Shown: piece by piece, positions 1 to 64,000 of the stretch
How positions within the stretch are numbered: the first letter of the stretch is position 1
Layout of the letters: each line of letters begins with the position of its first letter
NCBI RefSeq assembly: GCF_001306175.1
Contig: NZ_LGKN01000009.1
Coordinates: 310,001 to 374,000 of the forward strand
Direction: 5' to 3'
Length of the DNA stretch: 64,000 nucleotides
Source of the DNA: Ardenticatena maritima
Lineage (GTDB): Bacteria; Chloroflexota; Anaerolineae; Ardenticatenales; Ardenticatenaceae
Program-made: the position numbers and the translations under genes
Notes under the pieces: model-generated
The model's database searches: none
Seen by the model: the letters and a program-made list of their open reading frames with translations, nothing else
Told to the model about the DNA's origin: nothing

Positions 1-1041
1 CGCCGCCAGGGCGGCATCGTTCGCGCCCGGCAACGTGTTGGCGGGCGGGTGTTCCAACGCGGCGTAGAAGCGTTCCAGCCCACGCTGTGCCGCGGCAAAA
101 CTTTCATCGGTATAGGTCACAGGGCGGCGGTAGTGGCTGGACAACACAAACAGGCGGAACGCATTCGGGTCATAGCGCTCCAAAATTTCATTCAAGGTAA
201 TCAGGTTGCCCAGGCTCTTGCTCATCTTCTCGCCGCCCAACTGCAACAAGCCGTTGTGCAACCAATACTTCACGAAGGGCGTTTTCCCCGTGTAGCATTC
301 ACTTTGCGCGATTTCGTTTTCATGGTGGGGGAAAATAAGGTCTGCCCCGCCACCGTGAATATCAATTTGCTCACCCAGGTAGTGCAGGCTCATCGCCGAG
401 CATTCAATGTGCCATCCGGGACGCCCCGGTCCCCACGGGCTTTCCCAAGACGGCTCGCCCGGCTTAGCGGCTTTCCACAAGGCAAAGTCGAGCGGGTTTT
501 CCTTGCGTTCGTCCACTTCCACACGTGCGCCCGCCTTCAAATCTTCCAGGCGGCGACCGCTCAACTTGCCGTAATCGTCATCTTTGGCGACACGGAAATA
601 GACATCGCCATCCACGACGTAGGCGTAACCTTTCTCGATCAGCCCTTCGATGAGTTCGATAATCTCGGCAATCTCGCGGCTGGCGTAGGGATAGACATGC
701 GCCCGCTTTACATTGAGCGCATCCATTTGTTGCAGGAATTCCTCAATGTAGCGGTTGGTCAGTTCCTGCCATGAAATGCCGAGTTCGGCGGAGCGCTTGA
801 TGATTTTATCTTCCACATCGGTGAAGTTCTGCACGTGGCGCACACGATAACCGCGATATTCCAGGTAGCGGCGAATCATGTCGAAGACGATATAACTCAT
901 GCCATGCCCGATATGCGCGCTATCATACACCGTGGGACCACAGACATACATGCGCACATAGGGCGGTTCAAAAGGCTCAAAAGGTTCTTTTTCACGAGTA
1001 AGGGTGTTATACACAACGAGTTGCGGTTTGGATTCAGTCAT
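1..1041 (-). CDS. cysS: Cysteinyl-tRNA synthetase, C-terminal part cut by the window edge
   Basis: Class I aminoacyl-tRNA synthetase that charges tRNA-Cys with cysteine in the cytoplasm. Translation of the minus strand from the ATG at 1041 gives 347 residues without a stop. It has the YVCGPTVYD segment (a zinc-ligand Cys), the HIGHG ATP-binding signature, the GWHIECSAM segment with another zinc-ligand Cys, and the KMSKS signature. The family is usually about 460-500 residues, so the anticodon-binding end lies outside the window. The gene starts 3 bp after the kinase-like gene and is probably co-transcribed with it. An AGGG ribosome-binding motif precedes the start. Confidence 0.96.
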
Positions 1042-1044
1042 GGG

Positions 1045-1737
1045 TCATCCCTGCGTTTGGCGCGATTGTTTGTTGACAGTCTCATGCCAGCCGAGCGCAA
1101 TGAGGCGCACGGCGGTGGCTATTGTAATCGATTCTGTATTGAGCACCATATCATACAACAAAGGGTCTTGCCAATCGGCATGATAAAACCGGCGCAGATA
1201 TTCGGCGCGTGCTTCATCGCTGGCGCGCACTTGCTTGGCAACCACAGCCCGCGGCTGCCCCAACTGCTTGCGCACCCGCTCGACACGCAGCGGAAACGGT
1301 GCAGTGACACGCACATGAAACGCATCATCACGCCCCGCCAGCACAATTTGCGCGCCTCGTCCCACAATCACCACATGCCCTTCATCAGCAATCGCACGAA
1401 TGACCTCGCCAATGAGGCGCACATATTCTTCGACGGTAGGGGCAAGCGGCGCCATCAGTGGCGCAAACAAACCGCCAATCGGCGGCGGCGATTCCACAGG
1501 GTCGGATGAGGGCGGCACAGCAGGGTCAAGGTGGAGCAAGGCAAGCAATTTTTCCACGAAGGGGCGGCGTGTATCTGCCGCCAACTCATCAAGTGCACTC
1601 TGGGGCACATTGCTGGCGCGTGCAGCGCGGTAGATACGCTCGCGATCCACATACCGCCACCCCAGCGCGGCCGCCAGGCGCTGCCCGATATGGCTCCCCA
1701 GGCTGCCCCATTCGCGCGAAATCGTAATCACGCTCAT
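1045..1737 (-). CDS. Cytidylate kinase-like family protein
   Basis: A 230-residue protein beginning MSVITISREWGSLGSHIGQ. This is the P-loop-like N-terminus of the cytidylate-kinase-like family, in which the Walker A region is written REWGSLGxxIGxxLA, followed by WRYVDRERIY. A central HVVIVGRGAQIVL strand and a downstream FHVRVTAPFPLRVERV helix also fit a nucleoside monophosphate kinase fold. True substrates of this family are not established, so CMP should not be assumed. It lies 12 bp after the PIN/TRAM gene and 3 bp before cysS, as the middle gene of an operon. Confidence 0.85.
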   Translation of the reverse strand: MSVITISREWGSLGSHIGQRLAAALGWRYVDRERIYRAARASNVPQSALDELAADTRRPFVEKLLALLHLDPAVPPSSDPVESPPPIGGLFAPLMAPLAPTVEEYVRLIGEVIRAIADEGHVVIVGRGAQIVLAGRDDAFHVRVTAPFPLRVERVRKQLGQPRAVVAKQVRASDEARAEYLRRFYHADWQDPLLYDMVLNTESITIATAVRLIALGWHETVNKQSRQTQG

Positions 1738-1749
1738 ACGCCATCACGT

Positions 1750-2796
1750 TCAGGGATTGGGTTGTGTATGCGGTTCGGGAACTTGGGCAAAAATCATGCG
1801 TCCGGCCACCGTTTGCAACATGCGGGTGACGACCACATCAACCGTCTGGCCAATGAAGTCACGCCCATTTTCGACCACCACCATCGTGCCATCATCGAGA
1901 TAGCCAACCCCCTGGCCGGGCTCTTTTCCTTCCTGAATAAGCGTGACGGTAATCGTCTCACCGGGAATCACCACCGGGCGCAATGCGTTGGCAAGTTCGT
2001 TGATATTGAGCACACGCACGCCCTGCACCGCCGCGACACGATTGAGGTTGTAATCGTTGGTGATGATAGCCGCCCCCAACCGTTGCGCCAGCGCCACAAG
2101 TTTGCTGTCCACTTCGGTCAAATCGGGGACATCCTCATCGGTAATTTCAATCGGCACCGATGATTCTTGCATCATCTTGTTCAACATCTCCAACCCACGC
2201 CGCCCACGCTTGCGGCGCAAAGGGTCGGGCGAATCGGCGATATGCTGCAACTCATTGAGCACGAACCGCGGCACAAGCAATGTGGCATCAATAAATCCTG
2301 TGCGCGTAATATCAGCAATACGCCCGTCAATAATCACGCTGGTATCGAGCAGAACGTAGCGTTTGCCACGATCGCCCAAAAAGCGGGTGCGCACTGTCGC
2401 CGCCAAATCGCGCTCGCGCATAATCATCACCGCCACGCCCACGTAGCCGAAAAGAACAGCGACCACCACAGGCAGGAAGTTACCCAAAGGCGGCGGCAAC
2501 AGCGAAAGCGGCAAAGAGAGCAAAGCGGCAATGATCAACCCAACAACAAGACCAATGGTGCCATAAAGAAAGTACGAGGCGGGCACTTGTTTGATTTTCG
2601 CACGCAACCACCGAAAGGGGCGGGTGGTGAAATAGGGGGTCACAAGCAAGCCCAGCCCAAACCCCACCAACGTGAAGACAAGCACCGCCCGCACATCTTC
2701 CGACTGCCCAATCCGCGACAGATTGAGCGCAACAATCAGCCCCAGAACAGCGCTGACCAGAGCGCCTACCAGGCGTATGTAAAATTCGATACTCAT
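1750..2796 (-). CDS. PIN/TRAM-domain membrane protein (YacL-like)
   Basis: A 348-residue protein. The chosen ATG at 2796 has a GGAGGA ribosome-binding site 8 bp upstream; a longer in-frame ORF exists but lacks this support. About four hydrophobic segments fill residues 1-130. A PIN nuclease-like domain follows (VLLDTSVIIDGRIADI, then an acidic DLTEVDSKLVALA region and IITNDYNLNRVA). The C-terminal TRAM-like RNA-binding domain ends in RMIFAQV. The architecture matches the YacL family, often found near cysS in Gram-positive-type genomes. The PIN acidic residues appear intact, so ribonuclease activity is plausible but inferred. First gene of the minus-strand operon with the kinase-like gene and cysS. 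Confidence 0.88.
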   Translation of the reverse strand: MSIEFYIRLVGALVSAVLGLIVALNLSRIGQSEDVRAVLVFTLVGFGLGLLVTPYFTTRPFRWLRAKIKQVPASYFLYGTIGLVVGLIIAALLSLPLSLLPPPLGNFLPVVVAVLFGYVGVAVMIMRERDLAATVRTRFLGDRGKRYVLLDTSVIIDGRIADITRTGFIDATLLVPRFVLNELQHIADSPDPLRRKRGRRGLEMLNKMMQESSVPIEITDEDVPDLTEVDSKLVALAQRLGAAIITNDYNLNRVAAVQGVRVLNINELANALRPVVIPGETITVTLIQEGKEPGQGVGYLDDGTMVVVENGRDFIGQTVDVVVTRMLQTVAGRMIFAQVPEPHTQPNP

Positions 2797-2901
2797 CGGG
2801 AAAGTCCTCCAAGGCGGATAAATGCTGGATGATAGCGGCATAGTAGCACAGCGCAGAAAGATGGTCAATGCTTCTCAAGGCGAAAGGCATCGCCACGTTG
2901 T

Positions 2902-2930
2902 TTGACGTTCTGTCAGAATTCTTTTATACT
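2902..2930 (+). promoter_or_regulatory. sigma70-type promoter of rho
   Basis: TTGACG (2902-2907), 17-bp spacer, TATACT (2925-2930). It gives a leader of about 210 bases before the rho start at 3146. The rest of the 2797-3145 gap holds no convincing ORF. Confidence 0.75.
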
Positions 2931-3145
2931 TTCGGAGATTGAAAAATTCCCCCCCGTGATGTTTCCACAAGAAGTATGTTGGAGTGCCTAACGGTATCTC
3001 CAAATCCGGGGTAGGATTTTGTCTCCAGATACTTTGCAAACAATTCAAGAATCAAAAATGAGAACCTATCTTCCCAGAAGATACTGCGGCATGGTTTGAT
3101 CTCTTGCCATGCGTCTGGAAAGAAAGGGAACAAGGAGTTGAACCA

Positions 3146-4744
3146 ATGCCACGCAAAAAGAAAACACAGGAAGAAACAGAAGCGACAGCGTCGGCAGAAT
3201 CTCCCGTGGAAACGGTAGAAACCCCTGAAACACCTGCTCAAGAACCTGAACCTGTGGAAATAGCAAGCCAAACCTCTGCTGAAACCGACCAAACACCTGC
3301 AACAGATTCCGAAACAGATGTGTCGGCTGCTGAATCGGCAACGTCAGCCCAACCGAGCAGTGAGAATGCTGAACCCATTGAATTTGATGAGGCTGCAGAG
3401 CAAGCGGACGAGACAGAGACACTCCCCCGATATCAACCGCGGCCTCCCTACGCAAGCGACCTCGATGTGGATGTACCGCCCTCGCCGCTCTTCTCGCTTG
3501 ACATCGCCGATTTGGAACAGATGACGCTCTCCGAATTGCGCGAGTTAGCGCGTGAAGTGGGGTTGAGCGGTTTCAGTCGGCTGAAAAAAGATGAGTTGAT
3601 TTTCCGCCTCCTGCAAGCCAAAGCCGAAGCCAAAGGCTACATGCTCGGCGGGGGGATTCTCGAAATCACGTCAGACGGGATCGGTTTCTTGCGAAGCGAA
3701 CGCATGAAACCAGGCCCCAAGGATGTGTATGTCTCACAAAGCCAGATTCGGCGTTTTGGCTTGCGCACCGGCGACATGGTGACCGGCCAAGTCCGCCCGC
3801 CCAAAGAGACAGAGAAGTACTACGGGCTGCTGCGCGTCGAAGCGGTCAACGGGCTAGACCCCGAAGCCGCCAAGCGCCGCCCTCACTTCGACCGGCTGAC
3901 GCCAATCTTCCCCAATGAGCAAATCAAACTCGAAACCAAGCCGCATATCCTCTCCACCCGCGTGCTTGACCTTATCGCGCCCATTGGCCGTGGGCAACGT
4001 GGGTTGATTGTTTCGCCCCCCAAAGCGGGGAAGACGACGCTGCTCAAAGATATCGCCAACGGCATGGCCGCGAACTACAACGACCTGCATCTCATGGTGG
4101 TGCTCATCGGTGAACGCCCCGAAGAAGTCACCGATATGGACCGCTCTGTGGAAGCCGAAGTGGTTGCCAGCACCTTCGACGACCCCGTGGAAGACCATGT
4201 GCGCGTCGCCGAAATGGCGTTGGAACGCGCCAAGCGTCTTGTAGAAGGCGGCCGCGATGTGGTCATCCTGCTGGACTCGATTACACGCCTGACCCGCGCC
4301 TACAACCTCGTCGTCCCACCCAGTGGGCGCACGCTTTCCGGTGGTATTGATCCGGCGGCGCTCTATCCGCCCAAGCGCTTCTTTGGCGCCGCACGCAACA
4401 TTGAAGAAGGCGGCAGCCTCACGATTATCGCTACCGCCCTGGTGGACACGGGAAGCCGCATGGACGATGTCATTTACGAAGAATTCAAAGGCACCGGCAA
4501 CATGGAAGTCCATCTCAACCGCCGCCTCGCCGAACGCCGCATCTTCCCAGCCATTGATATCGAACGTTCGGGCACCCGCCGCGAAGAATTGCTCCTCGAC
4601 CAGGATACGCTTCAACGCGTCTGGCTGGTGCGCCGTATGGTCTCTACCTTGGGCAACCTGGAAGGCGTCGAGGCGTTGCTTGACCGTATGCGCAAAACGC
4701 GCAGCAACGAACAATTCCTGGCAACCCTGCATCTTGACATCTAA
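3146..4744 (+). CDS. rho: Transcription termination factor Rho
   Basis: Hexameric RNA-dependent ATPase that terminates transcription. The start at 3146 has AAGGAG at 3132-3137. The 532 residues are laid out as follows: a low-complexity acidic Glu/Thr/Ser/Pro extension (about 1-110); a Rho_N SAP-like helix bundle ([17 protein letters not shown], about 120-160); a cold-shock-like RNA-binding domain ([16 protein letters not shown] to about 235); and the RecA-type ATPase. The ATPase has Walker [10 protein letters not shown] (about 288-297), Walker [17 protein letters not shown] and the GTGNMEVHL segment. The family is about 420 residues, so the N-terminal extension is extra. Its own promoter and terminator make it monocistronic. 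Confidence 0.97.
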
Positions 4745-4767
4745 AGCCATCACCCAAAACCACCCAG

Positions 4768-4801
4768 GGGCGTCGTCCAAAGGCGACGCCCTTTTTGTTT
4801 T
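4768..4801 (+). terminator. Intrinsic terminator after rho
   Basis: GGGCGTCG stem pairing with CGACGCCC across an 8-base loop, followed by TTTTTGTTTTT. Confidence 0.85.
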
Positions 4802-4815
4802 TCCATCAGCGCTTG

Positions 4816-4844
4816 TTTGGCGAGCCCCACGCTCTCTCTATAAT
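4816..4844 (+). promoter_or_regulatory. Putative promoter of the LysM/M23 gene
   Basis: A consensus -10 TATAAT at 4839-4844 with a weak -35 (TTTGGC, 4816-4821) at 17-bp spacing. It lies 47 bp upstream of the start at 4892, directly after the rho terminator. Confidence 0.55.
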
Positions 4845-4891
4845 ATCGCGCCGATAGATGTAGACTTGTTCAGCAAGCACGCAGGAAACTT

Positions 4892-6061
4892 ATGGACGAA
4901 CATACCGACGAATACGCAATCGAGAAACGTCGCTCTTCAACAGACGAGACATCTATTGAAGCCGTTGACGCTCTGCTGACCGTTCCCCGCCTGGCGCAGT
5001 GGGAACGCCGTATCCGCGTCCTGGCACGGTGGGGGCGTCAAAAATTGCACGACGAACCCCTCCTGGGACGCCTGACCAGCCATGCGACCGTCCTGAGCAT
5101 CATCGCGCTTATCCTCATCTTTAGCCAGTGGAGCATGGTGGTGCCCACATTTGCCATGCCGACGATTTTCGCCGAAGAAGAGCGCCCAACCGCGCTCGGC
5201 TATCGCCCGCTTCCCCAAGCCGTCACCCTGACAGAACCCCCCGCTTTCTCGTTCACATGGGGGCCTATTCGCGAAGAAAACTCGCCAGAAGAAAAACCGG
5301 CGATTGAACGCACCGAGCCGGTGGTGTACATCGTGCGTGCGGGGGATACGCCCATCAGCATTGCTGAACGTTTCGGGCTTTCACCGGAAACCATCGTTTG
5401 GGCGAACACCGAATTGGAAGAAAATCCCGCCCTGTTGCGGATTGGGCAACAACTCATTATCCCACCTGTTGATGGCGTGCTCCATACCGTCAAAGCCGGT
5501 GATACACTTGAAAGCATCGCTCGCAAGTATGAAGTATCGGTTGATGACATCATCAATTGGGAGCCCAACCACCTGACGCGCGACTCCCAACTCGTTGTCG
5601 GGCAACAAATCATGGTGCCGGGTGGGGTCAAACCCTTCACACGTCCACGGGTGGCTTTGACCGGGCAAATGGTCGCCCCGCCGTCGAACTTTACCGGCGC
5701 AACGGGGCGCTTCATCTGGCCAGCGACCGGGGTGATTACACAATACTCGTGGAGTGGGCACGTTGCGCTTGATATCGCAAACCTCACCGGGACACCGATT
5801 TATGCAGCAGACGCAGGTGTTGTCATCTACGTGGGATGGGACAACACGGGGTATGGCAACATGATTCTGATTGACCACGGTAACGGTTTCCGCACGCGCT
5901 ACGCCCACCTGAGCGCCTTCAATGTTTCAGCAGGGCAGCAGGTAAGCAAAGGGGCACTGATTGGGCGTATGGGAAGCACCGGGCGAAGCACAGGCCCCCA
6001 CCTGCACTTTGAAATCATCTACAATGGTGTGCGTCAAAACCCCTTGGCCTATTTGCCCTAA
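4892..6061 (+). CDS. LysM-repeat M23-family murein endopeptidase
   Basis: Membrane-anchored cell-wall hydrolase of 389 residues. Residues 1-65 are cytoplasmic and charged. One transmembrane segment follows (ATVLSIIALILIFSQWSMVV, about 67-88). Two LysM peptidoglycan-binding repeats come next (YIVRAGDTPISIAERFGLS and HTVKAGDTLESIARKYEVS). The C-terminal peptidase M23 (LytM) domain has GHVALDIA and GPHLHFEI, which contain the zinc-ligand His/Asp set. It probably cleaves peptide cross-links or acts as a division or morphogenesis factor outside the membrane. AGGAAA precedes the ATG. Confidence 0.93.
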   Translation: MDEHTDEYAIEKRRSSTDETSIEAVDALLTVPRLAQWERRIRVLARWGRQKLHDEPLLGRLTSHATVLSIIALILIFSQWSMVVPTFAMPTIFAEEERPTALGYRPLPQAVTLTEPPAFSFTWGPIREENSPEEKPAIERTEPVVYIVRAGDTPISIAERFGLSPETIVWANTELEENPALLRIGQQLIIPPVDGVLHTVKAGDTLESIARKYEVSVDDIINWEPNHLTRDSQLVVGQQIMVPGGVKPFTRPRVALTGQMVAPPSNFTGATGRFIWPATGVITQYSWSGHVALDIANLTGTPIYAADAGVVIYVGWDNTGYGNMILIDHGNGFRTRYAHLSAFNVSAGQQVSKGALIGRMGSTGRSTGPHLHFEIIYNGVRQNPLAYLP

Positions 6062-6083
6062 CGCTCCATTTGTTGCACGCTCA

Positions 6084-6115
6084 GCCGCCGGCTTTCTCCC
6101 GGCGGCTTCTCTTTG
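6084..6115 (+). terminator. Intrinsic terminator after the M23 gene
   Basis: Perfect 8-bp stem GCCGCCGG/CCGGCGGC with a 7-base loop, followed by a pyrimidine-rich TTCTCTTTG. It ends 18 bp before xseA, so it may attenuate rather than fully stop transcription. Confidence 0.6.
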
Positions 6116-6133
6116 TTGCATACGGAGGCGACT

Positions 6134-7366
6134 ATGCAATGGACACCCTGGTCGGTGAGTGAACTGACAACCTACATCAGCACGCTTTTCGACGAAGACG
6201 AGTTCCTCCAAAACGTGCTGGTACGTGGTGAAGTCTCAAATTGGTCGCGGGCGTCATCCGGGCATTGCTACTTCACGATCAAAGACGCTGACGCCCAACT
6301 GAAATGCGTCATGTGGAAAACGGCCGCCGCCCGCTTGCTTTTCGACCCGATGGATGGCGATGAAGTGATTGTGTGGGGGCGGGTTGGGGTCTATGCCACA
6401 CGCGGCCTCTATCAACTTTACGCCGAAGGGTTGCAACCTGTGGGGCAAGGCGCGCTCTACGCACAATTCGACGCGCTCAAACGCCGTCTTGAAGCCGAAG
6501 GGCTGTTTGACGCCGCGCGCAAACGCCCCCTGCCGCGCTATCCGCGCCGTATCGGTGTGGTGACTTCGTTGCAAGCCGCCGCCCTGCGCGATATTTTGAA
6601 CGTCTTGCGCCGCCGCTACCCACTTGCTGAAATCATCATCAGCCCCACGCTCGTGCAGGGGGACGAAGCGCCGCCACAAATCGTAGAAGCCTTACGTCGC
6701 CTCTACCGTGAGGATGTGGATGTGATTCTCCTCGCACGTGGCGGTGGTTCCATCGAAGAACTCTGGGCGTTCAATGATGAGCGCGTGGTGCGTACCGTCG
6801 CTGAAAGCCCTGTCCCGCTGATTACCGGCGTCGGGCACGAAACCGACTTCACCCTTGTGGATTTCGCCGCCGACTGTCGCGCGCCCACCCCATCCGCCGC
6901 CGCTGAGATGGCGACGCCCAACTCCGAGGACGTGCTGGCGGATGTGCAACGCATACGGCAAGCGCTCACAACGCTTGTCAGGCAACGCCTCACCCACTGG
7001 CAACGGGATGTTGAGCACGCATGGCAACGTCTGGACAGCCTCACACCTGAACATCATGTTCAACGCCTGCATAACGAGGTCGCCGCCCACCGCCGCCGCC
7101 TCGCCGACCTGACGCAAAATCGCTTGCACCTTCTGCACATGCAATTACAGAGCGCACACGCCCAATTGCGCGCACTTGACCCGCACGCGGTCTTACAACG
7201 GGGCTACGCCATGGTGCGCAATGAACGCACCGGGCGCTTTGTGCATTCCATTCACGATGTTCTGCCAGGCGACCAGTTGCAAATTCACGTCGCTGATGGC
7301 ACCATTCACGCGATCATCCCGCCGAAGGAGGAAACAGACCATGACGGAGACGCCGCGCACCTTTGA
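6134..7366 (+). CDS. xseA: Exodeoxyribonuclease VII large subunit
   Basis: Catalytic subunit of exonuclease VII, which degrades single-stranded DNA into oligonucleotides. It has 410 residues, as is normal for the family. The N-terminal OB-fold (FLQNVLVRGEVSNWSRASSGHCYFTIKD) is followed by the nuclease core (RIGVVTSLQAAALRDILNVLRRRYPLAE) and the GGGSIEELWAFNDE and GVGHETDFTLVDFAADCRAPTPSAAAE segments, then a coiled-coil and a C-terminal DPHAVLQRGYAMV repeat. The ATG at 6134 has GGAGG upstream. The 3' end overlaps xseB by 26 bp, indicating translational coupling. Confidence 0.97.
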   Translation: MQWTPWSVSELTTYISTLFDEDEFLQNVLVRGEVSNWSRASSGHCYFTIKDADAQLKCVMWKTAAARLLFDPMDGDEVIVWGRVGVYATRGLYQLYAEGLQPVGQGALYAQFDALKRRLEAEGLFDAARKRPLPRYPRRIGVVTSLQAAALRDILNVLRRRYPLAEIIISPTLVQGDEAPPQIVEALRRLYREDVDVILLARGGGSIEELWAFNDERVVRTVAESPVPLITGVGHETDFTLVDFAADCRAPTPSAAAEMATPNSEDVLADVQRIRQALTTLVRQRLTHWQRDVEHAWQRLDSLTPEHHVQRLHNEVAAHRRRLADLTQNRLHLLHMQLQSAHAQLRALDPHAVLQRGYAMVRNERTGRFVHSIHDVLPGDQLQIHVADGTIHAIIPPKEETDHDGDAAHL

Positions 7367-7565
7367 AGAAGCCTTTGCCGCGCTTCAAGAAGTGCTGGCA
7401 CTGCTCGAAGCCGGCACGCCCACACTTGACGAAACAGTGGCCTTGTACGAAAAAGGCGTTCAACTGGCTCACCTTTGCGAGAAATTCTTGCAAGAAGCCG
7501 AACTGCGCATTCGCACACTCGACCCACAAAATGAAACACTTTCATCTTTGGAAGAAGGTGAATAG
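7341..7565 (+). CDS. xseB: Exodeoxyribonuclease VII small subunit
   Basis: A 74-residue partner of XseA. It starts MTETPRTFEEAFAALQEVLALLE at 7341 with AAGGAGGA just upstream. The family signature includes LEAGTPTLDETVALYEKGVQLA and CEKFLQEAELRI. It overlaps the end of xseA by 26 bp and ends 5 bp before the next gene, so all three genes are likely one operon. Small subunits oligomerise around the XseA coiled-coil (family knowledge). Confidence 0.95.
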   Translation: MTETPRTFEEAFAALQEVLALLEAGTPTLDETVALYEKGVQLAHLCEKFLQEAELRIRTLDPQNETLSSLEEGE

Positions 7566-7570
7566 CCTCC

Positions 7571-8017
7571 ATGCGAGCACTCTTGCAAAACGATGTGTTG
7601 CTAGCCGCCCTTTTTGGTTGGCTGATGGCGCAAATTCTCAAAGTGTTCACCCACCGCGCCATTGCCGGGCGTTGGGATTTGGGCGTGGCGTGGAGTACGG
7701 GGGGCATGCCCAGCACACACAGCGCCATCGTCGCCGGCCTGGCGACGAGTGTCGCCTTGCAACACGGGCTCGCTGATACCCGTTTCGCCATTACCGTTGT
7801 GTTTGCCGGCATCGTCATGTACGACGCCGCCGGCATCCGCCGTGCGGCTGGGCTTCACGCCCGCATTCTCAACCAGATTCTCGCCGAACTGTTTGAGGGG
7901 CATCCGCTCAGCCAGGCGCAATTGCGTGAACTGTTGGGGCACACGCCGCTTCAGGTGCTGGTCGGCGCGATTGTGGGTATTGCCAGCGCATGGGTGTATT
8001 GGCTTTGGCTGCGCTAA
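7571..8017 (+). CDS. Divergent PAP2 family membrane protein (DUF212)
   Basis: A 148-residue integral membrane protein with about four hydrophobic segments. The GGMPSTHSAIVAGLAT motif and the MYDAAGIRRAAGLHARILNQ motif define the divergent PAP2 family. The conserved His/Arg/Asp residues suggest a phosphatase-like fold acting on a membrane substrate, but the substrate is not known for this family. It follows xseB by 5 bp, probably in the same transcript. Confidence 0.88.
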   Translation: MRALLQNDVLLAALFGWLMAQILKVFTHRAIAGRWDLGVAWSTGGMPSTHSAIVAGLATSVALQHGLADTRFAITVVFAGIVMYDAAGIRRAAGLHARILNQILAELFEGHPLSQAQLRELLGHTPLQVLVGAIVGIASAWVYWLWLR

Positions 8018-8022
8018 CAATT

Positions 8023-8074
8023 GGCGTCGTGCACGCCGCCGGAGAGGGGGCAAGCGGCGCACGTGCACGACGCC
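8023..8074. terminator. Long inverted repeat between convergent genes, terminator-like
   Basis: GGCGTCGTGCACG (8023-8035) is the exact reverse complement of CGTGCACGACGCC (8062-8074), with an additional inner GCCGC/GCGGC pairing. It lies between two convergent stops. There is no U-run on either side, so function as a terminator is uncertain. Confidence 0.5.
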
Positions 8075-8084
8075 ATGGGGGGGG

Positions 8085-8279
8085 CTACCAGAACAGCATC
8101 AACATCAAAACCAGGAACAATGTGAGCAACGCCGCCGACAAGAACGCCACCCAAATCGCCACCATGTCAATGATATGCCGCGCATGCACCAGCACCACGC
8201 GCCACGCCACCACATTCACCATCGCCAGCACGATGTACACCACCACGAACAAGAGCAACAGAATATGGACACCATTCAT
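8085..8279 (-). CDS. Small two-helix membrane protein, function unknown
   Basis: A 64-residue hydrophobic protein. It has two predicted membrane helices (LLLLFVVVYIVLAMVNVVAW and MVAIWVAFLSAALLTLFLVL) joined by a short RVVLVHARHIID loop. A strong GGGGGTGG ribosome-binding motif precedes the ATG. It lies 39 bp downstream of the SPFH-like gene on the same strand, suggesting co-expression. I do not recognise a family. Confidence 0.55.
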   Translation of the reverse strand: MNGVHILLLLFVVVYIVLAMVNVVAWRVVLVHARHIIDMVAIWVAFLSAALLTLFLVLMLMLFW

Positions 8280-8318
8280 CGTCCACCCCCTTTCTCACGC
8301 CGGCTTCCGCACGCGCCT

Positions 8319-9041
8319 TCACGAATGCCGCTCATGCCCCGGCACGATACCCTGCTCAAGCGCCGAAAGCAGCAGCATGGCGGTTGTCCACACCGGCGAC
8401 GATTCTTGCCCATGAGGTACCACTTCAATCAATGACTGCACTTGCTGACGCAGGGCATCCGCCTGCCACGGCGCCACCAAGCGACGCACAGACGCCCCCA
8501 CCACTGCCTCATCCAAGCGATAGTCCAGAATCAACACCGCGTTGTCGCCCACTTCAAACCCGAATGGCGCTGTTGTGGCTTGCAAAATCTGCGTGATACG
8601 CTGCTTGAAGCGCATCACCCCTTCTTTGGTGTACCAGTCGTGTATCGTCAACTCCGTCGCCGCCAGAATCACAGCATCACGGGCGTACTCGGTGAAGAGT
8701 GCGTTTTGCGCGTCGAAGGGCAAGCGCAACAAATTGGGGGTAAGACGTTCGAGATTGAGGCGATACGTCACACGCAGGCTCAACGTGATGGGAATGTAGA
8801 GGCGATCAAACAACCTGACATCGAAGCGCACCGGGCGATAGGCGTTTTTCACCAACCGCTCAATTTTCTCACCCGGCTGCAGTATCGTGAAGTGTCCATC
8901 GTACACAAAGCGCCGAATATACCCAAAACGGGTAATCACGGCATGGAATCCTTGCGGTGGGCGATAGATACGCGCCTTCAAAATAGCGAAGATGATCATC
9001 CCCACCAGCAACAACATGGCGGTGGCAAAGATGAATAACAT
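8319..9041 (-). CDS. SPFH/Band 7-like membrane-anchored protein
   Basis: A 240-residue protein. The start at 9041 is fixed by a GGGAGGAGG ribosome-binding site. It has one N-terminal membrane anchor (MLFIFATAMLLLVGMIIFAI). An SPFH-like domain follows (RPPQGFHAVITRFGYIRRFV, then LFDRLYIPITLSLRVTYRLN), with ARDAVILAATELTIHDW later. Such proteins form oligomeric scaffolds at the membrane. The coiled-coil after the SPFH domain is short here compared with flotillins and stomatins, so the role is open. It leads an operon with the small membrane protein at 8085. Confidence 0.7.
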   Translation of the reverse strand: MLFIFATAMLLLVGMIIFAILKARIYRPPQGFHAVITRFGYIRRFVYDGHFTILQPGEKIERLVKNAYRPVRFDVRLFDRLYIPITLSLRVTYRLNLERLTPNLLRLPFDAQNALFTEYARDAVILAATELTIHDWYTKEGVMRFKQRITQILQATTAPFGFEVGDNAVLILDYRLDEAVVGASVRRLVAPWQADALRQQVQSLIEVVPHGQESSPVWTTAMLLLSALEQGIVPGHERHS

Positions 9042-9202
9042 AACCTCCTCCCTTCGTTCCAACACAATTCGACAAACGAAGCCAAGTGGTCGAGGACGTT
9101 CCCAAGAGTGCGAACACGCATGACGTTGAACACGACGTTGCGCATACTCCATCTCCTTTCTTGCTAACATTGTTGTTACTAAGTAAAATTTTTGTTGCAT
9201 TT

Positions 9203-9231
9203 TGTATACCACATTTTCCGTGCAAAATCAA
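9203..9231 (-). promoter_or_regulatory. Promoter of the SPFH-like operon
   Basis: On the minus strand: TTGATT (9231-9226), 17-bp spacer, TATACA (9208-9203). It implies a leader of about 150 bases that contains a strong Shine-Dalgarno followed by a 49-codon ORF (8996-9145). The rest of the 9042-9402 gap holds only this promoter, short palindromes and the terminator at 9345. Confidence 0.6.
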
Positions 9232-9344
9232 GCCCCTTTGGCTTAAATAAGTTGCTTTTTTTGAAATTTCCCTGCCAGGAAGACCTTAAAGGTCAGGCCC
9301 TGCCGGTTTTCCGGCACATCCCGCGCTCTTTCTGCTTCGGGCAA

Positions 9345-9370
9345 TCAAAAAGCCACCCGCATGGGTGGCT
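9345..9370 (-). terminator. Intrinsic terminator of the thioesterase gene
   Basis: Read on the minus strand: GCCACCC, ATGC loop, GGGTGGC, then TTTTTG. It lies 33 bp after the stop of the hotdog gene. Confidence 0.8.
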
Positions 9371-9402
9371 GATGATTGGACGCGCCCTCCTCAAAAGGCA
9401 TT

Positions 9403-9870
9403 TCACGTTGCCGGCTTGTAATAATTCGTCACGCGGCAGACCGAGAGCAACTTTTCACTTTCAACATGCCAAATCTCCACTTCATGCACAATAAACGAAC
9501 GCGAACGCCGCAACACCCGCCCCACTACACGCACCGTTCCCTCACTCGCCGAACGCAAATGCGAGCCGTTGATCTCAATGCCCACAGGCACGCGCTCGCG
9601 CAAATCCGTGCGCCAAAAGGCGTGTGCGCTCGCGGCTGTCTCCGCCAGCAACAAACTCACGCCGCCATGCAACAACCCCACCGGCTGGCGCGCATTGTCC
9701 GTAATCGGCATTTGCATGACAATCTCGTCGTCGCTCACCGCCTCAAAGGTCGCCCCCAGCGGACCAATGGCTGTAAATTCGCGCGTCTTGTTCATCGCCG
9801 CCAACCACTCTTCCGGCGTGATAGTCTCGACATTCACCTGTTGAATAAACGCCAACACCTCTTCACGCAT
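9403..9870 (-). CDS. PaaI-like hotdog-fold thioesterase
   Basis: A 155-residue acyl-CoA thioesterase-like protein. The start at 9870 has GGAGG upstream. The central LLHGGVSLLLAETAASAHAF is the hotdog helix with the catalytic-site signature (HGG, then an acidic residue in AET) of the PaaI/YbdB branch. The PVGIEINGSHLRSASEGTVRVVG strands follow. It probably hydrolyses an aromatic or acyl-CoA thioester; the substrate cannot be told from sequence. It is monocistronic and divergent from fumC. Confidence 0.87.
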   Translation of the reverse strand: MREEVLAFIQQVNVETITPEEWLAAMNKTREFTAIGPLGATFEAVSDDEIVMQMPITDNARQPVGLLHGGVSLLLAETAASAHAFWRTDLRERVPVGIEINGSHLRSASEGTVRVVGRVLRRSRSFIVHEVEIWHVESEKLLSVCRVTNYYKPAT

Positions 9871-9978
9871 GAATCGCCTCCTTGTTGTTGGTCGCTTCAT
9901 CAGGCGGCACCTGATACCACACATTCAGCGGAACACCAAACCTGACATCTGGCACATGGTTGTACTGCCTTTCACCAA

Positions 9979-10006
9979 TTGTCAAAGCATGTGCAGCGCA
10001 TATACT
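9979..10006 (+). promoter_or_regulatory. fumC promoter
   Basis: TTGTCA (9979-9984), 16-bp spacer, TATACT (10001-10006), about 60 bp before the fumC start. Confidence 0.7.
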
Positions 10007-10067
10007 CGGCAGAGGGCTTTGTTGTACCATCCCAATTTCCAAAAGAAGAGCAAAGGAGCGAAAAGCC

Positions 10068-11465
10068 ATGACGGAATATCGCATTGAACGCGATTCGCTT
10101 GGTGAAGTTCGTGTTCCAGCCAACGCCCTCTACGGGGCGCAAACGCAACGCGCTGTTGAAAACTTCCCGATTAGCGGCATCCGCTTCCCGCGTGTCTTCA
10201 TTCGCGCCCTCGGTCTTATCAAAGGCGCTGCCGCCGCCGTCAACTACGACCTCGGCTTGCTAGATGAAGAACGCGCCAAAGCCATCCAACAAGCCGCCCA
10301 GGAAGTTGCCGAAGGGCGCTGGGATGAACACTTCCCCATTGACATCTTCCAAACGGGGTCTGGTACATCCACCAACATGAACGCCAACGAAGTCATCGCC
10401 AATCGTGCCACGCAAATTCTGGGGCACGAGATGGGCAGCAAATACGTGCACCCCAACGACCACGTGAACATGGGGCAATCGTCCAACGACGTTATTCCCA
10501 CCGCCATCCATGTCAGCGCCTACCTCGAAGTGCATGAAATCTTGCTTCCTGGTTTGCGCCACTTGCAAAGCACGCTCGAAAAACGGGCGGCTGAACTCGA
10601 CGACGTGGTCAAAACGGGGCGCACCCACCTCATGGACGCCATGCCGGTGCGCATGAGCCAGGAAATCGGCGGCTGGGCGTACCAAGTTCAGCAATCCATC
10701 GAGCGCATCGAACAATGCCTGCCGCGCCTCGCCAAACTCGCCATCGGCGGTACCGCCGTCGGCACCGGCATCAACGCCCACCCCGAATTTGGGGCGCGTG
10801 TGGCGGCAAAACTCGCCGAAATGACCGGTTTGCCCTTCGTCGAAACCGACAACCACTTCGCCGCCCAATCAGCCATGGACACCGCTACTGAACTCAGCAG
10901 CCATCTCAAAACCGCCGCCACGGCGCTCATGAAAATCGCCAACGACCTGCGCTGGATGAACAGCGGCCCCATCGCCGGCCTGGCGGAAATCACCCTGCCC
11001 GCCTTGCAACCGGGTTCCAGCATCATGCCGGGCAAAATCAACCCCGTGATTCCCGAAGCGATGATGATGGTCGCCGCGCAAGTCATCGGCAACGACATCA
11101 CAATCGCCATCGGCAATGAGCGCGGCAACTTCCAGTTGAACGTTATGCTGCCGGTCATCGCGCACAACCTGTTGCAATCCATCACCATCCTGGGCAACGC
11201 GGCGCGCGTGCTCGCCGACAAAGCCGTGGCGGGCTTCACCGTCAACCGTGAGCGTATCACCAGCCTGGTTGACCGCAACCCCATTCTGGTGACGGCGCTC
11301 AACCCCGTCATCGGCTACGACCTCGCCGCCAAGATTGCCAAGAAAGCCTACGCCGAAGGGCGCAGTTTGAAGGAAGTGGCGCTCGAAATGACCGACCTGA
11401 CGCCCGAGCAACTTGAAGAAATCCTCGACCCGCGTAAACTGACCGAAGGTGGCATTCACAAGTAA
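10068..11465 (+). CDS. fumC: Class II fumarate hydratase
   Basis: Interconverts fumarate and L-malate in the TCA cycle; cytoplasmic homotetramer. It has 465 residues, the usual family length. The ATG at 10068 follows AAAGGAG. Signatures: [16 protein letters not shown] near the N-terminus, [34 protein letters not shown], and the fumarase/lyase signature [12 protein letters not shown]. Promoter and terminator flank it, so it is transcribed alone. The lyase superfamily includes aspartase, but the overall pattern fits FumC. Confidence 0.96.
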
Positions 11466-11489
11466 GCCGAACGCCGTGAAGCAACGAAG

Positions 11490-11521
11490 CGGGGGCGTGT
11501 TCTCAACGTCCCCGTTTTTTG
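11490..11521 (+). terminator. Intrinsic terminator after fumC
   Basis: CGGGGGCGT stem pairing with ACGTCCCCG (one G-U), 7-base loop, followed by TTTTTTG. Confidence 0.85.
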
Positions 11522-11604
11522 TTTGTCGGCGCCGCCGAAACAAGCCATAACCCGTCCACCAAATCATCGTTATGTCAAGTGAAAAGAAGTTGAAGGAGTG
11601 CGCC

Positions 11605-12543
11605 ATGCCTGAGCGCGTGACAGTCTTTGCCCCCGCCACAATCGCCAATGTGGGACCTGGTTTTGACGTGCTGGGCATTGCCGTGCAGGGGCTCGGCGAT
11701 ACCGTCACGGCCACACGCCGCACAACACCGGGTGTGGTCATCGAAGCCATCGAAGGCGACAACGGCCGCTTGCCGCGCGACGCGCACCGCAACACCGCCG
11801 GCGTCGCCGCCCAAGCCGTGCTCCGCCTGGCGCAGCGTGAGGCGACCGGCGTGGCGCTCACCATTCGCAAAGGGCTGCCGCTTGGCAGTGGTCTTGGGTC
11901 CAGCGCAGCCAGCGCCGCAGCCGCTGCCTGGGCAACCAACCTGCTGTTGGGCGAACCCCTCTCGCGCCATGAGGTGTTGCTGGCGTGCCTGGAAGCCGAA
12001 GCCGCTGTGAGCGGCTGGCATGCCGACAACGTCGGTCCCGCGCTGTTTGGAGGCGCGTTCATTGTGCGCACCTATGAACCGCTTGACGTGGTGACGCTGC
12101 CGCTCCCGGACTCGCTGGTCATCGTCCTCGTCACCCCCGACTACGAACTCCCAACCGCGGAAGCCCGCACCGTTGTGCCGCAAACCATTTCACTGGCGCA
12201 ACACATCGTCAACAGCGGCAACCTTGCGGCGCTCATCGCCGGCCTCTGCCGCGGCGACGCCACGCTTGTGGGACGCGCCGTCAACGACGTGATTGTCGAA
12301 CCATCGCGCGCCCACCTCATACCGGGCTTTGGCGCCGTCAAAGCCGCGGCGCTCGCGGCGGGCGCGTTTGGGTGCTCCATCAGCGGCGCGGGACCAACGC
12401 TGTTTGCCTTCACCGATACGATTCAGCAGGGAGCCACCATTGCCGCCGCCATGCAAGCCGCATTTGCCGAACATGGCATTTCCAGCCGGGCGCTGGTTAC
12501 AAACGGCTGCAACGAAGGCGCCTGTGTGGTCGAACGCCCATAA
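11605..12543 (+). CDS. thrB: Homoserine kinase
   Basis: GHMP-family kinase that phosphorylates L-homoserine for threonine synthesis. It has 312 residues. The ATG at 11605 has AAGGAG 8 bp upstream. Motifs: PATIANVGPGFDVLGIAV near the start, the GHMP ATP-binding loop LPLGSGLGSSAASAAAA (about 92-108), and the C-terminal GCSISGAGPTLFAF. No threonine synthase gene is adjacent, so the pathway is split in this genome. Confidence 0.95.
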   Translation: MPERVTVFAPATIANVGPGFDVLGIAVQGLGDTVTATRRTTPGVVIEAIEGDNGRLPRDAHRNTAGVAAQAVLRLAQREATGVALTIRKGLPLGSGLGSSAASAAAAAWATNLLLGEPLSRHEVLLACLEAEAAVSGWHADNVGPALFGGAFIVRTYEPLDVVTLPLPDSLVIVLVTPDYELPTAEARTVVPQTISLAQHIVNSGNLAALIAGLCRGDATLVGRAVNDVIVEPSRAHLIPGFGAVKAAALAAGAFGCSISGAGPTLFAFTDTIQQGATIAAAMQAAFAEHGISSRALVTNGCNEGACVVERP

Positions 12544-12562
12544 GGCGGAGTTCACCATGAAT

Positions 12563-12591
12563 TTGATGCCCGCCTCTCCTTCGGGTATGAT
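12563..12591 (+). promoter_or_regulatory. Putative promoter of the DUF218 gene
   Basis: TTGATG (12563-12568), 17-bp spacer, TATGAT (12586-12591), 37 bp before the start at 12629. Confidence 0.55.
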
Positions 12592-12628
12592 GCCCGCCAG
12601 ACCAATCCGAGCCTTCTGAGAGAGAGGT

Positions 12629-13285
12629 ATGCGCACACTCATTCGCCGCATTTGGAACGTGTTTGCCATCCTGGGTATGACAGTCACGCTCTATTTTCTT
12701 CTGCTCATTGTGCTCATCTATCTGCAAGCCCGCCATGACGAATTGCGCCCCGCCGATGCGATTGTCGTCCTCGGCACAGCGCAGTATAACGGCAAACCGT
12801 CCCCGGTATTGAGCGCCCGCCTCGACCACGCCGCCGACCTCTACCATCGCGGTATTGCGCCCATCATCATCACCACGGGCGGGCATGGTCCCGACCCGCT
12901 CTACACGGAAGCCGGTGTTGGCAAAGTCTATCTCATCGAACAGGGTATCCCCGAAAGCGCAATCCTGACCGAAGAGCGCGGAGAAACCAGTTGGGAAAGC
13001 ATGGTCGAAGTCCAACGCCTGGCAAACGCCCACCAGATACGCCGGATTGTGCTCGTCAGCGACCCCTTCCACGTCCTGCGGCTCAAACTCATGGCGCGCC
13101 ACCTTGGGCTCGAAGCGGTGGGCTCCCCCACACGCACCTCTCCCATCTCCGACCAGCCGCTTGTGGAGTTTGCCTACGTTGTGCGCGAAGCCCTGGGCAT
13201 TACACACCACGAAATGCAACAACTCTTGCTTTCGCTCACCACGTGGTCGCCAAAAGCACCTTCCGCCGATTTTTCTCACCAATGA
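12629..13285 (+). CDS. DUF218 (YdcF/SanA/ElyC-like) membrane-anchored protein
   Basis: A 218-residue protein. One N-terminal membrane segment (NVFAILGMTVTLYFLLLIVLI) is followed by the DUF218 domain: ADAIVVLGTAQYNGKPSPVLSARLDHA, IITTGGHG, then ILTEERGETSWESM and RIVLVSDPFHVLRLKLMA. Relatives influence envelope precursor metabolism and vancomycin sensitivity, but the reaction is unknown. GAGAGAGG precedes the ATG. It converges on ftsH. Confidence 0.85.
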   Translation: MRTLIRRIWNVFAILGMTVTLYFLLLIVLIYLQARHDELRPADAIVVLGTAQYNGKPSPVLSARLDHAADLYHRGIAPIIITTGGHGPDPLYTEAGVGKVYLIEQGIPESAILTEERGETSWESMVEVQRLANAHQIRRIVLVSDPFHVLRLKLMARHLGLEAVGSPTRTSPISDQPLVEFAYVVREALGITHHEMQQLLLSLTTWSPKAPSADFSHQ

Positions 13286-13292
13286 GGAACAC

Positions 13293-13320
13293 AAAAGGCG
13301 CGGCAAAAGCCGCGCCTTTT
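13293..13320. terminator. Bidirectional terminator between DUF218 gene and ftsH
   Basis: AAAA-GGCGCGGC-AAAA-GCCGCGCC-TTTT reads as a hairpin plus U-run on both strands, between convergent stops at 13285 and 13339. Confidence 0.85.
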
Positions 13321-13338
13321 CGCCCTCAGCCTCTCTCG

Positions 13339-15234
13339 CTACGCTTCAGCGTCCTCTTGCGCCTCTTCATCTGAACCCTGCGGCGCTTCTTCTTCGTCCA
13401 ACGCCAGGTCGGTCATGCTGGTGCGCACCATCAACTCTTCAAACTCTTCGCGTTCCAGCGTTTCCACTTCCAGCAAACGCTGCGCCACCGCTTCCAATTG
13501 GTCGCGGTGTTCGCGCAACACCTGCAACGCCCGCTCGTAGGCTTCGGTCACCAGCCGCTTCACCTCGGCGTCAATTTCGCGCGCCACTTTTTCGCTGTAA
13601 TTGCGATGCTCGGTAATCTCACGCCCCAAAAAGACCATCTCTTCGCGTTCGCCATACTGCAACGGTCCCAAACGCTCGCTCATGCCGTAGCGTGTGACCA
13701 TCGCGCGCGCCAGCTCCGTCACCTGTTTGAGGTCGTTGCTCGCGCCCGTCGAGACATCGCCAAACACGATTTCCTCAGCGGCACGCCCCCCCAACATACT
13801 CGCCATGCGGTCCAAAAATTGCGAATAACTGTACAACGTGCGCTCTTCTTCGGGCATGTACCACGTATACCCGCCTGCACGCCCACGTGGAATAATCGTA
13901 ATCTTGTGCACCTGGTCGGCGTGCGGCATGTGGTACATCACAACCGCATGTCCCGCTTCGTGATACGCCGTCAGGCGGCGCTCTTCCTCACTCAGCAAGC
14001 GGCTGCGGCGCTCCGGTCCCATGACGACGCGCTCAATCGCCTCGTTGAACTCCGCCATGCCAATCACACGTTTCTTGCGCCGCGCCGCCAAAATCGCCGC
14101 TTCGTTCACCAGGTTCTCCAAATCCGCCCCTGTGAAGCCCGGCGTCCCGCGCGCGATAGCGTCCAAATCCACATCAGACGCCAGGGGCTTCCCGCGCACA
14201 TGCACGCCCAGAATGGCACGGCGACCGCGCACATCGGGGCGGTCCAGCACAACGCGGCGGTCGAAACGACCGGGGCGCAACAACGCCGGGTCGAGAATGT
14301 CGGGGCGGTTGGTGGCGGCAATCACAATCACATTGGTGTCGGTGTCGAAGCCGTCCATCTCCACCAGAATCTGGTTGAGCGTCTGCTCACGCTCATCATG
14401 GCTTCCGCCCAAGCCGGCGCCACGCTGGCGGCCAACCGCGTCAATCTCGTCAATGAAAATGATGCAGGGGCTGTTGCGCTTCGCCTGCTCAAACAGGTCA
14501 CGCACGCGGCTTGCGCCAACGCCCACGAACATTTCCACGAACTCACTCCCGGAGATGCTGAAGAAAGGCACACCGGCCTCGCCAGCGACGGCGCGCGCCA
14601 TCAACGTCTTGCCGGTCCCCGGCGGCCCGACCATCAGCACACCTTTGGGAATACGCGCCCCCAACGCAGCAAACTTGGACGGCTCACGCAAGAACTCCAC
14701 AACCTCTTTCAACTCTTCCTTGGCTTCGTCCGCCCCGGCAACATCATTGAACGTCACCGTCGGCTTGTCGCCCGTGAACATGCGCGCACGGCTTTTGCCA
14801 AAGGACATCGCCTGATTGTTCGAGCCCTGTGCCTGGCGCAGCATGAAAATCAACAAGCCACCAAAAAGCAACAACGGCAGGGCACTGCTCAGCAAGAACC
14901 CCAAACCGCGCAACTGGGAATCATCTTGAACAATGAAGGCTTCCAGCGATTGCAACTCTTCCTCAGTCACACCAAGGTTTTTCAGCGCCTCAACCGCCGT
15001 CACATTGCTTCCCTTGCGCGTGATCAAGCGCGTACCGTCATACCGTTCAGCCGTAATGGTATCGCCGCGCACCGTAATATCGCGGATGCGCCCCGCCTTG
15101 ATTTCCAGCGCCAACTGCTGGATACTGTCGGGCGACTGCGTGGAACGCGCCGTCCCAAAGTTCATGAAGACGGCAATACCTATCACGATGATGAGCAACC
15201 AGAACAATCCGCTCCGTAAAAACTTGGAATTCAT
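13339..15234 (-). CDS. ftsH: ATP-dependent zinc metalloprotease FtsH
   Basis: Membrane-bound AAA+ protease for quality control. It has 631 residues from the ATG at 15234 (GAGGGAGT upstream). Two membrane segments are seen ([19 protein letters not shown] near residue 8 and [20 protein letters not shown] near 110). The AAA domain has Walker [14 protein letters not shown] (about 203), Walker [14 protein letters not shown] and the SRH region. The protease domain has HEAGH (about 424) and a downstream zinc-ligand Asp region. The tail is very acidic ([19 protein letters not shown]). Confidence 0.97.
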
Positions 15235-15279
15235 ACTCCCTCGCACAACCTTCGACTTGGTCAGTTTTCTTGGAAAAGA

Positions 15280-15308
15280 AGTATAGCACGCCCCCCTTTG
15301 GACACAAA
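15280..15308 (-). promoter_or_regulatory. Putative ftsH promoter
   Basis: Minus strand: TTTGTG (15308-15303), 17-bp spacer, TATACT (15285-15280), about 45 bp before the start. The -10 is good and the -35 weak. Confidence 0.5.
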
Positions 15309-15404
15309 GGGAACTTTCCAACGCCGCCCCGCGCGCCGCATTGCAATACGCACGCACATCCCACCGCCTGCCTGATGACACCCCTCAAACATGACAACAT
15401 TCAC

Positions 15405-15422
15405 TTGTGAAAAATATCACAA
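15405..15422. promoter_or_regulatory. CRP-family operator-like palindrome
   Basis: TTGTGA-AAAATA-TCACAA is a perfect inverted repeat and contains TGTGA-N6-TCACA, the core of CRP/Vfr-type sites. It lies in the 15235-15605 gap between divergent ftsH and the HD gene, about 100 bp upstream of the latter's -35 and about 97 bp upstream of the ftsH -35. Binding is inferred; no CRP gene is in the window. Confidence 0.5.
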
Positions 15423-15533
15423 CCCTGTATGGTGTATGCGAACGAACACGATGATGTGCCCCGTGCAAAGCCGCACAGCCCCACTTAGCCAAGCAAACAC
15501 TTGTTCGTATTGTGAAGCAAAGAACAATCCCGA

Positions 15534-15562
15534 TTGACAGATGCACTCATGCGGCTTACAAT
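15534..15562 (+). promoter_or_regulatory. Promoter of the HD-domain gene
   Basis: Consensus TTGACA (15534-15539), 17-bp spacer, TACAAT (15557-15562), 43 bp upstream of the ATG at 15606. Confidence 0.75.
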
Positions 15563-15605
15563 CGCGCCATCAAACAACATGGCGCAATGGTGCGGAGAGA
15601 GTTTT

Positions 15606-16283
15606 ATGAAAGTGGAACGGAGACAGATTACCCTTGACGAGGTGCGGCGTGACCCACAGGTGCAAGCCTACATTCACCAGGCGAATGAGAACCTGAAAGC
15701 CCTGGGCTATACCGAACACGGCACACGCCACGCCTCGCTGGTCGCCCACATTGCGGGCAACATTCTTGAACACCTCGGGTATCCGCGCCGCACGGTCGAA
15801 CTCGCCGAAATCGCCGCCTATCTTCACGACATCGGGAACGTCGTCCATCGCGAACACCATGCCATGAGTGGGGCGCTCATCGCGCAGGATATGCTGGCGC
15901 GGCTGGGCATGCCGTGGGACGAAATCGCGCTGATTATCAACGCGATTGGCAACCACGAAGAGGAGCGCGGTTTTACGTCCACACCCATCAGCGCCGCGCT
16001 GGTCATCGCCGACAAAGCCGATGTGCACCGGAGCCGCGTCCAGCAACCCGACCCCGCCAAGCACGATATTCACGACCGTGTGAACTTCGCCGTCAACCAT
16101 TCGTTCGTCCGTGTGGATGCGGAAAAGCGCACGATTGCCCTGGAATTGACGATTGACACCACCATCGCTTCCGTCATGGAGTACTTTGAGATTTTTCTGA
16201 GCCGTATGTTGATGTGCCGCCAGGCGGCGGAGACGTTGGACTGCCGTTTTGAACTTATCGTCAATGATGTGCGTCTTTACTAA
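15606..16283 (+). CDS. HD-domain metal-dependent phosphohydrolase
   Basis: A 225-residue cytoplasmic protein. The start at 15606 is chosen for its GGAGAG site and the promoter position. The HD domain runs from [15 protein letters not shown] through [20 protein letters not shown] (the HD pair near residue 75) to [12 protein letters not shown] and [15 protein letters not shown]. Metal ligands H, HD and D all appear present, so phosphohydrolase activity on a nucleotide is likely; the substrate is unknown. The C-terminal part ([24 protein letters not shown] cut across two strands) resembles a small dimerisation region. Confidence 0.8.
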
Positions 16284-16307
16284 ACAATCCAACTCCAAAA
16301 AAGCATT

Positions 16308-16321
16308 TTGATTTCAATCAA
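16308..16321. promoter_or_regulatory. FNR/CRP-family-type palindrome upstream of pckA
   Basis: TTGAT-TTCA-ATCAA is a perfect inverted repeat identical to the FNR half-site consensus. It sits 19 bp before the pckA ATG, immediately upstream of the AAGGAGG ribosome-binding site. Regulation of gluconeogenesis by a CRP/FNR-family protein is inferred. Confidence 0.4.
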
Positions 16322-16340
16322 CGTATAAAGGAGGCTTCGT

Positions 16341-17957
16341 ATGGCAACCCTTGAAAAGCAACGTGAAGGCGTCGCCAGTCAGTACGGTTTGGAAGAACAC
16401 GGGCTGGAACTCGCCCCGTCCATTTATTGGAACTTGCCGCCCGCCCGCCTGTATGAAGAAGCGCTGAAACGGGGAGAAGGCGTGTTGGCGGCGCCGGGCA
16501 CGTTCACGGCGATTACGGCGCCCCACACTGGCCGCTCGCCCAAGGATCGCTTTGTGGTGCGCGAACCGTCGACCGAGCAGGAAATTTGGTGGGGGAATGT
16601 CAACGTCCCCATCGAACCGCACTTCTTCGATGCGCTCTACGCCGACATCACGGCATATTTGCGCGAGCGCGACCTGTTTGTGCGCGACATGTACGCCGGC
16701 GCCGACCCCGAATATCGCATCAATGTGCGCCTCATCTCCGAATCGGCGTGGCACAACCTGTTTGCCCACAACATGTTCGTGCGCCCCACCATCCACGAAC
16801 TGCCCAACATCAAGCCGGATTGGACGATTTTGCACGCGCCCCACTTCAAAGCCGACCCGGCGCGCCACGGCACACGCACAGAAACGGCCATTGTGCTGAA
16901 CTTTGCGCGCAAAATGGTCTTGATCGCGGGTACGAAGTACGCCGGTGAAATCAAGAAGTCCATCTTCGCGGTGATGAACTTCTGGCTGCCGAGCGTGGGA
17001 GTGTTGCCCATGCACTGCTCGGCGAACCTGGGCGAAAACGGCGATACGGCGCTCTTCTTCGGCTTGTCGGGCACGGGCAAAACCACGCTTTCGTCGGATC
17101 CCACGCGCTATCTCATCGGCGACGATGAACACGGTTGGTCGCCCAAGGGCGTTTTCAACTTTGAAGGTGGGTGCTACGCCAAGGTGATTCGCCTTTCGCC
17201 CACGGGTGAACCGGAAATTTACGCCGCGACTCTGCAATATGGCTCGATTATGGAAAACGTGGTGCTCGACCCCATCACGCGCGAACCGCTTTTTGACGAC
17301 GACAGCATCACCGAAAACACGCGCAGTTCCTACCCGCTCACAGCGGTACCCAAGCATGTGCCCGGCGGGCAAGGGCGTCATCCCGAACACATCTTCTTCC
17401 TCTCCGCGGACGCCTTTGGCGTGTTGCCGCCCATCGCCCGCCTGACACCTGAACAAGCGATGTACTACTTCATCTCAGGCTACACCGCCAAAGTGGCCGG
17501 CACTGAACGGGGCATTACCGAGCCACAAGCCACTTTCAGCGAATGCTTTGGCGCGCCCTTCCTGCCGCGCAACCCAACCGTGTACGCCAAAATGCTGGGC
17601 GAGTTGATGACCAAGCACAACGCCAAGGTGTGGCTGGTCAACACAGGTTGGACGGGCGGTCCCTACGGCGTGGGGCGGCGCATGAAACTGGACTACACCC
17701 GCGCGATGGTGCGCGCCGCGTTGAACAACCGCCTGAACGATGTGGAAACCGTGGAAGACCCCATTTTCGGGTTGCACATCCCTGTGAGCGTGCCGGATGT
17801 CCCCGATGAGGTGCTGGTGCCGCGCAACACCTGGGCGGACAAAGAAGCCTACGACGCCAAAGCCCGCGAGTTGGCGCGCCTCTTCCGCGAAAACTTCAAG
17901 AAGTACGAAGCCGAGGTGGACGAAGCGGTACTTGCGGCAGGTCCCAAGTCCGCATAA
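16341..17957 (+). CDS. pckA: Phosphoenolpyruvate carboxykinase (ATP)
   Basis: Converts oxaloacetate and ATP to phosphoenolpyruvate and CO2, the entry to gluconeogenesis. It has 538 residues, typical of the ATP-dependent type. Motifs: [11 protein letters not shown] near residue 65, kinase-1a loop [14 protein letters not shown] (about 240), [24 protein letters not shown] cut here as LIGDDEHGW and [11 protein letters not shown], and [15 protein letters not shown]. An ideal AAGGAGG ribosome-binding site precedes the ATG. Together with fumC it marks central carbon metabolism in this stretch. Confidence 0.97.
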
Positions 17958-17989
17958 AATAGTCGCTCGCTTGCAGGACGGCTCACACA

Positions 17990-18026
17990 CCGCCGGGTGA
18001 ACGCATCGCCCGGCGGTTTTCTCTCT
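17990..18026 (+). terminator. Intrinsic terminator after pckA
   Basis: CCGCCGGG/CCCGGCGG stem with an 11-base loop, followed by TTTTCTCTCTT. Confidence 0.8.
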
Positions 18027-18056
18027 TCATTTGTAGATGTTTGAGGACGTTGCGGC

Positions 18057-19358
18057 ATGGTTCAGGAGTGGCTGGCACTCATCCCGAATATTGATTTGTG
18101 GTCGCGCTTTGCGCTGGCGCTGGCGTTGGGGGCGCTGGTGGGCTTGGAGCGCGAGTATGCCCAGCAACACGTCGCTCCTGCGCCGGCTTCATTCGCCGGC
18201 ATTCGCACCTTCCCCCTCATCGCTCTGCTGGGCGCGCTGAGCGCTTTCACCGCCGACTTGTTCGACATGCCCTCGTTCTTTGCCGTGGGGTTTGGGGGGC
18301 TGGCGGTGCTGGTGGGCGTATCGTATGTGCGCCGCCTGGGCGATGAACGTGGTGAAGGCATCACAACCGAAGTCGCTATCTTGCTGACCTTCCTTTTTGG
18401 CGGGTTGACATACCGCGAGCAGGGTGAAATTGCCAGCGCCCTCACCGTGATCATGACCATGCTCCTTTCACTGCGGCGCAGCCTGCACGACCTGGCACGC
18501 AACCTGACCCGCGACGACTTGCTGGCCACCTTGCAATTTGCCCTCATCACCGTGGTGATTTTGCCCTTGTTGCCCAATCGGGCGCTTGACCCTTTCGGCG
18601 TGCTCAACCCCTACCGCATTTGGCTGCTCGTGGTCTTCATCTCCGGGTTGAGTTTCGGCGGCTACGTCGCCATCAAACTGTTCGGCGCGGGGCGGGCGCT
18701 CTGGCTGATGGGGTTGCTGGGGGGCATCGTTTCCAGCACTGCCACCACGCTGACTTTTGCCGGGCGCAGCCATGACAACCCGGCGCTTTCGCCGGCGTTT
18801 GCCAGCGCCATTTTGCTGGCTTCGACCGTGGTTTTCCCGCGCACACTGATTTTGCTGGCGCTCATCGCCCCTGAGTTGTTTTGGTTGAGCCTGCCTTTTT
18901 TGGGGAGTTTGTTTATCGTTGGCTTGCTCACCAGTTTTGCGCTCATGTTCTGGTATCGTCCCGGCAAAGAAGAGCGCCAACTGCAATTGCAAAACCCGCT
19001 GAACCTGATAGACGCCGTCAAATTTGCCGCCATGTTCACGGCGGTGCTCTTTCTTGTTGATGTCAGCGAGACCTATTTTGGCAATGCGGGGTTGTACATC
19101 ACCAGCATCATCGCCGGCTTCACCAGCACCAGCGCCACGGTGCTTTCACTGGCAAACCTGGCGTCGCTGGGGAACATTCCAGCCAGCACCGCCCTCATTG
19201 CCATTCTGCTCGCCATCCTCTCCAACATTCTCTCGAAAGCCTTTTTGGCGGCTTCATTGGGGGCGCGTGCCATGCGCCGCCCGGTGTTGCTGGGGTTTGG
19301 CATCTTCTTCATCGCCAACGTCATCGCGCTGGCGAGCGCGCTCAGCCTTGCCCGCTAA
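18057..19358 (+). CDS. MgtC/SapB-DUF4010 integral membrane protein
   Basis: A 433-residue polytopic membrane protein with about 11-12 hydrophobic helices. The N-terminal MgtC/SapB-like module ([18 protein letters not shown], then [18 protein letters not shown]) is followed by a DUF4010 module ([19 protein letters not shown] and [20 protein letters not shown]). The pair of ST-rich repeats suggests an inverted membrane repeat. Transport or Mg2+-related roles are proposed for the family; none is proven here. GAGG lies 10 bp before the ATG. Confidence 0.85.
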
Positions 19359-19447
19359 CCCTTGCGATTTGCGCCCCTCATCACCTTGCTGAGAATAAGC
19401 GCGGACCAGACGTCTTTTCTATCAACCAACGCCCGGAGGCTCGCATT

Positions 19448-20203
19448 ATGCGCATTGCACGCATTCACCATCCCCAGTTCACCGGTTATGCTCTTGTGGA
19501 AGGCGAAGAGGTGCGCCCCATCCTTGGCGACCTTTTCGGCGCGTGGGCACCCGCCGCCGTCACCTTCTCGCTCGAAAGCGTGCGCCTGCTGGCGCCCGTG
19601 CAACCCAGCAAAATCATCTGCGTGGGGCGCAACTACGCCGCCCACGCCGCAGAACATGGCGCCGAAGTGCCCAAAGAGCCGCTCTTCTTCATGAAACCGC
19701 CCAGCGCCGTCATCGGTCCCGACGACGCCATTCACCTGCCCCCGCTGAGCGAGCAAGTGGAGCACGAAGCCGAACTCGCTGTGGTGATTGGGCGGCGCGC
19801 TCGCCATCTCACGCGCGAAAACGCCATGTCGGTGGTGTTTGGCTACACCTGCGCCAACGACGTCACCGCCCGCGACTTGCAACGGCGCGACGGACAATGG
19901 ACGCGCGCCAAGGGATTCGACACGTTCGCCCCATTGGGTCCCTGGATTGAGACCGACCTCGACCCAACCACCTGCGAGGTGGTCTGCCGCGTCAATGGCG
20001 CTGTACGCCAACACGGCTACACGCGCGACATGGTCTTTGACATTCCCCACCTGCTGGTTGCCATCACTGCCGTGATGACGCTGGAGCCGGGCGATGTGCT
20101 GCTCACAGGCACGCCCGAAGGCGTCAGCCCCATCACAGCGGGTGATGTGGTTGAAGTGGAAGTGAGCGGCATTGGTCTGCTGCGCAACCGCGTGCAAGCG
20201 TGA
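19448..20203 (+). CDS. Fumarylacetoacetate hydrolase-family protein
   Basis: A 251-residue enzyme of the FAH superfamily. [30 protein letters not shown] appears in pieces: the [12 protein letters not shown] entry, [15 protein letters not shown], then [27 protein letters not shown] and a [22 protein letters not shown] ending. The E-x-E and D metal ligands are visible. Likely activities are acylpyruvate hydrolase, oxaloacetate decarboxylase or tautomerase; sequence alone does not decide. GGAGG precedes the ATG. Confidence 0.9.
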
Positions 20204-20221
20204 ACATGCATGCAAAACCTG

Positions 20222-20250
20222 TTGTCGCACAACCAAAGTTATGCTACTCT
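20222..20250 (+). promoter_or_regulatory. Putative argF promoter
   Basis: TTGTCG (20222-20227), 17-bp spacer, TACTCT (20245-20250), 34 bp before the argF start. Confidence 0.45.
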
Positions 20251-20284
20251 TGAGATGACTTCGCACACATGGAGGCAATCATCT

Positions 20285-21205
20285 ATGCGGCACTTTCTGG
20301 ACATTTCGAGCCTGACACGCGACGAATTTTTCCATCTGCTCACCCTTTCACGTCGTCTCAAAGAAGAATACAAAACGTACGGCGCGAACCCGCCCATTTT
20401 GCAGGGCAAAATTCTGGGCATGATTTTCCAGAAGCCCAGCCTGCGCACGCGCGTTTCCTTTGACGTTGCCATGCTGCACCTGGGCGGGCAGGCGCTTTAC
20501 CTGAGCCCGAACGAAATCCAGTTGGGGAAGCGCGAAAGCGTGCCCGATGTGGCGCGCGTCATGGGGCGCTATGTGCACGCCATCATGGCGCGTGTGTTCG
20601 CCCATAGCGATGTGGAAACGCTTGCCGCTTACGCCGGCGTGCCCGTCATCAACGGGCTGTCGGATTACAGCCACCCGTGCCAGGCGCTCGCCGACTACCT
20701 GACCATGTGGGAACGCTGGGGAACATTTGAAGGCAAAACACTCGCCTGGGTGGGGGACGGCAACAACGTGCTGCACTCATTGCTCCATGCCGCCCCGCTG
20801 GCAGGGGTGCGCGTCCAAATCGCCACGCCCGAAGGCTACGAACCCGACGCCGCCACAGTTGAAAACGCCCGCGCCGCCGGCGTGGACGTGCTGTTGACGC
20901 ACGACCCGCGCGAAGCCGTGCGCGGTGCAGACGCCATCTACACCGACGTCTGGACCAGCATGGGGCAAGAAGCCGAATACGCCGAGCGCGTCAAGGTCTT
21001 TACCCCCTACCAGGTCAACAGCGACCTGGTAGCCGCCAGCGGCAATCCCGATGTGATTGTCATGCACTGCTTGCCGGCGCACCGCGGTGAAGAAATCACC
21101 GACGACGTCGCCGACGGTCCCCACTCCGTGTTGTGGGACCAAGCCGAAAACCGCCTGCACGCCCAAAAGGGCTTGCTGGTCTGGTTGCTGACCGAAGTCA
21201 ACTGA
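20285..21205 (+). CDS. argF: Ornithine carbamoyltransferase
   Basis: Makes citrulline from ornithine and carbamoyl phosphate in arginine biosynthesis. It has 306 residues from the ATG at 20285 (GGAGG 9 bp upstream). The carbamoyl-phosphate loop is [10 protein letters not shown] (about 50). The ornithine-side motifs are [30 protein letters not shown] and [13 protein letters not shown] (about 260). The HCLPAHRG form favours ornithine over aspartate carbamoyltransferase. No other arginine genes are adjacent. Confidence 0.96.
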
Positions 21206-21212
21206 ACGCCCG

Positions 21213-21243
21213 CAGGGTGGGGAACACGCTATTCCCCACCCTG
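21213..21243 (+). terminator. Hairpin after argF
   Basis: Perfect 12-bp stem CAGGGTGGGGAA/TTCCCCACCCTG with a 7-base loop, 8 bp after the argF stop. No strong U-run follows. Confidence 0.6.
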
Positions 21244-21282
21244 TTGCCATAGTCCGCACCAATGAAACAGGCGAGGGACACA

Positions 21283-23478
21283 GTGAGTGAAATCGAGCGC
21301 TACCAACAACTACTAGACGAAGCCAATAGCCTCTTGTGGGAAGGGAAGCCATCCACAGCCGCGGAACGGTGCCGCCAGGCGATTGAACTACGCCCCGACG
21401 ACCCCACCGCCTGGATGCACCTTGGCTATGCGCTCTTTGAAGCCAACCGCCTTGATGAAGCGCTCGATGCCTATGTGCGCGCCGAGGCGTTGCGCCCCGG
21501 CGACGTTGCCGCTATGACGAAAATCGCCGAAATCCAGGCCGCATTGGGGCGCACACCGCAAGCCGTGCAAGCCTTCCTCAAACTCGCCGACCGCTACATG
21601 GAACTGCGGCAGCCGGCGCAAGCCGTGCGCACCTGGCAACTCGTCTTGCGCTACGATCCTCACAACGAGCGTGCCTTGCGCAACCTGGCGGAAGCCTATC
21701 GGCGCGGCAACCGCCCCAACCTGGCGGCGCGCGCCCTCGTCACCCTCGCCAAGCATTTCATTCAGGCAAAGTATACCGAACAAGCCATCCAGGTGCTGGA
21801 AGAAGCACTGAACCTCACCCCCGAGGACGACGAAGCGCGGCGCATGCTTGCCAAACTGCGCGGCGAAACCATTGAGGAACCCGCACCCGCTGAGGGAATC
21901 GAGCATCTTCCCTCGCCCACAGAAGAAGCCGCCCAACGGGCGCTGGAACGCATGGCGGAAGCCTTCTTTGAACAAGCCGAGAAGGGCGAAAGCGAAGATC
22001 TTTCGCTGGAATTGAAGCGCGCACGCGCCATTGACCTGCAAACGCGCGGCTTGCTTCGCGAAGCGTTGCAACTCTACACTGAAATTCTGCAAGAAAGCGA
22101 GCCCGAACCCGAACTGCTCTACAATATCGGTATTCTGCACTTGGAATTGTTGCACTACAACGAAGCCATCGAGTTTTTGTCGCAAGCGAGCCGCACACCG
22201 GAATACGCTGTGCCGGCCAATATCGCCCTGGGGCAAGCCTACCAGCGCATGGGGCAATACGCCGAAGCCCGCGAGCACTACATGAAAGCGGTCAAACTGG
22301 TGGACTTGCAAGCGATTGACCGCGACCAGGCGGATGAGATGATTCAACTCTACGAAGGGCTGGCTGAGAGCGCCGAAGCGATTGGCGACCGCGCCGAAGC
22401 CGAAAAAATTACCCGTGCGCTTTCGGAGTTTCTCAGCCAAAAAGGATGGGAAGACAAACTGCGCGAAGTGCGCCTGCGCCTGGGCGACCTGATGGGCGAA
22501 GAATTTGCCATTGACGCGATTATTGACAGCGAGCGCTCATCCGAAGTGGTGGACGCGATCAACCGTATTGAGCAATACGCCAAAGAAGGACGCTTGCGCG
22601 CCGCACTGGATGAATACTACTTTGCGCTGAGCGTTGCGCCCTATTCGCTTGTGTTGCACATGCAAATGGCCGATGTCTTGCTCAAAGCCGGACGTATTGA
22701 GCAGGGCGTCGCCAAATTGCTGACTATCGCCGATGTCCAAATTGTGCAGGGCAACCCGCGCCAGGCGATGAAGACGTTGGAACGTGTGCTCGAATACGCC
22801 CCGCTCGCCACCTCGGTGCGCTCCGACTTGATTGATTTGCAAATCAGCCATGGTGAAATTGACGCCGCACTGGAAAACTACCTGGCGCTTGCGGACGCCT
22901 ATTACAGCCTGGCGCAAGGTGATTTGGCGGTTGACCGCCTGCAAGAAGCGCTACGCATTGCGCCGCGCGGCAGCGACCCCACCGAATGGCAAAAACGCAT
23001 CTACCGCAAAATCGCGCATATCCATAGCCAGCGGCTCAATTGGGCCAAAGCCGCCGCCGCTCTGGAAGCCCTCATCGAGATTGACCCGACCGACACCGAA
23101 GCCGCCGCCGAATTGACAGACCTCTACTACCGCCTTGGGCATGAGGAACAAGCGCGTACCGTCTTGCGCGACGTCACGGGCATGCTCAGCCGCACAGGCA
23201 AAACCGAAACAGCGCTGCTCATCTGGCAGCGCACGCTGCAACAACGCCCCGAAGACATTGAACTGCGCATTGCCATGGGGGAAGAATTGCTGGCGGCTGG
23301 GAAAACCGAAGAAGCCGCCAAAGTGTGGGAAGAAACGTTGGAACCGCTCGTCAAATCGGGGCAGCGCGCCAAAGCCGCCGCGCTCCTGCGCCGCATGATT
23401 GGGCTCAAAACCAGCGACGAACAACGATATCGCAAAATGTTGGCTGCGCTCATGCGCCAAATGCGTCATAGAGACTAA
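21283..23478 (+). CDS. Large TPR-repeat protein
   Basis: About 731 residues built almost entirely of tetratricopeptide repeats (for example AWMHLGYALFEANRLDEALD and ALGQAYQRMGQYAEAREHYM). There is no signal peptide or membrane segment. The GTG at 21283 is preferred because GAGGG precedes it; an in-frame ATG at 21262 lacks a ribosome-binding motif. TPR arrays are protein-protein scaffolds and no enzymatic domain is visible. It lies 20 bp before cdaA, so a scaffold associated with the c-di-AMP module is possible but unproven. Confidence 0.85.
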   Translation: MSEIERYQQLLDEANSLLWEGKPSTAAERCRQAIELRPDDPTAWMHLGYALFEANRLDEALDAYVRAEALRPGDVAAMTKIAEIQAALGRTPQAVQAFLKLADRYMELRQPAQAVRTWQLVLRYDPHNERALRNLAEAYRRGNRPNLAARALVTLAKHFIQAKYTEQAIQVLEEALNLTPEDDEARRMLAKLRGETIEEPAPAEGIEHLPSPTEEAAQRALERMAEAFFEQAEKGESEDLSLELKRARAIDLQTRGLLREALQLYTEILQESEPEPELLYNIGILHLELLHYNEAIEFLSQASRTPEYAVPANIALGQAYQRMGQYAEAREHYMKAVKLVDLQAIDRDQADEMIQLYEGLAESAEAIGDRAEAEKITRALSEFLSQKGWEDKLREVRLRLGDLMGEEFAIDAIIDSERSSEVVDAINRIEQYAKEGRLRAALDEYYFALSVAPYSLVLHMQMADVLLKAGRIEQGVAKLLTIADVQIVQGNPRQAMKTLERVLEYAPLATSVRSDLIDLQISHGEIDAALENYLALADAYYSLAQGDLAVDRLQEALRIAPRGSDPTEWQKRIYRKIAHIHSQRLNWAKAAAALEALIEIDPTDTEAAAELTDLYYRLGHEEQARTVLRDVTGMLSRTGKTETALLIWQRTLQQRPEDIELRIAMGEELLAAGKTEEAAKVWEETLEPLVKSGQRAKAAALLRRMIGLKTSDEQRYRKMLAALMRQMRHRD

Positions 23479-23498
23479 CCAGGTCATCCATTGCGTCT

Positions 23499-24392
23499 AT
23501 GGAATCACTTCAAGATGTCTGGCTCACATTGCAACGCCTCAATCCGGCCACGAACCCCTTGGCGCTGGCCGACATTCTCATGGTCTCGCTCATCATCTAC
23601 GCCTTGCTCTACTTCATGCGCGGCACCCCTGTGGTGCAACTCATCCGCGGCATCCTTGTGCTGGTCGTCATCCTCTTTTTCCTGTCCAGTTTCACCCAAC
23701 TGACGGCGCTACGCTGGCTGATTCGCAACGCCACCCCCGCCCTCTTTTTTGCCATCCCCGTCATCTTCCAGCCTGAAATTCGGCGCGGGCTGGAACGCCT
23801 GGGGCGTGGGAGTTTCTTCTTTGGGCGCTACTACGGGCAAAAGCCGACGATGGCGGGCGTTGTGCAAGAAGTGGCACAAGCCGCCAAACGCTTGAGCGAG
23901 CGCCGCTACGGCGCTCTCATCGTCTTCGAGCGTTCAGTACCACTCCAGGATATCATCGAAACCGGTATGCCCATTGACTCCGCCGTGACGGCGGAATTGC
24001 TGATTACCATTTTCTATCCGGGCACCCCCTTGCATGACGGCGCCGTCATCATTCGCGACCAGCGTATCGTCGCCGCGGCCTGCGTGCTCCCCCTCGCCGC
24101 CGAAGTGCCCGACCCGCAAATGGGCACACGCCACCGCGCCGCGCTGGGCGTCACCGAACAAACCGACGCCCTGGCGGTCGTTGTCTCCGAAGAAACGGGG
24201 CAAATTTCGCTGGCATACAGTGGGCGCATCATTCGCAATTTGGATGAGGGGCGGCTCACACGCCTCTTGTTGGCGTTCTATGAACCACGCAAGCGCGAGC
24301 CGACTGGCACCAAACCCAAACGCGAGCCGCCACAAGAGGTACAACAGCAACACTCTGAGGAAACGGTCTCAGAAGAGCCTGACGAGTCATAG
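23499..24392 (+). CDS. cdaA: Diadenylate cyclase CdaA
   Basis: Makes the second messenger c-di-AMP from two ATP at the membrane. It has 297 residues. Three N-terminal membrane helices (DILMVSLIIYALLYFM, LIRGILVLVVILFFL and a third near LFFAIPVIF) precede the DAC domain. The catalytic DGAVII (about 180) and GTRHRAALG (about 210) motifs are both intact. The C-terminal tail is acidic and low-complexity. It precedes the YbbR-domain gene by 15 bp, the conserved cdaA-cdaR arrangement. Confidence 0.95.
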   Translation: MESLQDVWLTLQRLNPATNPLALADILMVSLIIYALLYFMRGTPVVQLIRGILVLVVILFFLSSFTQLTALRWLIRNATPALFFAIPVIFQPEIRRGLERLGRGSFFFGRYYGQKPTMAGVVQEVAQAAKRLSERRYGALIVFERSVPLQDIIETGMPIDSAVTAELLITIFYPGTPLHDGAVIIRDQRIVAAACVLPLAAEVPDPQMGTRHRAALGVTEQTDALAVVVSEETGQISLAYSGRIIRNLDEGRLTRLLLAFYEPRKREPTGTKPKREPPQEVQQQHSEETVSEEPDES

Positions 24393-24407
24393 GAAACACC
24401 AGGCACG

Positions 24408-26159
24408 ATGAGCAACGCATACAAAACGGCGCTGTCCAACCTGTCTTCATTCATTCTCTCACTCATTCTCGGCATCATCATCTGGATGGTGGCCGTCAGC
24501 AGTGAAAACCCGATTGTGGAAAACACGTTTCCACCAAGCGGCGGTATCCCCGTGCAAATTCGCAATGTGCCGCCTGGCCTTGTCCCCTTGCTCGACAGCC
24601 AGCCGACCGTGACCCTGCTCCTGCGTGCGCCCAGCGACGTTTGGGCGGAAATTGACGCGAGCCAGTTTGAAGCCTGGGTGGACCTCAGCGGGCTGGGTCC
24701 CGGTTTGCACAGCGTGCCGGTGCAGGTTGCGCAAGCCCAGCCGCGCAATCGGCAAATCCGCATTTTGCGCGCACGTCCGGCGGAAATTCCCATCAAACTG
24801 GATCAAATCGAAGAGCGCCCCTATCCCGTTGAGGTTGAAATCACCGACCGCAATCTCATTCCGCTGAGTTATGAGGTTTTGCCGCCTCAGGTTGAGCCGA
24901 TGACCGTGACCGTGCGTGGTCCCAGCACAAAACTGGATACGATTGACCGTGTGATTGCGCCCGTCACCATTGGGTCGGCACGCGCCACGTTTGAAACCCA
25001 AGCCACCCTGCAATTGCTCGACCGGGAAGGCAAAATCATTCAACAGGGCAATACGTCAAGCGATATTCGCATTGTCCAACCGCTGGATGGGCGCGTGCGT
25101 GTCATCGTGCCGATTCAGATTCGCCAGGGCTACCGTGAATTGCCAGTGCAGCCGCAAATTGTCGGTGAAGTCGCCCCCGGCTACTGGATTAGCGATATTG
25201 ACGTGACACCGAAGACGCTGAGCGTGGTCGGCTTGCCCTCGGTTGTTGAAGCGCTGAGTTCGACCCTCAAAACAGAGCCGGTTGACGTGAGCGGTCTGCG
25301 TGACGGCATCTTCACCAAGCCGGTGCGCATTTTGCTGCCGGAAAGCGTTTCGCCGTTAGAAGGCGATGGCACCGTTGAAGTCACAGTCCGCGTGGAAGCG
25401 ATTCGCAGCAGCAAGCGCTTTGCGGTGAAGCCCGAAGTGGTCGGGCTCGCCCCAGGGCTGGAAATCAAGCGCATTGCCCCTGAGACAATCGAGGTTCTGG
25501 TGGAAGGTCCTATCAGCGCCCTAGAGACGTTGACCCCCGACGAGGTGAAAGCCACGCTCGACCTGACCAATTTGCGCGAAGGGGTGCAACTGGTTCAGCC
25601 GCGCATTCGCATCACAGCGCCGGTGGCGGGGTTGCAAGTCGCATCCCATTTGCCGGAGCAAGTGGAAGTGACCATCGGTGTGCAAACGAGTATCCTGGCA
25701 ATAGAGCGCCCCGTGACCGTTGAAGGCTTGCGCTCCTCGCTGGAAGCCTTCGTGACACCCTCAACGGTCAGCATCACGCTGGAAGGACCCACCTTTGACT
25801 TGCAAACGTTGCGAGAAGAGAGCATCGTTGCCAGTGTGAACGTCAGCAACCTGGGCATAGGCGTCCATGTGCTGACGCCCACCATCAACGCTCCCCCTCA
25901 ATTCACTGTGCAAGCGGTCGAACCGCCAACCGTCACGGTACGCATTGAGCGCAAAACGTCATCTTCTCTCACGCCGCCTCTGGAAAACAGCCGCCACGGA
26001 TTAGGCCACGTAGGCATACAAACCTTGCCGCTGCGCCAAACTGTGCAATACGCGCAAGGCTTGCTTCTCGATTTGGCGAATGCGCTCTTTCGTCAAGCCC
26101 AGGCGATCGGCGATCGCTTGCAACGTGTGGGGCTCTTCGCCATCCAGCCCATAGCGTAA
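24408..26159 (+). CDS. cdaR: YbbR-repeat protein, CdaR-like regulator of CdaA
   Basis: A 583-residue protein. One N-terminal membrane anchor (LSSFILSLILGIIIWMVAV) is followed by about four to five extracytoplasmic YbbR repeats (for example IPVQIRNVPPGLVPLLDSQP and YRELPVQPQIVGEVAPGYW). CdaR proteins modulate CdaA activity (family knowledge). The last 53 codons run through the 3' end of the convergent sigma factor gene, giving a 159-bp antisense overlap. The added tail (from about ENSRHGLGH on) does not look YbbR-like, so an ancestral stop was probably lost. Confidence 0.9.
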   Translation: MSNAYKTALSNLSSFILSLILGIIIWMVAVSSENPIVENTFPPSGGIPVQIRNVPPGLVPLLDSQPTVTLLLRAPSDVWAEIDASQFEAWVDLSGLGPGLHSVPVQVAQAQPRNRQIRILRARPAEIPIKLDQIEERPYPVEVEITDRNLIPLSYEVLPPQVEPMTVTVRGPSTKLDTIDRVIAPVTIGSARATFETQATLQLLDREGKIIQQGNTSSDIRIVQPLDGRVRVIVPIQIRQGYRELPVQPQIVGEVAPGYWISDIDVTPKTLSVVGLPSVVEALSSTLKTEPVDVSGLRDGIFTKPVRILLPESVSPLEGDGTVEVTVRVEAIRSSKRFAVKPEVVGLAPGLEIKRIAPETIEVLVEGPISALETLTPDEVKATLDLTNLREGVQLVQPRIRITAPVAGLQVASHLPEQVEVTIGVQTSILAIERPVTVEGLRSSLEAFVTPSTVSITLEGPTFDLQTLREESIVASVNVSNLGIGVHVLTPTINAPPQFTVQAVEPPTVTVRIERKTSSSLTPPLENSRHGLGHVGIQTLPLRQTVQYAQGLLLDLANALFRQAQAIGDRLQRVGLFAIQPIA

Positions 26160-26912
26160 GCGCAATATCAACGCTTCCCGCGGCGAAACGTAATCGAGCA
26201 GGGCGTTCACCAGCATGCGCCGTTCGTACTCTTCGAGTTCGCCTTCGGGCGAGAGCGCATCCACCGCTACACGTTCGCTCCATGAGGGGCCATCTTCGTC
26301 GTCGCGGTCGTCAGATAATTCGACAACCGGCCGAGCAACACTCAGCGTCTCTTGAACCGAGCGCACCGGTACTCCCATCTCCTGCGCCAGTTCCTCCACG
26401 CTCGGATTGCGTCCCCACCGCTGCGGCGCTTCGCTCATCAAGCGTTTCAGGTGGGCAATGCGGGCGCTCTGGTGCCCCGGCAACCGCAACGGATGGCGAT
26501 TCGCCGCCACAAAGCGCGAAACACGATGGCGAATCCAGTACGTCGCATAGGTGCTCAAGCGTGTGCCGTGCGCCGCATCAAAGCGGTCAATGGCTTCAAT
26601 CAAGCCCAGGTTGCCTTCCTGAACCAGGTCGGGCAAGGCGATACCGCTTTGTACATAGCGGCGGGCAATGTTGATGACGAGGAAAACGTTGCTTTCGATG
26701 AGCCGCTGCCGCGCTTCGCGCCCTCGTTCGGCCGCTTCATGCAACGCTTCAGACGTTTCCCCCGCTTCCAAACGGGCTTGCGCTTCGCGCCCCGCCAGCA
26801 TGTCAGCAATCAGACGGGCTTCATCGTCATGCGGCAGTAAAGAGGCGGCGTTGATTTCTTCCATGTACAAGCCAAATTCATCAATCTGGTCATCGGAGCG
26901 ATAGACTGTCAT
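26001..26912 (-). CDS. RNA polymerase sigma-70 family factor (group 1/2-like)
   Basis: A 303-residue sigma factor, start at 26912 with AAGGAG. It shows region 1.2 (DEFGLYMEEINAASLLPHDDEARL), region 2 (LIESNVFLVINIARRYVQSG, LPDLVQEGNLGLIEAIDRFD, STYATYWIRHRVSRFV), region 3 and region 4.2 (LQAIADRLGLTKERIRQIE). It lacks the long region 1.1 of the housekeeping RpoD, so it is probably an alternative primary-like factor. The C-terminal coding end overlaps cdaR on the opposite strand. Confidence 0.92.
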   Translation of the reverse strand: MTVYRSDDQIDEFGLYMEEINAASLLPHDDEARLIADMLAGREAQARLEAGETSEALHEAAERGREARQRLIESNVFLVINIARRYVQSGIALPDLVQEGNLGLIEAIDRFDAAHGTRLSTYATYWIRHRVSRFVAANRHPLRLPGHQSARIAHLKRLMSEAPQRWGRNPSVEELAQEMGVPVRSVQETLSVARPVVELSDDRDDEDGPSWSERVAVDALSPEGELEEYERRMLVNALLDYVSPREALILRLRYGLDGEEPHTLQAIADRLGLTKERIRQIEKQALRVLHSLAQRQGLYAYVA

Positions 26913-26960
26913 GAGCAGGCTCCTTTCAAGAGAGAGTTGCTTTTCAACACAAGTGAGCGA

Positions 26961-26989
26961 AGTATAGCATATTGAAAATTGTTTGTCAA
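26961..26989 (-). promoter_or_regulatory. Consensus promoter of the sigma factor gene
   Basis: Minus strand: TTGACA (26989-26984), 17-bp spacer, TATACT (26966-26961), preceding the start by about 48 bp. It is one of the strongest promoters in the window. Confidence 0.8.
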
Positions 26990-27181
26990 GGTTTTTTCCA
27001 GTAAAATTTGGACAAATAGCAATCAATGTTGCCTATTTGCCTCAAAGACACCTCTCTTGCTATTCTTGCGGAGAAGCCCGCCAAAGAATGGCATAGACCA
27101 CGCGCGCGCCGGCCGGTTGCTTTTTTCTCTGGTGCGCCCGTACAGGTACGCTACACGTGCAGTGTCTGAGGGAAAACACTT

Positions 27182-27733
27182 GTGCCACCTTTCAACACAC
27201 ATGCACAAAACCAGAGAGGCTGTTTCCTGCAAGGTATCCGCTGGCTCTACCTGTTCTTTGCCCTGCTGATATTTGTCGTGATGAGTTACCTGACCTTCGG
27301 TTTTGTGAAATCGTATCGCGACCAGGTACGCGCATCGCGCACGTTCCAACCTGTCCCGGCTCGTGTGCTGGAAAGCAAAGTCAAGCGCATCTCGGGCGAC
27401 AAGGGCAGCGATAGTTTTCTCCCTTACGTGCGCTATACCTACGAAGTGGATGGGAAACGCTATGAATCGGATACCTTCTTCTTCACGGGGTGGGGCTACA
27501 ACGATTATCTCGAAGCGAAAAAGAAAGTGGACAATTACCCTGTCGGCGCCACAGTAACGGCGTACTATGACCCGAACGCGCCGGAGATCACCGTTCTTGA
27601 CAATTCTTTCCCCACCAATGCGTCTTTTGCGTTTGCCATATTTGGCGTTTTTTGGAGTATCGCTATCGTGGTTTTCCTGTACGCCATCTGGCCGGTCGTG
27701 CGCGGAGAGAAGCCTGCTTCACGCGAGGAATGA
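27182..27733 (+). CDS. DUF3592 membrane protein
   Basis: A 183-residue protein with two membrane helices (WLYLFFALLIFVVMSYLTFGF and AFAIFGVFWSIAIVVFLYAI). They flank an extracytoplasmic beta-rich DUF3592 domain (PVPARVLESKVKRIS, VRYTYEVDGKRYESDTFFF, YPVGATVTAYYDPNAPE). The start is a GTG with a GAGGG motif somewhat far upstream, so the N-terminus is uncertain. Function of the family is unknown. Confidence 0.8.
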   Translation: MPPFNTHAQNQRGCFLQGIRWLYLFFALLIFVVMSYLTFGFVKSYRDQVRASRTFQPVPARVLESKVKRISGDKGSDSFLPYVRYTYEVDGKRYESDTFFFTGWGYNDYLEAKKKVDNYPVGATVTAYYDPNAPEITVLDNSFPTNASFAFAIFGVFWSIAIVVFLYAIWPVVRGEKPASREE

Positions 27734-27902
27734 GCGTGTGGCCACACCGGGGCCGACCGGCAAACGTTCACAGCGGCAAGCGGGGGAATTCCCCACCGCG
27801 CTTGCGTGTTCCATGGTCAGCGACGCTTTCCCGCGCCGTATACGCTTCTCCGCTCCAATCGTACGCTCGATTGCTTGAAAACCAACACACAAGGAGGCCG
27901 AA

Positions 27903-28658
27903 ATGAGCGACGCATCGGAGAAACAAGGTTGTTTGGGCATGTTGTTCCCCTTCTTGCGCCCCAAGGCGGCGCCCGAGGAACACCTGCCATACCGCTTACG
28001 GGACGACTTTCTTTCACCCGCGGAATTTTCTTTCTACAAGGTGCTGGCGGCAACGCTCGGCCCGCGCTTCATTATTCAATCAAAGGTGCGCTTGGCGGAC
28101 ATTTTCTTTGTGTCTGGACGAAACAATGAATACATGACGTATTTCAACAAAATTTCCCAGCGCCATGTGGATTTTCTGGTGTGCGACGCCGACACGATGA
28201 AACCGCTCCTGGGCATCGAGTTGGACGACGCCAGTCATCGGCGGGAAAAAAGGCAAAAGCGCGATGCGTTTGTGGAAAAGGTTTTCCAGGCAGCCCAATT
28301 GCCGCTTCTGCGTTTCCCTGTGCGGCGGGAATACAACACGCGCGAGATTGCCGCGCAAGTTGCACCGTTTTTGAAGGATCTTGCGCCGCACGCGCCTGAA
28401 CCAGCCGCCACAGCGAGCACGTCGCGCAGTCAGCCTGTGCCAACCGCCAAGGTGAGCACGTCGCGCAGTCAGCCTATGCCAACCGCCAAGGCGAGCACGC
28501 CCTCTCCCGAGGGAGCGCCCCTCTGCCCCAAGTGCGGAATTCCAATGGTGTTGAGAACGGCAACGCAAGGGCTGCTGAAAGGCAAGCAGTTCTATGGGTG
28601 CGCCAATTACCCGCGTTGCCGCGAAATCAAACCTGTGCCCAATCAGGCGGCAGGCTAA
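27903..28658 (+). CDS. DUF2726 nuclease-like domain fused to a topoisomerase-type zinc ribbon
   Basis: A 251-residue protein. The DUF2726 domain (about 30-160) contains EFSFYKVLAATLG, HVDFLVCDADTMKPLLGIEL and DDASHRREKRQKRDAFVEKV. This D/E/K pattern is typical of restriction-endonuclease-like folds. A Ser/Thr/Pro linker contains two 13-residue repeats. The C-terminus is a topoisomerase C4 zinc finger (CPKCGIPMVLRTA, then FYGCANYPRC). DNA binding or processing is likely but unproven. AAGGAGG precedes the ATG. Confidence 0.83.
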   Translation: MSDASEKQGCLGMLFPFLRPKAAPEEHLPYRLRDDFLSPAEFSFYKVLAATLGPRFIIQSKVRLADIFFVSGRNNEYMTYFNKISQRHVDFLVCDADTMKPLLGIELDDASHRREKRQKRDAFVEKVFQAAQLPLLRFPVRREYNTREIAAQVAPFLKDLAPHAPEPAATASTSRSQPVPTAKVSTSRSQPMPTAKASTPSPEGAPLCPKCGIPMVLRTATQGLLKGKQFYGCANYPRCREIKPVPNQAAG

Positions 28659-28688
28659 ACGACGCTTGCAGGCGAGGAAGAGAGACTA

Positions 28689-28722
28689 AAAGACCGGTCA
28701 GGCCTTCACCTGACCGGTCTTT
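28689..28722. terminator. Bidirectional terminator
   Basis: AAAGACCGGTCAGG pairs perfectly with CCTGACCGGTCTTT across a 6-base loop, between the convergent DUF2726 and thiolase genes. Confidence 0.85.
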
Positions 28723-28748
28723 GCCATTGCGGCACGGCGGGGACCGAC

Positions 28749-29951
28749 TTATGCGCCCAGGTACTCAACAATAGCGGCGATGCCCTGCCCACCGCCAATG
28801 CACATTGTCGCCAGCCCGTACCGTCCACCACGCTCACGCAGTTCATAGAGCGCCGTCAGCGTCACACGCGCTCCCGTTGCACCCAGCGGGTGCCCAATGC
28901 TGATACCGCCCCCATTGGGGTTGGTCTTCTCACGGTCTAACCCCAATTCACGCTCGACGGCGAGGTATTGCGTGGCAAACGCCTCGTTGACTTCGACCAC
29001 GTCCATCTGGTCGAGCGTCAGGCCGGCGCGTTCAAGCGCCATCTTGGACGCGGGCACAGGCCCCATGCCCATGTAGGCGGGGTCAACGCCGGCGGTGCCC
29101 CAACTCACCAGCCGCCCCAACGGTTTCAGCCCATGCGCCTGCGCCGCTTCCCAGGTGGTGAGCACGAGCATGCAGGCGGCGTCGTTCATGCCGCTGGCGT
29201 TCCCCGCCGTCACGCGGCCGTTTTCGCGGAAGCGGGCGGGCAAGCGCGCCAACTTTTCAAGCGACGTATCGGGGCGAATGTGCTCGTCGTGTTCCACCAG
29301 CACGGGACGCCCCTTGCGGTCACGTACTTCCACCGGCACAATCTCCTTCGCCAAACGCCCCGACTCGCGCGCGGCGGCGGCGCGCTGATGGCTGAGCAGG
29401 GCGAATTCGTCGGCTTCTTCGCGCGTGATACCATACTTCTCGGCGACGTTTTCGGCGGTATCGGCCATTGCGCAGCCGCAGTAGTAATCGGTGAGCGCCG
29501 CCCAGAGCATATCTTCAACCTGCGCGGCGTCGAGTTTCCAGCCTTCGCGCACACCGCGCAAGGCGTAGGGCGACATGCTCATGTTCTCAGCGCCCCCAGC
29601 CAGCACAAAAGTGGCTTCTCCCAGCATGAGGGCTTTCGCCCCCTGCACAATCGCCTCCTGCCCGGAGCCGCACAAGCGGTTGACGGTGAGCGCCGGTGTT
29701 TCAATCGGCACGCCGGCTTTCAAGCCCACATGCCGCGCAATGTAGGCGGTGTCACGGGCGCTTTGGATGACGTTGCCCACGAAGACCGCATCAATCGCAT
29801 CGGCGGGGACGCCGCTCCGTTCAAGGGCGGCGCGTGCGGCAATAGCGCCCAAATCGGTGGGGGTTATGCTGCGCAGTGAACCGAGGAATGTGCCCACGGG
29901 GGTACGCGCCCCATCAAGAATCACGATATCTTTGGGATTGAGCGACGGCAT
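28749..29951 (-). CDS. Acetyl-CoA C-acetyltransferase (thiolase)
   Basis: Thiolase of 400 residues, start at 29951 with GGAGG upstream. It catalyses reversible acetyl-CoA condensation or beta-ketoacyl-CoA thiolysis. The nucleophilic Cys lies in NRLCGSGQEAIVQGA (about 90), and the other signatures are NGGGISIGHPLGATGARV and CIGGGQGIAAI. A longer in-frame ORF upstream is an antisense shadow of the STAND gene start. Whether it is biosynthetic or degradative is not decidable; no other beta-oxidation gene is adjacent. Confidence 0.95.
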   Translation of the reverse strand: MPSLNPKDIVILDGARTPVGTFLGSLRSITPTDLGAIAARAALERSGVPADAIDAVFVGNVIQSARDTAYIARHVGLKAGVPIETPALTVNRLCGSGQEAIVQGAKALMLGEATFVLAGGAENMSMSPYALRGVREGWKLDAAQVEDMLWAALTDYYCGCAMADTAENVAEKYGITREEADEFALLSHQRAAAARESGRLAKEIVPVEVRDRKGRPVLVEHDEHIRPDTSLEKLARLPARFRENGRVTAGNASGMNDAACMLVLTTWEAAQAHGLKPLGRLVSWGTAGVDPAYMGMGPVPASKMALERAGLTLDQMDVVEVNEAFATQYLAVERELGLDREKTNPNGGGISIGHPLGATGARVTLTALYELRERGGRYGLATMCIGGGQGIAAIVEYLGA

Positions 29952-29993
29952 TGTCCGAGCCTCCTTTTTTGAATTGGCGTTTGGTGCGGGGCG

Positions 29994-29999
29994 ATTATA
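29994..29999 (-). promoter_or_regulatory. -10 element of the thiolase gene
   Basis: Minus-strand TATAAT at 29999-29994, 42 bp before the start. No clear -35 was found at 16-18 bp spacing. Confidence 0.4.
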
Positions 30000-30054
30000 G
30001 CCCGAGGCGGCAAATTGCAGAATAGCCCACCAGCGCCCACCGGCAATGGTTTTC

Positions 30055-30083
30055 TTCACGCAATACAACCGTTTTGTTATACT
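30055..30083 (+). promoter_or_regulatory. Promoter of the STAND/WD40 gene
   Basis: TTCACG (30055-30060), 17-bp spacer, TATACT (30078-30083), 37 bp upstream of the ATG at 30121. Confidence 0.55.
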
Positions 30084-30120
30084 TGTGAGGGAGTCAGTGA
30101 AGAAAAAGGAGTACTTGGTG

Positions 30121-33100
30121 ATGAACGACGCACGCCTGCGCCAGGTCTTGGAGCGTTTGCAAAGCGGAACCCTCTCACCGGACGACCTCAATGTCCTGCG
30201 CGAGGCACTCCGCACCGGCCATCTGCGTATCGCCACTGGTGAGCGCGCTGTGGACATCGGCGGCAGCGCGGACGGCGCGGTCATCGTGACCGGCGACAAC
30301 AACATCGTGCGGCTGGACGCCCACCGCCGCGCGCACCTGGAGCGCCTGCTGGCCGCGCCCATCCACAACGTGCCGTCCCTGCCCGACCACTACATCCCGC
30401 GTGAGGAATTTCTGCCCCCCCTGCGGGAAGCCCTGCTGCGCAGCGACGCCACCCCTCTGGGCATCATCGGCGTGCAGGGCATGGGCGGCATCGGCAAGAG
30501 CGTGCTGGCCGCCGCCCTGGCGCGCGACCTGCAGGTGCAGGCCGCCTTCCCCGACGGCGTCATCTGGCTGGAGATGGGGCGCGAGCCGGAACTCACCGCC
30601 CGCCAGGAGGACCTTTACCTGATCCTGACAGGCGAACGCGAAAACTTCAAAGACCCCGCCCAGGGGCGTCTCTTCCTGGCCCCCGCCTTGCAGGAGAAGG
30701 CCTGCCTGGTCATCCTGGACGATGTTTGGGAACTGCCCCACGCGGAAGCCTTCCCTCTGGACCTGGAAGGGATGCGAGCGCGTTTCCTGCTCACCACCCG
30801 CAACGCGGAGATCTTGCAGGCCCTGCAGGCGCAGCCCTTCACCCTGGACGTGCTGACCGAAGAACAGGCCCTGGCCCTGTTGGCCGCCTGGGCCGGGCAG
30901 CAGGTGGAAGACCTGCCCCCCGCCGCCCGCGAAGTGGCCACGGAATGCGGCTACCTGCCTCTGGCCATGGCCATGGTGGGCGCCTTCGTGCGCCAAAATC
31001 CCGAAAGTTGGGAACGCGCCCTGCGCCGCCTGCGCAAGGCTGACCTGGAGAAACTCCGCCGCCTTTTCCCCGGCTACGAACACCCCACCCTGCTGGCGGC
31101 CCTGGAAGTGAGCGTGGCGGCGCTGCCAAAATGGGCGCACGACCGCTACCTGGACCTGGCCGTCTTCCCCGAGGATGAGGCCATCCCCCTGGACGTGCTG
31201 GCCGCCTTCTGGGAACCCCGCGACCTGGATGAAGACGATGTGCTCGACCTGGCCGAGACCTTTGTGAACCGCTCCCTGGCCCGCTGGGAAGAACAAGGCC
31301 GCGCCCTGCGCCTGCACGACCTGCAGCACGACTACCTGCGCGCCGTGCAGAAAGAGCACCTGCCAGACCTGCACCGCCGCTTCCTGCTGGCCTGCGCCCA
31401 AAGTTTGCTGGGCGTTCAGGCCGAGGCATTGGCGGGCCTGCCCTGGCACCGGCTGCCCAACGAGCCCCGCTACCTCTGGCGGCGATTAGTGTACCACCTG
31501 CTGGAAATTCCGGACTGGGACGCGCTCTACCGCCTGCTGACCGACTTTGACTATCTGGAAGCCCGCTGCCGAGCCGACTCGGTCTTCGACCTGGAAGCCG
31601 ATTACCGCCTGGCCCTGGCCCGCTGGCCCCAGGCGGAGGCCAAACGCCGCGAGGTGCTGGCCACCTTTGAAGAGCGCCTGCGCCTGGAAGACCACCGCAT
31701 CGCCATGGCCCCCGAATGGCTCTTCCCGGCCTTTTACAACCACCTCACTTGGTTGGACGCGCCCGACGGCCCCCTGCACGCCCTGTGCGAGGCCGCGGCC
31801 GGAAAGCGCCGGAACTGGCTGCGCTCGGTGCAGGACCCGCGGCCCCAGCCCCCGCCCTGGCTCCGCTCCCTCGAAGGCCACACCAGACCTGTGCGGGCCG
31901 TGGCGGTCAGCCCCGACGGCCGCACCATCGTCAGCGGCTCCTCCGACCACACCGTCAAGGTCTGGGACGCCCACTCCGGCCAACTCATCCGCTCCCTCGA
32001 AGGCCACACCAGACCTGTGCGGGCCGTGGCGGTCAGCCCCGACGGCCGCACCATCGTCAGCGGCTCCTCCGACCACACCGTCAAGGTCTGGGACGCCCAC
32101 TCCGGCCAACTCATCCGCTCCCTCGAAGGCCACACCTGGTCAGTGAACGCCGTGGCGGTCAGCCCCGACGGCCGCACCATCGTCAGCGGCTCCTGGGATC
32201 ACACGGTGAAGGTCTGGGACGCCCACTCCGGCCAACTCATCCGCTCCCTCGAAGGCCACACCGATGCCGTGCAGGCCGTGGCGGTCAGCCCCGACGGCCG
32301 CACCATCGTCAGCGGCTCCTGGGATCACACGGTCAAGGTCTGGGACGCCCACTCCGGCCAACTCATCCGCTCCCTCGAAGGCCACACCAGACCTGTGCGG
32401 GCCGTGGCGGTCAGCCCCGACGGCCGCACCATCGTCAGCGGCTCCTGGGATCACACGGTGAAGGTCTGGGACGCCCAATCCGGCCAACTCATCCGCTCCC
32501 TCGAAGGCCACACCGATGCCGTGCAGGCCGTGGCCGTCAGCCCCGACGGCCGCACCATCGTCAGCGGCTCCGATGACCGCACCGTCAAGGTCTGGGACGC
32601 CCAATCCGGCCAACTGCTGCGCTCCCTGGAAGGCCACACCAATTGGGTGCTGGCCGTGGCGGTCAGCCCCGACGGCCGCACGGTCGTCAGCGGCTCCGAC
32701 GACTGCACCGTCAAGGTCTGGGACGCCCACTCCGGCCAACTCCTCCGCTCCCTGGAAGGCCACACGGATGAGGTGAACGCCGTGGCGGTCAGCCCCGACG
32801 GCCGCACCATCGTCAGCGGCTCCTGGGATCACACGGTCAAGGTCTGGGACGCCCACTCCGGCCAACTCATCCGCTCCCTCGAAGGCCACACCAGACCTGT
32901 GCGGGCCGTGGCGGTCAGCCCCGACGGCCGCACCATCGTCAGCGGCTCCTGGGATCACACGGTGAAGGTCTGGGACGCCCAATCCGGCCAACTCATCCGC
33001 TCCCTCGAAGGCCACACCGATGCCGTGCAGGCCGTGGCCGTCAGCCCCGACGGCCGCACCATCGTCAGCGGCTCCGATGACCGCACCGTCAAGGTCTGGG

Positions 33101-33489
33101 ACGCCCAATCCGGCCAACTGCTGCGCTCCCTGGAAGGCCACACCAATTGGGTGCTGGCCGTGGCGGTCAGCCCCGACGGCCGCACGGTCGTCAGCGGCTC
33201 CGACGACTGCACCGTCAAGGTCTGGGACGCCCACTCCGGCCAACTCCTCCGCTCCCTGGAAGGCCACACGGATGAGGTGAACGCCGTGGCGGTCAGCCCC
33301 GACGGCCGCACCATCGTCAGCGGCTCATCCGACCGCACGCTGCGCGCCTGGGACCTGGAACGCGGCGAATCCCGCGTGCTCTTCTGGAACGACGCGTCGA
33401 TCCCCTCCCTCGCCATCTCGCCCGACGGCCGCACCCTGGCCTGCGGGGACGGTCAAGGGCGGGTGTGGATTTTCGAATGGGTGCGCTAA
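30121..33489 (+). CDS. NB-ARC STAND ATPase with N-terminal adaptor-like region and WD40 propeller
   Basis: A 1122-residue signal-transduction ATPase. Start ATG 30121 has AAGGAG at 30106-30111. Layout: a short helical N-terminus with an RAVDIGGSADGAVIVTGDNN beta segment (1-80), resembling adaptor segments of conflict-type STAND proteins; NB-ARC with Walker A GVQGMGGIGKS (117-127), Walker B LVILDDVW (196-203) and GYLPLA (277-282); a helical arm; then twelve 42-residue WD repeats from residue 583 and a degenerate thirteenth. Repeats are near-identical in DNA, so recently amplified. Such proteins act as ligand-sensing switches, often in defence or cell death. No effector domain is visible in cis and no obvious partner is adjacent, so the role is inferred. 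Confidence 0.92.
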   Translation: MNDARLRQVLERLQSGTLSPDDLNVLREALRTGHLRIATGERAVDIGGSADGAVIVTGDNNIVRLDAHRRAHLERLLAAPIHNVPSLPDHYIPREEFLPPLREALLRSDATPLGIIGVQGMGGIGKSVLAAALARDLQVQAAFPDGVIWLEMGREPELTARQEDLYLILTGERENFKDPAQGRLFLAPALQEKACLVILDDVWELPHAEAFPLDLEGMRARFLLTTRNAEILQALQAQPFTLDVLTEEQALALLAAWAGQQVEDLPPAAREVATECGYLPLAMAMVGAFVRQNPESWERALRRLRKADLEKLRRLFPGYEHPTLLAALEVSVAALPKWAHDRYLDLAVFPEDEAIPLDVLAAFWEPRDLDEDDVLDLAETFVNRSLARWEEQGRALRLHDLQHDYLRAVQKEHLPDLHRRFLLACAQSLLGVQAEALAGLPWHRLPNEPRYLWRRLVYHLLEIPDWDALYRLLTDFDYLEARCRADSVFDLEADYRLALARWPQAEAKRREVLATFEERLRLEDHRIAMAPEWLFPAFYNHLTWLDAPDGPLHALCEAAAGKRRNWLRSVQDPRPQPPPWLRSLEGHTRPVRAVAVSPDGRTIVSGSSDHTVKVWDAHSGQLIRSLEGHTRPVRAVAVSPDGRTIVSGSSDHTVKVWDAHSGQLIRSLEGHTWSVNAVAVSPDGRTIVSGSWDHTVKVWDAHSGQLIRSLEGHTDAVQAVAVSPDGRTIVSGSWDHTVKVWDAHSGQLIRSLEGHTRPVRAVAVSPDGRTIVSGSWDHTVKVWDAQSGQLIRSLEGHTDAVQAVAVSPDGRTIVSGSDDRTVKVWDAQSGQLLRSLEGHTNWVLAVAVSPDGRTVVSGSDDCTVKVWDAHSGQLLRSLEGHTDEVNAVAVSPDGRTIVSGSWDHTVKVWDAHSGQLIRSLEGHTRPVRAVAVSPDGRTIVSGSWDHTVKVWDAQSGQLIRSLEGHTDAVQAVAVSPDGRTIVSGSDDRTVKVWDAQSGQLLRSLEGHTNWVLAVAVSPDGRTVVSGSDDCTVKVWDAHSGQLLRSLEGHTDEVNAVAVSPDGRTIVSGSSDRTLRAWDLERGESRVLFWNDASIPSLAISPDGRTLACGDGQGRVWIFEWVR
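31867..33378 (+). repeat. Twelve tandem 126-bp WD40-coding repeats
   Basis: Units start every 126 bp from 31867. Each encodes SLEGHT-xxVx-AVAVSPDG-RT.VSGS-xDxTVKVWDA-xSGQL.R. Differences concentrate at a few codons (RP/WS/DA/NW/DE after GHT; S/W/D and H/R/C before TVKVWD). Units 5-8 (32371-32874) and 9-12 (32875-33378) form a higher-order 504-bp duplication. Confidence 0.95.
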
Positions 33490-33497
33490 CGCCGGCG

Positions 33498-34601
33498 CTA
33501 CCTCGCCTGCACACGGCGCGCCCGCTCGCGCCCTTGCGCCGTCAGCGCCAAATGCCCGTTTTGGCGCACCACCAGCCCATCACGCAACGCCGCCTGGACA
33601 GACCGCTCCGCAAACGCCGGTGACCAGCCCAGTTCGCTCACCAGGTGCGCCAGCGTGTTTTCGGTGGCTTCGTCGGGGGTGCCCTCGTGGCGGCTCAGGT
33701 GTACCAGCAGCATATCCACGGCAAACCGCGCTCGGCGGCGGCGGCGCTGGAGCCAGCGCGCCACCACGCCCCGCTGCGGCGCCCCCACCAGCGCCAGCAG
33801 GAAACAGAACCCCGCCATCGCCGCCATCGAGCCGGCGATACTGCTGTCGAGCCAGCGCGCCAGCCAGTAGCCCCCCACCGCCGAAAGCGCACCAATGCCC
33901 GCCGCCAACCCCAGCATGACCGAGAGCCGGTCGGTGAGCAGGTACGCCGCCGCCGGCGGTGCAATCATCAACGCCACCACCAGCACCGAGCCGACATGGT
34001 CAAACGCGCCCACCGCCGTCACCGAGACGACGCTCATCAAGCCGTAGTGGATGAGGGTGGGCGAAAACCCCAGCGCCGCCGCCAGGCCGGGGTCGAAGGT
34101 GGCGAGTTTGAGTTCCTTGTAGAAAAGCAGCAGCAACAGAACGTTGAGCACCAAAATAGCCCCCATCGCCACCAATCCTCGCGGCAGGTCGAATCCGAAG
34201 AGTTCCATGCGGTTGAAAGGCGCAAACGCCAGTTCCCCCAACAAGACCGCGTCGGTATCCAGGTGGACGTTGTTGGCGTAGCGGTTGATGAGAATCACCC
34301 CCACACTGAACAGCGCCGGAAAAACCAGCCCGATGGCGGCGTCCGCCTTCACCAGGCGCGTGTTCAGCAAAGTTTCCACCAACCAGACGGTGAACAGACC
34401 GCTCAGCGCCGCCATCCCAATCACCACGGGGTGCGTGGTTTGCTCAACGAGGAAGAACCCCAGCACAATGCCCAGCAAAATGCTGTGGCTAATGGCGTCG
34501 CTCATCATTGCCATGCGGCGCAAGACCAGAAACGTCCCCGGAAGAGCGCAGGCCACCGCTACAATCACCGCCACAAGTTGAATTTCCAGTACCGGGTTCA
34601 T
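33498..34601 (-). CDS. Metal (Mn/Zn/Fe) ABC transporter permease with winged-helix tail
   Basis: A 367-residue ABC-3 family permease with about eight membrane helices (RRMAMMSDAISHSILLGIVLG and VGAFDHVGSVLVVALMIAPPAAAY are family landmarks). After residue about 280 a basic linker (RWLQRRRRRARFAV) leads to a soluble winged-helix-like domain (ENTLAHLVSELGWSPAFAER, then ALRDGLVVRQNGHLALTAQG) similar to DtxR/MntR-type DNA-binding folds. Overlaps the upstream permease by 4 bp (ATGA), showing translational coupling. It is the last gene of the importer operon. Confidence 0.92.
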   Translation of the reverse strand: MNPVLEIQLVAVIVAVACALPGTFLVLRRMAMMSDAISHSILLGIVLGFFLVEQTTHPVVIGMAALSGLFTVWLVETLLNTRLVKADAAIGLVFPALFSVGVILINRYANNVHLDTDAVLLGELAFAPFNRMELFGFDLPRGLVAMGAILVLNVLLLLLFYKELKLATFDPGLAAALGFSPTLIHYGLMSVVSVTAVGAFDHVGSVLVVALMIAPPAAAYLLTDRLSVMLGLAAGIGALSAVGGYWLARWLDSSIAGSMAAMAGFCFLLALVGAPQRGVVARWLQRRRRRARFAVDMLLVHLSRHEGTPDEATENTLAHLVSELGWSPAFAERSVQAALRDGLVVRQNGHLALTAQGRERARRVQAR

Positions 34602-35728
34602 GCTTCCCGCTCCTCTTGCCCTCGTTGTTGCACCACATCGCGCCCGCGCGCCGTCAACGCCCAGCGTTGCCCATTCGCCCGTTGCACCAAGCCTTCCTGT
34701 TCCAGCACATCCAGCGTGGGGCGCACATCACGCCCGCCCAGCGCCGCCCGGATAGCCGCTTCCTCGTGTGGGTGGTCAAACGTGGGGTGATGCGCCGCCA
34801 TGCTCGCCATCGCCGCCAGCACCGCCCGGCGGTGCACCTGCCGCCGCTGTTGCCGCCGCCGCCACCACTGCGCCACCATCCCCCGATGCGGGGCAAATGT
34901 GAGCGAAACCAGCACCAACACCGTCGCCACCACCACAATGGTGGGCCCTGTTGGCAAATTGGGCACGAAACTGCTGACCAGCGCCCCCACAACGCCGATG
35001 AACGCGCCAAACAGGCCGCCGAGCGTCACCATCAGCCCCAGTTTGTCGGTCCATTGGCGGGCCGCCGCTCCGGGCGCAACCAGCATGGCGCTCATCAGCA
35101 CCACACCCACCATCTGCAACCCCACCACCACCGCCAGCACAATGAGCGTGGTCAACAGCACATCCAGGCGGCGCGTGGGAAACCCCAGCGTCGCGGCATA
35201 GGCGGGGTCGAAACTGAGGAGTTTGAACTCCTTCCAGAAAAGCGCCACACACAACAGCCCCAGCATGCCCACCAGCGCCATCGTCGCCACATCTTCCATC
35301 ACCAGCGCCGCCGCCCGCCCGAAGAGGAACTTGTCCAGCCCGCTCTGGCTGGCGGGTCCCGTGCGCTGAACCCAGGTGAGCAACATCAACCCCACACCGA
35401 AAAAGACGGCCAGCACAATCCCCAGCGCGCTGTCTTCCTTGATGCGCGTTTCATGCGTGACGAACAGCACAAAGAGCACCCCCACCCAGCCGGCAATCAG
35501 CGCCCCCAGCATGAGCACGGGCATGGCTTTACTGCCGGTGAGGATGAACACCAGCACCACGCCGGGCAACGCCGCGTGGCTCATGGCGTCCCCCAACAGG
35601 GCTTGCCGCCGCAAAACGGCAAAGCAACTCAGCACACCGCTCACGACGCCGAACACCGCCGCCCCCAGCAAGACGGTGCGAATGGTGTAATCGCCCACGA
35701 CCAGCGCCAAAACATCCCCCCAATTCAT
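34598..35728 (-). CDS. Second metal ABC transporter permease with winged-helix tail
   Basis: A 376-residue ABC-3 family permease. The start at 35728 is chosen for the ATGA overlap with the ATPase stop. Family landmarks include [21 protein letters not shown] and [20 protein letters not shown]. The C-terminus again carries a basic linker ([20 protein letters not shown]) and a winged-helix-like domain ([27 protein letters not shown]). The two permeases probably form a heterodimer. Two tailed permeases in one importer suggest a conserved cytoplasmic sensor or regulatory module. Confidence 0.92.
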
Positions 35729-36513
35729 GTGCCCGCTCCTTCGTGCGTGTTTTCTTCTTCCAGCGCGAAGGAAAGCCACTCCATGCGCCCGCCATACGTG
35801 CGGCGCAGATTTTCGGGCGTAAAGACCTCATCCACTGGCCCCGAAGCAATGGCGCGCACATTCAGCAGCAAAGCCCAGTCAAAATACTCGCGCACGGTTT
35901 CAAGGTCGTGATGGACCACCACAACCGTGCGCCCGGCGGCGCGCAGTTCGCGCAGAACATTGACGATGGCTTTTTCCGTCGTGGCGTCCACGCCCTGAAA
36001 CGGCTCATCCATGAGGTAGATTCGCGCATCCTGCACCAGGGCGCGCGCCAGAAAAACGCGCTGTTGTTGCCCCCCCGACAACTGGCTGATTTGCCGCCCG
36101 GCAAACGCTTCCATGCCCACTTTGCGCAAGGCGTCCATCGCCAACTCGCGGTCGCGCCGTCCGGGCCGCCGAATCCAGCCCAAATGTCCGTAGCGCCCCA
36201 TCATCACCACATCGAGCACGTTGGTGGGGAAATCCCAATCCACGCTCCCCCGTTGCGGCACATACGCCACCAGGCGGCGCTGTTCGCGGTAGGGTTTGCC
36301 GTAAATCAGCACGCGCCCGGCGGCGGGCTCAACCAGCCCCAAAATTGTTTTGATGAGCGTGCTCTTGCCCGCGCCGTTGGGGCCCACAATCGCCATCAGC
36401 ACGCCTTCGGGCACGGCGAGGTCAACATCCCAGAGCACAGGCTCTTCGGCATACGCCACGGTCAAGTCTTCAACAAGAATCGGACACGTTTCAGGGTGTT
36501 GAATGTTCAACAT
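35725..36513 (-). CDS. Metal ABC transporter ATP-binding protein
   Basis: A 262-residue ATPase subunit of the importer. The start at 36513 has AGGAGC upstream. Walker A is [15 protein letters not shown], the signature motif is [18 protein letters not shown], Walker B is [12 protein letters not shown], and the H-loop follows in [14 protein letters not shown]. It couples ATP hydrolysis to cation uptake by the two permeases. Its 5' end overlaps the binding-protein gene by 23 bp and its 3' end overlaps the next permease by 4 bp. Confidence 0.95.
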
Positions 36514-37474
36514 AGGGTGCTCCTGTGGTTCTGTTGCCAAGTAAACCGTCCACAATCGTGTCAATGTTATGCTTCATCATGCCTTCATACGTTCCCGCAG
36601 GCGTATCGGGGTCGCCCAGAGAATCCGAAAAGAGTTCGCCGCCGATAACGACGGTATGCCCACGCGCCTGCGCCCCCGACACAATCGCCTCGATGACATC
36701 GGGCGGCACACTGCTTTCCACGAAGATGGCGCGGATACGGCGCGACACCACCAGGTCAATCGTGCGGCGAATGTCGGCAATCCCCGCCTCGGAGGTGGTG
36801 CTAATCCCCTGCGGCGCAAACACCTCAAAGCCATAGGCGCGCCCGAAGTACTGAAACGCATCATGCGCCGTCACCAGAACGCGCTGCTCAGGCGGCACCT
36901 CTTCGGCACGCGCCCGAATGTAGGCATCCAGCGCATCCAGCCGCTGCAAATAGGCGTCCGCCCGCGTGCGGTAGGTCTCGGCCTGCGCGGGGTCAACGTC
37001 AACAAGCGTATCCCGAATACGCTCGACGACGTAGCGCCACAACTGCACATCCATCCAGATATGCGGGTCGGGTTGATCGGGGTACTGCGGCGACGCCAAC
37101 AGCAACTCACGCGGGACGGCTTCGCCAACCGCCACGGTGGGGGTGTATTTGTTCATCTGCTCGAAAATGTCCACCATACGCGCTTCCAGGTGCAAACCGT
37201 TGTAGAAAATCACATCCGCGCTCAAAATGCGATGGACATCCCCCTCACTGGCTTTGTAGAGGTGGGGGTCAACGCCCGGCCCCATCAGCGCCACAACCTG
37301 CACGGCGTCCCCCCCAACCTGGCGCACCGCGTCGGCAATCATGCCGGTTGTCGCCACCACACGCAGCCGCCCATCATCCACAAACACAGCAGCGCGCGAC
37401 GGCGTGCACGCCCCCAGGAAGACCAGCACCACAAGCACCAGACTGAACATGACCCATCGTTGCCGCCGAGGCAT
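36491..37474 (-). CDS. TroA/ZnuA-family metal-binding lipoprotein of the ABC importer
   Basis: A 327-residue solute-binding lipoprotein. The signal peptide ends in a lipobox (LVFLGAC, Cys near residue 22). Cluster A-I landmarks: [31 protein letters not shown] with a His ligand, [13 protein letters not shown] with a second His, [19 protein letters not shown] with another His, and a final acidic ligand region. The His-rich loop of ZnuA is absent, which favours Mn or Fe over Zn as substrate; this is inference. First gene of the operon, with a palindromic operator upstream. Confidence 0.93.
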
Positions 37475-37495
37475 AGATGACGCTCCCTTTCAAGA

Positions 37496-37550
37496 ATTTT
37501 TAGCCTTGGCTAAAAATGTATCAGGGGCGGAAAATTTAGTCAAATCTAAA
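37496..37550 (-). promoter_or_regulatory. Promoter and two palindromic operators of the metal-importer operon
   Basis: On the minus strand: -35 TTGACT (37543-37538), 17-bp spacer, -10 TACATT (37520-37515). A perfect 22-bp palindrome, ATTTTTAGCC-TT-GGCTAAAAAT (37496-37517), overlaps the -10. A second inverted repeat TTTAG-N6-CTAAA (37535-37550) covers the -35. This looks like metal-dependent repression by a DtxR/MntR-family protein. The promoter calls are moderate; the palindromes are directly seen. Confidence 0.7.
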
Positions 37551-37697
37551 ACACAGCCCGACGGTTGGCGTCCAGACGCCTCTTTTTGAATTTCCAACCG
37601 CCCACTGTTAGGCGCGTGGAGTCTCTTGGGGTATAATCAAGCCAAAGGATCTTTGGAGGCACGCCCGTCAGAGGCGTCATTTTAGGAGAAAGGTATC

Positions 37698-37955
37698 ATG
37701 CCGCGACTACTGGAAGTAAAGCCTTTGAAAGGCTATCGGTTATGGCTGAAGTATGAGGATGGGATAGAAGGCGTTGTAGACCTTTCCGACCTGGTAGGAA
37801 AGGGTGTGTTTGCGTTGTGGGAAGATGAGGAACGTTTTCAGCAAGTGCAGATAGGAGACGGGGGAGAGTTGGTATGGAGTGACGAGGTAGACGTATGCCC
37901 CGACGCGCTCTATCTTCAGATAACCGGAAAACAGCCTGAAATTGCCCCCTCTTGA
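37698..37955 (+). CDS. DUF2442 protein
   Basis: An 85-residue protein matching the DUF2442 family: MPRLLEVKPLKGYRLWLKYE, a DGIEGVVDLSDLVGKGVF core and the SDEVDVCPDALYLQ ending. Relatives are often encoded beside DUF4160 partners in toxin-antitoxin-like pairs, but no DUF4160 gene is seen here. AGGAGAAAGG precedes the ATG. A TATAAT at 37632-37637 is a likely -10. Function unknown. Confidence 0.8.
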   Translation: MPRLLEVKPLKGYRLWLKYEDGIEGVVDLSDLVGKGVFALWEDEERFQQVQIGDGGELVWSDEVDVCPDALYLQITGKQPEIAPS

Positions 37956-38045
37956 CGAACACCGCGTGTAGCGAACCGGTTTCGCCAACCGCTCACGCAA
38001 TAGTTTGGCATGCCACCACAGGCAACCGAAAAAGTGAGGCTTCTC

Positions 38046-39227
38046 ATGCGCATCTCCTCGCAGGAATACGACCTTCGTTGCGAAACCCTAACCGCCGCCT
38101 TGCGCGCCGAAGGCTGGCGCGGCGCGGTGCTCTTCGACCGCGATTACATTCTCTACTACACAGGGTTTGCCTTCATCCCGACGGAGCGCCCCATCGCGCT
38201 GGTGCTGAACACAGCCGGCGAACGGGTGTTGCTGGTGCCGCGCCTGGAACGTGAGCATGCCGAAGCCTACGCGCATGTGCACAATGTGGAAGCCTATACC
38301 GAATACCCCGACACCACCCACCCCATGGTCTATCTCGTCAACATCATCGACGCATTGGGCATCGCGGGGGCGCTTGCCGCCGACCACGACGGCTACCCCT
38401 GGATATTGGGGTATCGCGGTCCATCGCTCAGCGAATTGACCGGCGTTGCACCGGCGAATGTGCGCCCGCTGGTCGAAGCGCAAATGATGATCAAAAGCCC
38501 GGCCGAAATCGCGCTGATTCGCGAAAGCGTGAAGTGGGCGAATCTGGCGCATACCCTGTTGCAACGCTACACGCGCGTGGGCGCAACGGAAACGGAAGTG
38601 AGCCAGCGTGCCAGCGACGAAGCCACGCGCGCCATGCTCGACGCCATCGGCCCCATCTATCGCGCCCAAAGCGCCTTTGGGCATGGCGCACACGCCGGCT
38701 ACCGTGGGCAAATCGGGCGGCAATCAGCCATCCCCCACGCGCTTGCCAACAACCTCACGTTTCAACCGGGGGACGTGCTGGTGACGGGGGCGTCCGCCCC
38801 GGTGTGGGGATATCTCTCCGAACTGGAACGCACCATGATTGTGGGCACACCATCCGACGAGCAAAAACGCTTTTTCGATACCATGTGCGCCCTGCAAGAA
38901 ATGGCGTTGCACGCCATGCGCCCCGGCGTCACCTGCGCCGAGGTGGACCGCACGGTGCGCGCCGCCTACGAGCAATTGGGCATTGCCGACACCTGGCGGC
39001 ATCACACCGGGCACGCGATTGGCTTGCGCTACCACGAAGGGCCGTTCCTGGACGTGGGCGACAACACGGTCTTGCAACCCGGCATGGTCTTCACGGTTGA
39101 ACCGGGGGTGTACGTGCCCGGATTGGGCGGCTTCCGCCACTCTGACACGGTGCTCATCACCGAAGAGGGAATCGAAGTGCTGACCTACTATCCCCGCGAC
39201 CTGGACGCGCTGACCATTCCCGCCTGA
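38046..39227 (+). CDS. M24-family (Xaa-Pro-like) peptidase
   Basis: A 393-residue protein with a creatinase N-terminal domain (about 1-130) and a pita-bread M24 domain. The start at 38046 follows GTGAGG. The His and Glu signatures are present (TGHAIGLRYHEGP, VFTVEPGVYVPGLGGFRHSD). The segment that normally supplies two Asp metal ligands reads LVTGASAPVWGYLSELERTM, where both Asp positions seem changed. Activity may therefore resemble metal-free creatinase-type enzymes rather than prolidase. The next gene is also a peptidase. Confidence 0.87.
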   Translation: MRISSQEYDLRCETLTAALRAEGWRGAVLFDRDYILYYTGFAFIPTERPIALVLNTAGERVLLVPRLEREHAEAYAHVHNVEAYTEYPDTTHPMVYLVNIIDALGIAGALAADHDGYPWILGYRGPSLSELTGVAPANVRPLVEAQMMIKSPAEIALIRESVKWANLAHTLLQRYTRVGATETEVSQRASDEATRAMLDAIGPIYRAQSAFGHGAHAGYRGQIGRQSAIPHALANNLTFQPGDVLVTGASAPVWGYLSELERTMIVGTPSDEQKRFFDTMCALQEMALHAMRPGVTCAEVDRTVRAAYEQLGIADTWRHHTGHAIGLRYHEGPFLDVGDNTVLQPGMVFTVEPGVYVPGLGGFRHSDTVLITEEGIEVLTYYPRDLDALTIPA

Positions 39228-39369
39228 CTGCGACACCCCGCCCGCCTCGGTCTGTTCACGTGCGCCCGCAAGGGCGCTTTTTTTCTGCGCAAAGCGTCGC
39301 GGGCTTTGCCAAACCACGCACAAACCATATGCTCTTCGCGAGCCAACCAACCACACAACGAGGTGGATG

Positions 39370-41157
39370 ATGAGCATTCCGTTTGAACGTTTCTTGCACG
39401 TGCGGCACGCCTACGGCGGCACACTCAGCCCCCAGGGGCGGCTGGCGTTCCTTTCCAACATGACAGGCGTTGCGCAAGTCTGGCGGCTCGACGCCCCTTG
39501 CCGCTGGCCTGAACAACTGACCTTTGCCAACGAGCGCGTGACGTCTGTGCATTACAATCCGGTGCGCCCCTTGCTCGCCTTTTTGCGCGACCGCGGCGGC
39601 AATGAAATGGAGCAAATTTTCGTGATGGACGATGAGGGGGCGCATGAACGCATGCTCACCAACGCTCCCGACCGCAAGCACATCTTCGGCGGTTGGTCGC
39701 CCGATGGAAGCGCGCTCGCATGGAGCGCCAACACCCGCCACATCACCGATTTTGATGTGTACATCCACGACCTTGAAGGGGGCGAAACGCGCCGCGTATA
39801 CGAGGGGGCGGGCTGGCATTACGCCGCCGCCTGGCTTCCCGACGGGCGGCATCTGCTCATCGGGCATCTAACCAGCAACATGAACAACGACCTCTATTTG
39901 CTCGACCTGCACACCGGCGACGCCCTGCATCTGACGCCGCACACAGGGGACGCCCGCTACTACGCCCCCCGCCCCACGCCTGACGGGCGCGGCTTCTTCC
40001 TGCTCTGCGACGAAGGGCGTGAATTCCTCAACCTGGCGTTCTACGATTTGGGGACGCGCACCCTGCGCTTTCTGGAAGAACACCCCTGGGACCGCACCGC
40101 GCTCGACCTGAGCCACGACGGCGCCTGGCTCGCCATGGTCTCGAATGAAGACGGCATCAGTGTCGTACACGTGGGACCACCCGGCGGACCCTACCAGCGC
40201 GTGGAAACACTCGATATGCCTATCGTGGGGAACGTCTCTTTCGCGCCCAACGCCCACACCTTCACGCTCACCGTGCAAAACTATGCTCGCCCCATGGACG
40301 TTTGGGTCGCCGACGCCGTCAGCGCCACCGCCACACGTTGGAGCAACAGCAGCCGCGCGGGTTTGGATGATGAAGCGTTTACGCCGCCCGAACGGGTGCA
40401 CTATCGCAGTTTCGACGGGCTGACCATTCCGGCGTTCTACTTCCGTCCACGCCACGCCCAACCGCCCTACCCCGTCGTCATCTACATTCACGGGGGACCC
40501 GAAAGCCAGTTCGTGCCCTCGTTCAACCCGGTCATCCAATACCTGGCGAACGAAGGCTACGCCATTCTCGCGCCGAACGTGCGCGGCAGTACAGGCTACG
40601 GGCGCACCTACACCCACCTGGACGATGTGCGCAAACGCATGGACGCCGTCGCCGATTTGAAAGCCGCCTACGAGTGGCTGGTTGAAGAAGGCAACGCCGA
40701 CCCCAACCGCATCGCACTCATGGGGGGCAGTTATGGCGGCTTCATGGTGCTTGCCGGCCTGACCACCTACCCCGACCTGTGGGCGGCCGGCGTGGACATC
40801 GTCGGGATTGCCAACTTCGTCACCTTTCTCGAAAATACAGGTCCCTGGCGGCGCAAACTGCGCGAAAGCGAATACGGCTCGCTGGAACACGACCGTGAAT
40901 TTCTCGAAGCCATTTCACCCATCAACCATGTTGACCGTATTCGCGCGCCGCTCATGGTCATTCACGGGGCGAACGACCCCCGCGTACCTTTGAGCGAAGC
41001 CGAGCAAATCGTGAACGCCTTGCGCGCCCGCAACGTGCCCGTCGAGTACCTGGTCTATCAGGATGAAGGGCATGGGCTGGCACGCTTGAACAACCGTCTC
41101 GACGCGTACCCGCGCATTGCGGCATTCCTGGACCGTTATGTCAAACAAAAAGCATAA
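39370..41157 (+). CDS. S9-family prolyl oligopeptidase-like serine peptidase
   Basis: A 595-residue cytoplasmic serine peptidase. An N-terminal seven-bladed propeller of TolB-like repeats spans about 1-340 (e.g. RKHIFGGWSPDGSALAWSAN). The alpha/beta-hydrolase domain has the nucleophile GGSYGGFMV (about 452), the Asp in HGANDPRVPLS (about 535) and the His in DEGHGLAR (about 566). Oxyanion region: IYIHGGPESQF. Likely acylaminoacyl- or dipeptidyl-peptidase-like; exact specificity unknown. Two adjacent ATGs exist; the second has better spacing to GAGG. Confidence 0.93.
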   Translation: MSIPFERFLHVRHAYGGTLSPQGRLAFLSNMTGVAQVWRLDAPCRWPEQLTFANERVTSVHYNPVRPLLAFLRDRGGNEMEQIFVMDDEGAHERMLTNAPDRKHIFGGWSPDGSALAWSANTRHITDFDVYIHDLEGGETRRVYEGAGWHYAAAWLPDGRHLLIGHLTSNMNNDLYLLDLHTGDALHLTPHTGDARYYAPRPTPDGRGFFLLCDEGREFLNLAFYDLGTRTLRFLEEHPWDRTALDLSHDGAWLAMVSNEDGISVVHVGPPGGPYQRVETLDMPIVGNVSFAPNAHTFTLTVQNYARPMDVWVADAVSATATRWSNSSRAGLDDEAFTPPERVHYRSFDGLTIPAFYFRPRHAQPPYPVVIYIHGGPESQFVPSFNPVIQYLANEGYAILAPNVRGSTGYGRTYTHLDDVRKRMDAVADLKAAYEWLVEEGNADPNRIALMGGSYGGFMVLAGLTTYPDLWAAGVDIVGIANFVTFLENTGPWRRKLRESEYGSLEHDREFLEAISPINHVDRIRAPLMVIHGANDPRVPLSEAEQIVNALRARNVPVEYLVYQDEGHGLARLNNRLDAYPRIAAFLDRYVKQKA

Positions 41158-41195
41158 CAGCAATCGTTTCGACGGAGCGACAAAGGAGTCGAACA

Positions 41196-42086
41196 ATGAT
41201 GAAGCCATCATCTTCACACCGCCACACGGCTGTTAACCATTTCCAAGTATTTGCCGATTCCGAAGTGGGGGAATTGCAGCGTGTCTTGCTGGGACCCATT
41301 GACCACTGGTACATGACCCCGCCCATCAACGAAAACGAACGCTACTTCTACAAGTACGATCCCCCCCGTCTTGACCGCATGAAAGCGCAACAAGCGGCGT
41401 TTGTGGACGTCCTGGAACGTGAAGGCATCGCGATCGAGTGGGTGCCGCCGCGCAAGGATTCCCCGCAACAGGTCTTCACGCGCGACGTGGCGTTCGTCAT
41501 CCACGATACGCTGGTCGTTTCGGCGCTGAAAGAACCGATACGCCGCCATGAAACCAAAGCGCTCAACGCCCTGCTCGCGCGCGTTGAAAGCCCCATTCTG
41601 CATGTCAACGCCGGCGTACTCGAAGGGGGCGACATCATGCTCGACGGCGATACCATCTACGTGGGGCTGAGCATTCGCACCGATACAAGCGGGCTGGCGT
41701 GGGTGCAGGAGCACTTCGGCACACGCTACGAAGTGCGCGGCGTGCGGCTGCGCCCGCCGTTCCTGCATCTGGACGTTGTTTTCAACCGTGTTGGCGAACG
41801 TTTGGCGCTCATCTACCCTGACGCCATCGAAGCGTCGGCGCTCGAATATCTGCAAAAGCGCTACACCTGTTTCGCCGTCACCGAAGATGAACAATTTCAT
41901 CTCGGCACGAACGTGGTCTCCCTTTCACCCGACACGGTTGTTTCCGACCCCCGCCACGAACGCATCAACACATGGCTTCGCGAGCAAGGTATTCGCGTCA
42001 TCGAAGTGGCGTATGACGAGATTGCGAAACTGGGCGGGGCGTTTCGGTGCAGTACATGCCCGTTGATACGCGCGCCGATACGCTGA
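41196..42086 (+). CDS. Arginine deiminase/DDAH-family amidinotransferase-like hydrolase
   Basis: A 296-residue guanidino-group-modifying enzyme. Landmarks: VFTRDVAFVI (Asp of substrate binding), VLEGGDIMLDGDTIYVGLS, PFLHLDVVFNRV (catalytic His/Asp region) and the C-terminal nucleophile loop KLGGAFRCSTCPL (Cys near 285). It probably hydrolyses arginine, citrulline or methylarginine to citrulline or related products. The family cannot be resolved further by eye. AGGAG precedes the ATG. Confidence 0.87.
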   Translation: MMKPSSSHRHTAVNHFQVFADSEVGELQRVLLGPIDHWYMTPPINENERYFYKYDPPRLDRMKAQQAAFVDVLEREGIAIEWVPPRKDSPQQVFTRDVAFVIHDTLVVSALKEPIRRHETKALNALLARVESPILHVNAGVLEGGDIMLDGDTIYVGLSIRTDTSGLAWVQEHFGTRYEVRGVRLRPPFLHLDVVFNRVGERLALIYPDAIEASALEYLQKRYTCFAVTEDEQFHLGTNVVSLSPDTVVSDPRHERINTWLREQGIRVIEVAYDEIAKLGGAFRCSTCPLIRAPIR

Positions 42087-42193
42087 CACTCTGTGAATGT
42101 TTTTTCAAAAAGTTGCTATGACAAAACGAGCCGCCGTTCATACATCTGCCTTACACTGGCGCTATCCAACAACACGGCAGGAGGCATGTACGT

Positions 42194-44839
42194 ATGCGGT
42201 GGCGCTCGCTTCTCACACTCACTGTTTTGGTTCTGGCTTTTGGGTTCGTCCGTGGGTTTCCAACAACCGCCCGCTCAGCCACATCCACGCTCGTAGGAAC
42301 ATGGCGTCTCGACCCCGCCACGCTCGTCGGCGGTGAAGTCGAGGGCTTTCGCTTTCAAGGCAAAGGGCTGCAACTCGTGCAGCCCTTTGATGGTGTTGGG
42401 CGCTTCATAACACCGCCCATCGAAGCCGATTTTGAATTTGTAGGGCTCGGCTTGACGTGGGAAACCCCTCTGCCTGAGGGTGTTGAAACGAGCGTGCTGG
42501 TACGCACCAGCATGGACGGGAAGACGTGGAGCGAGTGGGAAGAACTCTCCAGCGACGGGCTGGACGCCCCCGACGGTGCGCCCAACACGGGCACCAATTT
42601 TTATGTGGGCAAAGGGCGCTGGTTCCAGTTGCAAATCGAAGCCCGCGGCACCTCTCCCATGGCGCTCTTCGACGGTTTGGCGGTCACCTACCTGGACACG
42701 CGCAACGGTCCCCTGGCGGCGGACATGGCGTGGCCGTCCGCCGCCGAGACCACCGAGCCGGTGGTCATCTCACGCGCCGAATGGGGCGCGGATGAATCCT
42801 TGCGGTTCGACGCCAACGGCAATGAAATCTGGCCCCGCGAGTACATCATCCCGCGCAAAGTCTTCATCCACCACACCGCCGGCTCCAACAACATCCCCGA
42901 CCCCGCCGCCGCGGTGCGTGCGGTCTACTACTTCCACGCCGTCACGCGCGGCTGGGGCGACATCGGCTACAACTTTGTGGTGGACCAGCAAGGGCGTATC
43001 TACCAGGGGCGCTACGGCGGCGAGATTGACCGCCACATCGTAGTTGGTGGGCATACGCTCGGCTACAATTACAGCAGCATGGGCATCTCGGTGCTGGGAA
43101 ATTTTGAGAGCAGTGCGGGCGGCATTGCCCTGCCCGCGGCGGCGGAAGCGGCGATTGAATCCTTCGTGGCGGCGCGCTGCCAGCGCTACGGCATAGACCC
43201 CCTCGCCGGCGGCTCTATCGCAGGCACCTGGTTCCCCTACGGCGTGCTGGGGCACCGCGACGCCGGCACAACCAGTTGTCCGGGCGATTTGGCGTATGCG
43301 CGGCTGGACGATATGCGCGCGACCATGTCAACCTACATCCACGCCATGCCGCCCGAACTCTACTTCAGCCGCCCTGTGGACGGTGAAATGCTCACCACGC
43401 GGCTGGACATGGAAGTGATTGCCAGCCCCACCATCACCAAAATCAGCATGTTGCTCAACGGCACAGTTGTGGACGAAGACGATACGCGCCCCTTCAACTT
43501 CACACTCGACCCCGCCGTCTGGCCTGCGGGCACATACACGCTGACCATGCGCGGCACCACCAGCGATGGGCAAACGGTTGAAGAAACGCGCACATTCACG
43601 TTTGGCGCACCCGCACCGCCAACGGTCGCCCCGCCCACCTGCACCAATCTGCTCGCCAACGGCACGATGGAAGAAGACACGGGCTGGACCTTCACCACAA
43701 CCAACGATACCATCCTAACAGGGAGCGCGTCCTACGCCGGTGTGCCGCATTCGGGCGCACGCAGCATCTTCACGGGGCTGCCGTCCGGTATGCTGACGTT
43801 TGCGGCGCGCTATTCGTCCGCCCGCCAAACCATCACACTGCCCACGCAAACACCCATCACCCTGCGCGTCTGGTATCGTCCCTTCCACGAAGCATCACCC
43901 GGCAACGATCACCAGTACATCGCCATCATCAAAGCCGATGGCACATTCGTGCCGCTGTTGGACACGTTGCAAAACACGCAAACATGGGCACTCTTCACCG
44001 CCGACCTGAGCGCCTACGCGGGGCAAACCGTCACCATCTACCTGGGCACGATGAACGACGGGTACGGCGGCGTGACCCAAACCTATTTTGACGACGTGGA
44101 ACTCTGCGCCGGTGGAACACCGACACCCACGCCGACTCCCACCCACACCGCAACGCCACTGCCCACGGCGACGCCGACCCCGACGCCAATCCAGACACCG
44201 ACAGCCACACCGACCAACATGGTGCCGCAAGCCTTTCTGCCGCTGATTGTGCGGTCAAAACCGCCTACACCAACACCCACGCCGACACCCACGCCATCCC
44301 CCACGGTGGTGCAACCCACACCGCTCCCGACCGCCACACCCACACCCACCGTTGCGCCTACCGCCACGCCGGTGGCGTGCAAGAACCTGATTGTCAACGG
44401 AACCATGGAAAGCGAGAGCGGCTGGGCGTTGACCAACAACGAAACGCCTTCGCAATACACCAGCGTGGCGCACAGTGGGCAACGCGGCATCCTGACGGGC
44501 GCGTTGGCGGGCACGTATGTGCCGGGCGTGCGGTATTCTTCGGCGCGCCAAACGGTCACTCTGCCGGCTGGGCAACCCGCCACATTGCGCGTCTGGTATC
44601 GCCCCGAATACGAACCCAACCCCGGCAACGATCGCCAGTACGTCGCCATCATCAAGGCCGATGGCACCTTCGTGCCGCTGTTGAGCACGCTGCAAAATGC
44701 GCGTACCTGGCTCTTCTTTGAAAGCGACATCAGCGCCTACGCCGGGCAAACCATCACCATCTATCTGGGCACAGTCAACGACGGTGTTGGCGGCGTCACT
44801 CGCACCTACTTCGACGACGTGGAATTGTGCGCGCCCTAA
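42194..44839 (+). CDS. Secreted PGRP/N-acetylmuramoyl-L-alanine amidase with two beta-sandwich repeats
   Basis: An 881-residue secreted protein. A signal peptide ([15 protein letters not shown]) leads into a beta-rich region, then a peptidoglycan-recognition/amidase-2 domain. This has [11 protein letters not shown] (about 225), an [17 protein letters not shown] segment and [13 protein letters not shown] (about 353), giving the His, His and Cys zinc ligands. Two homologous ~150-residue carbohydrate-binding-like domains (starting [14 protein letters not shown] and [14 protein letters not shown]) are joined by Thr/Pro-rich linkers around [11 protein letters not shown] (about 680). It likely degrades or binds peptidoglycan outside the cell. 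Confidence 0.88.
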
Positions 44840-44862
44840 CCAGCACGCATAGCCACCAACAC

Positions 44863-44902
44863 AAAGCCCTGCCAGGTGAGCGCCATCTGGCAGGGCTTTT
44901 TT
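44863..44902. terminator. Bidirectional terminator between PGRP gene and comM
   Basis: AAAGCCCTGCCAG stem pairing with CTGGCAGGGCTTT, 11-base loop, flanked by A-rich and TTTTTT tracts. Confidence 0.85.
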
Positions 44903-44927
44903 CGGCAAGCGAACGTCGCGCGCGGTC

Positions 44928-46451
44928 TCAATCACGCCCGCGATACTGCAACGCCTCAGCAAGGTGAACGGTCTCGATGACATCACTGTCGGCGAGGTCG
45001 GCAATGGTGCGCGCCACTTTGAGCACACGATGATAGGCGCGCGCACTCAAATTCATCTGGCGCATGGCCATTTTCAACAGCTGTTGCCCATCGGGCTTGA
45101 GCTGGGCGTAGAGCCGCAACTCGGCGGGTCCCATGTCGGCATTGCAATGCACATGCGGCAAATGCTCAAACCGCGCCTGCTGCGCCCGCCGTGCGGCTTC
45201 GACACGCTCGCGCACATCACGGCTGGGCTCGCCCAAACGCGCATCGGCGAGTTTTTCATACTCCACACGTGGCACTTCCACGCGAATATCGAAGCGGTCG
45301 AGAAGCGGGCCCGAAATGCGCTTCTGGTAGCGGATGATGGCGTGCGGTGAACAGGTGCATTCGTGCGTGGGATCGCTGAAATAGCCGCAGGGGCAGGGGT
45401 TCATGGCGGCGACCAGCATGAAGTTGGCGGGAAACGTAAGCGCCCCCTGAGCGCGGCTGATGGTGACCTGTTTGTCTTCCAGCGGCTGGCGCAACGTTTC
45501 CAGATTGCGCGCGCCAAATTCGGGCAATTCATCCAGGAACAAGACGCCATGATGGGCAAGGCTAATCTCGCCGGGGCGCGGCCAACGTCCACCCCCCACC
45601 AGCCCGGCGTGGCTGATGGTGTGGTGAGGCGCACGAAACGGGCGCTGGCGCACAAGCGGGGCGTCGCCGGGGAGGGCGTCGGCAACGCTGTAAATGGCGG
45701 TGACCGCCAAGGCTTCGTCGAGCGTCATGCGTGGCAAAATGCCCTGCAAGGCACGCGCTAGCATCGTCTTGCCGGCGCCCGGCGGGCCACTCATGAGGAC
45801 GTTATGACCACCCGCCGCGGCCACTTCCAGCGCCCGCTTGGCATGTTCTTGCCCCTTGATGTGGCAAAAATCAACGTAGTGCGGGTCATCACCCTGCACA
45901 GTCAAATTGGCGACCACCGGCGGACGGCGCGGAATACGTTTGACGCCATGAAAATGCTGCACAAGCGTCGGCACGTCAGGCACGCCATACACTTCAATTT
46001 CAGGAATGAGCGCGGCTTCATCCACATCACACGCGGGCACAAACAACCGCTTGAACCCCTCACGGCGCGCGGCGGCGGCAATCGGCAAAATACCGCTCAC
46101 ATGCCGCACATCACCATTCAGCGACAGTTCCCCAACAAACAGCGCATCGTCCACATCGGCGCTCACCTGCCCCGTTGCCAACAACAACCCCACCGCGATG
46201 GGCAAGTCGTAGGCGGGACCCTCCTTGCGCAAATCGGCGGGGGCGAGGTTGATCGTCAGGCGGCGGCGCGTGAAAGCACACCCACTGTTGAGCAAGGCGG
46301 CGCGCACACGCTCTTTGGCTTCGCGCACAGCCGCATCGGGCAGCCCCACAATCGTCACAATGCCGGCTTGCCCATGCGAGACATCCACTTCCACGCGAAT
46401 GGGCAGCCCTTCCAGACCATTCAACGCACAGGTGTAGACGGTGGCTAACAC
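44928..46451 (-). CDS. comM: YifB/ComM-family Mg-chelatase-like AAA ATPase
   Basis: A 507-residue AAA+ ATPase. The N-terminal Lon-like segment (FTRRRLTINLAPADLRKEG) is followed by the Mg-chelatase domain with Walker A GPPGAGKTMLARAL (about 220), Walker B VLFLDELPEF and a zinc-type cysteine cluster CPCGYFSDPTHECTC. The C-terminal LSARAYHRVLKVARTIADL matches ComM. In naturally competent bacteria ComM promotes branch migration during transformation (family knowledge). Confidence 0.95.
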   Translation of the reverse strand: MLATVYTCALNGLEGLPIRVEVDVSHGQAGIVTIVGLPDAAVREAKERVRAALLNSGCAFTRRRLTINLAPADLRKEGPAYDLPIAVGLLLATGQVSADVDDALFVGELSLNGDVRHVSGILPIAAAARREGFKRLFVPACDVDEAALIPEIEVYGVPDVPTLVQHFHGVKRIPRRPPVVANLTVQGDDPHYVDFCHIKGQEHAKRALEVAAAGGHNVLMSGPPGAGKTMLARALQGILPRMTLDEALAVTAIYSVADALPGDAPLVRQRPFRAPHHTISHAGLVGGGRWPRPGEISLAHHGVLFLDELPEFGARNLETLRQPLEDKQVTISRAQGALTFPANFMLVAAMNPCPCGYFSDPTHECTCSPHAIIRYQKRISGPLLDRFDIRVEVPRVEYEKLADARLGEPSRDVRERVEAARRAQQARFEHLPHVHCNADMGPAELRLYAQLKPDGQQLLKMAMRQMNLSARAYHRVLKVARTIADLADSDVIETVHLAEALQYRGRD

Positions 46452-46537
46452 GGGGAAACTCCTTTCAAATTACGGGGGTTGTTCAGAGAAGTTGTGTGAA
46501 CCGATTTCAGTCGAAACGTGTATTTAGAAGTGAAGTA

Positions 46538-46546
46538 TGCTATACT
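46538..46546 (+). promoter_or_regulatory. Extended -10 promoter of the small membrane-protein gene
   Basis: TGC-TATACT (46538-46546), a TG-extended -10 without a good -35, 30 bp before the start at 46577. Confidence 0.5.
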
Positions 46547-46576
46547 CCTGAAAACATTTTTGCAAAATCAAAGCCT

Positions 46577-46945
46577 ATGCGTTCTTATGATCCACTTGAC
46601 CAATTGATACGCGACTCATTACACGCGGTGTATGGCGACGAGCATCTCTCGAATCGTCCTTACGAGCGCTTGATGGCGCGTCTGCGGAAAGAAACCTTGC
46701 CCCGCGTGCCGGCGCCCGTCCTCGTCTTTGCAGGCGCTATCGTACTTGTAGTGCTCTTAATGCCGCCTGAGTTCCCATCATCGCCAACGGCGCACTGGAC
46801 ACCGCCGCCATCCGCCGACCCGGCTGTGCAAGTCTATACCCAACAGACCAAACCAGGCGCGCGCATCCCTTTGGCGTGGCTGATTGATGAACCGAACGGT
46901 ATCGCCGTGGAAACGCCGAGAGCGGAATGGGGTAAGACGCAGTAA
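46577..46945 (+). CDS. Small single-span membrane protein, function unknown
   Basis: A 122-residue protein. A helical N-terminus (SYDPLDQLIRDSLHAVYGDE, RPYERLMARLRKETL) is followed by one membrane helix (PVLVFAGAIVLVVLLMP) and a Pro/Thr-rich external tail. The start at 46577 is chosen downstream of the extended -10; the ribosome-binding site is weak. No family was recognised. It could be an anti-sigma-like protein by shape, but no sigma partner is adjacent. Confidence 0.6.
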   Translation: MRSYDPLDQLIRDSLHAVYGDEHLSNRPYERLMARLRKETLPRVPAPVLVFAGAIVLVVLLMPPEFPSSPTAHWTPPPSADPAVQVYTQQTKPGARIPLAWLIDEPNGIAVETPRAEWGKTQ

Positions 46946-46986
46946 ACGCGGCGCTCTTCAAATGCGTATCAGGTGTTGAGAAAGAG

Positions 46987-47016
46987 GCGGCTGGGGAATT
47001 CCCCAGCCGCGTTTGT
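46987..47016. terminator. Terminator-like palindrome
   Basis: GCGGCTGGGG-AATT-CCCCAGCCGC followed by GTTTGTG, between convergent genes. Confidence 0.65.
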
Positions 47017-47017
47017 G

Positions 47018-47746
47018 TTATTCGAGGGTTTCGCCCGGTTGCAAAGCGAAAATTTGCAAGCCGTCAATGTCTTTGGTCAACTCGGCCAGGGCGTCGGGTG
47101 TGCCCGTCAGCAAGGGGAACGTGCCGAAATGCATGGGCACCACCGCTTTGGCGTTCAGCAAGCGGATGGCTTTGTTGGCTTCTTTGGGCGACATCGTAAA
47201 GTGGTCGCCAATGGGCAGCAAGCAGAGGTCGGGCTGGTAGAGTTCGCCAATCAGCGCCATATCGCTAAACACGGCCGTATCGCCCGCGTGGTAAATGCGG
47301 TAGCCGTTTTCCAATTCGATGACGTAGCCGGCGGCTTCACCACCGTAGATGATTTTGCCGTCGTCCAGAATGCCGCAGGAGTGGACGGCGTGCGTCATCG
47401 TCACCTTGATACCACCCACATCAACCGTACCGCCCTTGTTCATGGGAATGCAGTTGTCTTGGGGCACGCCTTTGGATTGCAACCAATTGATGAGTTCAAA
47501 AATCCCGACCACCGTACAACCGGTTTGTTTGGCAATGGGCACGGCATCGCCAATGTGGTCGAAATGCCCATGCGTGCAGAGCATCACATCGAGTGAATCA
47601 ATGCCGCCGTTTTTGTAGGTGTCGGGACAAGCGGGGTTGCCGTCCACCCAGGGGTCAACCAAAATGCGCTTTCCACCGGGACTTTCAATGAGGAATGTTG
47701 CGTGACCAAGCCAGGTGAGTTTCACACCAGCATTGAGACGCCCCAT
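47018..47746 (-). CDS. UPF0173-family metal-dependent hydrolase
   Basis: A 242-residue metallo-beta-lactamase-fold protein. The start at 47746 has AAGGAGGGAG upstream. Landmarks: KLTWLGHATFLIESPGGKRI at the start, LCTHGHFDHIGDAVPIAK (HxHxDH), TMTHAVHSCGILDDG and RIYHAGDTAVFSDMALIGE, with a terminal VVPMHFGTFPLL. The zinc site is complete. The family's substrate is not known. Confidence 0.9.
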   Translation of the reverse strand: MGRLNAGVKLTWLGHATFLIESPGGKRILVDPWVDGNPACPDTYKNGGIDSLDVMLCTHGHFDHIGDAVPIAKQTGCTVVGIFELINWLQSKGVPQDNCIPMNKGGTVDVGGIKVTMTHAVHSCGILDDGKIIYGGEAAGYVIELENGYRIYHAGDTAVFSDMALIGELYQPDLCLLPIGDHFTMSPKEANKAIRLLNAKAVVPMHFGTFPLLTGTPDALAELTKDIDGLQIFALQPGETLE

Positions 47747-47829
47747 GGTCTCCCTCCTTGCAGATTGTTCGTGGACATTTGCGGATACGGCATGCACAGT
47801 ATACCGAAGAGAATTCTCACCCGCAAGCG

Positions 47830-48600
47830 TTATCGGTAAACACGCAATAATGCCACGACACGCCCGGCAATCTGCACCTTGTCGGCGGGGAGTTCCAGAG
47901 GCGTGTAGCGCGGGTTAGCGGGAATGAGGCGCACCCAGGGGCGCGGTGCATGTTCGAGGGTCTCGTCGGGGTCGGGCTGGGCGACGTCGTCCACAGCAGT
48001 GGGCGCAAGGGCGGGCGCAGGCGGGGCAATGCGCTCAAAATACTTCAACGTGGCTTCGTTTTCTTCGGGCAACCATGCCGCCACCATTTCGCCATTGTGC
48101 GGCTCGTCCACCGGTTCCAGCACCACAATATCGCCATCCGCCACCAGTGCGTCAATCATGGAATCCCCTTTGACCCGTAGCGCAAAGAGCCGATTGGGGT
48201 CGTAGCGCGGCAAAAGGTCTGCCTGAATCGGCACACGCTCCTCGATAGCCTGTTCCGGCGGCATCTCATCCGGCTGAGGAATGGGCAAACCGGCGGCAAT
48301 CTCCCCCACCAGCGGCACATACACAAAGCCCTCAGCCGCTTCGGGCGCAACCCCCAGCCATTCCAGCGCCTTTTCCGTGAGACGAATGGCGCGCGATTTT
48401 TCCTGCGAACGCTCAATGTAGCCCAGTTCTTCCAGGCGGCGCAGGTTGTAATCCACAACCGAGGTGGAGGAGATATCGCACTGCTTCCCAATCTCGCGAA
48501 TGCTGGGCGCAAACCCGTTGGCTTGTTGAAAGTCGTACACGAAGCGCAGAATGGCGGTTTGCCGCTCGCTGGGCGTCTGGCGCGCGCGCCGTGGTGTCAT
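47830..48600 (-). CDS. lexA: LexA SOS repressor
   Basis: A 256-residue repressor-protease. N-terminal winged helix (PSIREIGKQCDISSTSVVDY); C-terminal S24 domain with the Ala103-Gly104 cleavage site (VGEIAAGLP), nucleophile Ser147 (VKGDSMID) and Lys186 (ATLKYF). It represses SOS genes and self-cleaves on RecA filaments. An insertion of about 30 residues (191-220, Ala/Pro/acidic) before WVRLIPANP is unusual. A GAAC-N4-GTTC box lies in its own promoter region, indicating autoregulation. Confidence 0.95.
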   Translation of the reverse strand: MTPRRARQTPSERQTAILRFVYDFQQANGFAPSIREIGKQCDISSTSVVDYNLRRLEELGYIERSQEKSRAIRLTEKALEWLGVAPEAAEGFVYVPLVGEIAAGLPIPQPDEMPPEQAIEERVPIQADLLPRYDPNRLFALRVKGDSMIDALVADGDIVVLEPVDEPHNGEMVAAWLPEENEATLKYFERIAPPAPALAPTAVDDVAQPDPDETLEHAPRPWVRLIPANPRYTPLELPADKVQIAGRVVALLRVYR

Positions 48601-48624
48601 GGTGCAACTCCTCTGGTTTCATAC

Positions 48625-48638
48625 AGAACAAATGTTCG
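48625..48638. promoter_or_regulatory. LexA (SOS) box
   Basis: AGAAC-AAAT-GTTCG contains the Gram-positive-type SOS core GAAC-N4-GTTC. It lies 25-38 bp upstream of the lexA ATG and 11 bp downstream of its -10, so LexA would block initiation or early elongation. Confidence 0.75.
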
Positions 48639-48649
48639 CTTTGCGAAAA

Positions 48650-48678
48650 AGGATACTGCAAACCCCAGGCGTTGTCAA
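48650..48678 (-). promoter_or_regulatory. lexA promoter
   Basis: Minus strand: consensus TTGACA (48678-48673), 17-bp spacer, TATCCT (48655-48650). Confidence 0.65.
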
Positions 48679-48707
48679 TTTGAGCGCCCGATACCTGCAC
48701 AAAAACT

Positions 48708-48735
48708 TTGAAATTTGGCGGCTTTGGTGTATCGT
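48708..48735 (+). promoter_or_regulatory. Putative promoter of the enoyl-CoA hydratase gene
   Basis: TTGAAA (48708-48713), 16-bp spacer, TATCGT (48730-48735), 38 bp before the start. Confidence 0.4.
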
Positions 48736-48773
48736 GCAGGCGTGCGTGCGCAACCCAATCGGAGGCAAGGACG

Positions 48774-49556
48774 ATGAGCGAAAAATTGCTTGTACACCGT
48801 GAGGGACACATTACCACCCTCACCATCAATCGCCCGGAGATTCGGAATGCGGTTGACCCGGAAACGATGATTGCCATCCGCGAAGCCGTGGAAGCCTGTG
48901 AAGACGACGGCACGCGCGTCATCGTATTGACCGGGGCGGGCGGCGCGTTTTCCAGCGGCGCCGATATCAAGGCGGCGCTCAGCATGGGCATCACGCCCGA
49001 TAAAGCCTACCAGGCACTGACTGAAGCCTACGCCCCCGCCATCCAAGCCATTCACCGCAGCCGTTGCCCCGTCATTGCCGCTGTTGATGGGATTGCCGCC
49101 GGCATCGGCTTAGACCTGGCGCTGGTCTGCGACCTGCGTCTGGCGTCGGAACGGGCGGCGTTCGCCGAACTCTTCATCAACGTGGGGCTGGTGCCCGACG
49201 GCGGCGGCACGTACACCTTGCCGCGCCTGGTGGGCATGGGGCGCGCCCTGGAACTCATCTTCACCGGCGAACGCATTGACGCCCACCGCGCCTACGAGAT
49301 TGGGCTGGTCAACCGCGTCTATCCGACCGACACGTTTGCCGATGACGTCCACGCGTTTGCCGCCATGCTCGCTGAAAAATCGCCGCTGGCGCTGGCGCGC
49401 GCCAAACGCGCCGTGCGTGAATCGCTCAACGCCACGCTGGAAGAAGCCATGGCGCGTGAAGCGCAATTCCAGTATGAAATTTTCAACAGCGAAGACGGGT
49501 TCGAGGGGTTCATCGCTTTTCTGGAAAAACGAAAACCCCGCTGGAAAGGGCGCTAA
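48774..49556 (+). CDS. Enoyl-CoA hydratase/isomerase family protein
   Basis: A 260-residue crotonase-fold enzyme. The start at 48774 has GGAGGCAAGG upstream. Motifs: LTINRPEIRNAVDPETM, the oxyanion segment LTGAGGAFSSGADIKAA, a second oxyanion Gly in AAVDGIAAGIGLDLALVCDL, and FAELFINVGLVPDGGGTYTL with the usual catalytic Glu region. It probably hydrates enoyl-CoA; isomerase activity cannot be excluded. No neighbouring beta-oxidation genes. Confidence 0.92.
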   Translation: MSEKLLVHREGHITTLTINRPEIRNAVDPETMIAIREAVEACEDDGTRVIVLTGAGGAFSSGADIKAALSMGITPDKAYQALTEAYAPAIQAIHRSRCPVIAAVDGIAAGIGLDLALVCDLRLASERAAFAELFINVGLVPDGGGTYTLPRLVGMGRALELIFTGERIDAHRAYEIGLVNRVYPTDTFADDVHAFAAMLAEKSPLALARAKRAVRESLNATLEEAMAREAQFQYEIFNSEDGFEGFIAFLEKRKPRWKGR

Positions 49557-49605
49557 GCCGCCCATGCCATGCACCCAACGCCTTGTTGCTGAACGCTGAA
49601 CACCT

Positions 49606-51198
49606 ATGAACGACACCACAGCCCCATCCACCGGACAACGGGTTGCCCGAGCCGCCATCATCCTCATGGCGGCTTTTCTTGCGAGCCGCGCGCTGGGCTT
49701 ACTGCGCCAAATGGTCATCGCGCAACAATTCGCCACCGCGCCGGAACTCTCCGCCTACTTCGCCGCCTTTCGCATTCCCGACCTGCTCTTCAACCTGATT
49801 GCCGGCGGGGCGCTGGGGTCGGCGTTTATTCCCACGCTCGCCACCTACCTGGCGCGCAAAGACCAACGTGCCACCTGGCGGCTTGTCAGCGCCGTCGCCA
49901 ATTGGATTATGCTCATCATCGGCGCAACAACCACCGTCGCGGCGGTGTTTGCGCCCTGGATTGTCGCCACGTTCCTGCTGCGCGGCTTCCCCCCCGACCT
50001 GCAATTGCTCACCGTGCGCCTCATGCGCATCATGCTGCTTTCGACGGTCGTCTTCAGCCTCAGCGGGCTGGTCATGGCGACGCTCTACGCCCACGAGCAG
50101 TTTTTTCTGCCGGCGATTGCCCCCTCGCTCTACAACCTGGGCATCATCTTCGGCGCGCTGGTGCTGGCGCCGCGCATGGGCATCGTTGGTCTGGCGTGGG
50201 GCGTTGTGCTGGGGGCGCTGGCGCATTTGTTGGTGCAACTTCCGGCGTTGTGGCGCTTGCACGCCCGCTACACCCCAACATTGGGCTGGCACGACCCGGT
50301 TGTCGTGCCGGGTGTGCGCGAAACCGCGCGACTGATGGCGCCCCGCGTGCTTGGGCAAGCCACCGTGCAACTCAACTTCGTGGTCACAACCGCCCTGGCG
50401 AGTTTCCTCGACCCCGAAGCCATTTCCGCGCTCAATTACGCCTGGCTCATCCTGCTCTTGCCGCAAGGCATTTTCGCCCAAGCCGTCGCGACCGCCGCCT
50501 TTCCCACCTTTGCCGCGCAGGTCGCACGCCACGAAACCGACGCCATGCGGCGCACACTCACGCATCTCTTGCGCGGCGTGCTCTTCCTCACCTTGCCCGC
50601 CGCCGTCGGCTTGTTCGTGCTGGCGACGCCCATTGTGGCGCTCTTGCTCCAACGGGGCGCATTCGACGCCCGCAGTACCGCTGTGGTGGCGTGGGCGCTC
50701 CTCTTTTACGCCCCCGGTCTTGTCGGGCATTCGCTCTTTGAAATGCTTACGCGCGCCTTCTACGCCCTGCACGACACGCTCACCCCCGTCCTGGTGGGGA
50801 CGGTCGCCATGCTCGCGAACGTCCTGCTCAGCGTCGTGCTCATGCGCATCATTGGCGACCCCGCCGACCTCACCCGCGGTCCCCACGCGGGCTTGGCGCT
50901 GGCGAACACACTCGCCACCACCGCCGAAGCGCTCGCCCTGCTCTGGCTTTTGCGCCGCCGCATGGGGGGCATCGAGGGGCGCCGCCTGCTTCAAACCACC
51001 GTGCGGCTAAGCCTCGCCGCCGTGGGAATGGGCGGGCTACTCTGGTTCGCCCTGCGCACGCCGCCGCTCGTCAACCTTCCCGCCGCTTGGCAAGCCCTTG
51101 TGGGCATCCCCTTGGGGGCGCTGGTCTATCTCGCTTTCGCCTACCTGCTCGACGCCGAGGACGTGCGCGCCATTCGGCGCATGTTGTGGCGGCGTTGA
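49606..51198 (+). CDS. murJ: Lipid II flippase MurJ
   Basis: A 530-residue MATE-like/MOP-superfamily membrane protein with about 14 hydrophobic helices. Landmarks: SRALGLLRQMVIAQQF, FRIPDLLFNLIAGGALGSAFIP (split across two segments), and FYALHDTLTPVLVG. It flips lipid-linked peptidoglycan precursors across the membrane. A short Thr-rich N-terminus precedes the first helix. It is followed after 59 bp by an orphan solute-binding lipoprotein. Confidence 0.95.
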   Translation: MNDTTAPSTGQRVARAAIILMAAFLASRALGLLRQMVIAQQFATAPELSAYFAAFRIPDLLFNLIAGGALGSAFIPTLATYLARKDQRATWRLVSAVANWIMLIIGATTTVAAVFAPWIVATFLLRGFPPDLQLLTVRLMRIMLLSTVVFSLSGLVMATLYAHEQFFLPAIAPSLYNLGIIFGALVLAPRMGIVGLAWGVVLGALAHLLVQLPALWRLHARYTPTLGWHDPVVVPGVRETARLMAPRVLGQATVQLNFVVTTALASFLDPEAISALNYAWLILLLPQGIFAQAVATAAFPTFAAQVARHETDAMRRTLTHLLRGVLFLTLPAAVGLFVLATPIVALLLQRGAFDARSTAVVAWALLFYAPGLVGHSLFEMLTRAFYALHDTLTPVLVGTVAMLANVLLSVVLMRIIGDPADLTRGPHAGLALANTLATTAEALALLWLLRRRMGGIEGRRLLQTTVRLSLAAVGMGGLLWFALRTPPLVNLPAAWQALVGIPLGALVYLAFAYLLDAEDVRAIRRMLWRR

Positions 51199-51257
51199 CG
51201 AAAGCGCACTTTCAGCCACAATACCCTGCGGGGGAAATACGAGGGGGGGGAACACGA

Positions 51258-52613
51258 GTGAACGCGAAACCAGAACACTTCCCTTTGAAAACATACGGGC
51301 TGGTTCTACTCAGCCTGTTTCTGCTCACGTTGAGCGCCTGCAATTGGCGCTTGGGCACACCGAGCGAGTCCGCGGCGGAACCATCGCCGGCTATGAGCAT
51401 CCAATCCGTGCCGTCCGTCACACCCGAACCGGAAATCGCCGAGGTGTCGGCGATTGACCCCACGGGGCGCACCATCACCCTGTGGCACGCCTTGCCGCCC
51501 CGCGAAACCGAGGCGTTGCAAACCATCGTGCACTCTTTCAACACCACCAACCCGTGGGCGATCCAGGTGGAACTCAACGCAGCGACGGATACGCTGGCGC
51601 TGGAACAGCGCATCCTCGCCACCATTCAAACCAACGAGCATGCCGAATTGGTCATCGGGGCGGACCACCTGCTCGATGAACTCCAGGAAGCCGACATGCT
51701 GACGCCCATCCGCCCCTTCCTTAATAACCCGCGGTGGGCGCTCTCGGAAGAAGACCAAAACGCGTTGTACCTCAACGCCTTCCCCAACAACAGCCTGACT
51801 ACGCCCGGCGGCGCCTTGCATGTGCCGCTCAACATTGATGTGATGGTGCTGGCGTATAACCGCGAGATGATGAGCCGCCTGGACATCGAAACGCCGCCCG
51901 CCACCTGGGCGGAACTTGAAGCCCAATGCCTTGCCTTTGTGGAACAAATGCAGCGCCCCTGTCTGGTGCTCCAACCCAACGCCCGCACGTTGGTCGCTAT
52001 TGGTTGGACATTTGGCGTGGATTTGCTCAACGTGGAACAGGTGCAAACCGACGATGACACATTGCAAACGTTTCTGGGCTTTCTCTTCTCGTTGGGCGAG
52101 CGGGGCATGCTCAACGTCGTGACCGACCAAAACCCCTTCGACCGAGTGGCACAAGGCGAAACGTTGTTCGCGCTTGTCGGCACAGCACAACTCGGCGATG
52201 AAGAAGAAGACGGCATCTGGTCGGCGACGGTGCTCCCCACACTGGTTGACGCGCCGCCGCTGCCTGCATGGGGACCCACCATCACGCTGCTGAATACGAC
52301 GCCCGAACAGACACTCGCCGGCTGGCTCTTTGTGCGCTGGTATCTCACCACGCCGACCGCCCAGCAAGAGTTTGCGGCACGCACGCACCTGTTGCCCGTC
52401 CATCAAGAAGCGGTTGAAGCGTTGAAGAACGATGAGCGCGTGCCCCCCGGCGTGCGGCGCGCCCTGCTCGCACTCCCCGAAACGCGCTCACTGCACACCA
52501 CGACCACGTGGGAGCAGTTTGAACCGGTGTTTTCCAATATCGCCATTGGCATTTTCACCCAAAGCATGATTCCCAACGAAGCCTTGGGCATTCTCCGCGA
52601 ACGCATTCGCTAA
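51258..52613 (+). CDS. Orphan extracellular solute-binding lipoprotein (family 1-like)
   Basis: A 451-residue lipoprotein, GTG start at 51258 after a G-rich motif. The signal peptide ends in a lipobox (LTLSAC). The mature part looks like a periplasmic-binding-protein family 1 sugar-type binder: TITLWHALPPRETEALQTIV, then MVLAYNREMMSRLDIETPPATW and a C-terminal EQTLAGWLFVRWYLTTPTAQQ. No permease or ATPase gene is adjacent, so it may serve a transporter elsewhere or have another role. The region before the GTG belongs to the end of murJ. Confidence 0.83.
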   Translation: MNAKPEHFPLKTYGLVLLSLFLLTLSACNWRLGTPSESAAEPSPAMSIQSVPSVTPEPEIAEVSAIDPTGRTITLWHALPPRETEALQTIVHSFNTTNPWAIQVELNAATDTLALEQRILATIQTNEHAELVIGADHLLDELQEADMLTPIRPFLNNPRWALSEEDQNALYLNAFPNNSLTTPGGALHVPLNIDVMVLAYNREMMSRLDIETPPATWAELEAQCLAFVEQMQRPCLVLQPNARTLVAIGWTFGVDLLNVEQVQTDDDTLQTFLGFLFSLGERGMLNVVTDQNPFDRVAQGETLFALVGTAQLGDEEEDGIWSATVLPTLVDAPPLPAWGPTITLLNTTPEQTLAGWLFVRWYLTTPTAQQEFAARTHLLPVHQEAVEALKNDERVPPGVRRALLALPETRSLHTTTTWEQFEPVFSNIAIGIFTQSMIPNEALGILRERIR

Positions 52614-52644
52614 ATCAAGCAACCCAACACGCAGGACGCGAACC

Positions 52645-53472
52645 ATGACCGAACCGTTGCCCATCAACCCACTGTTGGCGCTCGCTGTGGCGCGTGATAC
52701 CGCGCGCGAAGCCGGTCGCCTCATTCAATCGTACGCCCGTGGTGAACTTCAAGTGCAGACCAAAGGGGGCGACGCGCGCGACCTCGTCACGATTGCCGAC
52801 ACCACCGCCGATGAGATGATTCAGTACAACCTTTCCAAAGCCTTCCCCGATTTTCGCATTTTTAGTGAAGAAACCTACACGCCGGGCGACCTCATCCAAA
52901 CCGACATCCCCACCTGGCTGGTTGACCCCCTCGACGGGACCAGCAATTTCACCTACGGCTTGCCGCACTACGCCGTCAGCATCGCGCTCTGGTGGCAGGG
53001 CGAACCGTGGGTGGGGGTTGTGTACGACGTGCGCCGCGACATCATGTTCTACGGCACACGCGGGGGCGGCGCGTGGGCGAACGACCGCCGCCTGGTTGTC
53101 AGTGATCGCCCGCTCGAACGCGCCATCATCTGCGCCGATTGGGCGCGCGAACCGGTGCGCCGCCGCGCCGTAGCGCACGCCTTCGCCGATTTGGTGCAGG
53201 TTTGCCACACCGCGCGCAGTTTCGGCAGCGCCGCCCTCAACTTCTGCTACGTCGCCGCGGGCTGGCTCGACGCCTACTTCAACCTGGGGCTCTACCCGTG
53301 GGACGTGGGCGCAGGCGGGCTTCTGGTGCGCGAAGCCGGCGGCATGCTGACCGATGAAACCGGCGCCCCCTGGACGACGGCGCACCGTGGCGCAGTCGCC
53401 ACCAACGGGCACATCCACGAGGCGATTTTGCACACGCTCGCACGTCATCTGACCGACGACCACACGCCATGA
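52645..53472 (+). CDS. Inositol monophosphatase-family phosphatase
   Basis: A 275-residue Mg2+-dependent phosphatase. FSEE (metal Glu), WLVDPLDGTSNFTYGLPHY (metal Asp signature) and YPWDVGAGGLLVREAGG (second signature) are all intact. Substrates in this family include inositol phosphates, fructose-1,6-bisphosphate and histidinol phosphate; not decidable here. It overlaps the next gene by 4 bp (ATGA). Confidence 0.93.
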   Translation: MTEPLPINPLLALAVARDTAREAGRLIQSYARGELQVQTKGGDARDLVTIADTTADEMIQYNLSKAFPDFRIFSEETYTPGDLIQTDIPTWLVDPLDGTSNFTYGLPHYAVSIALWWQGEPWVGVVYDVRRDIMFYGTRGGGAWANDRRLVVSDRPLERAIICADWAREPVRRRAVAHAFADLVQVCHTARSFGSAALNFCYVAAGWLDAYFNLGLYPWDVGAGGLLVREAGGMLTDETGAPWTTAHRGAVATNGHIHEAILHTLARHLTDDHTP

Positions 53473-55262
53473 AGCGCCTGCCAGGTCTGCTGTTGCTGCT
53501 TTTCCTGCTGGCGGCATGCGCGGGGCAAACAGCCGCCCCCATCACGCCCACGCCCTTGCCCACCCCCGCCGCCCGCATCGCCCCCACAGCGCCGACGGCA
53601 CCCCGCGCCCTCTTCATCGCCCTGCCCGGTTTGACGCCCGAAGACATGCCCATGTGGCGCGCCGCCGCCCCCACGCTCGACACACTCGCCGAGCGCTTCA
53701 TCGCCGCCCCCGCCGCGCCCATTCAGCCGCCGCTCCCCGCGCCCAGCCTTGCCAGCCTGGCCACAGGCGCTTTGCCCGCCGAGCATTCGGCGCTCAACCG
53801 CTTTCTCGACGTGGGTGTCCTGAGTACCTCAACGCTCTGGCATATGGCCGAAGAAGAAGGCAAGCAAGCCGCAGTGATTGGCTGGCCGCATCAATTCGAC
53901 CCACCCATGCCCACCATTTGGGTGGCGCAAACCGCCAAATTCTCCGACCCCGCGTGGGAGACCGTGCCGCTCGCCGCCGCACCGCCGTGGGACGGCGCAC
54001 CGCCCACCTTCACACCGGCGCGCGAAGCCACACTCACCCTGCAACGCAACGGGCGCGACACCGCCACGCTCTTCCTGCTGGCGCTCGACACCAGCGACGA
54101 CGACACCGCCGCATTCGATACCGTCCTGGTGGACACCGACCGCCATGTAGGACCCGAAACCGCACGTCTCACACGCAACGCGCCATGGAGCGGTTTGCTG
54201 GTTGCCGACAACACCGGCGTTGACCTCAAACTGGCCGCGCTCGACGCCGAGCACCTGACCATCTACGTCAGTGAAGGCGTCCGCTTCGAGGCCTCTTCAC
54301 CGGCGCTCGCCGACGCCCTGCTTTCGCAATTCGGCTTCTACCCCCCCAACGCCGACCAGGACGCCTACCTGCAAGGCCATCTCACCGCCGACGACGTGCT
54401 CCACATGGCGGAGCGCCAAACCACTTGGCTGGCGCAGGTGAGCGCCTTTGTGTGGGCTGAAATGCAACCCGACCTGCTGATGAGCGTGTGGCCGCTCTTT
54501 CAGCAAACCGAACCGCTCTTCCTGCTGGTCAATCCCGAACAATACGCTTGGTCGCCTGAGAACGCCGCCGCCCTGCAAGCCCGCCGCGAACATGCCGCCG
54601 CCACGCTGGAAAACGCACTGCGCACGCTTGTGCCGCACGTGGATTTGAGCACCAGCACCCTGGCGCTGGCTTCGCCCCACGGCTACGCCCCCGTACACAC
54701 CCAACTCAACCTGACCGCCCTGCTCACCACGTGGGGCTTCCTTGCCCGCCTGGACGACGGCAGCCCCGATTGGTCACACATGCGGCTGACGTTCGCCTAC
54801 GAAGACGGGCATGCCTGGTTCTGGCCGCTGTTTGGCACCGAAGACCCCGCCGCTTTTCGCGCGACACTGCGCTCGCGCTTCAACGCCCTGAGCGACCCCC
54901 GCACCGGTGAATCGCCCGTTGCGCTCATGCTCTCCGATGAATCGCTCGTCCAAACGGCGCTCTGGCGTCCTTCAACGCGCGAGGGGCTCTTCGTCCAACT
55001 CAAACCCGGCTACCGCTTTGTGCTTACACGTTCACCCAACCTGTTTGAACCTTCCCCCGTGTACGGCGCCGCCGGCTACATGCCCGATACAGCGCGCATG
55101 CAGGGCTGGGTGCTCTTCGCCGGATTGCCGGCGCAAGACAAACTCGCCGGCGACACCGACACCGACCCGCGCGTGATAGACATTCCCGCCACGGTTGCCG
55201 CGTTGCTGGGGCTTCCCTGGCCACCAGACCGACACGGGCAACCCTGGAATGTTAAAAACTGA
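53469..55262 (+). CDS. Alkaline phosphatase-superfamily lipoprotein, catalytic site apparently degenerate
   Basis: A 597-residue lipoprotein (lipobox LLFLLAAC). The fold resembles type I phosphodiesterases: APSLASLATGALPAEHSALN aligns with the nucleophile-TG-P-H region, and DIPATVAALLGLPWP matches the usual C-terminal segment. The first metal Asp is missing (ALFIALPGLTPED instead of an IDG motif), and the DHG motif reads ASPHGY. It is therefore probably a non-catalytic or altered relative. Translationally coupled to the phosphatase gene upstream. Confidence 0.75.
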   Translation: MKRLPGLLLLLFLLAACAGQTAAPITPTPLPTPAARIAPTAPTAPRALFIALPGLTPEDMPMWRAAAPTLDTLAERFIAAPAAPIQPPLPAPSLASLATGALPAEHSALNRFLDVGVLSTSTLWHMAEEEGKQAAVIGWPHQFDPPMPTIWVAQTAKFSDPAWETVPLAAAPPWDGAPPTFTPAREATLTLQRNGRDTATLFLLALDTSDDDTAAFDTVLVDTDRHVGPETARLTRNAPWSGLLVADNTGVDLKLAALDAEHLTIYVSEGVRFEASSPALADALLSQFGFYPPNADQDAYLQGHLTADDVLHMAERQTTWLAQVSAFVWAEMQPDLLMSVWPLFQQTEPLFLLVNPEQYAWSPENAAALQARREHAAATLENALRTLVPHVDLSTSTLALASPHGYAPVHTQLNLTALLTTWGFLARLDDGSPDWSHMRLTFAYEDGHAWFWPLFGTEDPAAFRATLRSRFNALSDPRTGESPVALMLSDESLVQTALWRPSTREGLFVQLKPGYRFVLTRSPNLFEPSPVYGAAGYMPDTARMQGWVLFAGLPAQDKLAGDTDTDPRVIDIPATVAALLGLPWPPDRHGQPWNVKN

Positions 55263-55300
55263 ATACGTGTTTATTGAAATGCTTGCTTTGCTTTTTAAAA

Positions 55301-55329
55301 TTGCATCCTTGCACAACTTCTTCTACAAT
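55301..55329 (+). promoter_or_regulatory. Promoter of the cNMP/patatin gene, placed for a leaderless mRNA
   Basis: TTGCAT (55301-55306), 17-bp spacer, TACAAT (55324-55329). The ATG begins only 8 bp after the -10, so transcription would start at or next to the start codon. Confidence 0.65.
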
Positions 55330-55337
55330 CTCAAACC

Positions 55338-57035
55338 ATGAGCGCTGAACATACCCTTCTCAAACGCATACAAGCCCTGCGTGAGATTCCCCTCTTTCGG
55401 GAATTGCCCGAAGAGGTTGTGGCTTCACTGGCGGCGCGCATGCAGCGGCGGCGCTATCCTCAGGGGGCTGTTGTTTTTCGCCAGGGCGACATTGGCGACG
55501 CCATGTATATCGTCGAAACCGGGCAGGTCGCCGTGCTCTCCGAAGAAACCGGCGAAGTGCTCGCCTATCTCGGACCGGGGAGTTTCGTCGGCGAAATCGC
55601 CCTTCTGCTGGAACAACCACGCTCCGCCACCTTGCGTGTGATTATTGACGCTGAACTGCTGAGCCTGCACAAACAAGATTTCGACGCCTTGCTGGCGGAG
55701 CATCCGCACCTTGCGCTCCACATGACGCGCGAAATCGGGCAACGCCTGGTGCGCACCAGCCACCAATCAGCGCCCCCCCGCAAAAAACCCGTCACCGCCA
55801 TTTGGGGGATTGACGAACAGGCGCTGGCGCAATTCGCCGAAGCCGTCGCCCACTACGCCGGCGCTTCCGCCGCGTTGGTCACGCTGCCGAGTACGCGCAA
55901 CATTCCTCGCCTGCCGGAATACTACACCAAAACCGCCGACAAGCCGGTGGCGGTGTTGGTTTCGCTCAACATTGACGACTATGAACCGCAAACCTTCACC
56001 GACGCCGTCAGCCGCCTGTTGGAAGAGTATGGGCACGTCTTGCTGCTTTTGCCCGACCAATGGACCCCGGTTGCCCAAAAGTCCGTCCAACTTGCCGACC
56101 ACGTGGTGTCCATCGGGGGCGCACCAACCTGGCTCACGCTGCACGGCAACCGTGATTTGGCAATCATCACCAACGACAAAAGGGACATTCTCCACACCGC
56201 CCGCGTCGTCACCGAGCGGCAGGTGGGGGTCGCGCTGTCGAGCGGCGGCAGTAAAACACTTGCCCACATTGGGGTGTTGCGTGTGTTAGAGCGCGAGGGT
56301 GTCCCCATTGATATGCTTGCCGGCACCAGCGGCGGCGCGTTTGTCGCGGCGTTCTACGCCCTGGGCTACACACCGGACGAACTCGCCGAGTTCGTCAAAA
56401 CGTTGCCCAAAGTCAACACGTGGCGCAACTGGGACATCAATCTCCCCCCGACAAGCGGGCTCATCAAAGGGCACAAAGCCTACCAACTGCTGGAAGCCTG
56501 GTTTGAAGGCAAAACCTTCACCGATACACGCATACCGCTCTACATCGTTGCGGCGGATTTGGCAACGGGGGAAGAAATTATCTTCGAGCGCGGCTCGCTT
56601 GCCCACGCCGTGCGCGCCAGTGTGAGTATTCCCGTCATTGCCGACCCCTGGCGCTATCAGGAGCGTTTCTTTGTGGACGGCGCTGTCGTCAATCCGCTTC
56701 CTGTGAGCGTTCTGCGTGAGCGGGGCGCCAATATCGTCATCGGTTCGAGCGTTGTGCACACCGAGACCGACCCCGACTTGCCCTCGTTCGAGAAGAAACC
56801 TAACTTGCTGCAAACGATTTCGCGGCTCATCAACACTGTGGAACGCAAAATCATCACCAAGCAGATTGAAATGGCGGACGTCTTCATTCATCCGCACGTC
56901 TTCGCCGACCACAGCCTCGATTTCAGCCAAGTGGACCGACTGGTGGAACTGGGCGAGCAAGCCGCCGAAGCCGAGTTGGAAACCATTCGCACGGCTTTGC
57001 AACGCGAGCACATTTTGCCGCCGCCGCAAATCTAG
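55338..57035 (+). CDS. Cyclic-nucleotide-binding-domain patatin-like phospholipase (NTE family)
   Basis: A 565-residue protein. Residues about 15-130 form a cNMP-binding domain (YPQGAVVFRQGDIGDAMYIV, GPGSFVGEIALLLEQPRSAT). A middle Rossmann-like region follows. The patatin domain has GVALSSGGSKTLAHIGVLRV, nucleophile GTSGG (about 329) and the catalytic Asp in VDGAVVNPLP (about 446). The RSAT ligand loop is intact, so a cyclic nucleotide may regulate lysophospholipase activity. No ribosome-binding site precedes the ATG. Confidence 0.92.
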   Translation: MSAEHTLLKRIQALREIPLFRELPEEVVASLAARMQRRRYPQGAVVFRQGDIGDAMYIVETGQVAVLSEETGEVLAYLGPGSFVGEIALLLEQPRSATLRVIIDAELLSLHKQDFDALLAEHPHLALHMTREIGQRLVRTSHQSAPPRKKPVTAIWGIDEQALAQFAEAVAHYAGASAALVTLPSTRNIPRLPEYYTKTADKPVAVLVSLNIDDYEPQTFTDAVSRLLEEYGHVLLLLPDQWTPVAQKSVQLADHVVSIGGAPTWLTLHGNRDLAIITNDKRDILHTARVVTERQVGVALSSGGSKTLAHIGVLRVLEREGVPIDMLAGTSGGAFVAAFYALGYTPDELAEFVKTLPKVNTWRNWDINLPPTSGLIKGHKAYQLLEAWFEGKTFTDTRIPLYIVAADLATGEEIIFERGSLAHAVRASVSIPVIADPWRYQERFFVDGAVVNPLPVSVLRERGANIVIGSSVVHTETDPDLPSFEKKPNLLQTISRLINTVERKIITKQIEMADVFIHPHVFADHSLDFSQVDRLVELGEQAAEAELETIRTALQREHILPPPQI

Positions 57036-57083
57036 CACGCCATACCGCCCCCGCCATCAAACATGAAGAGCACGCGGAAGCGC

Positions 57084-58439
57084 ATGATGGACGCACGAAC
57101 ACTCTTGCCGCACCTCATCACAGCCGCCCTCGACGCCGTAGAACCACGGCGGGCTGTGCACCGCGTTCTTCACCGTGATGGGAAGCACCTCACTGTTGGC
57201 GCACAGACGTACACGATCGAAGCGCCCACACGGCTTTTTGTGGTTGGCATGGGGAAAGCCGCCGCCCGTATGGCGCTTGCAGTGCACGAAACAGCGGGCG
57301 ACCTCATCACCGATGGGCTAGTCATCACCAAATATGGGCACGCCACCGCTCCCGCGATTGGGCGCATTCGTGTGCGTGAAGCCGCCCACCCCGTCCCTGA
57401 TGAAGCCGGTGTTGCCGCCACCAACGCCATGTTGAGCCTGCTTGCCGACACCCGCCCCGATGACCTTGTGCTGGTGCTGGTTTCGGGCGGCGGTTCAGCA
57501 TTGTTGGTCGCCCCCGCCCCTGGATTGCACCTCGCCGACCTGCAACAAACCACCGACCTGTTGCTCGCCTCAGGCGCCACCATTCACGAACTCAACACGG
57601 TACGCAAGCACCTCTCAGCGGTGAAAGGGGGGCAACTGGCGCGCCATGCCGCCCCCGCGCATGTGGAAACGCTTATCATCAGCGACGTTGTCGGCGACGA
57701 CCTGGACGTCATCGCCAGCGGTCCCACCGTCCCCGACCCCACCACGTTCGCCGACGCCAAAGCCGTTTTGGAACGCTACGACCTGTGGGAGCGCGTGCCC
57801 CCCGCTGTGCGCCACCACCTGAACGCGGGCTGTGCCGGTCATCTTCCAGAAACGCCCAAACCGGGCGACCCTCTCTTCGAGCGCGTGCGCAATCACCTCA
57901 TCGCCCGCAACGCCGACGCAGCGCAAGCCGCCGCCGAGGAAGCAGGGCGTGCAGGCTGGCATGCCGAAGTGCTCACCACTTTCTTGCAGGGCGAAGCACG
58001 CGAAGTTGGGCGCGTTGTCGCCGCACTGGGGCAACAGATTGCCCGGTACGATACGCCTTTGCCCACGCCCGCTTGCCTGATATTGGGGGGCGAAACGACG
58101 GTTACGGTACGGGGCAATGGGATAGGCGGACGAAATCAGGAGTTGGCGTTAGCCGCGGCGCTTGCTATTGAAGGATGGGAGCGCCTGCTGATTGCCACAT
58201 TTGCCACCGACGGCGGCGATGGTCCAACAGAAGCCGCCGGGGGCGTGGTGGACGGCGCAACAGCGCAAGCCATACGCACCGCCGGTATAGACCCACGCCG
58301 TGCGCTCGACAACAACGATAGTTATCATGCGCTCCACACCGCTCACGCGCTCATCGTCACCGGCCCCACGGGAACGAACGTCACCGACCTAGTGTTTGTC
58401 CTCGTAGACCGCTCGCCAACACAAAAACACCCCCGCTGA
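57084..58439 (+). CDS. Glycerate 2-kinase (MOFRL family)
   Basis: A 451-residue kinase of the MOFRL/DUF4147 family, which phosphorylates glycerate in serine or tartronate pathways. Landmarks: LFVVGMGKAAARMALAV, VLVSGGGSALLVAPAPGL, ELNTVRKHLSAVKGGQLA and the C-terminal GGRNQELALAAAL plus FATDGGDGPTEAAGGVVDG. An ATG at 57063 could extend it by seven residues; the internal ATG at 57084 follows GCGGAAG. Its last 106 bp are duplicated downstream. Confidence 0.92.
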   Translation: MMDARTLLPHLITAALDAVEPRRAVHRVLHRDGKHLTVGAQTYTIEAPTRLFVVGMGKAAARMALAVHETAGDLITDGLVITKYGHATAPAIGRIRVREAAHPVPDEAGVAATNAMLSLLADTRPDDLVLVLVSGGGSALLVAPAPGLHLADLQQTTDLLLASGATIHELNTVRKHLSAVKGGQLARHAAPAHVETLIISDVVGDDLDVIASGPTVPDPTTFADAKAVLERYDLWERVPPAVRHHLNAGCAGHLPETPKPGDPLFERVRNHLIARNADAAQAAAEEAGRAGWHAEVLTTFLQGEAREVGRVVAALGQQIARYDTPLPTPACLILGGETTVTVRGNGIGGRNQELALAAALAIEGWERLLIATFATDGGDGPTEAAGGVVDGATAQAIRTAGIDPRRALDNNDSYHALHTAHALIVTGPTGTNVTDLVFVLVDRSPTQKHPR

Positions 58440-58452
58440 CCGGGGGCGTTTT
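58422..58452. terminator. Bidirectional terminator after glycerate kinase
   Basis: CCCCCG-CTGAC-CGGGGG with A-rich and TTTT flanks works on both strands, for the kinase gene and for the convergent lipoprotein gene. It recurs in copy 2 at 60050-60080. Confidence 0.8.
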
Positions 58453-58468
58453 CTCCTTCCACACGGAT

Positions 58469-59791
58469 TCACGACGACGGCATCGGCGCCCACTTGACCC
58501 ATACCCACCAGAGCGGTAGCCCATATTTGTCACGCGGGTAACCAGGGCTGTCTTCTCCTTCGCTCCAGACCAGCCACTTTTCATTGCACTTATAATCACC
58601 AATAAACCGAGGCGTGTACAGCCGGTAATATCGCTCCGTTTTCAGGTTGTAGAGCCGCAAACTCTCGCCACCCGCTTCAACCGCCTTCCACAACAACCAA
58701 TCACCACACATTTGGACCGTCTCAGGCACCAATGTCTCGAAATGCACTTTATACTCCCGCTGGTCCTTCCAGTTGTACAAGCGCAACCGCGACGACGCAA
58801 CCCAGTTGTTGGCATCCTTCCACACAAGCCAATCCCCAAAAAACCGTGGCATGCTCCCGTAAGGCAGATGAACCGGAAAATCCCGCGGCACCCACTTCCC
58901 TTCCGCATCCCGCTCAAACATTTGCAACGTACTCCCACCTCCCTCGCTATCCGGAAAATTCTTCTGCCCCACCAGAATATCTCCCTCTACCGCAACAACC
59001 CACCACAAAAAGGGACCATAATAGTCACAATGTGTCTCTACAATCTGTTGCTCCCAACTCTCTACCTCAACCGTCATCAGATACACAGGCCCACAATTAG
59101 CCTCTTCATCATCCACGTAATACGCCAACGCCACTGTACGCCCATCAAAATCATACGCCGGCCCCGGCCAACTCGACCTGTCCGACACCGCCAACACGTC
59201 ATACACCTCGCCCGTCTCTTCACGTAGAACACGCACAACCCACGGAAACTCCTCCTCGAACATCCCAACATCATACAACAGCACCCATCCATTCCGCGCC
59301 TTGCCGAACGCAATCTCGCTGGTCTCAAAAAGCGGAGCCACTATCTCCTGCTCCAATTCCCCCGTTTGAATGTTGTACCGTGAAACCCCGCCATGCCCCG
59401 GATTGCCTGGTGTAAAATACACCACATCGCCGCTCAACTGCACATACATGGGGGCTGTATCCGAAAACGTCAACTGCCCAGCAATCTCCGCGGGAAACTT
59501 CTCCCACAACCCCACACTCACATCGTCAATCGTCACAGGTGTGGGCGTCGCCGGCGGAACGGTTGGCGTGGGAAGCGCCGTCGGGCTTGGAGGAACCGCC
59601 TCCGTTGGCGTCAACGCCGCCGTTGGGCTAAGCGTGACCGCCACAGAGGACGACGCCACTTCACCGCCGCGTGCCGCCCCCGTATCCGCCGCTGGTGCGC
59701 CTTCACTACTCACCGCCGCCTGGCACCCTATACCCACCAGGCTGACCAGCACCCACACAAGCACCCAGACATACCTCACTTGTCGCTGCAT
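58469..59791 (-). CDS. Propeller-like lipoprotein, duplicate copy 1
   Basis: A 440-residue lipoprotein from the ATG at 59791 (AAGGAG upstream). The signal peptide ends in a lipobox (SLVGIGC). A Thr/Pro/Ala-rich stalk (about 30-100) precedes repeated beta motifs with recurring W-D-G patterns: GDVVYFTPGNPGHGGVSRYN, WLVWKDANNWVASSRLRLYN, DWLLWKAVEAGGESLRLYN, KWLVWSEGEDSPG. This suggests a TolB/PD40-like propeller. Function unknown; copy 2 is nearly identical. Confidence 0.8.
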   Translation of the reverse strand: MQRQVRYVWVLVWVLVSLVGIGCQAAVSSEGAPAADTGAARGGEVASSSVAVTLSPTAALTPTEAVPPSPTALPTPTVPPATPTPVTIDDVSVGLWEKFPAEIAGQLTFSDTAPMYVQLSGDVVYFTPGNPGHGGVSRYNIQTGELEQEIVAPLFETSEIAFGKARNGWVLLYDVGMFEEEFPWVVRVLREETGEVYDVLAVSDRSSWPGPAYDFDGRTVALAYYVDDEEANCGPVYLMTVEVESWEQQIVETHCDYYGPFLWWVVAVEGDILVGQKNFPDSEGGGSTLQMFERDAEGKWVPRDFPVHLPYGSMPRFFGDWLVWKDANNWVASSRLRLYNWKDQREYKVHFETLVPETVQMCGDWLLWKAVEAGGESLRLYNLKTERYYRLYTPRFIGDYKCNEKWLVWSEGEDSPGYPRDKYGLPLWWVWVKWAPMPSS

Positions 59792-59961
59792 ACATCGCTC
59801 CTTCTCGTTGACTGATAGACTCAGCGATAGTGCCTTCGCCCGGCCAGTGTAGCCCTTCCATCCCCTTCTGTCTATCCTCTTTTCCGAGGATTTTTTGAGG
59901 ATTTTTTCTCCTCTCCCCCTCAGTATCTGGGGCATACGCCCGCCTTGGCATGGTTGACAGA

Positions 59962-60067
59962 CCACACCGCTCACGCGCTCATCGTCACCGGCCCCACGGG
60001 AACGAACGTCACCGACCTAGTGTTTGTCCTCGTAGACCGCTCGCCAACACAAAAACACCCCCGCTGA
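59962..60067 (+). pseudogene. Duplicated 3' fragment of the glycerate kinase gene
   Basis: Copies the last 106 bp (including the stop) of the kinase gene at 58334-58439. It has no start or body, so it cannot encode a functional product. It is the left end of the second duplication copy. Confidence 0.95.
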
Positions 60068-60096
60068 CCGGGGGCGTTTTCTCCTTCCACACGGAT

Positions 60097-61419
60097 TCAC
60101 GACGACGGCATCGGCGCCCACTTGACCCATACCCACCAGAGCGGTAGCCCATATTTGTCACGCGGGTAACCAGGGCTGTCTTCTCCTTCGCTCCAGACCA
60201 GCCACTTTTCATTGCACTTATAATCACCAATAAACCGAGGCGTGTACAGCCGGTAATATCGCTCCGTTTTCAGGTTGTAGAGCCGCAAACTCTCGCCACC
60301 CGCTTCAACCGCCTTCCACAACAACCAATCACCACACATTTGGACCGTCTCAGGCACCAATGTCTCGAAATGCACTTTATACTCCCGCTGGTCCTTCCAG
60401 TTGTACAAGCGCAACCGCGACGACGCAACCCAGTTGTTGGCATCCTTCCACACAAGCCAATCCCCAAAAAACCGTGGCATGCTCCCGTAAGGCAGATGAA
60501 CCGGAAAATCCCGCGGCACCCACTTCCCTTCCGCATCCCGCTCAAACATTTGCAACGTACTCCCACCTCCCTCGCTATCCGGAAAATTCTTCTGCCCCAC
60601 CAGAATATCTCCCTCTACCGCAACAACCCACCACAAAAAGGGACCATAATAGTCACAATGTGTCTCTACAATCTGTTGCTCCCAACTCTCTACCTCAACC
60701 GTCATCAGATACACAGGCCCACAATTAGCCTCTTCATCATCCACGTAATACGCCAACGCCACTGTACGCCCATCAAAATCATACGCCGGCCCCGGCCAAC
60801 TCGACCTGTCCGACACCGCCAACACGTCATACACCTCGCCCGTCTCTTCACGTAGAACACGCACAACCCACGGAAACTCCTCCTCGAACATCCCAACATC
60901 ATACAACAGCACCCATCCATTCCGCGCCTTGCCGAACGCAATCTCGCTGGTCTCAAAAAGCGGAGCCACTATCTCCTGCTCCAATTCCCCCGTTTGAATG
61001 TTGTACCGTGAAACCCCGCCATGCCCCGGATTGCCTGGTGTAAAATACACCACATCGCCGCTCAACTGCACATACATGGGGGCTGTATCCGAAAACGTCA
61101 ACTGCCCAGCAATCTCCGCGGGAAACTTCTCCCACAACCCCACACTCACATCGTCAATCGTCACAGGTGTGGGCGTCGCCGGCGGAACGGTTGGCGTGGG
61201 AAGCGCCGTCGGGCTTGGAGGAACCGCCTCCGTTGGCGTCAACGCCGCCGTTGGGCTAAGCGTGACCGCCACAGAGGACGACGCCACTTCACCGCCGCGT
61301 GTCGCCCCCGTATCCGCCACTGGTGCGCCTTCACTACTCACCGCCGCCTGGCACCCTATACCCACCAGGCTGACCAGCACCCACACAAGCACCCAGACAT
61401 ACCTCACTTGTCGCTGCAT
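60097..61419 (-). CDS. Propeller-like lipoprotein, duplicate copy 2
   Basis: A 440-residue paralogue of the lipoprotein at 58469, with the same start context (AAGGAG, ATG at 61419). Only two residues differ, both in the stalk (Ala to Val and Ala to Thr). The whole propeller part is identical at the protein level. With its upstream region duplicated too, both copies may be expressed, doubling dosage. Function unknown. Confidence 0.8.
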   Translation of the reverse strand: MQRQVRYVWVLVWVLVSLVGIGCQAAVSSEGAPVADTGATRGGEVASSSVAVTLSPTAALTPTEAVPPSPTALPTPTVPPATPTPVTIDDVSVGLWEKFPAEIAGQLTFSDTAPMYVQLSGDVVYFTPGNPGHGGVSRYNIQTGELEQEIVAPLFETSEIAFGKARNGWVLLYDVGMFEEEFPWVVRVLREETGEVYDVLAVSDRSSWPGPAYDFDGRTVALAYYVDDEEANCGPVYLMTVEVESWEQQIVETHCDYYGPFLWWVVAVEGDILVGQKNFPDSEGGGSTLQMFERDAEGKWVPRDFPVHLPYGSMPRFFGDWLVWKDANNWVASSRLRLYNWKDQREYKVHFETLVPETVQMCGDWLLWKAVEAGGESLRLYNLKTERYYRLYTPRFIGDYKCNEKWLVWSEGEDSPGYPRDKYGLPLWWVWVKWAPMPSS

Positions 61420-61581
61420 ACATCGCTCCTTCTCGTCGACTGATAGACTCAGCGATAGTGCCTTCGCCCGGCCAGTGTAGCCCTTCCATCCCCCTCTGTC
61501 TATCCTCTTTTCCGAGGATTTTTCGAGGATTTTTTCTCCTCTCCCCCCCAGTATCTGGAGCATACGCCCGCCTTGGCATGG

Positions 61582-61609
61582 TTGACAGACCGTTCAATAG
61601 CGATATACT
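61582..61609 (+). promoter_or_regulatory. Promoter of the LuxR-type gene
   Basis: Consensus TTGACA (61582-61587), 16-bp spacer, TATACT (61604-61609). The -35 lies inside copy 2 of the duplication and the -10 just outside it. Confidence 0.75.
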
Positions 61610-61733
61610 TCGCGCCGCAAGTGATAAAATTCACACACATCAACACCTATTGATTTTCGGCTTTCCACACTCGCGTGTACGACGCGCTCCGCTGGAACCA
61701 ACCTCAATTCAACCACATACAAGGAGTGTAGCC

Positions 61734-62411
61734 ATGCACCTCATTCTGCTTGCCACAACCCCCGAAGCGGAAAACCAGGCGCTTCACCTGCTTGAGCGCT
61801 CTTCCCATGAGATGACACTCGTGGCCACACATTGCCTCTCACCGCATCGCCCTTTGCCCAACGCCTCGGCCCACACGATCATTCTCGCTTTCGATCACAA
61901 CTCCCCAGCCCATTCACTCGATATCAGCGCCATCAAAACACATTTCAACGCCCCTCTGCTCCTGGTCGCCGCCCCGCTTGCCATTGTGCCCGACGCACTT
62001 CGCCAGGGCGCCAACGGCTGCTTTACCACCTGGCCCCACCCCCACGAACTCTGTGCCGCACTCACCCTGATCACCAATGGGCACACTTTTCTCGACCGTC
62101 ACGCCGCCGCTCTGCTGAACTTGCCTTTTGCGCCTTCCCTCACTGCGCCGCCCGAATTTTCCCCCTTCGCGCAGCTGACCAAGCGCGAACAACAGGTGCT
62201 CGCCATCCTGGGACACGGCGCAAGCAATCAGGAAATCGCGCGGGTTTTGGGCATTTCCATCACAACCGTCCGCACCCATCTCAAGCACCTCTACCGCAAG
62301 TTAGGCGCGCGCAATCGCAGCGAGTTGATCCACATGGCGATGATGTGTCACGAAGTGTTTTTTCGTCTGTTCGTGGTGAGGGAGGGTCGAAGAAGTGGTT
62401 TAAATCTTTGA
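61734..62411 (+). CDS. NarL/LuxR-type transcriptional regulator with pseudo-receiver
   Basis: A 225-residue DNA-binding regulator. The start at 61734 follows AAGGAG. The N-terminal receiver-like alpha/beta domain (1-125) ends in DALRQGANGCFTTWPHPHEL, where the usual Lys is absent. The C-terminal LuxR helix-turn-helix is LTKREQQVLAILGHGASNQE, EIARVLGISITTVRTHLKHL. No histidine kinase is near, so phosphorylation is uncertain. The stop codon overlaps the -35 of the next gene. Confidence 0.87.
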   Translation: MHLILLATTPEAENQALHLLERSSHEMTLVATHCLSPHRPLPNASAHTIILAFDHNSPAHSLDISAIKTHFNAPLLLVAAPLAIVPDALRQGANGCFTTWPHPHELCAALTLITNGHTFLDRHAAALLNLPFAPSLTAPPEFSPFAQLTKREQQVLAILGHGASNQEIARVLGISITTVRTHLKHLYRKLGARNRSELIHMAMMCHEVFFRLFVVREGRRSGLNL

Positions 62412-62435
62412 CTTCCTTTTATATCTACATATAAT
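62408..62435 (+). promoter_or_regulatory. Promoter of the KAP NTPase gene
   Basis: TTGACT (62408-62413), 16-bp spacer, perfect TATAAT (62430-62435). The -35 includes the stop codon of the upstream gene. Confidence 0.75.
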
Positions 62436-62475
62436 GATTAAATAAAAACAACCTGCAACCATGGGGGCAGTGGTT

Positions 62476-64000
62476 ATGTCCGATAACTGGTTTGAAAGAG
62501 GATTTACTGCTGAAGAGATAGTGGAAGTGGGAGACAAAAAGATAGGAGAGTATGTAGAAACTATTAAAAATAAAAGTATAAATCTTAGTAAACAAAAAGA
62601 TTGGCTTAAAAAATATGTTTTAGTGTTGTATATTTATTTTTCAAGCAACGAAGAAAGTGTTGAGAAATTTATTGCAGGATTTGAATTCGAAACATATCTT
62701 GAGGATTGCAGAAATTTTTATAGAAAAAAAGAGCATGATTTACCTGAATATAAAAGGAAGTTTATTTCAGATATATTAGAAAAAATAGATAATAGTATAT
62801 TAGAAAAAATAGATAATAGAATAGATAAACTAAAAAGAAAAAAATCTAATCAATCTCCAAAGACAAATGCATCCCTAGAGACTGGTGCACCCCTAGAGAC
62901 TAATGCATCCCTAGAGACTGATGCATCCCTAGAGACTGATGCATCCCTAGAGACTGATGCATCCCTAGAGACTAATGCATCCCTAGAGACTGATGCATCC
63001 CTAGAGACTAATGCATCCCTAGAGACTGATGCATCCCTAGAGACTAATGCATCCCTAGAGACTAATGCATCCCTAGAGACTAATGCATCCCTAGAGACTA
63101 ATGCATCCCTAGAGACTAATGCATCCCTAGAGACTGATGCATCCCTAGAGACTAATGCATCCCTAGAGACTGATGCATCCCTAGAGACTAATGCATCCCT
63201 AGAGACTAATGCATCCCTAGAGACTAATGCATCCCTAGGCGAAGGTGATGTTTGGGAGGAATGGGTTACGTTTTGGAAGGAAAACAAAATGGAACGGAAG
63301 GAGAGAATTATTTTTTTAATAAAGCTTATTAATAAGATTCCAACAGAAAATATCGAAAAAAATATTATCTCTTTAAGAACATATCAGGTTCTTACTCTTC
63401 AAATAATCTACCATGCTATTACATCTAAACCTAAACTAACCCAAAATGATATTAAGGAAATAGAAGTTAAAGCAAAAAATAAAATTGATAAAATTTGCAA
63501 AGATTTTATCGAATTTCAAATCAAATATGAAAAAAACCTAGATTTGCATCTAGGTAACAGACTTCATGCTGACACATATTCGTTGCATGACACATTGGGA
63601 TTTGAGGATTATAAAAAGGCGCTAAGAGATTTCATTTTAGATGAAGGCACCAAGGGTCCCTTTGTGATAGCTATTAATGGACCTTGGGGATCTGGCAAAA
63701 CATCTTTTATGCGTCAATTGCAAAGGGACTTGGAAGAAAAAGACGCGCAAAGGGACTTGAAAGAGAAAGACGCTATCACCGTCTGGTTTGATGCCTGGAA
63801 ACATAACTCAAAGGAGTCAGTTTGGGCAGCTCTGGCATTAGAAGTGGAATCTGAAATCTACAAGGGATTAGGATTATGTCCATATTACGAGAAAGTTATT
63901 TGTCATTCTTTAAAAACTAACAAATATAAGCTAATTTCAGATTTTTTTATACTTTTATTTATAACGCTTTTAGCTTGCGATATATATTTTATTTATACCA
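62476..64000 (+). CDS. KAP-family P-loop NTPase, 3' part outside the window
   Basis: An open frame of about 508 residues to the window end. The AUG at 62476 is 8 bp after GGGGG; 62461 is an alternative start. A helical N-terminal region is followed by about 20 hexapeptide repeats (ASLETN/D, 62866-63237), a helical region, then the KAP core: VIAINGPWGSGKTSFMRQLQ (Walker A, near residue 400) and ITVWFDAWKHNSKESVWAAL. A hydrophobic stretch (FFILLFITLLACDIYFIYT) starts at the edge, fitting the membrane insertion typical of KAP NTPases. The codon use is AT-rich, unlike its neighbours, so transfer is likely. Role possibly phage exclusion, inferred only. Confidence 0.85.
   Translation, partial: MSDNWFERGFTAEEIVEVGDKKIGEYVETIKNKSINLSKQKDWLKKYVLVLYIYFSSNEESVEKFIAGFEFETYLEDCRNFYRKKEHDLPEYKRKFISDILEKIDNSILEKIDNRIDKLKRKKSNQSPKTNASLETGAPLETNASLETDASLETDASLETDASLETNASLETDASLETNASLETDASLETNASLETNASLETNASLETNASLETNASLETDASLETNASLETDASLETNASLETNASLETNASLGEGDVWEEWVTFWKENKMERKERIIFLIKLINKIPTENIEKNIISLRTYQVLTLQIIYHAITSKPKLTQNDIKEIEVKAKNKIDKICKDFIEFQIKYEKNLDLHLGNRLHADTYSLHDTLGFEDYKKALRDFILDEGTKGPFVIAINGPWGSGKTSFMRQLQRDLEEKDAQRDLKEKDAITVWFDAWKHNSKESVWAALALEVESEIYKGLGLCPYYEKVICHSLKTNKYKLISDFFILLFITLLACDIYFIYT
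62866..63237 (+). repeat. 18-bp tandem repeat inside the KAP gene, about 20.7 units
   Basis: Unit RATGCATCCCTAGAGACT, read as (N/D)ASLET in frame. Units begin at 62866 and every 18 bp after. The only main variation is AAT versus GAT in the first codon; unit 2 differs more (GGT and CCC). The last unit is truncated. Confidence 0.97.

Follow-up and report, generated by a model that had tools for sequence, protein, structure and literature searches.

The importer operon analysed here, which is troABCD-like, was preceded by two copies of the inverted repeat TTTAG-N6-CTAAA, and the same motif was found at orthologous operons of related genomes and upstream of genes for DtxR-family proteins. The two repeats are probably tandem operators of a DtxR-family metalloregulator, most likely a protein designated DtxR1, that would repress the importer when metal is plentiful. 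Judged from the sequence, DtxR/MntR-type control of this promoter is strongly supported. The original prediction had likewise favored operators of the DtxR/MntR type over Fur or Zur boxes, and the motif itself, phylogenetic footprinting and the association with DtxR-family genes all supported that assignment. The features concerned are given below, numbered from the first nucleotide of the 64,000-nucleotide stretch of Ardenticatena maritima DNA that was analysed (the window).

33498..34601, minus strand: ABC-3 permease 2 (PF00950)
33501..33776, minus strand: last 92 residues of permease 2 with the C-terminal tail, a predicted DtxR-like winged helix
34598..35779, minus strand: ABC-3 permease 1 (PF00950), with a C-terminal tail at about 34601-34861
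35725..36564, minus strand: ABC transporter ATPase (PF00005); the true start is probably within the ORF
36491..37474, minus strand: TroA-like metal-binding protein (PF01297, 280.5 bits) with ligands H71, H138, H204 and D284
37483..37487, minus strand: GGGAG, a likely ribosome-binding site read from the sequence
37496..37517, no strand assigned: operator 1 (predicted), an inverted repeat with the core TTTAG-N6-CTAAA at 37499-37514
37515..37543, minus strand: sigma-70-like promoter TTGACT-17-TACATT, 9 of 12 consensus positions, TG before the -10 (consensus match only)
37535..37550, no strand assigned: operator 2 (predicted), TTTAG-N6-CTAAA over the -35

The operon is a run of four minus-strand genes beginning at 37474 that encode the TroA-like binding protein, the ATPase and the two ABC-3 permeases. 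TTGACT-17-TACATT was the one promoter-like match between 37300 and 37800, with its -35 at 37543-37538 and its -10 at 37520-37515 on the minus strand. Operator 1 was ATTTTTAGCC-TT-GGCTAAAAAT (37496-37517). It had been described as a perfect 22-bp palindrome overlapping the -10; the arms were indeed complementary at 10 of 10 positions and the repeat shared the last three bases of the -10, but the central TT was unpaired, leaving 20 of the 22 bases paired. The center of operator 1 approximately coincided with the expected transcription start, predicted near 37508. The second repeat was present on the -35 as originally claimed. Operator 2 (37535-37550), TTTAGTCAAATCTAAA, read as TTTAG-TCAAAT-CTAAA, enclosed the entire -35, and its center was 36 bp from that of operator 1. 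Thus, both inverted repeats contained the TTAG and CTAA half-sites with the 6-bp spacing of a DtxR/MntR-type operator and both overlapped the core promoter, as defined by the consensus match, of a metal-uptake operon. A small divergent gene at 37698-37955 encodes a DUF2442 protein that weakly resembles the antitoxin DhiA, below the threshold; there was no sign that the operators serve this gene.

Orthologs of the binding protein (more than 290 bits) were found in 11 other genomes among the 80 searched, a set that included the A. maritima genome. Ten of these 12 genomes, A. maritima counted, had the exact TTTAG-N6-CTAAA motif at their copy of the operon, while each of 19 permuted half-sites used as controls was found in 0 of 12. 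One of the two misses, G071, had two one-mismatch sites and was scored as a miss in the exact count because the start of its regulator ORF was set too far upstream; the other, G042, had no site. In five relatives (G003, G051, G016, G046 and G060), the site was directly before the binding-protein gene, and in five others (G033, G066, G027, G040 and G071), it preceded a DtxR-family gene heading the operon, with two further ORFs between this gene and the binding protein in G033. The motif was therefore kept across the orthologous operons and linked to genes of the DtxR family, as is expected of a DtxR/MntR-type operator. Neither exact nor one-mismatch sites were found at 18 less related binding-protein loci (L019-L036), and the other two importers of the A. 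maritima genome (L050 and L051) also had no site. In a genome of the same genus (G001, L049:7827-8665), the importer operon was a remnant, unless mis-assembled, that consisted of residues 1-69 of the binding protein and a piece of permease 2. Operator 2 was intact and the -10 was kept, while one half of operator 1 had decayed.

The survey was extended to the best 80, all named, of at least 592 confirmed loci, which were divided into 47 non-Firmicutes and 33 Firmicutes by our own labels. Among the non-Firmicutes, an exact site preceded either the importer or a DtxR gene linked to it in 21 of 47 loci, and a site with one mismatch did so in 28 of 47, compared with at most 1 exact and 4 one-mismatch sites for the permuted half-sites at the same 47 loci. 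The Firmicutes had exact sites at 0 of 33 loci and one-mismatch sites at 6 of 33 against up to 4 for the permutations, so that the motif was not clearly present in this group. Several further phyla also had the motif at their importer and DtxR genes. When the 80 genomes were searched for exact sites, 33 of the 75 sites listed (of 76) stood in front of an importer or DtxR-family gene, at a distance of no more than 300 bp; counted by gene over the same listed sites, such a site preceded 7 of 13 genes for importers and 20 of 129 of the DtxR family. Alignment of 45 distinct exact sites, the core of which is fixed by selection of the sites, showed A/T-rich flanks and a pyrimidine at spacer position 2 in 90% of the half-sites, which is compatible with the DtxR spacer GTTAGC. 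In two relatives, the exact motif occurred about 360 bp upstream of an ORF that we read as FeoB-like (L198, position 1501) and 87 bp upstream of an ORF that we read as a ZIP-like transporter (L195, position 1501); these genes are possible further targets.

A search of the A. maritima genome (3.56 Mb, 98.58% complete) located the exact motif at two places, both in this promoter, compared with 13 for the reversed pattern. With up to one mismatch, there were 13 places for the motif and 154 for the reversed control. The low counts were not accepted as evidence of selection because something else may make TAG and CTA words rare. The 20-bp form, with three mismatches allowed at most, was found only here, a count that says little by itself since the reversed control also gave one. 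The 13 places comprised the two operators, one site before the DtxR1 gene, seven sites within ORFs, two (L056 and L058) that overlapped the 3' ends of ORFs, and one intergenic site (L062) approximately 145 bp upstream of a pilin-like gene with no metal link. The genome-wide search, which had been suggested as a check, with up to one mismatch thus gave convincingly placed sites only at the importer operon and the DtxR1 gene itself, which suggests few targets. The idea that the regulon extends further in this genome was rejected, and the ten remaining one-mismatch sites were treated as chance occurrences, which is not proven.

The genome had three DtxR-family matches, two above the cut-off and the third sub-threshold. 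DtxR1 (228 aa, G000:C3:1086261-1086944) belongs to the family by its Fe_dep_repress (67 bits), Fe_dep_repr_C (105.8 bits) and FeoA (40.5 bits) domains, all over the cut-off, and a one-mismatch site, TTTAGCCTAATCAAAA, was found 37 bp upstream of its gene. The observation that no regulator gene is adjacent to the operon held in this genome, the likely regulator being encoded on another contig (C3). The best solved relative of DtxR1 was 8pvt (150 bits), which we take to be DR2539, and both have the sequence DYLK. By way of DR2539, we read the lysine of DYLK as occupying the position of Glu11 in MntR proteins with the B. subtilis-type binuclear Mn site. DtxR1 has Asp and Glu at what are presumably the positions of Met10 and Cys102 in DtxR.

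Among 30 DtxR1-like loci, including that of A. maritima, 15 had an exact or one-mismatch site in the 200 bp upstream and 15 had none. The three most similar homologues from other genera (G004, G002 and G005; 59-61% identical) had no such site in the loci retrieved, and no importer ortholog was found in these genomes. In a wider set that also included DtxR2, fused permeases and fragments, a site was present in 43 of 75 entries, or 39 of 71 when four long DtxR proteins, which had entered the set because they had the motif, were left out. A tree of 59 of the 75 entries, with the short and long ones omitted, did not show the site-bearing regulators as one clade (101 of 500 shuffled labelings scored as low) and did not group DtxR1 with the operon-linked regulators, so that the motif appears to belong to DtxR1-like proteins broadly. 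In G040 and G071, an unlinked DtxR protein was closer to DtxR1 than the operon-linked one was. The four long proteins (L181, L183, L191 and L194; 335-376 aa) have the same operator upstream and an N-terminal stretch that, in our reading, looks like a membrane anchor.

DtxR1 is not the only candidate. Counting against it are the absence of a site at its nearest homologues in other genera, the mismatch in its own site and the ten further places in the genome with one-mismatch sites. The operators could instead be bound by the other DtxR-family protein (227 aa, G000:C3:465852), the N-terminal domain of which is above the Pfam cut-off, or by both proteins. The separation of the operon-linked regulators from DtxR1 on the tree is in favor of this alternative, as is the presence of the motif at the long DtxR-family genes of relatives, because of which the motif is not tied to one subfamily. 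However, the 13 kb surrounding the gene for the 227-aa protein contained no site with up to one mismatch, and all five operon-linked regulators scored higher to DtxR1 than to this protein, which makes its participation distinctly unlikely. DtxR1 was chosen because of 1) the site at its own gene, 2) its score, and 3) the absence of one near the gene for the 227-aa protein.

It is highly improbable that the regulator is a Fur-family protein, either Fur or Zur, and that the importer transports zinc or iron. The genome has two Fur-family genes, the binding protein has the TroA-type His-His-His-Asp ligands, and its best NCBIfam match was the zinc protein AztC, although below the cut-off. Yet the motif is DtxR-like and located at DtxR-family genes, and one of the two Fur-family genes is directly upstream of a different importer operon (C6:185436-186395) that has no TTTAG-N6-CTAAA motif and could serve zinc.

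The identity of the metal under DtxR/MntR-type control was considered separately. The best solved relative of the binding protein was TroA (1toa, 292 bits), and the His-His-His-Asp ligands were invariant in 11 of 11 aligned binding proteins, as in TroA-type manganese or zinc proteins. This ligand set is also known from zinc-binding relatives, and TroA-type proteins are able to bind zinc. The Mn-specific binding proteins of the PsaA/MntC type have Glu as the third ligand; here, the equivalent residue, His204, was invariant in all 11. No Nramp gene was found when the A. maritima genome was searched for one. Manganese or iron, as originally predicted, is plausible, and manganese, or manganese together with iron, appears likelier than zinc from the sequence because the predicted sensor resembles DR2539, no Nramp gene was found, and a different importer operon lies directly downstream of a Fur-family gene. 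Zinc was kept as a less likely candidate because of the TroA-like ligands of the binding protein.

The local sequence was also compared with dinucleotide shuffles of the surrounding 201 bp. A 10-bp inverted repeat with a loop of up to 6 was obtained in 7 of 4000 shuffles, two copies of TTTAG-N6-CTAAA in 0 of 4000, and at least one copy in 3 of 4000 in a separate set. The whole window had ten 10-bp inverted repeats, some of which overlapped, whereas 20 shuffles gave 0 to 4 each. Operator 1 is consequently not unique as a repeat, and the argument depends on the motif that both operators share, on where it lies and on how it is conserved. That the repeats are RNA hairpins or chance AT-rich symmetry, as the other repeats in the window might suggest, is a negligible prospect, since transcription would start downstream of operator 2, relatives have conserved the motif, and the pair of motifs did not arise by shuffling.

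These features suggest how the operators may function. When cytosolic metal, most likely Mn2+ and possibly also Fe2+, is plentiful, the metal-loaded regulator, most likely the DtxR-FeoA protein DtxR1, would bind as a dimer to both sites. One dimer on the -35 and another at the -10 and start would keep RNA polymerase off the troABCD-like promoter. When metal is short, the regulator would be released and the importer made. DtxR1 probably also represses its own gene through the weaker site upstream of it.

The switch is an ordinary DtxR/MntR-type circuit, of a known kind but in a little-studied lineage, and it was compared with better known systems. The repressors of the family bind when metal-loaded and occlude the polymerase, and the DtxR consensus TTAGGTTAGCCTAACCTAA contains TTAG-N6-CTAA (PMC7762939). 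IdeR recognizes repeats of CCTAA, and a half site can be occupied by just one of its dimers (PMC8464063). The DtxR/IdeR site is a 19-bp sequence that accommodates two dimers, whereas the A. maritima promoter has two separate sites of single-dimer size (PMC7762939, PMC8464063). The troABCD-TroR system of Treponema has in common with the present operon a TroA-class binding protein, ABC-3 permeases, and a sigma-70-like promoter with a dyad-symmetric operator and a DtxR-family repressor, and the TroR of T. denticola answers Mn and Fe (PMC2628430). It differs in having one 18-bp dyad, rather than two operators with the sequence TTTAG-N6-CTAAA and a regulator encoded elsewhere (PMC2628430).

SloR of Streptococcus mutans binds several 6-6-6 palindromes, one of them over the -35, cooperatively and represses Mn importers (PMC12096823). 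The 6-6-6 palindromes, the presence of several per promoter and a DtxR-family protein with a FeoA domain are common to both systems, and by analogy the operator layout fits a SloR-like mode. However, the SloR half-sites are TTTTAA and from another lineage, while those described here are TTTTAG and their cooperativity is only putative (PMC12096823). DR2539 of Deinococcus radiodurans, which is reported to answer Mn and Fe, has in common with DtxR1 an SH3-like domain and, in our reading, a lysine in place of MntR Glu11; 8pvt is the closest solved structure to DtxR1. The reported target of DR2539 is the Nramp gene mntH (PMC3327659), a type of gene that was not found in A. maritima.

The analysis provides a testable operator, TTTAG-N6-CTAAA, for the class Anaerolineae of the Chloroflexota and predicts a small metal circuit that consists of an importer and a regulator that may control itself. 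No manganese regulon for the class was found by title among the papers listed, and a search of mainly open-access literature found nothing on the operator strings or on an MntR regulon of Chloroflexi or Anaerolineae.

The most interesting loose end is the tail of permease 2. Both permeases have a C-terminal extension. The two other importers of the A. maritima genome each yielded one permease, which lacked such an extension. The permease 2 tail was modeled as a winged helix with a mean pLDDT of 89. IdeR and MntR headed the Foldseek list, with a best E value of 0.0018 and none at or below 0.001. The VIA-align comparison gave E. coli MntR (2h09) a Z score of 12.7 and 2.1 Å over 84 residues, followed by MarR-family folds at Z 10-11, values that helical folds are able to reach without kinship. 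Profile comparison of the tail with 12 DtxR1-like proteins gave a probability of 66% (E 5.6e-5), against 0.1% for a binding-protein control, while a Pfam search with three permease tails found nothing above the cut-off.

The conserved positions in permease 2 are H301, H305, E314 and H/E/D323, the last being Glu in A. maritima. In 33 aligned tails, the equivalent residues were H26 (32 of 33), H30 (32 of 33), E39 (33 of 33) and H/E/D48 (33 of 33). These counts, drawn from 34 permease 2 ORFs of 355-405 aa, flatter the case because L164, which has no tail, and L166, a Dadabacteria protein with a tail that lacks the His and Glu residues, were dropped. The pattern H-x3-H-x7/8-E near the end was present in all 11 complete permease 2 proteins of the class orthologs and in none of their permease 1 proteins. 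Among the same 80 named loci as above, it occurred in 35 of 75 permease 2-like ORFs; 30 of the 40 without it were Firmicutes by our labels, most of them tail-less.

The modeled fold raises the possibility, an unlikely one at present, that DtxR-type folds act on the importer at two levels, as the free repressor at the promoter and as the winged helix of permease 2 at the membrane. The tail would sense cytosolic metal by a putative cluster of the conserved His-His-Glu-His/Glu residues and shut transport, although metal sensing by the tail is a guess. Alternatively, it could hold the regulator or operator DNA near the membrane. If the tail functions in one of these ways, metal importers may have a built-in relative of the DNA-binding domain of their repressor as an extra layer of control. 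The literature search, with the same coverage, found nothing on permease-DtxR fusions or a metal-sensing permease tail. In five loci from several other phyla (L116, L146, L149, L154 and L160), permease 1 was fused to a DtxR-like domain recognized by phmmer, which we read as the metal-binding and dimerization part. Elsewhere in the window, an ORF at 30046-33489 encodes a 1147-aa protein that we read as an NTPase-like part followed by a long run of near-identical WD40 repeats; the repeats in the DNA may be prone to recombination or mis-assembly.

Follow-up and report, generated by a model that had tools for sequence, protein, structure and literature searches.

Several kinds of duplicated bacterial sequence have been described. 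Prokaryotic paralogues are known to evolve in concert (PMC6053082). Rearrangements, duplications among them, are very common in bacterial populations, and the confirmed duplication junctions show homology of more than 10 bp (PMC3411829). Here we describe a repeat in the window, by which we mean the whole 64,000-nucleotide stretch of DNA that was analysed. The window comes from Ardenticatena, a heat-loving bacterium of hot springs.

Like the spontaneous tandem duplications of Salmonella (PMC3411829), the repeat is a head-to-tail chromosomal segment with short shared ends that are unrelated to gene boundaries. Unlike those duplications, it has a 2-bp rather than a >10-bp junction, its unit is only 1.6 kb long, and one of its ends has diverged, so it is either not freshly formed or not clonal. 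With duplicated bacterial genes under concerted evolution or gene conversion (PMC6053082) it shares long identical tracts between paralogues and differences confined to a block. It departs from them in that the gene is a lineage-specific orphan seen in one genome, where we only infer conversion. An identical case was not found in a literature search. As far as sequence alone shows, this is an ordinary tandem duplication of an orphan lipoprotein gene, with a mosaic of the recombination type, and nothing about it is categorically new.

The repeat unit and its ends

The two copies, A (58334..59961) and B (59962..61589), are each 1628 bp long and 99.57% identical. A base-by-base comparison finds them head-to-tail, in the same orientation and in register, with no indels and with a novel junction between them. 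This confirms to the base the 1628-bp direct tandem duplication, in exact register and without indels, that had been proposed in the first-pass annotation. By adjacency, orientation, register and junction the assembly contains a tandem segmental duplication. In a self-comparison of the 457-kb contig, to which the repeat search was applied, no other repeat comes near the unit in length (an exact match of 1340 bp, as against 548 bp for the runner-up), which excludes a chance origin. Genome-wide there are two copies of the unit and no third. Imperfect repeats of 250-300 bp with 92-93% identity occur outside the window on contig C9, at 45496-47285 and 218837-219458.

The left end of the unit lies inside a glycerate 2-kinase gene (57063..58439, + strand), which carries DUF4147 and MOFRL domains (Pfam E 4e-91 and 2e-37) and matches the NCBIfam glycerate 2-kinase models at E 3e-74, below the curated cut-offs of those models. 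The last 106 bp of the kinase gene are included in copy A, and copy B accordingly begins with a headless 3' remnant of it (59962..60067, + strand). The right end falls in the spacer of a predicted, near-consensus promoter (TTGACA-16-TATACT; 61582..61609, + strand) that lies 5' of a LuxR-type gene. This promoter is intact at the end of copy B, and the internal junction keeps its -35 part only. The gene itself, an orphan LuxR-family regulator with a GerE domain (61734..62411, + strand; GerE E 4e-20), flanks the repeat and is not duplicated; no close relative of it was found in six near relatives. The junction at 59956..59969 reads GACAGA|CCACACCG, with a 2-bp (CC) microhomology between the ends. 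The CC represents two further matching bases past the repeat end, and the flanking sequence is otherwise unrelated. Neither an IS element nor a long repeat was seen at either end.

Between its ends the unit holds a lipoprotein gene, which lies on the - strand at 58469..59791 in copy A and at 60097..61419 in copy B. A sigma-70 promoter is predicted upstream of copy A by consensus match only (TAGACA-17-TACACT; 59846..59874, - strand). The promoter predicted in the same way for copy B (61474..61502, - strand) has the same hexamers and differs in one spacer base. Downstream, a terminator-like hairpin at 58430..58446 (+ strand), repeated in copy B at 60058..60074 (+ strand), lies where the kinase and lipoprotein genes converge. 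It is G+C-paired, has T-runs on both strands and could serve both genes as a predicted terminator. The hairpin and the 106 bp of kinase gene had been overlooked in the first-pass annotation. Since each copy combines a predicted promoter, the gene and the hairpin, the duplicated piece would be a self-contained expression cassette. A perfect inverted repeat, ATCCTC-N6-GAGGAT, lies directly 5' of the predicted lipoprotein -35 box (59874-59891, with its copy at 61502-61519) and is a possible operator candidate.

Clustering of the differences and its cause

Seven differences separate the copies. Given as positions in A and B, with the change from A to B, they are 59674/61302 (C>T), 59691/61319 (G>A), 59809/61437 (T>C), 59866/61494 (T>C), 59896/61524 (T>C), 59920/61548 (T>C) and 59931/61559 (G>A). 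All are transitions and all fall within 258 bp (59674..59931 in A, 61302..61559 in B), in agreement with the count, type and span reported earlier. That all are transitions is not significant, however (p 0.06-0.21 at transition:transversion ratios of 2-4); it carries little weight and needs no explanation. The differences had been placed at the upstream end of the lipoprotein gene. The cluster is indeed there, but only two of the seven are coding (Ala34Val and Ala40Thr, A to B) and the other five lie in the upstream non-coding sequence. The remainder, described as about 1.3 kb that appeared identical, does match in the assembly, over 1340 bp at the start of the unit and 30 bp at its end.

A uniform spread of differences after careful alignment would have spoken against a clustered pattern, and the spread is non-uniform. 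The probability that seven randomly placed differences are all confined to 258 bp of a 1628-bp unit is ~1e-4. Had the identical 1340 bp diverged at the rate of the cluster, about 33 differences would be expected there; none is seen. An identical tract beside a divergent block, beyond chance, is one pattern expected of gene conversion. Another would be paralogues that resemble each other more than their orthologues in the converted tract alone, and the relatives yielded no orthologue.

Weak constraint on the 5' non-coding and signal/linker region, with selection conserving the rest, could in principle produce such a contrast with no recombination at all. The distribution of the differences, five of seven in non-coding sequence and two of seven in the linker, is in keeping with this. 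Against it, the coding sequence that is identical (1.2 kb) contains about 300 synonymous sites, at which an estimated 7 or so changes are expected at the rate of the cluster and none is seen. We consider this the least probable explanation of all, and a most improbable one. As the cluster is non-random and weak 5' constraint is insufficient, recombination is the most economical cause.

The reading that we favour, although with only about even confidence, is a tandem segmental duplication, genuine but of an ordinary kind, that was made mosaic by recombination between its copies. A 1628-bp piece would have been duplicated head to tail by illegitimate recombination using the ~2 bp common to its ends. 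The piece would carry a complete lipoprotein transcription unit (promoter, gene and shared terminator) as well as the tail of the kinase gene. Copies A and B would later have recombined with each other, either by gene conversion or by unequal exchange, that is, expansion and contraction. This would homogenise the first 1.34 kb, so that older differences persist only in the last 290 bp. The expected effect would be a doubled dose of a near-identical envelope lipoprotein.

Gene conversion had been suggested in the first-pass annotation. A duplication with non-uniform divergence holds up, and conversion or unequal exchange between the copies is favoured, but a diverged allele brought in at one end fits the sequence alone equally well, and import is a close rival. 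Here the tandem duplication would be young and at first identical throughout, and the divergent end would have come by homologous recombination from a diverged conspecific strain. The event would replace the end of one copy, possibly along with the LuxR flank, or it may have coincided with the duplication itself. A single unbroken block of divergence at one end, with perfect identity elsewhere, fits one import breakpoint near offset 1340, and no long-lived unstable repeat is needed. On the other hand, no donor or second strain is seen, the gene is absent from the 400 sampled Chloroflexota genomes, and the number of events is the same as for conversion. We regard import as a possible explanation, with appreciably less than an even chance.

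Two properties of the repeat count against the reading that we favour. Its junction homology is 2 bp, compared with more than 10 bp in the confirmed junctions of PMC3411829. The second property is its size: tandem repeats of ~1.6 kb are readily lost by RecA-dependent recombination, and long co-existence of the copies for 2.4% divergence would therefore require selection. Selection might keep the copies as a differentiated pair, with identical propeller domains but different upstream regions and linkers, in which conversion preserves the body. We think this very improbable. If true, the pair would represent one envelope protein under two controls.

Influence of the assembly

The genome assembly examined has 12 contigs and 3.56 Mb. 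The draft of A. maritima 110S reported by Hemp et al. likewise has 12 contigs (3.62 Mb; MiSeq, SPAdes 3.1.1; PMC4653789), and the examined assembly is probably this MiSeq/SPAdes short-read draft. In such a probable short-read product, how many copies a 1.6-kb tandem repeat has, and whether they are exactly identical, is not directly observed. An identical body with a divergent end is the classic footprint of recombination, and it is also what a de Bruijn graph of short reads preserves best. The locus serves mostly as a worked example of the caution needed in judging from draft assemblies how similar and how numerous the copies of a long tandem repeat are.

We analysed the region as a de Bruijn graph with an assumed k of 127. 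The novel junction closes a loop in this graph and so, provided that the assembler worked with k-mers, should have been present in the reads; once it exists there, the order A then B is forced. This bears on the suggestion that the assembler wrote two alleles of a single-copy locus one after the other. A probable short-read draft and two slightly different ends are what such a false duplication would leave. However, the contig is without any Ns, and two alleles should produce a bubble in place of a loop carrying the junction GACAGA|CCACACC, which by this reasoning must exist in the reads. A false duplication is thus very unlikely.

The assembler could still have shaped the pattern on a real duplication, by smoothing a few isolated differences in the body and keeping the chain of differences on the exit branch; more than two copies would then be possible. 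De Bruijn assemblers remove small bubbles such as those from isolated SNPs, and any single SNPs scattered through the identical 1.3 kb could have been lost from the assembly in this way. With k=127 the region forms a simple loop with four edges, in which an isolated SNP makes a small 128-edge bubble; no gap within the cluster exceeds 118, so all are shorter than 127. The arrangements A-B and A-A-B give one and the same graph, so the copy number of the repeat is not fixed by the assembly. The probable MiSeq/SPAdes origin of the 12-contig draft agrees with this explanation, but the difference between 3.62 Mb published and 3.56 Mb examined makes the match of the assemblies uncertain. A uniform divergence of 2.4% is hidden in at most 0.2% of simulations, whereas rates of 0.3-0.6% are hidden in 12-46%. 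Smoothing can therefore soften the contrast between body and end but not create it. The contrast is real, and "identical" is better put as "much less diverged". We hold this explanation to be unlikely as the main cause, although the 1.34-kb identity may be partly an assembly product, which also counts against recombination between the copies. The 548-bp repeat of a WD40 gene in the window, used as a smoothing control, has no isolated differences and speaks neither for nor against smoothing.

The lipoprotein and the surrounding island

The lipoprotein has 440 aa, with a signal peptide, a PROSITE-type lipobox ending in Cys23 (WVLVSLVGIGC, the pattern expected of a bacterial lipoprotein), a PT-rich linker, and ~330 residues with blade-like internal repeats. 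The proteins of copies A and B differ only at residues 34 and 40, both in the linker (Ala and Ala in A, Val and Thr in B). The fold is probably a beta-propeller. Structure prediction from the single sequence gave a poor model (mean pLDDT 46), whose best Foldseek PDB matches are mostly beta-propellers with TM below 0.4. The internal repeat score is 44, compared with 30 at the 95% level of shuffles and a shuffle maximum of 47. The protein resembles known beta-propeller lipoproteins (kelch, TolB-like and XusB structures) in its lipobox, PT-rich linker and blade-like repeats (GDWLVWKD...LRLYN), but it differs from them in having no sequence match in Pfam, NCBIfam or PDB and a model of low confidence.

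Searches of the lipoprotein against PADLOC were likewise without a match. No relatives were found in the genome and viral contig collections or in 12 near relatives, and the 400 sampled Chloroflexota genomes yielded no more than weak matches, almost all of which fell in the signal peptide and PT-rich linker. By these comparisons the gene is an orphan restricted to its lineage. Relatives do show short DNA matches, but these are mostly to the linker and the kinase 3' end and were rejected as orthologues.

In the nearest relative, an Ardenticatena MAG (WFOS01000031.1), the kinase gene is followed after ~120 bp by a gene that we take to be V4R-like. At the locus described here this ~120-bp spacer is replaced by a 6.76-kb island, from 58440 to L021:1198, containing the two lipoprotein copies, the LuxR-type gene and a KAP-type NTPase gene (34% G+C, carrying an array of 18-bp repeats). 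At 57-59% G+C, the lipoprotein and LuxR genes are near the contig mean of 60%, in contrast to the KAP gene, so the island is probably composite in origin.

The KAP-type gene (62461-64000, on to L021:1199) encodes 912 aa, is A+T-rich and weakly PifA/QatA/PDC-S20-like, and looks foreign and possibly defence-related. One array consists of 21 copies of an 18-bp unit and codes for (N/D)ASLET hexapeptides; the other, a 48-bp array, codes for QEPEPTPGQKPSENNS. Its stop codon overlaps the start of the V4R-like gene. Further upstream in the window, at 30046-33489, the WD40 gene encodes 1147 aa with a putative NTPase-like N-terminal part followed by WD40 blades. Its 126-bp array includes a perfect, recent internal duplication of 504 bp, or four blades (548 bp exact).
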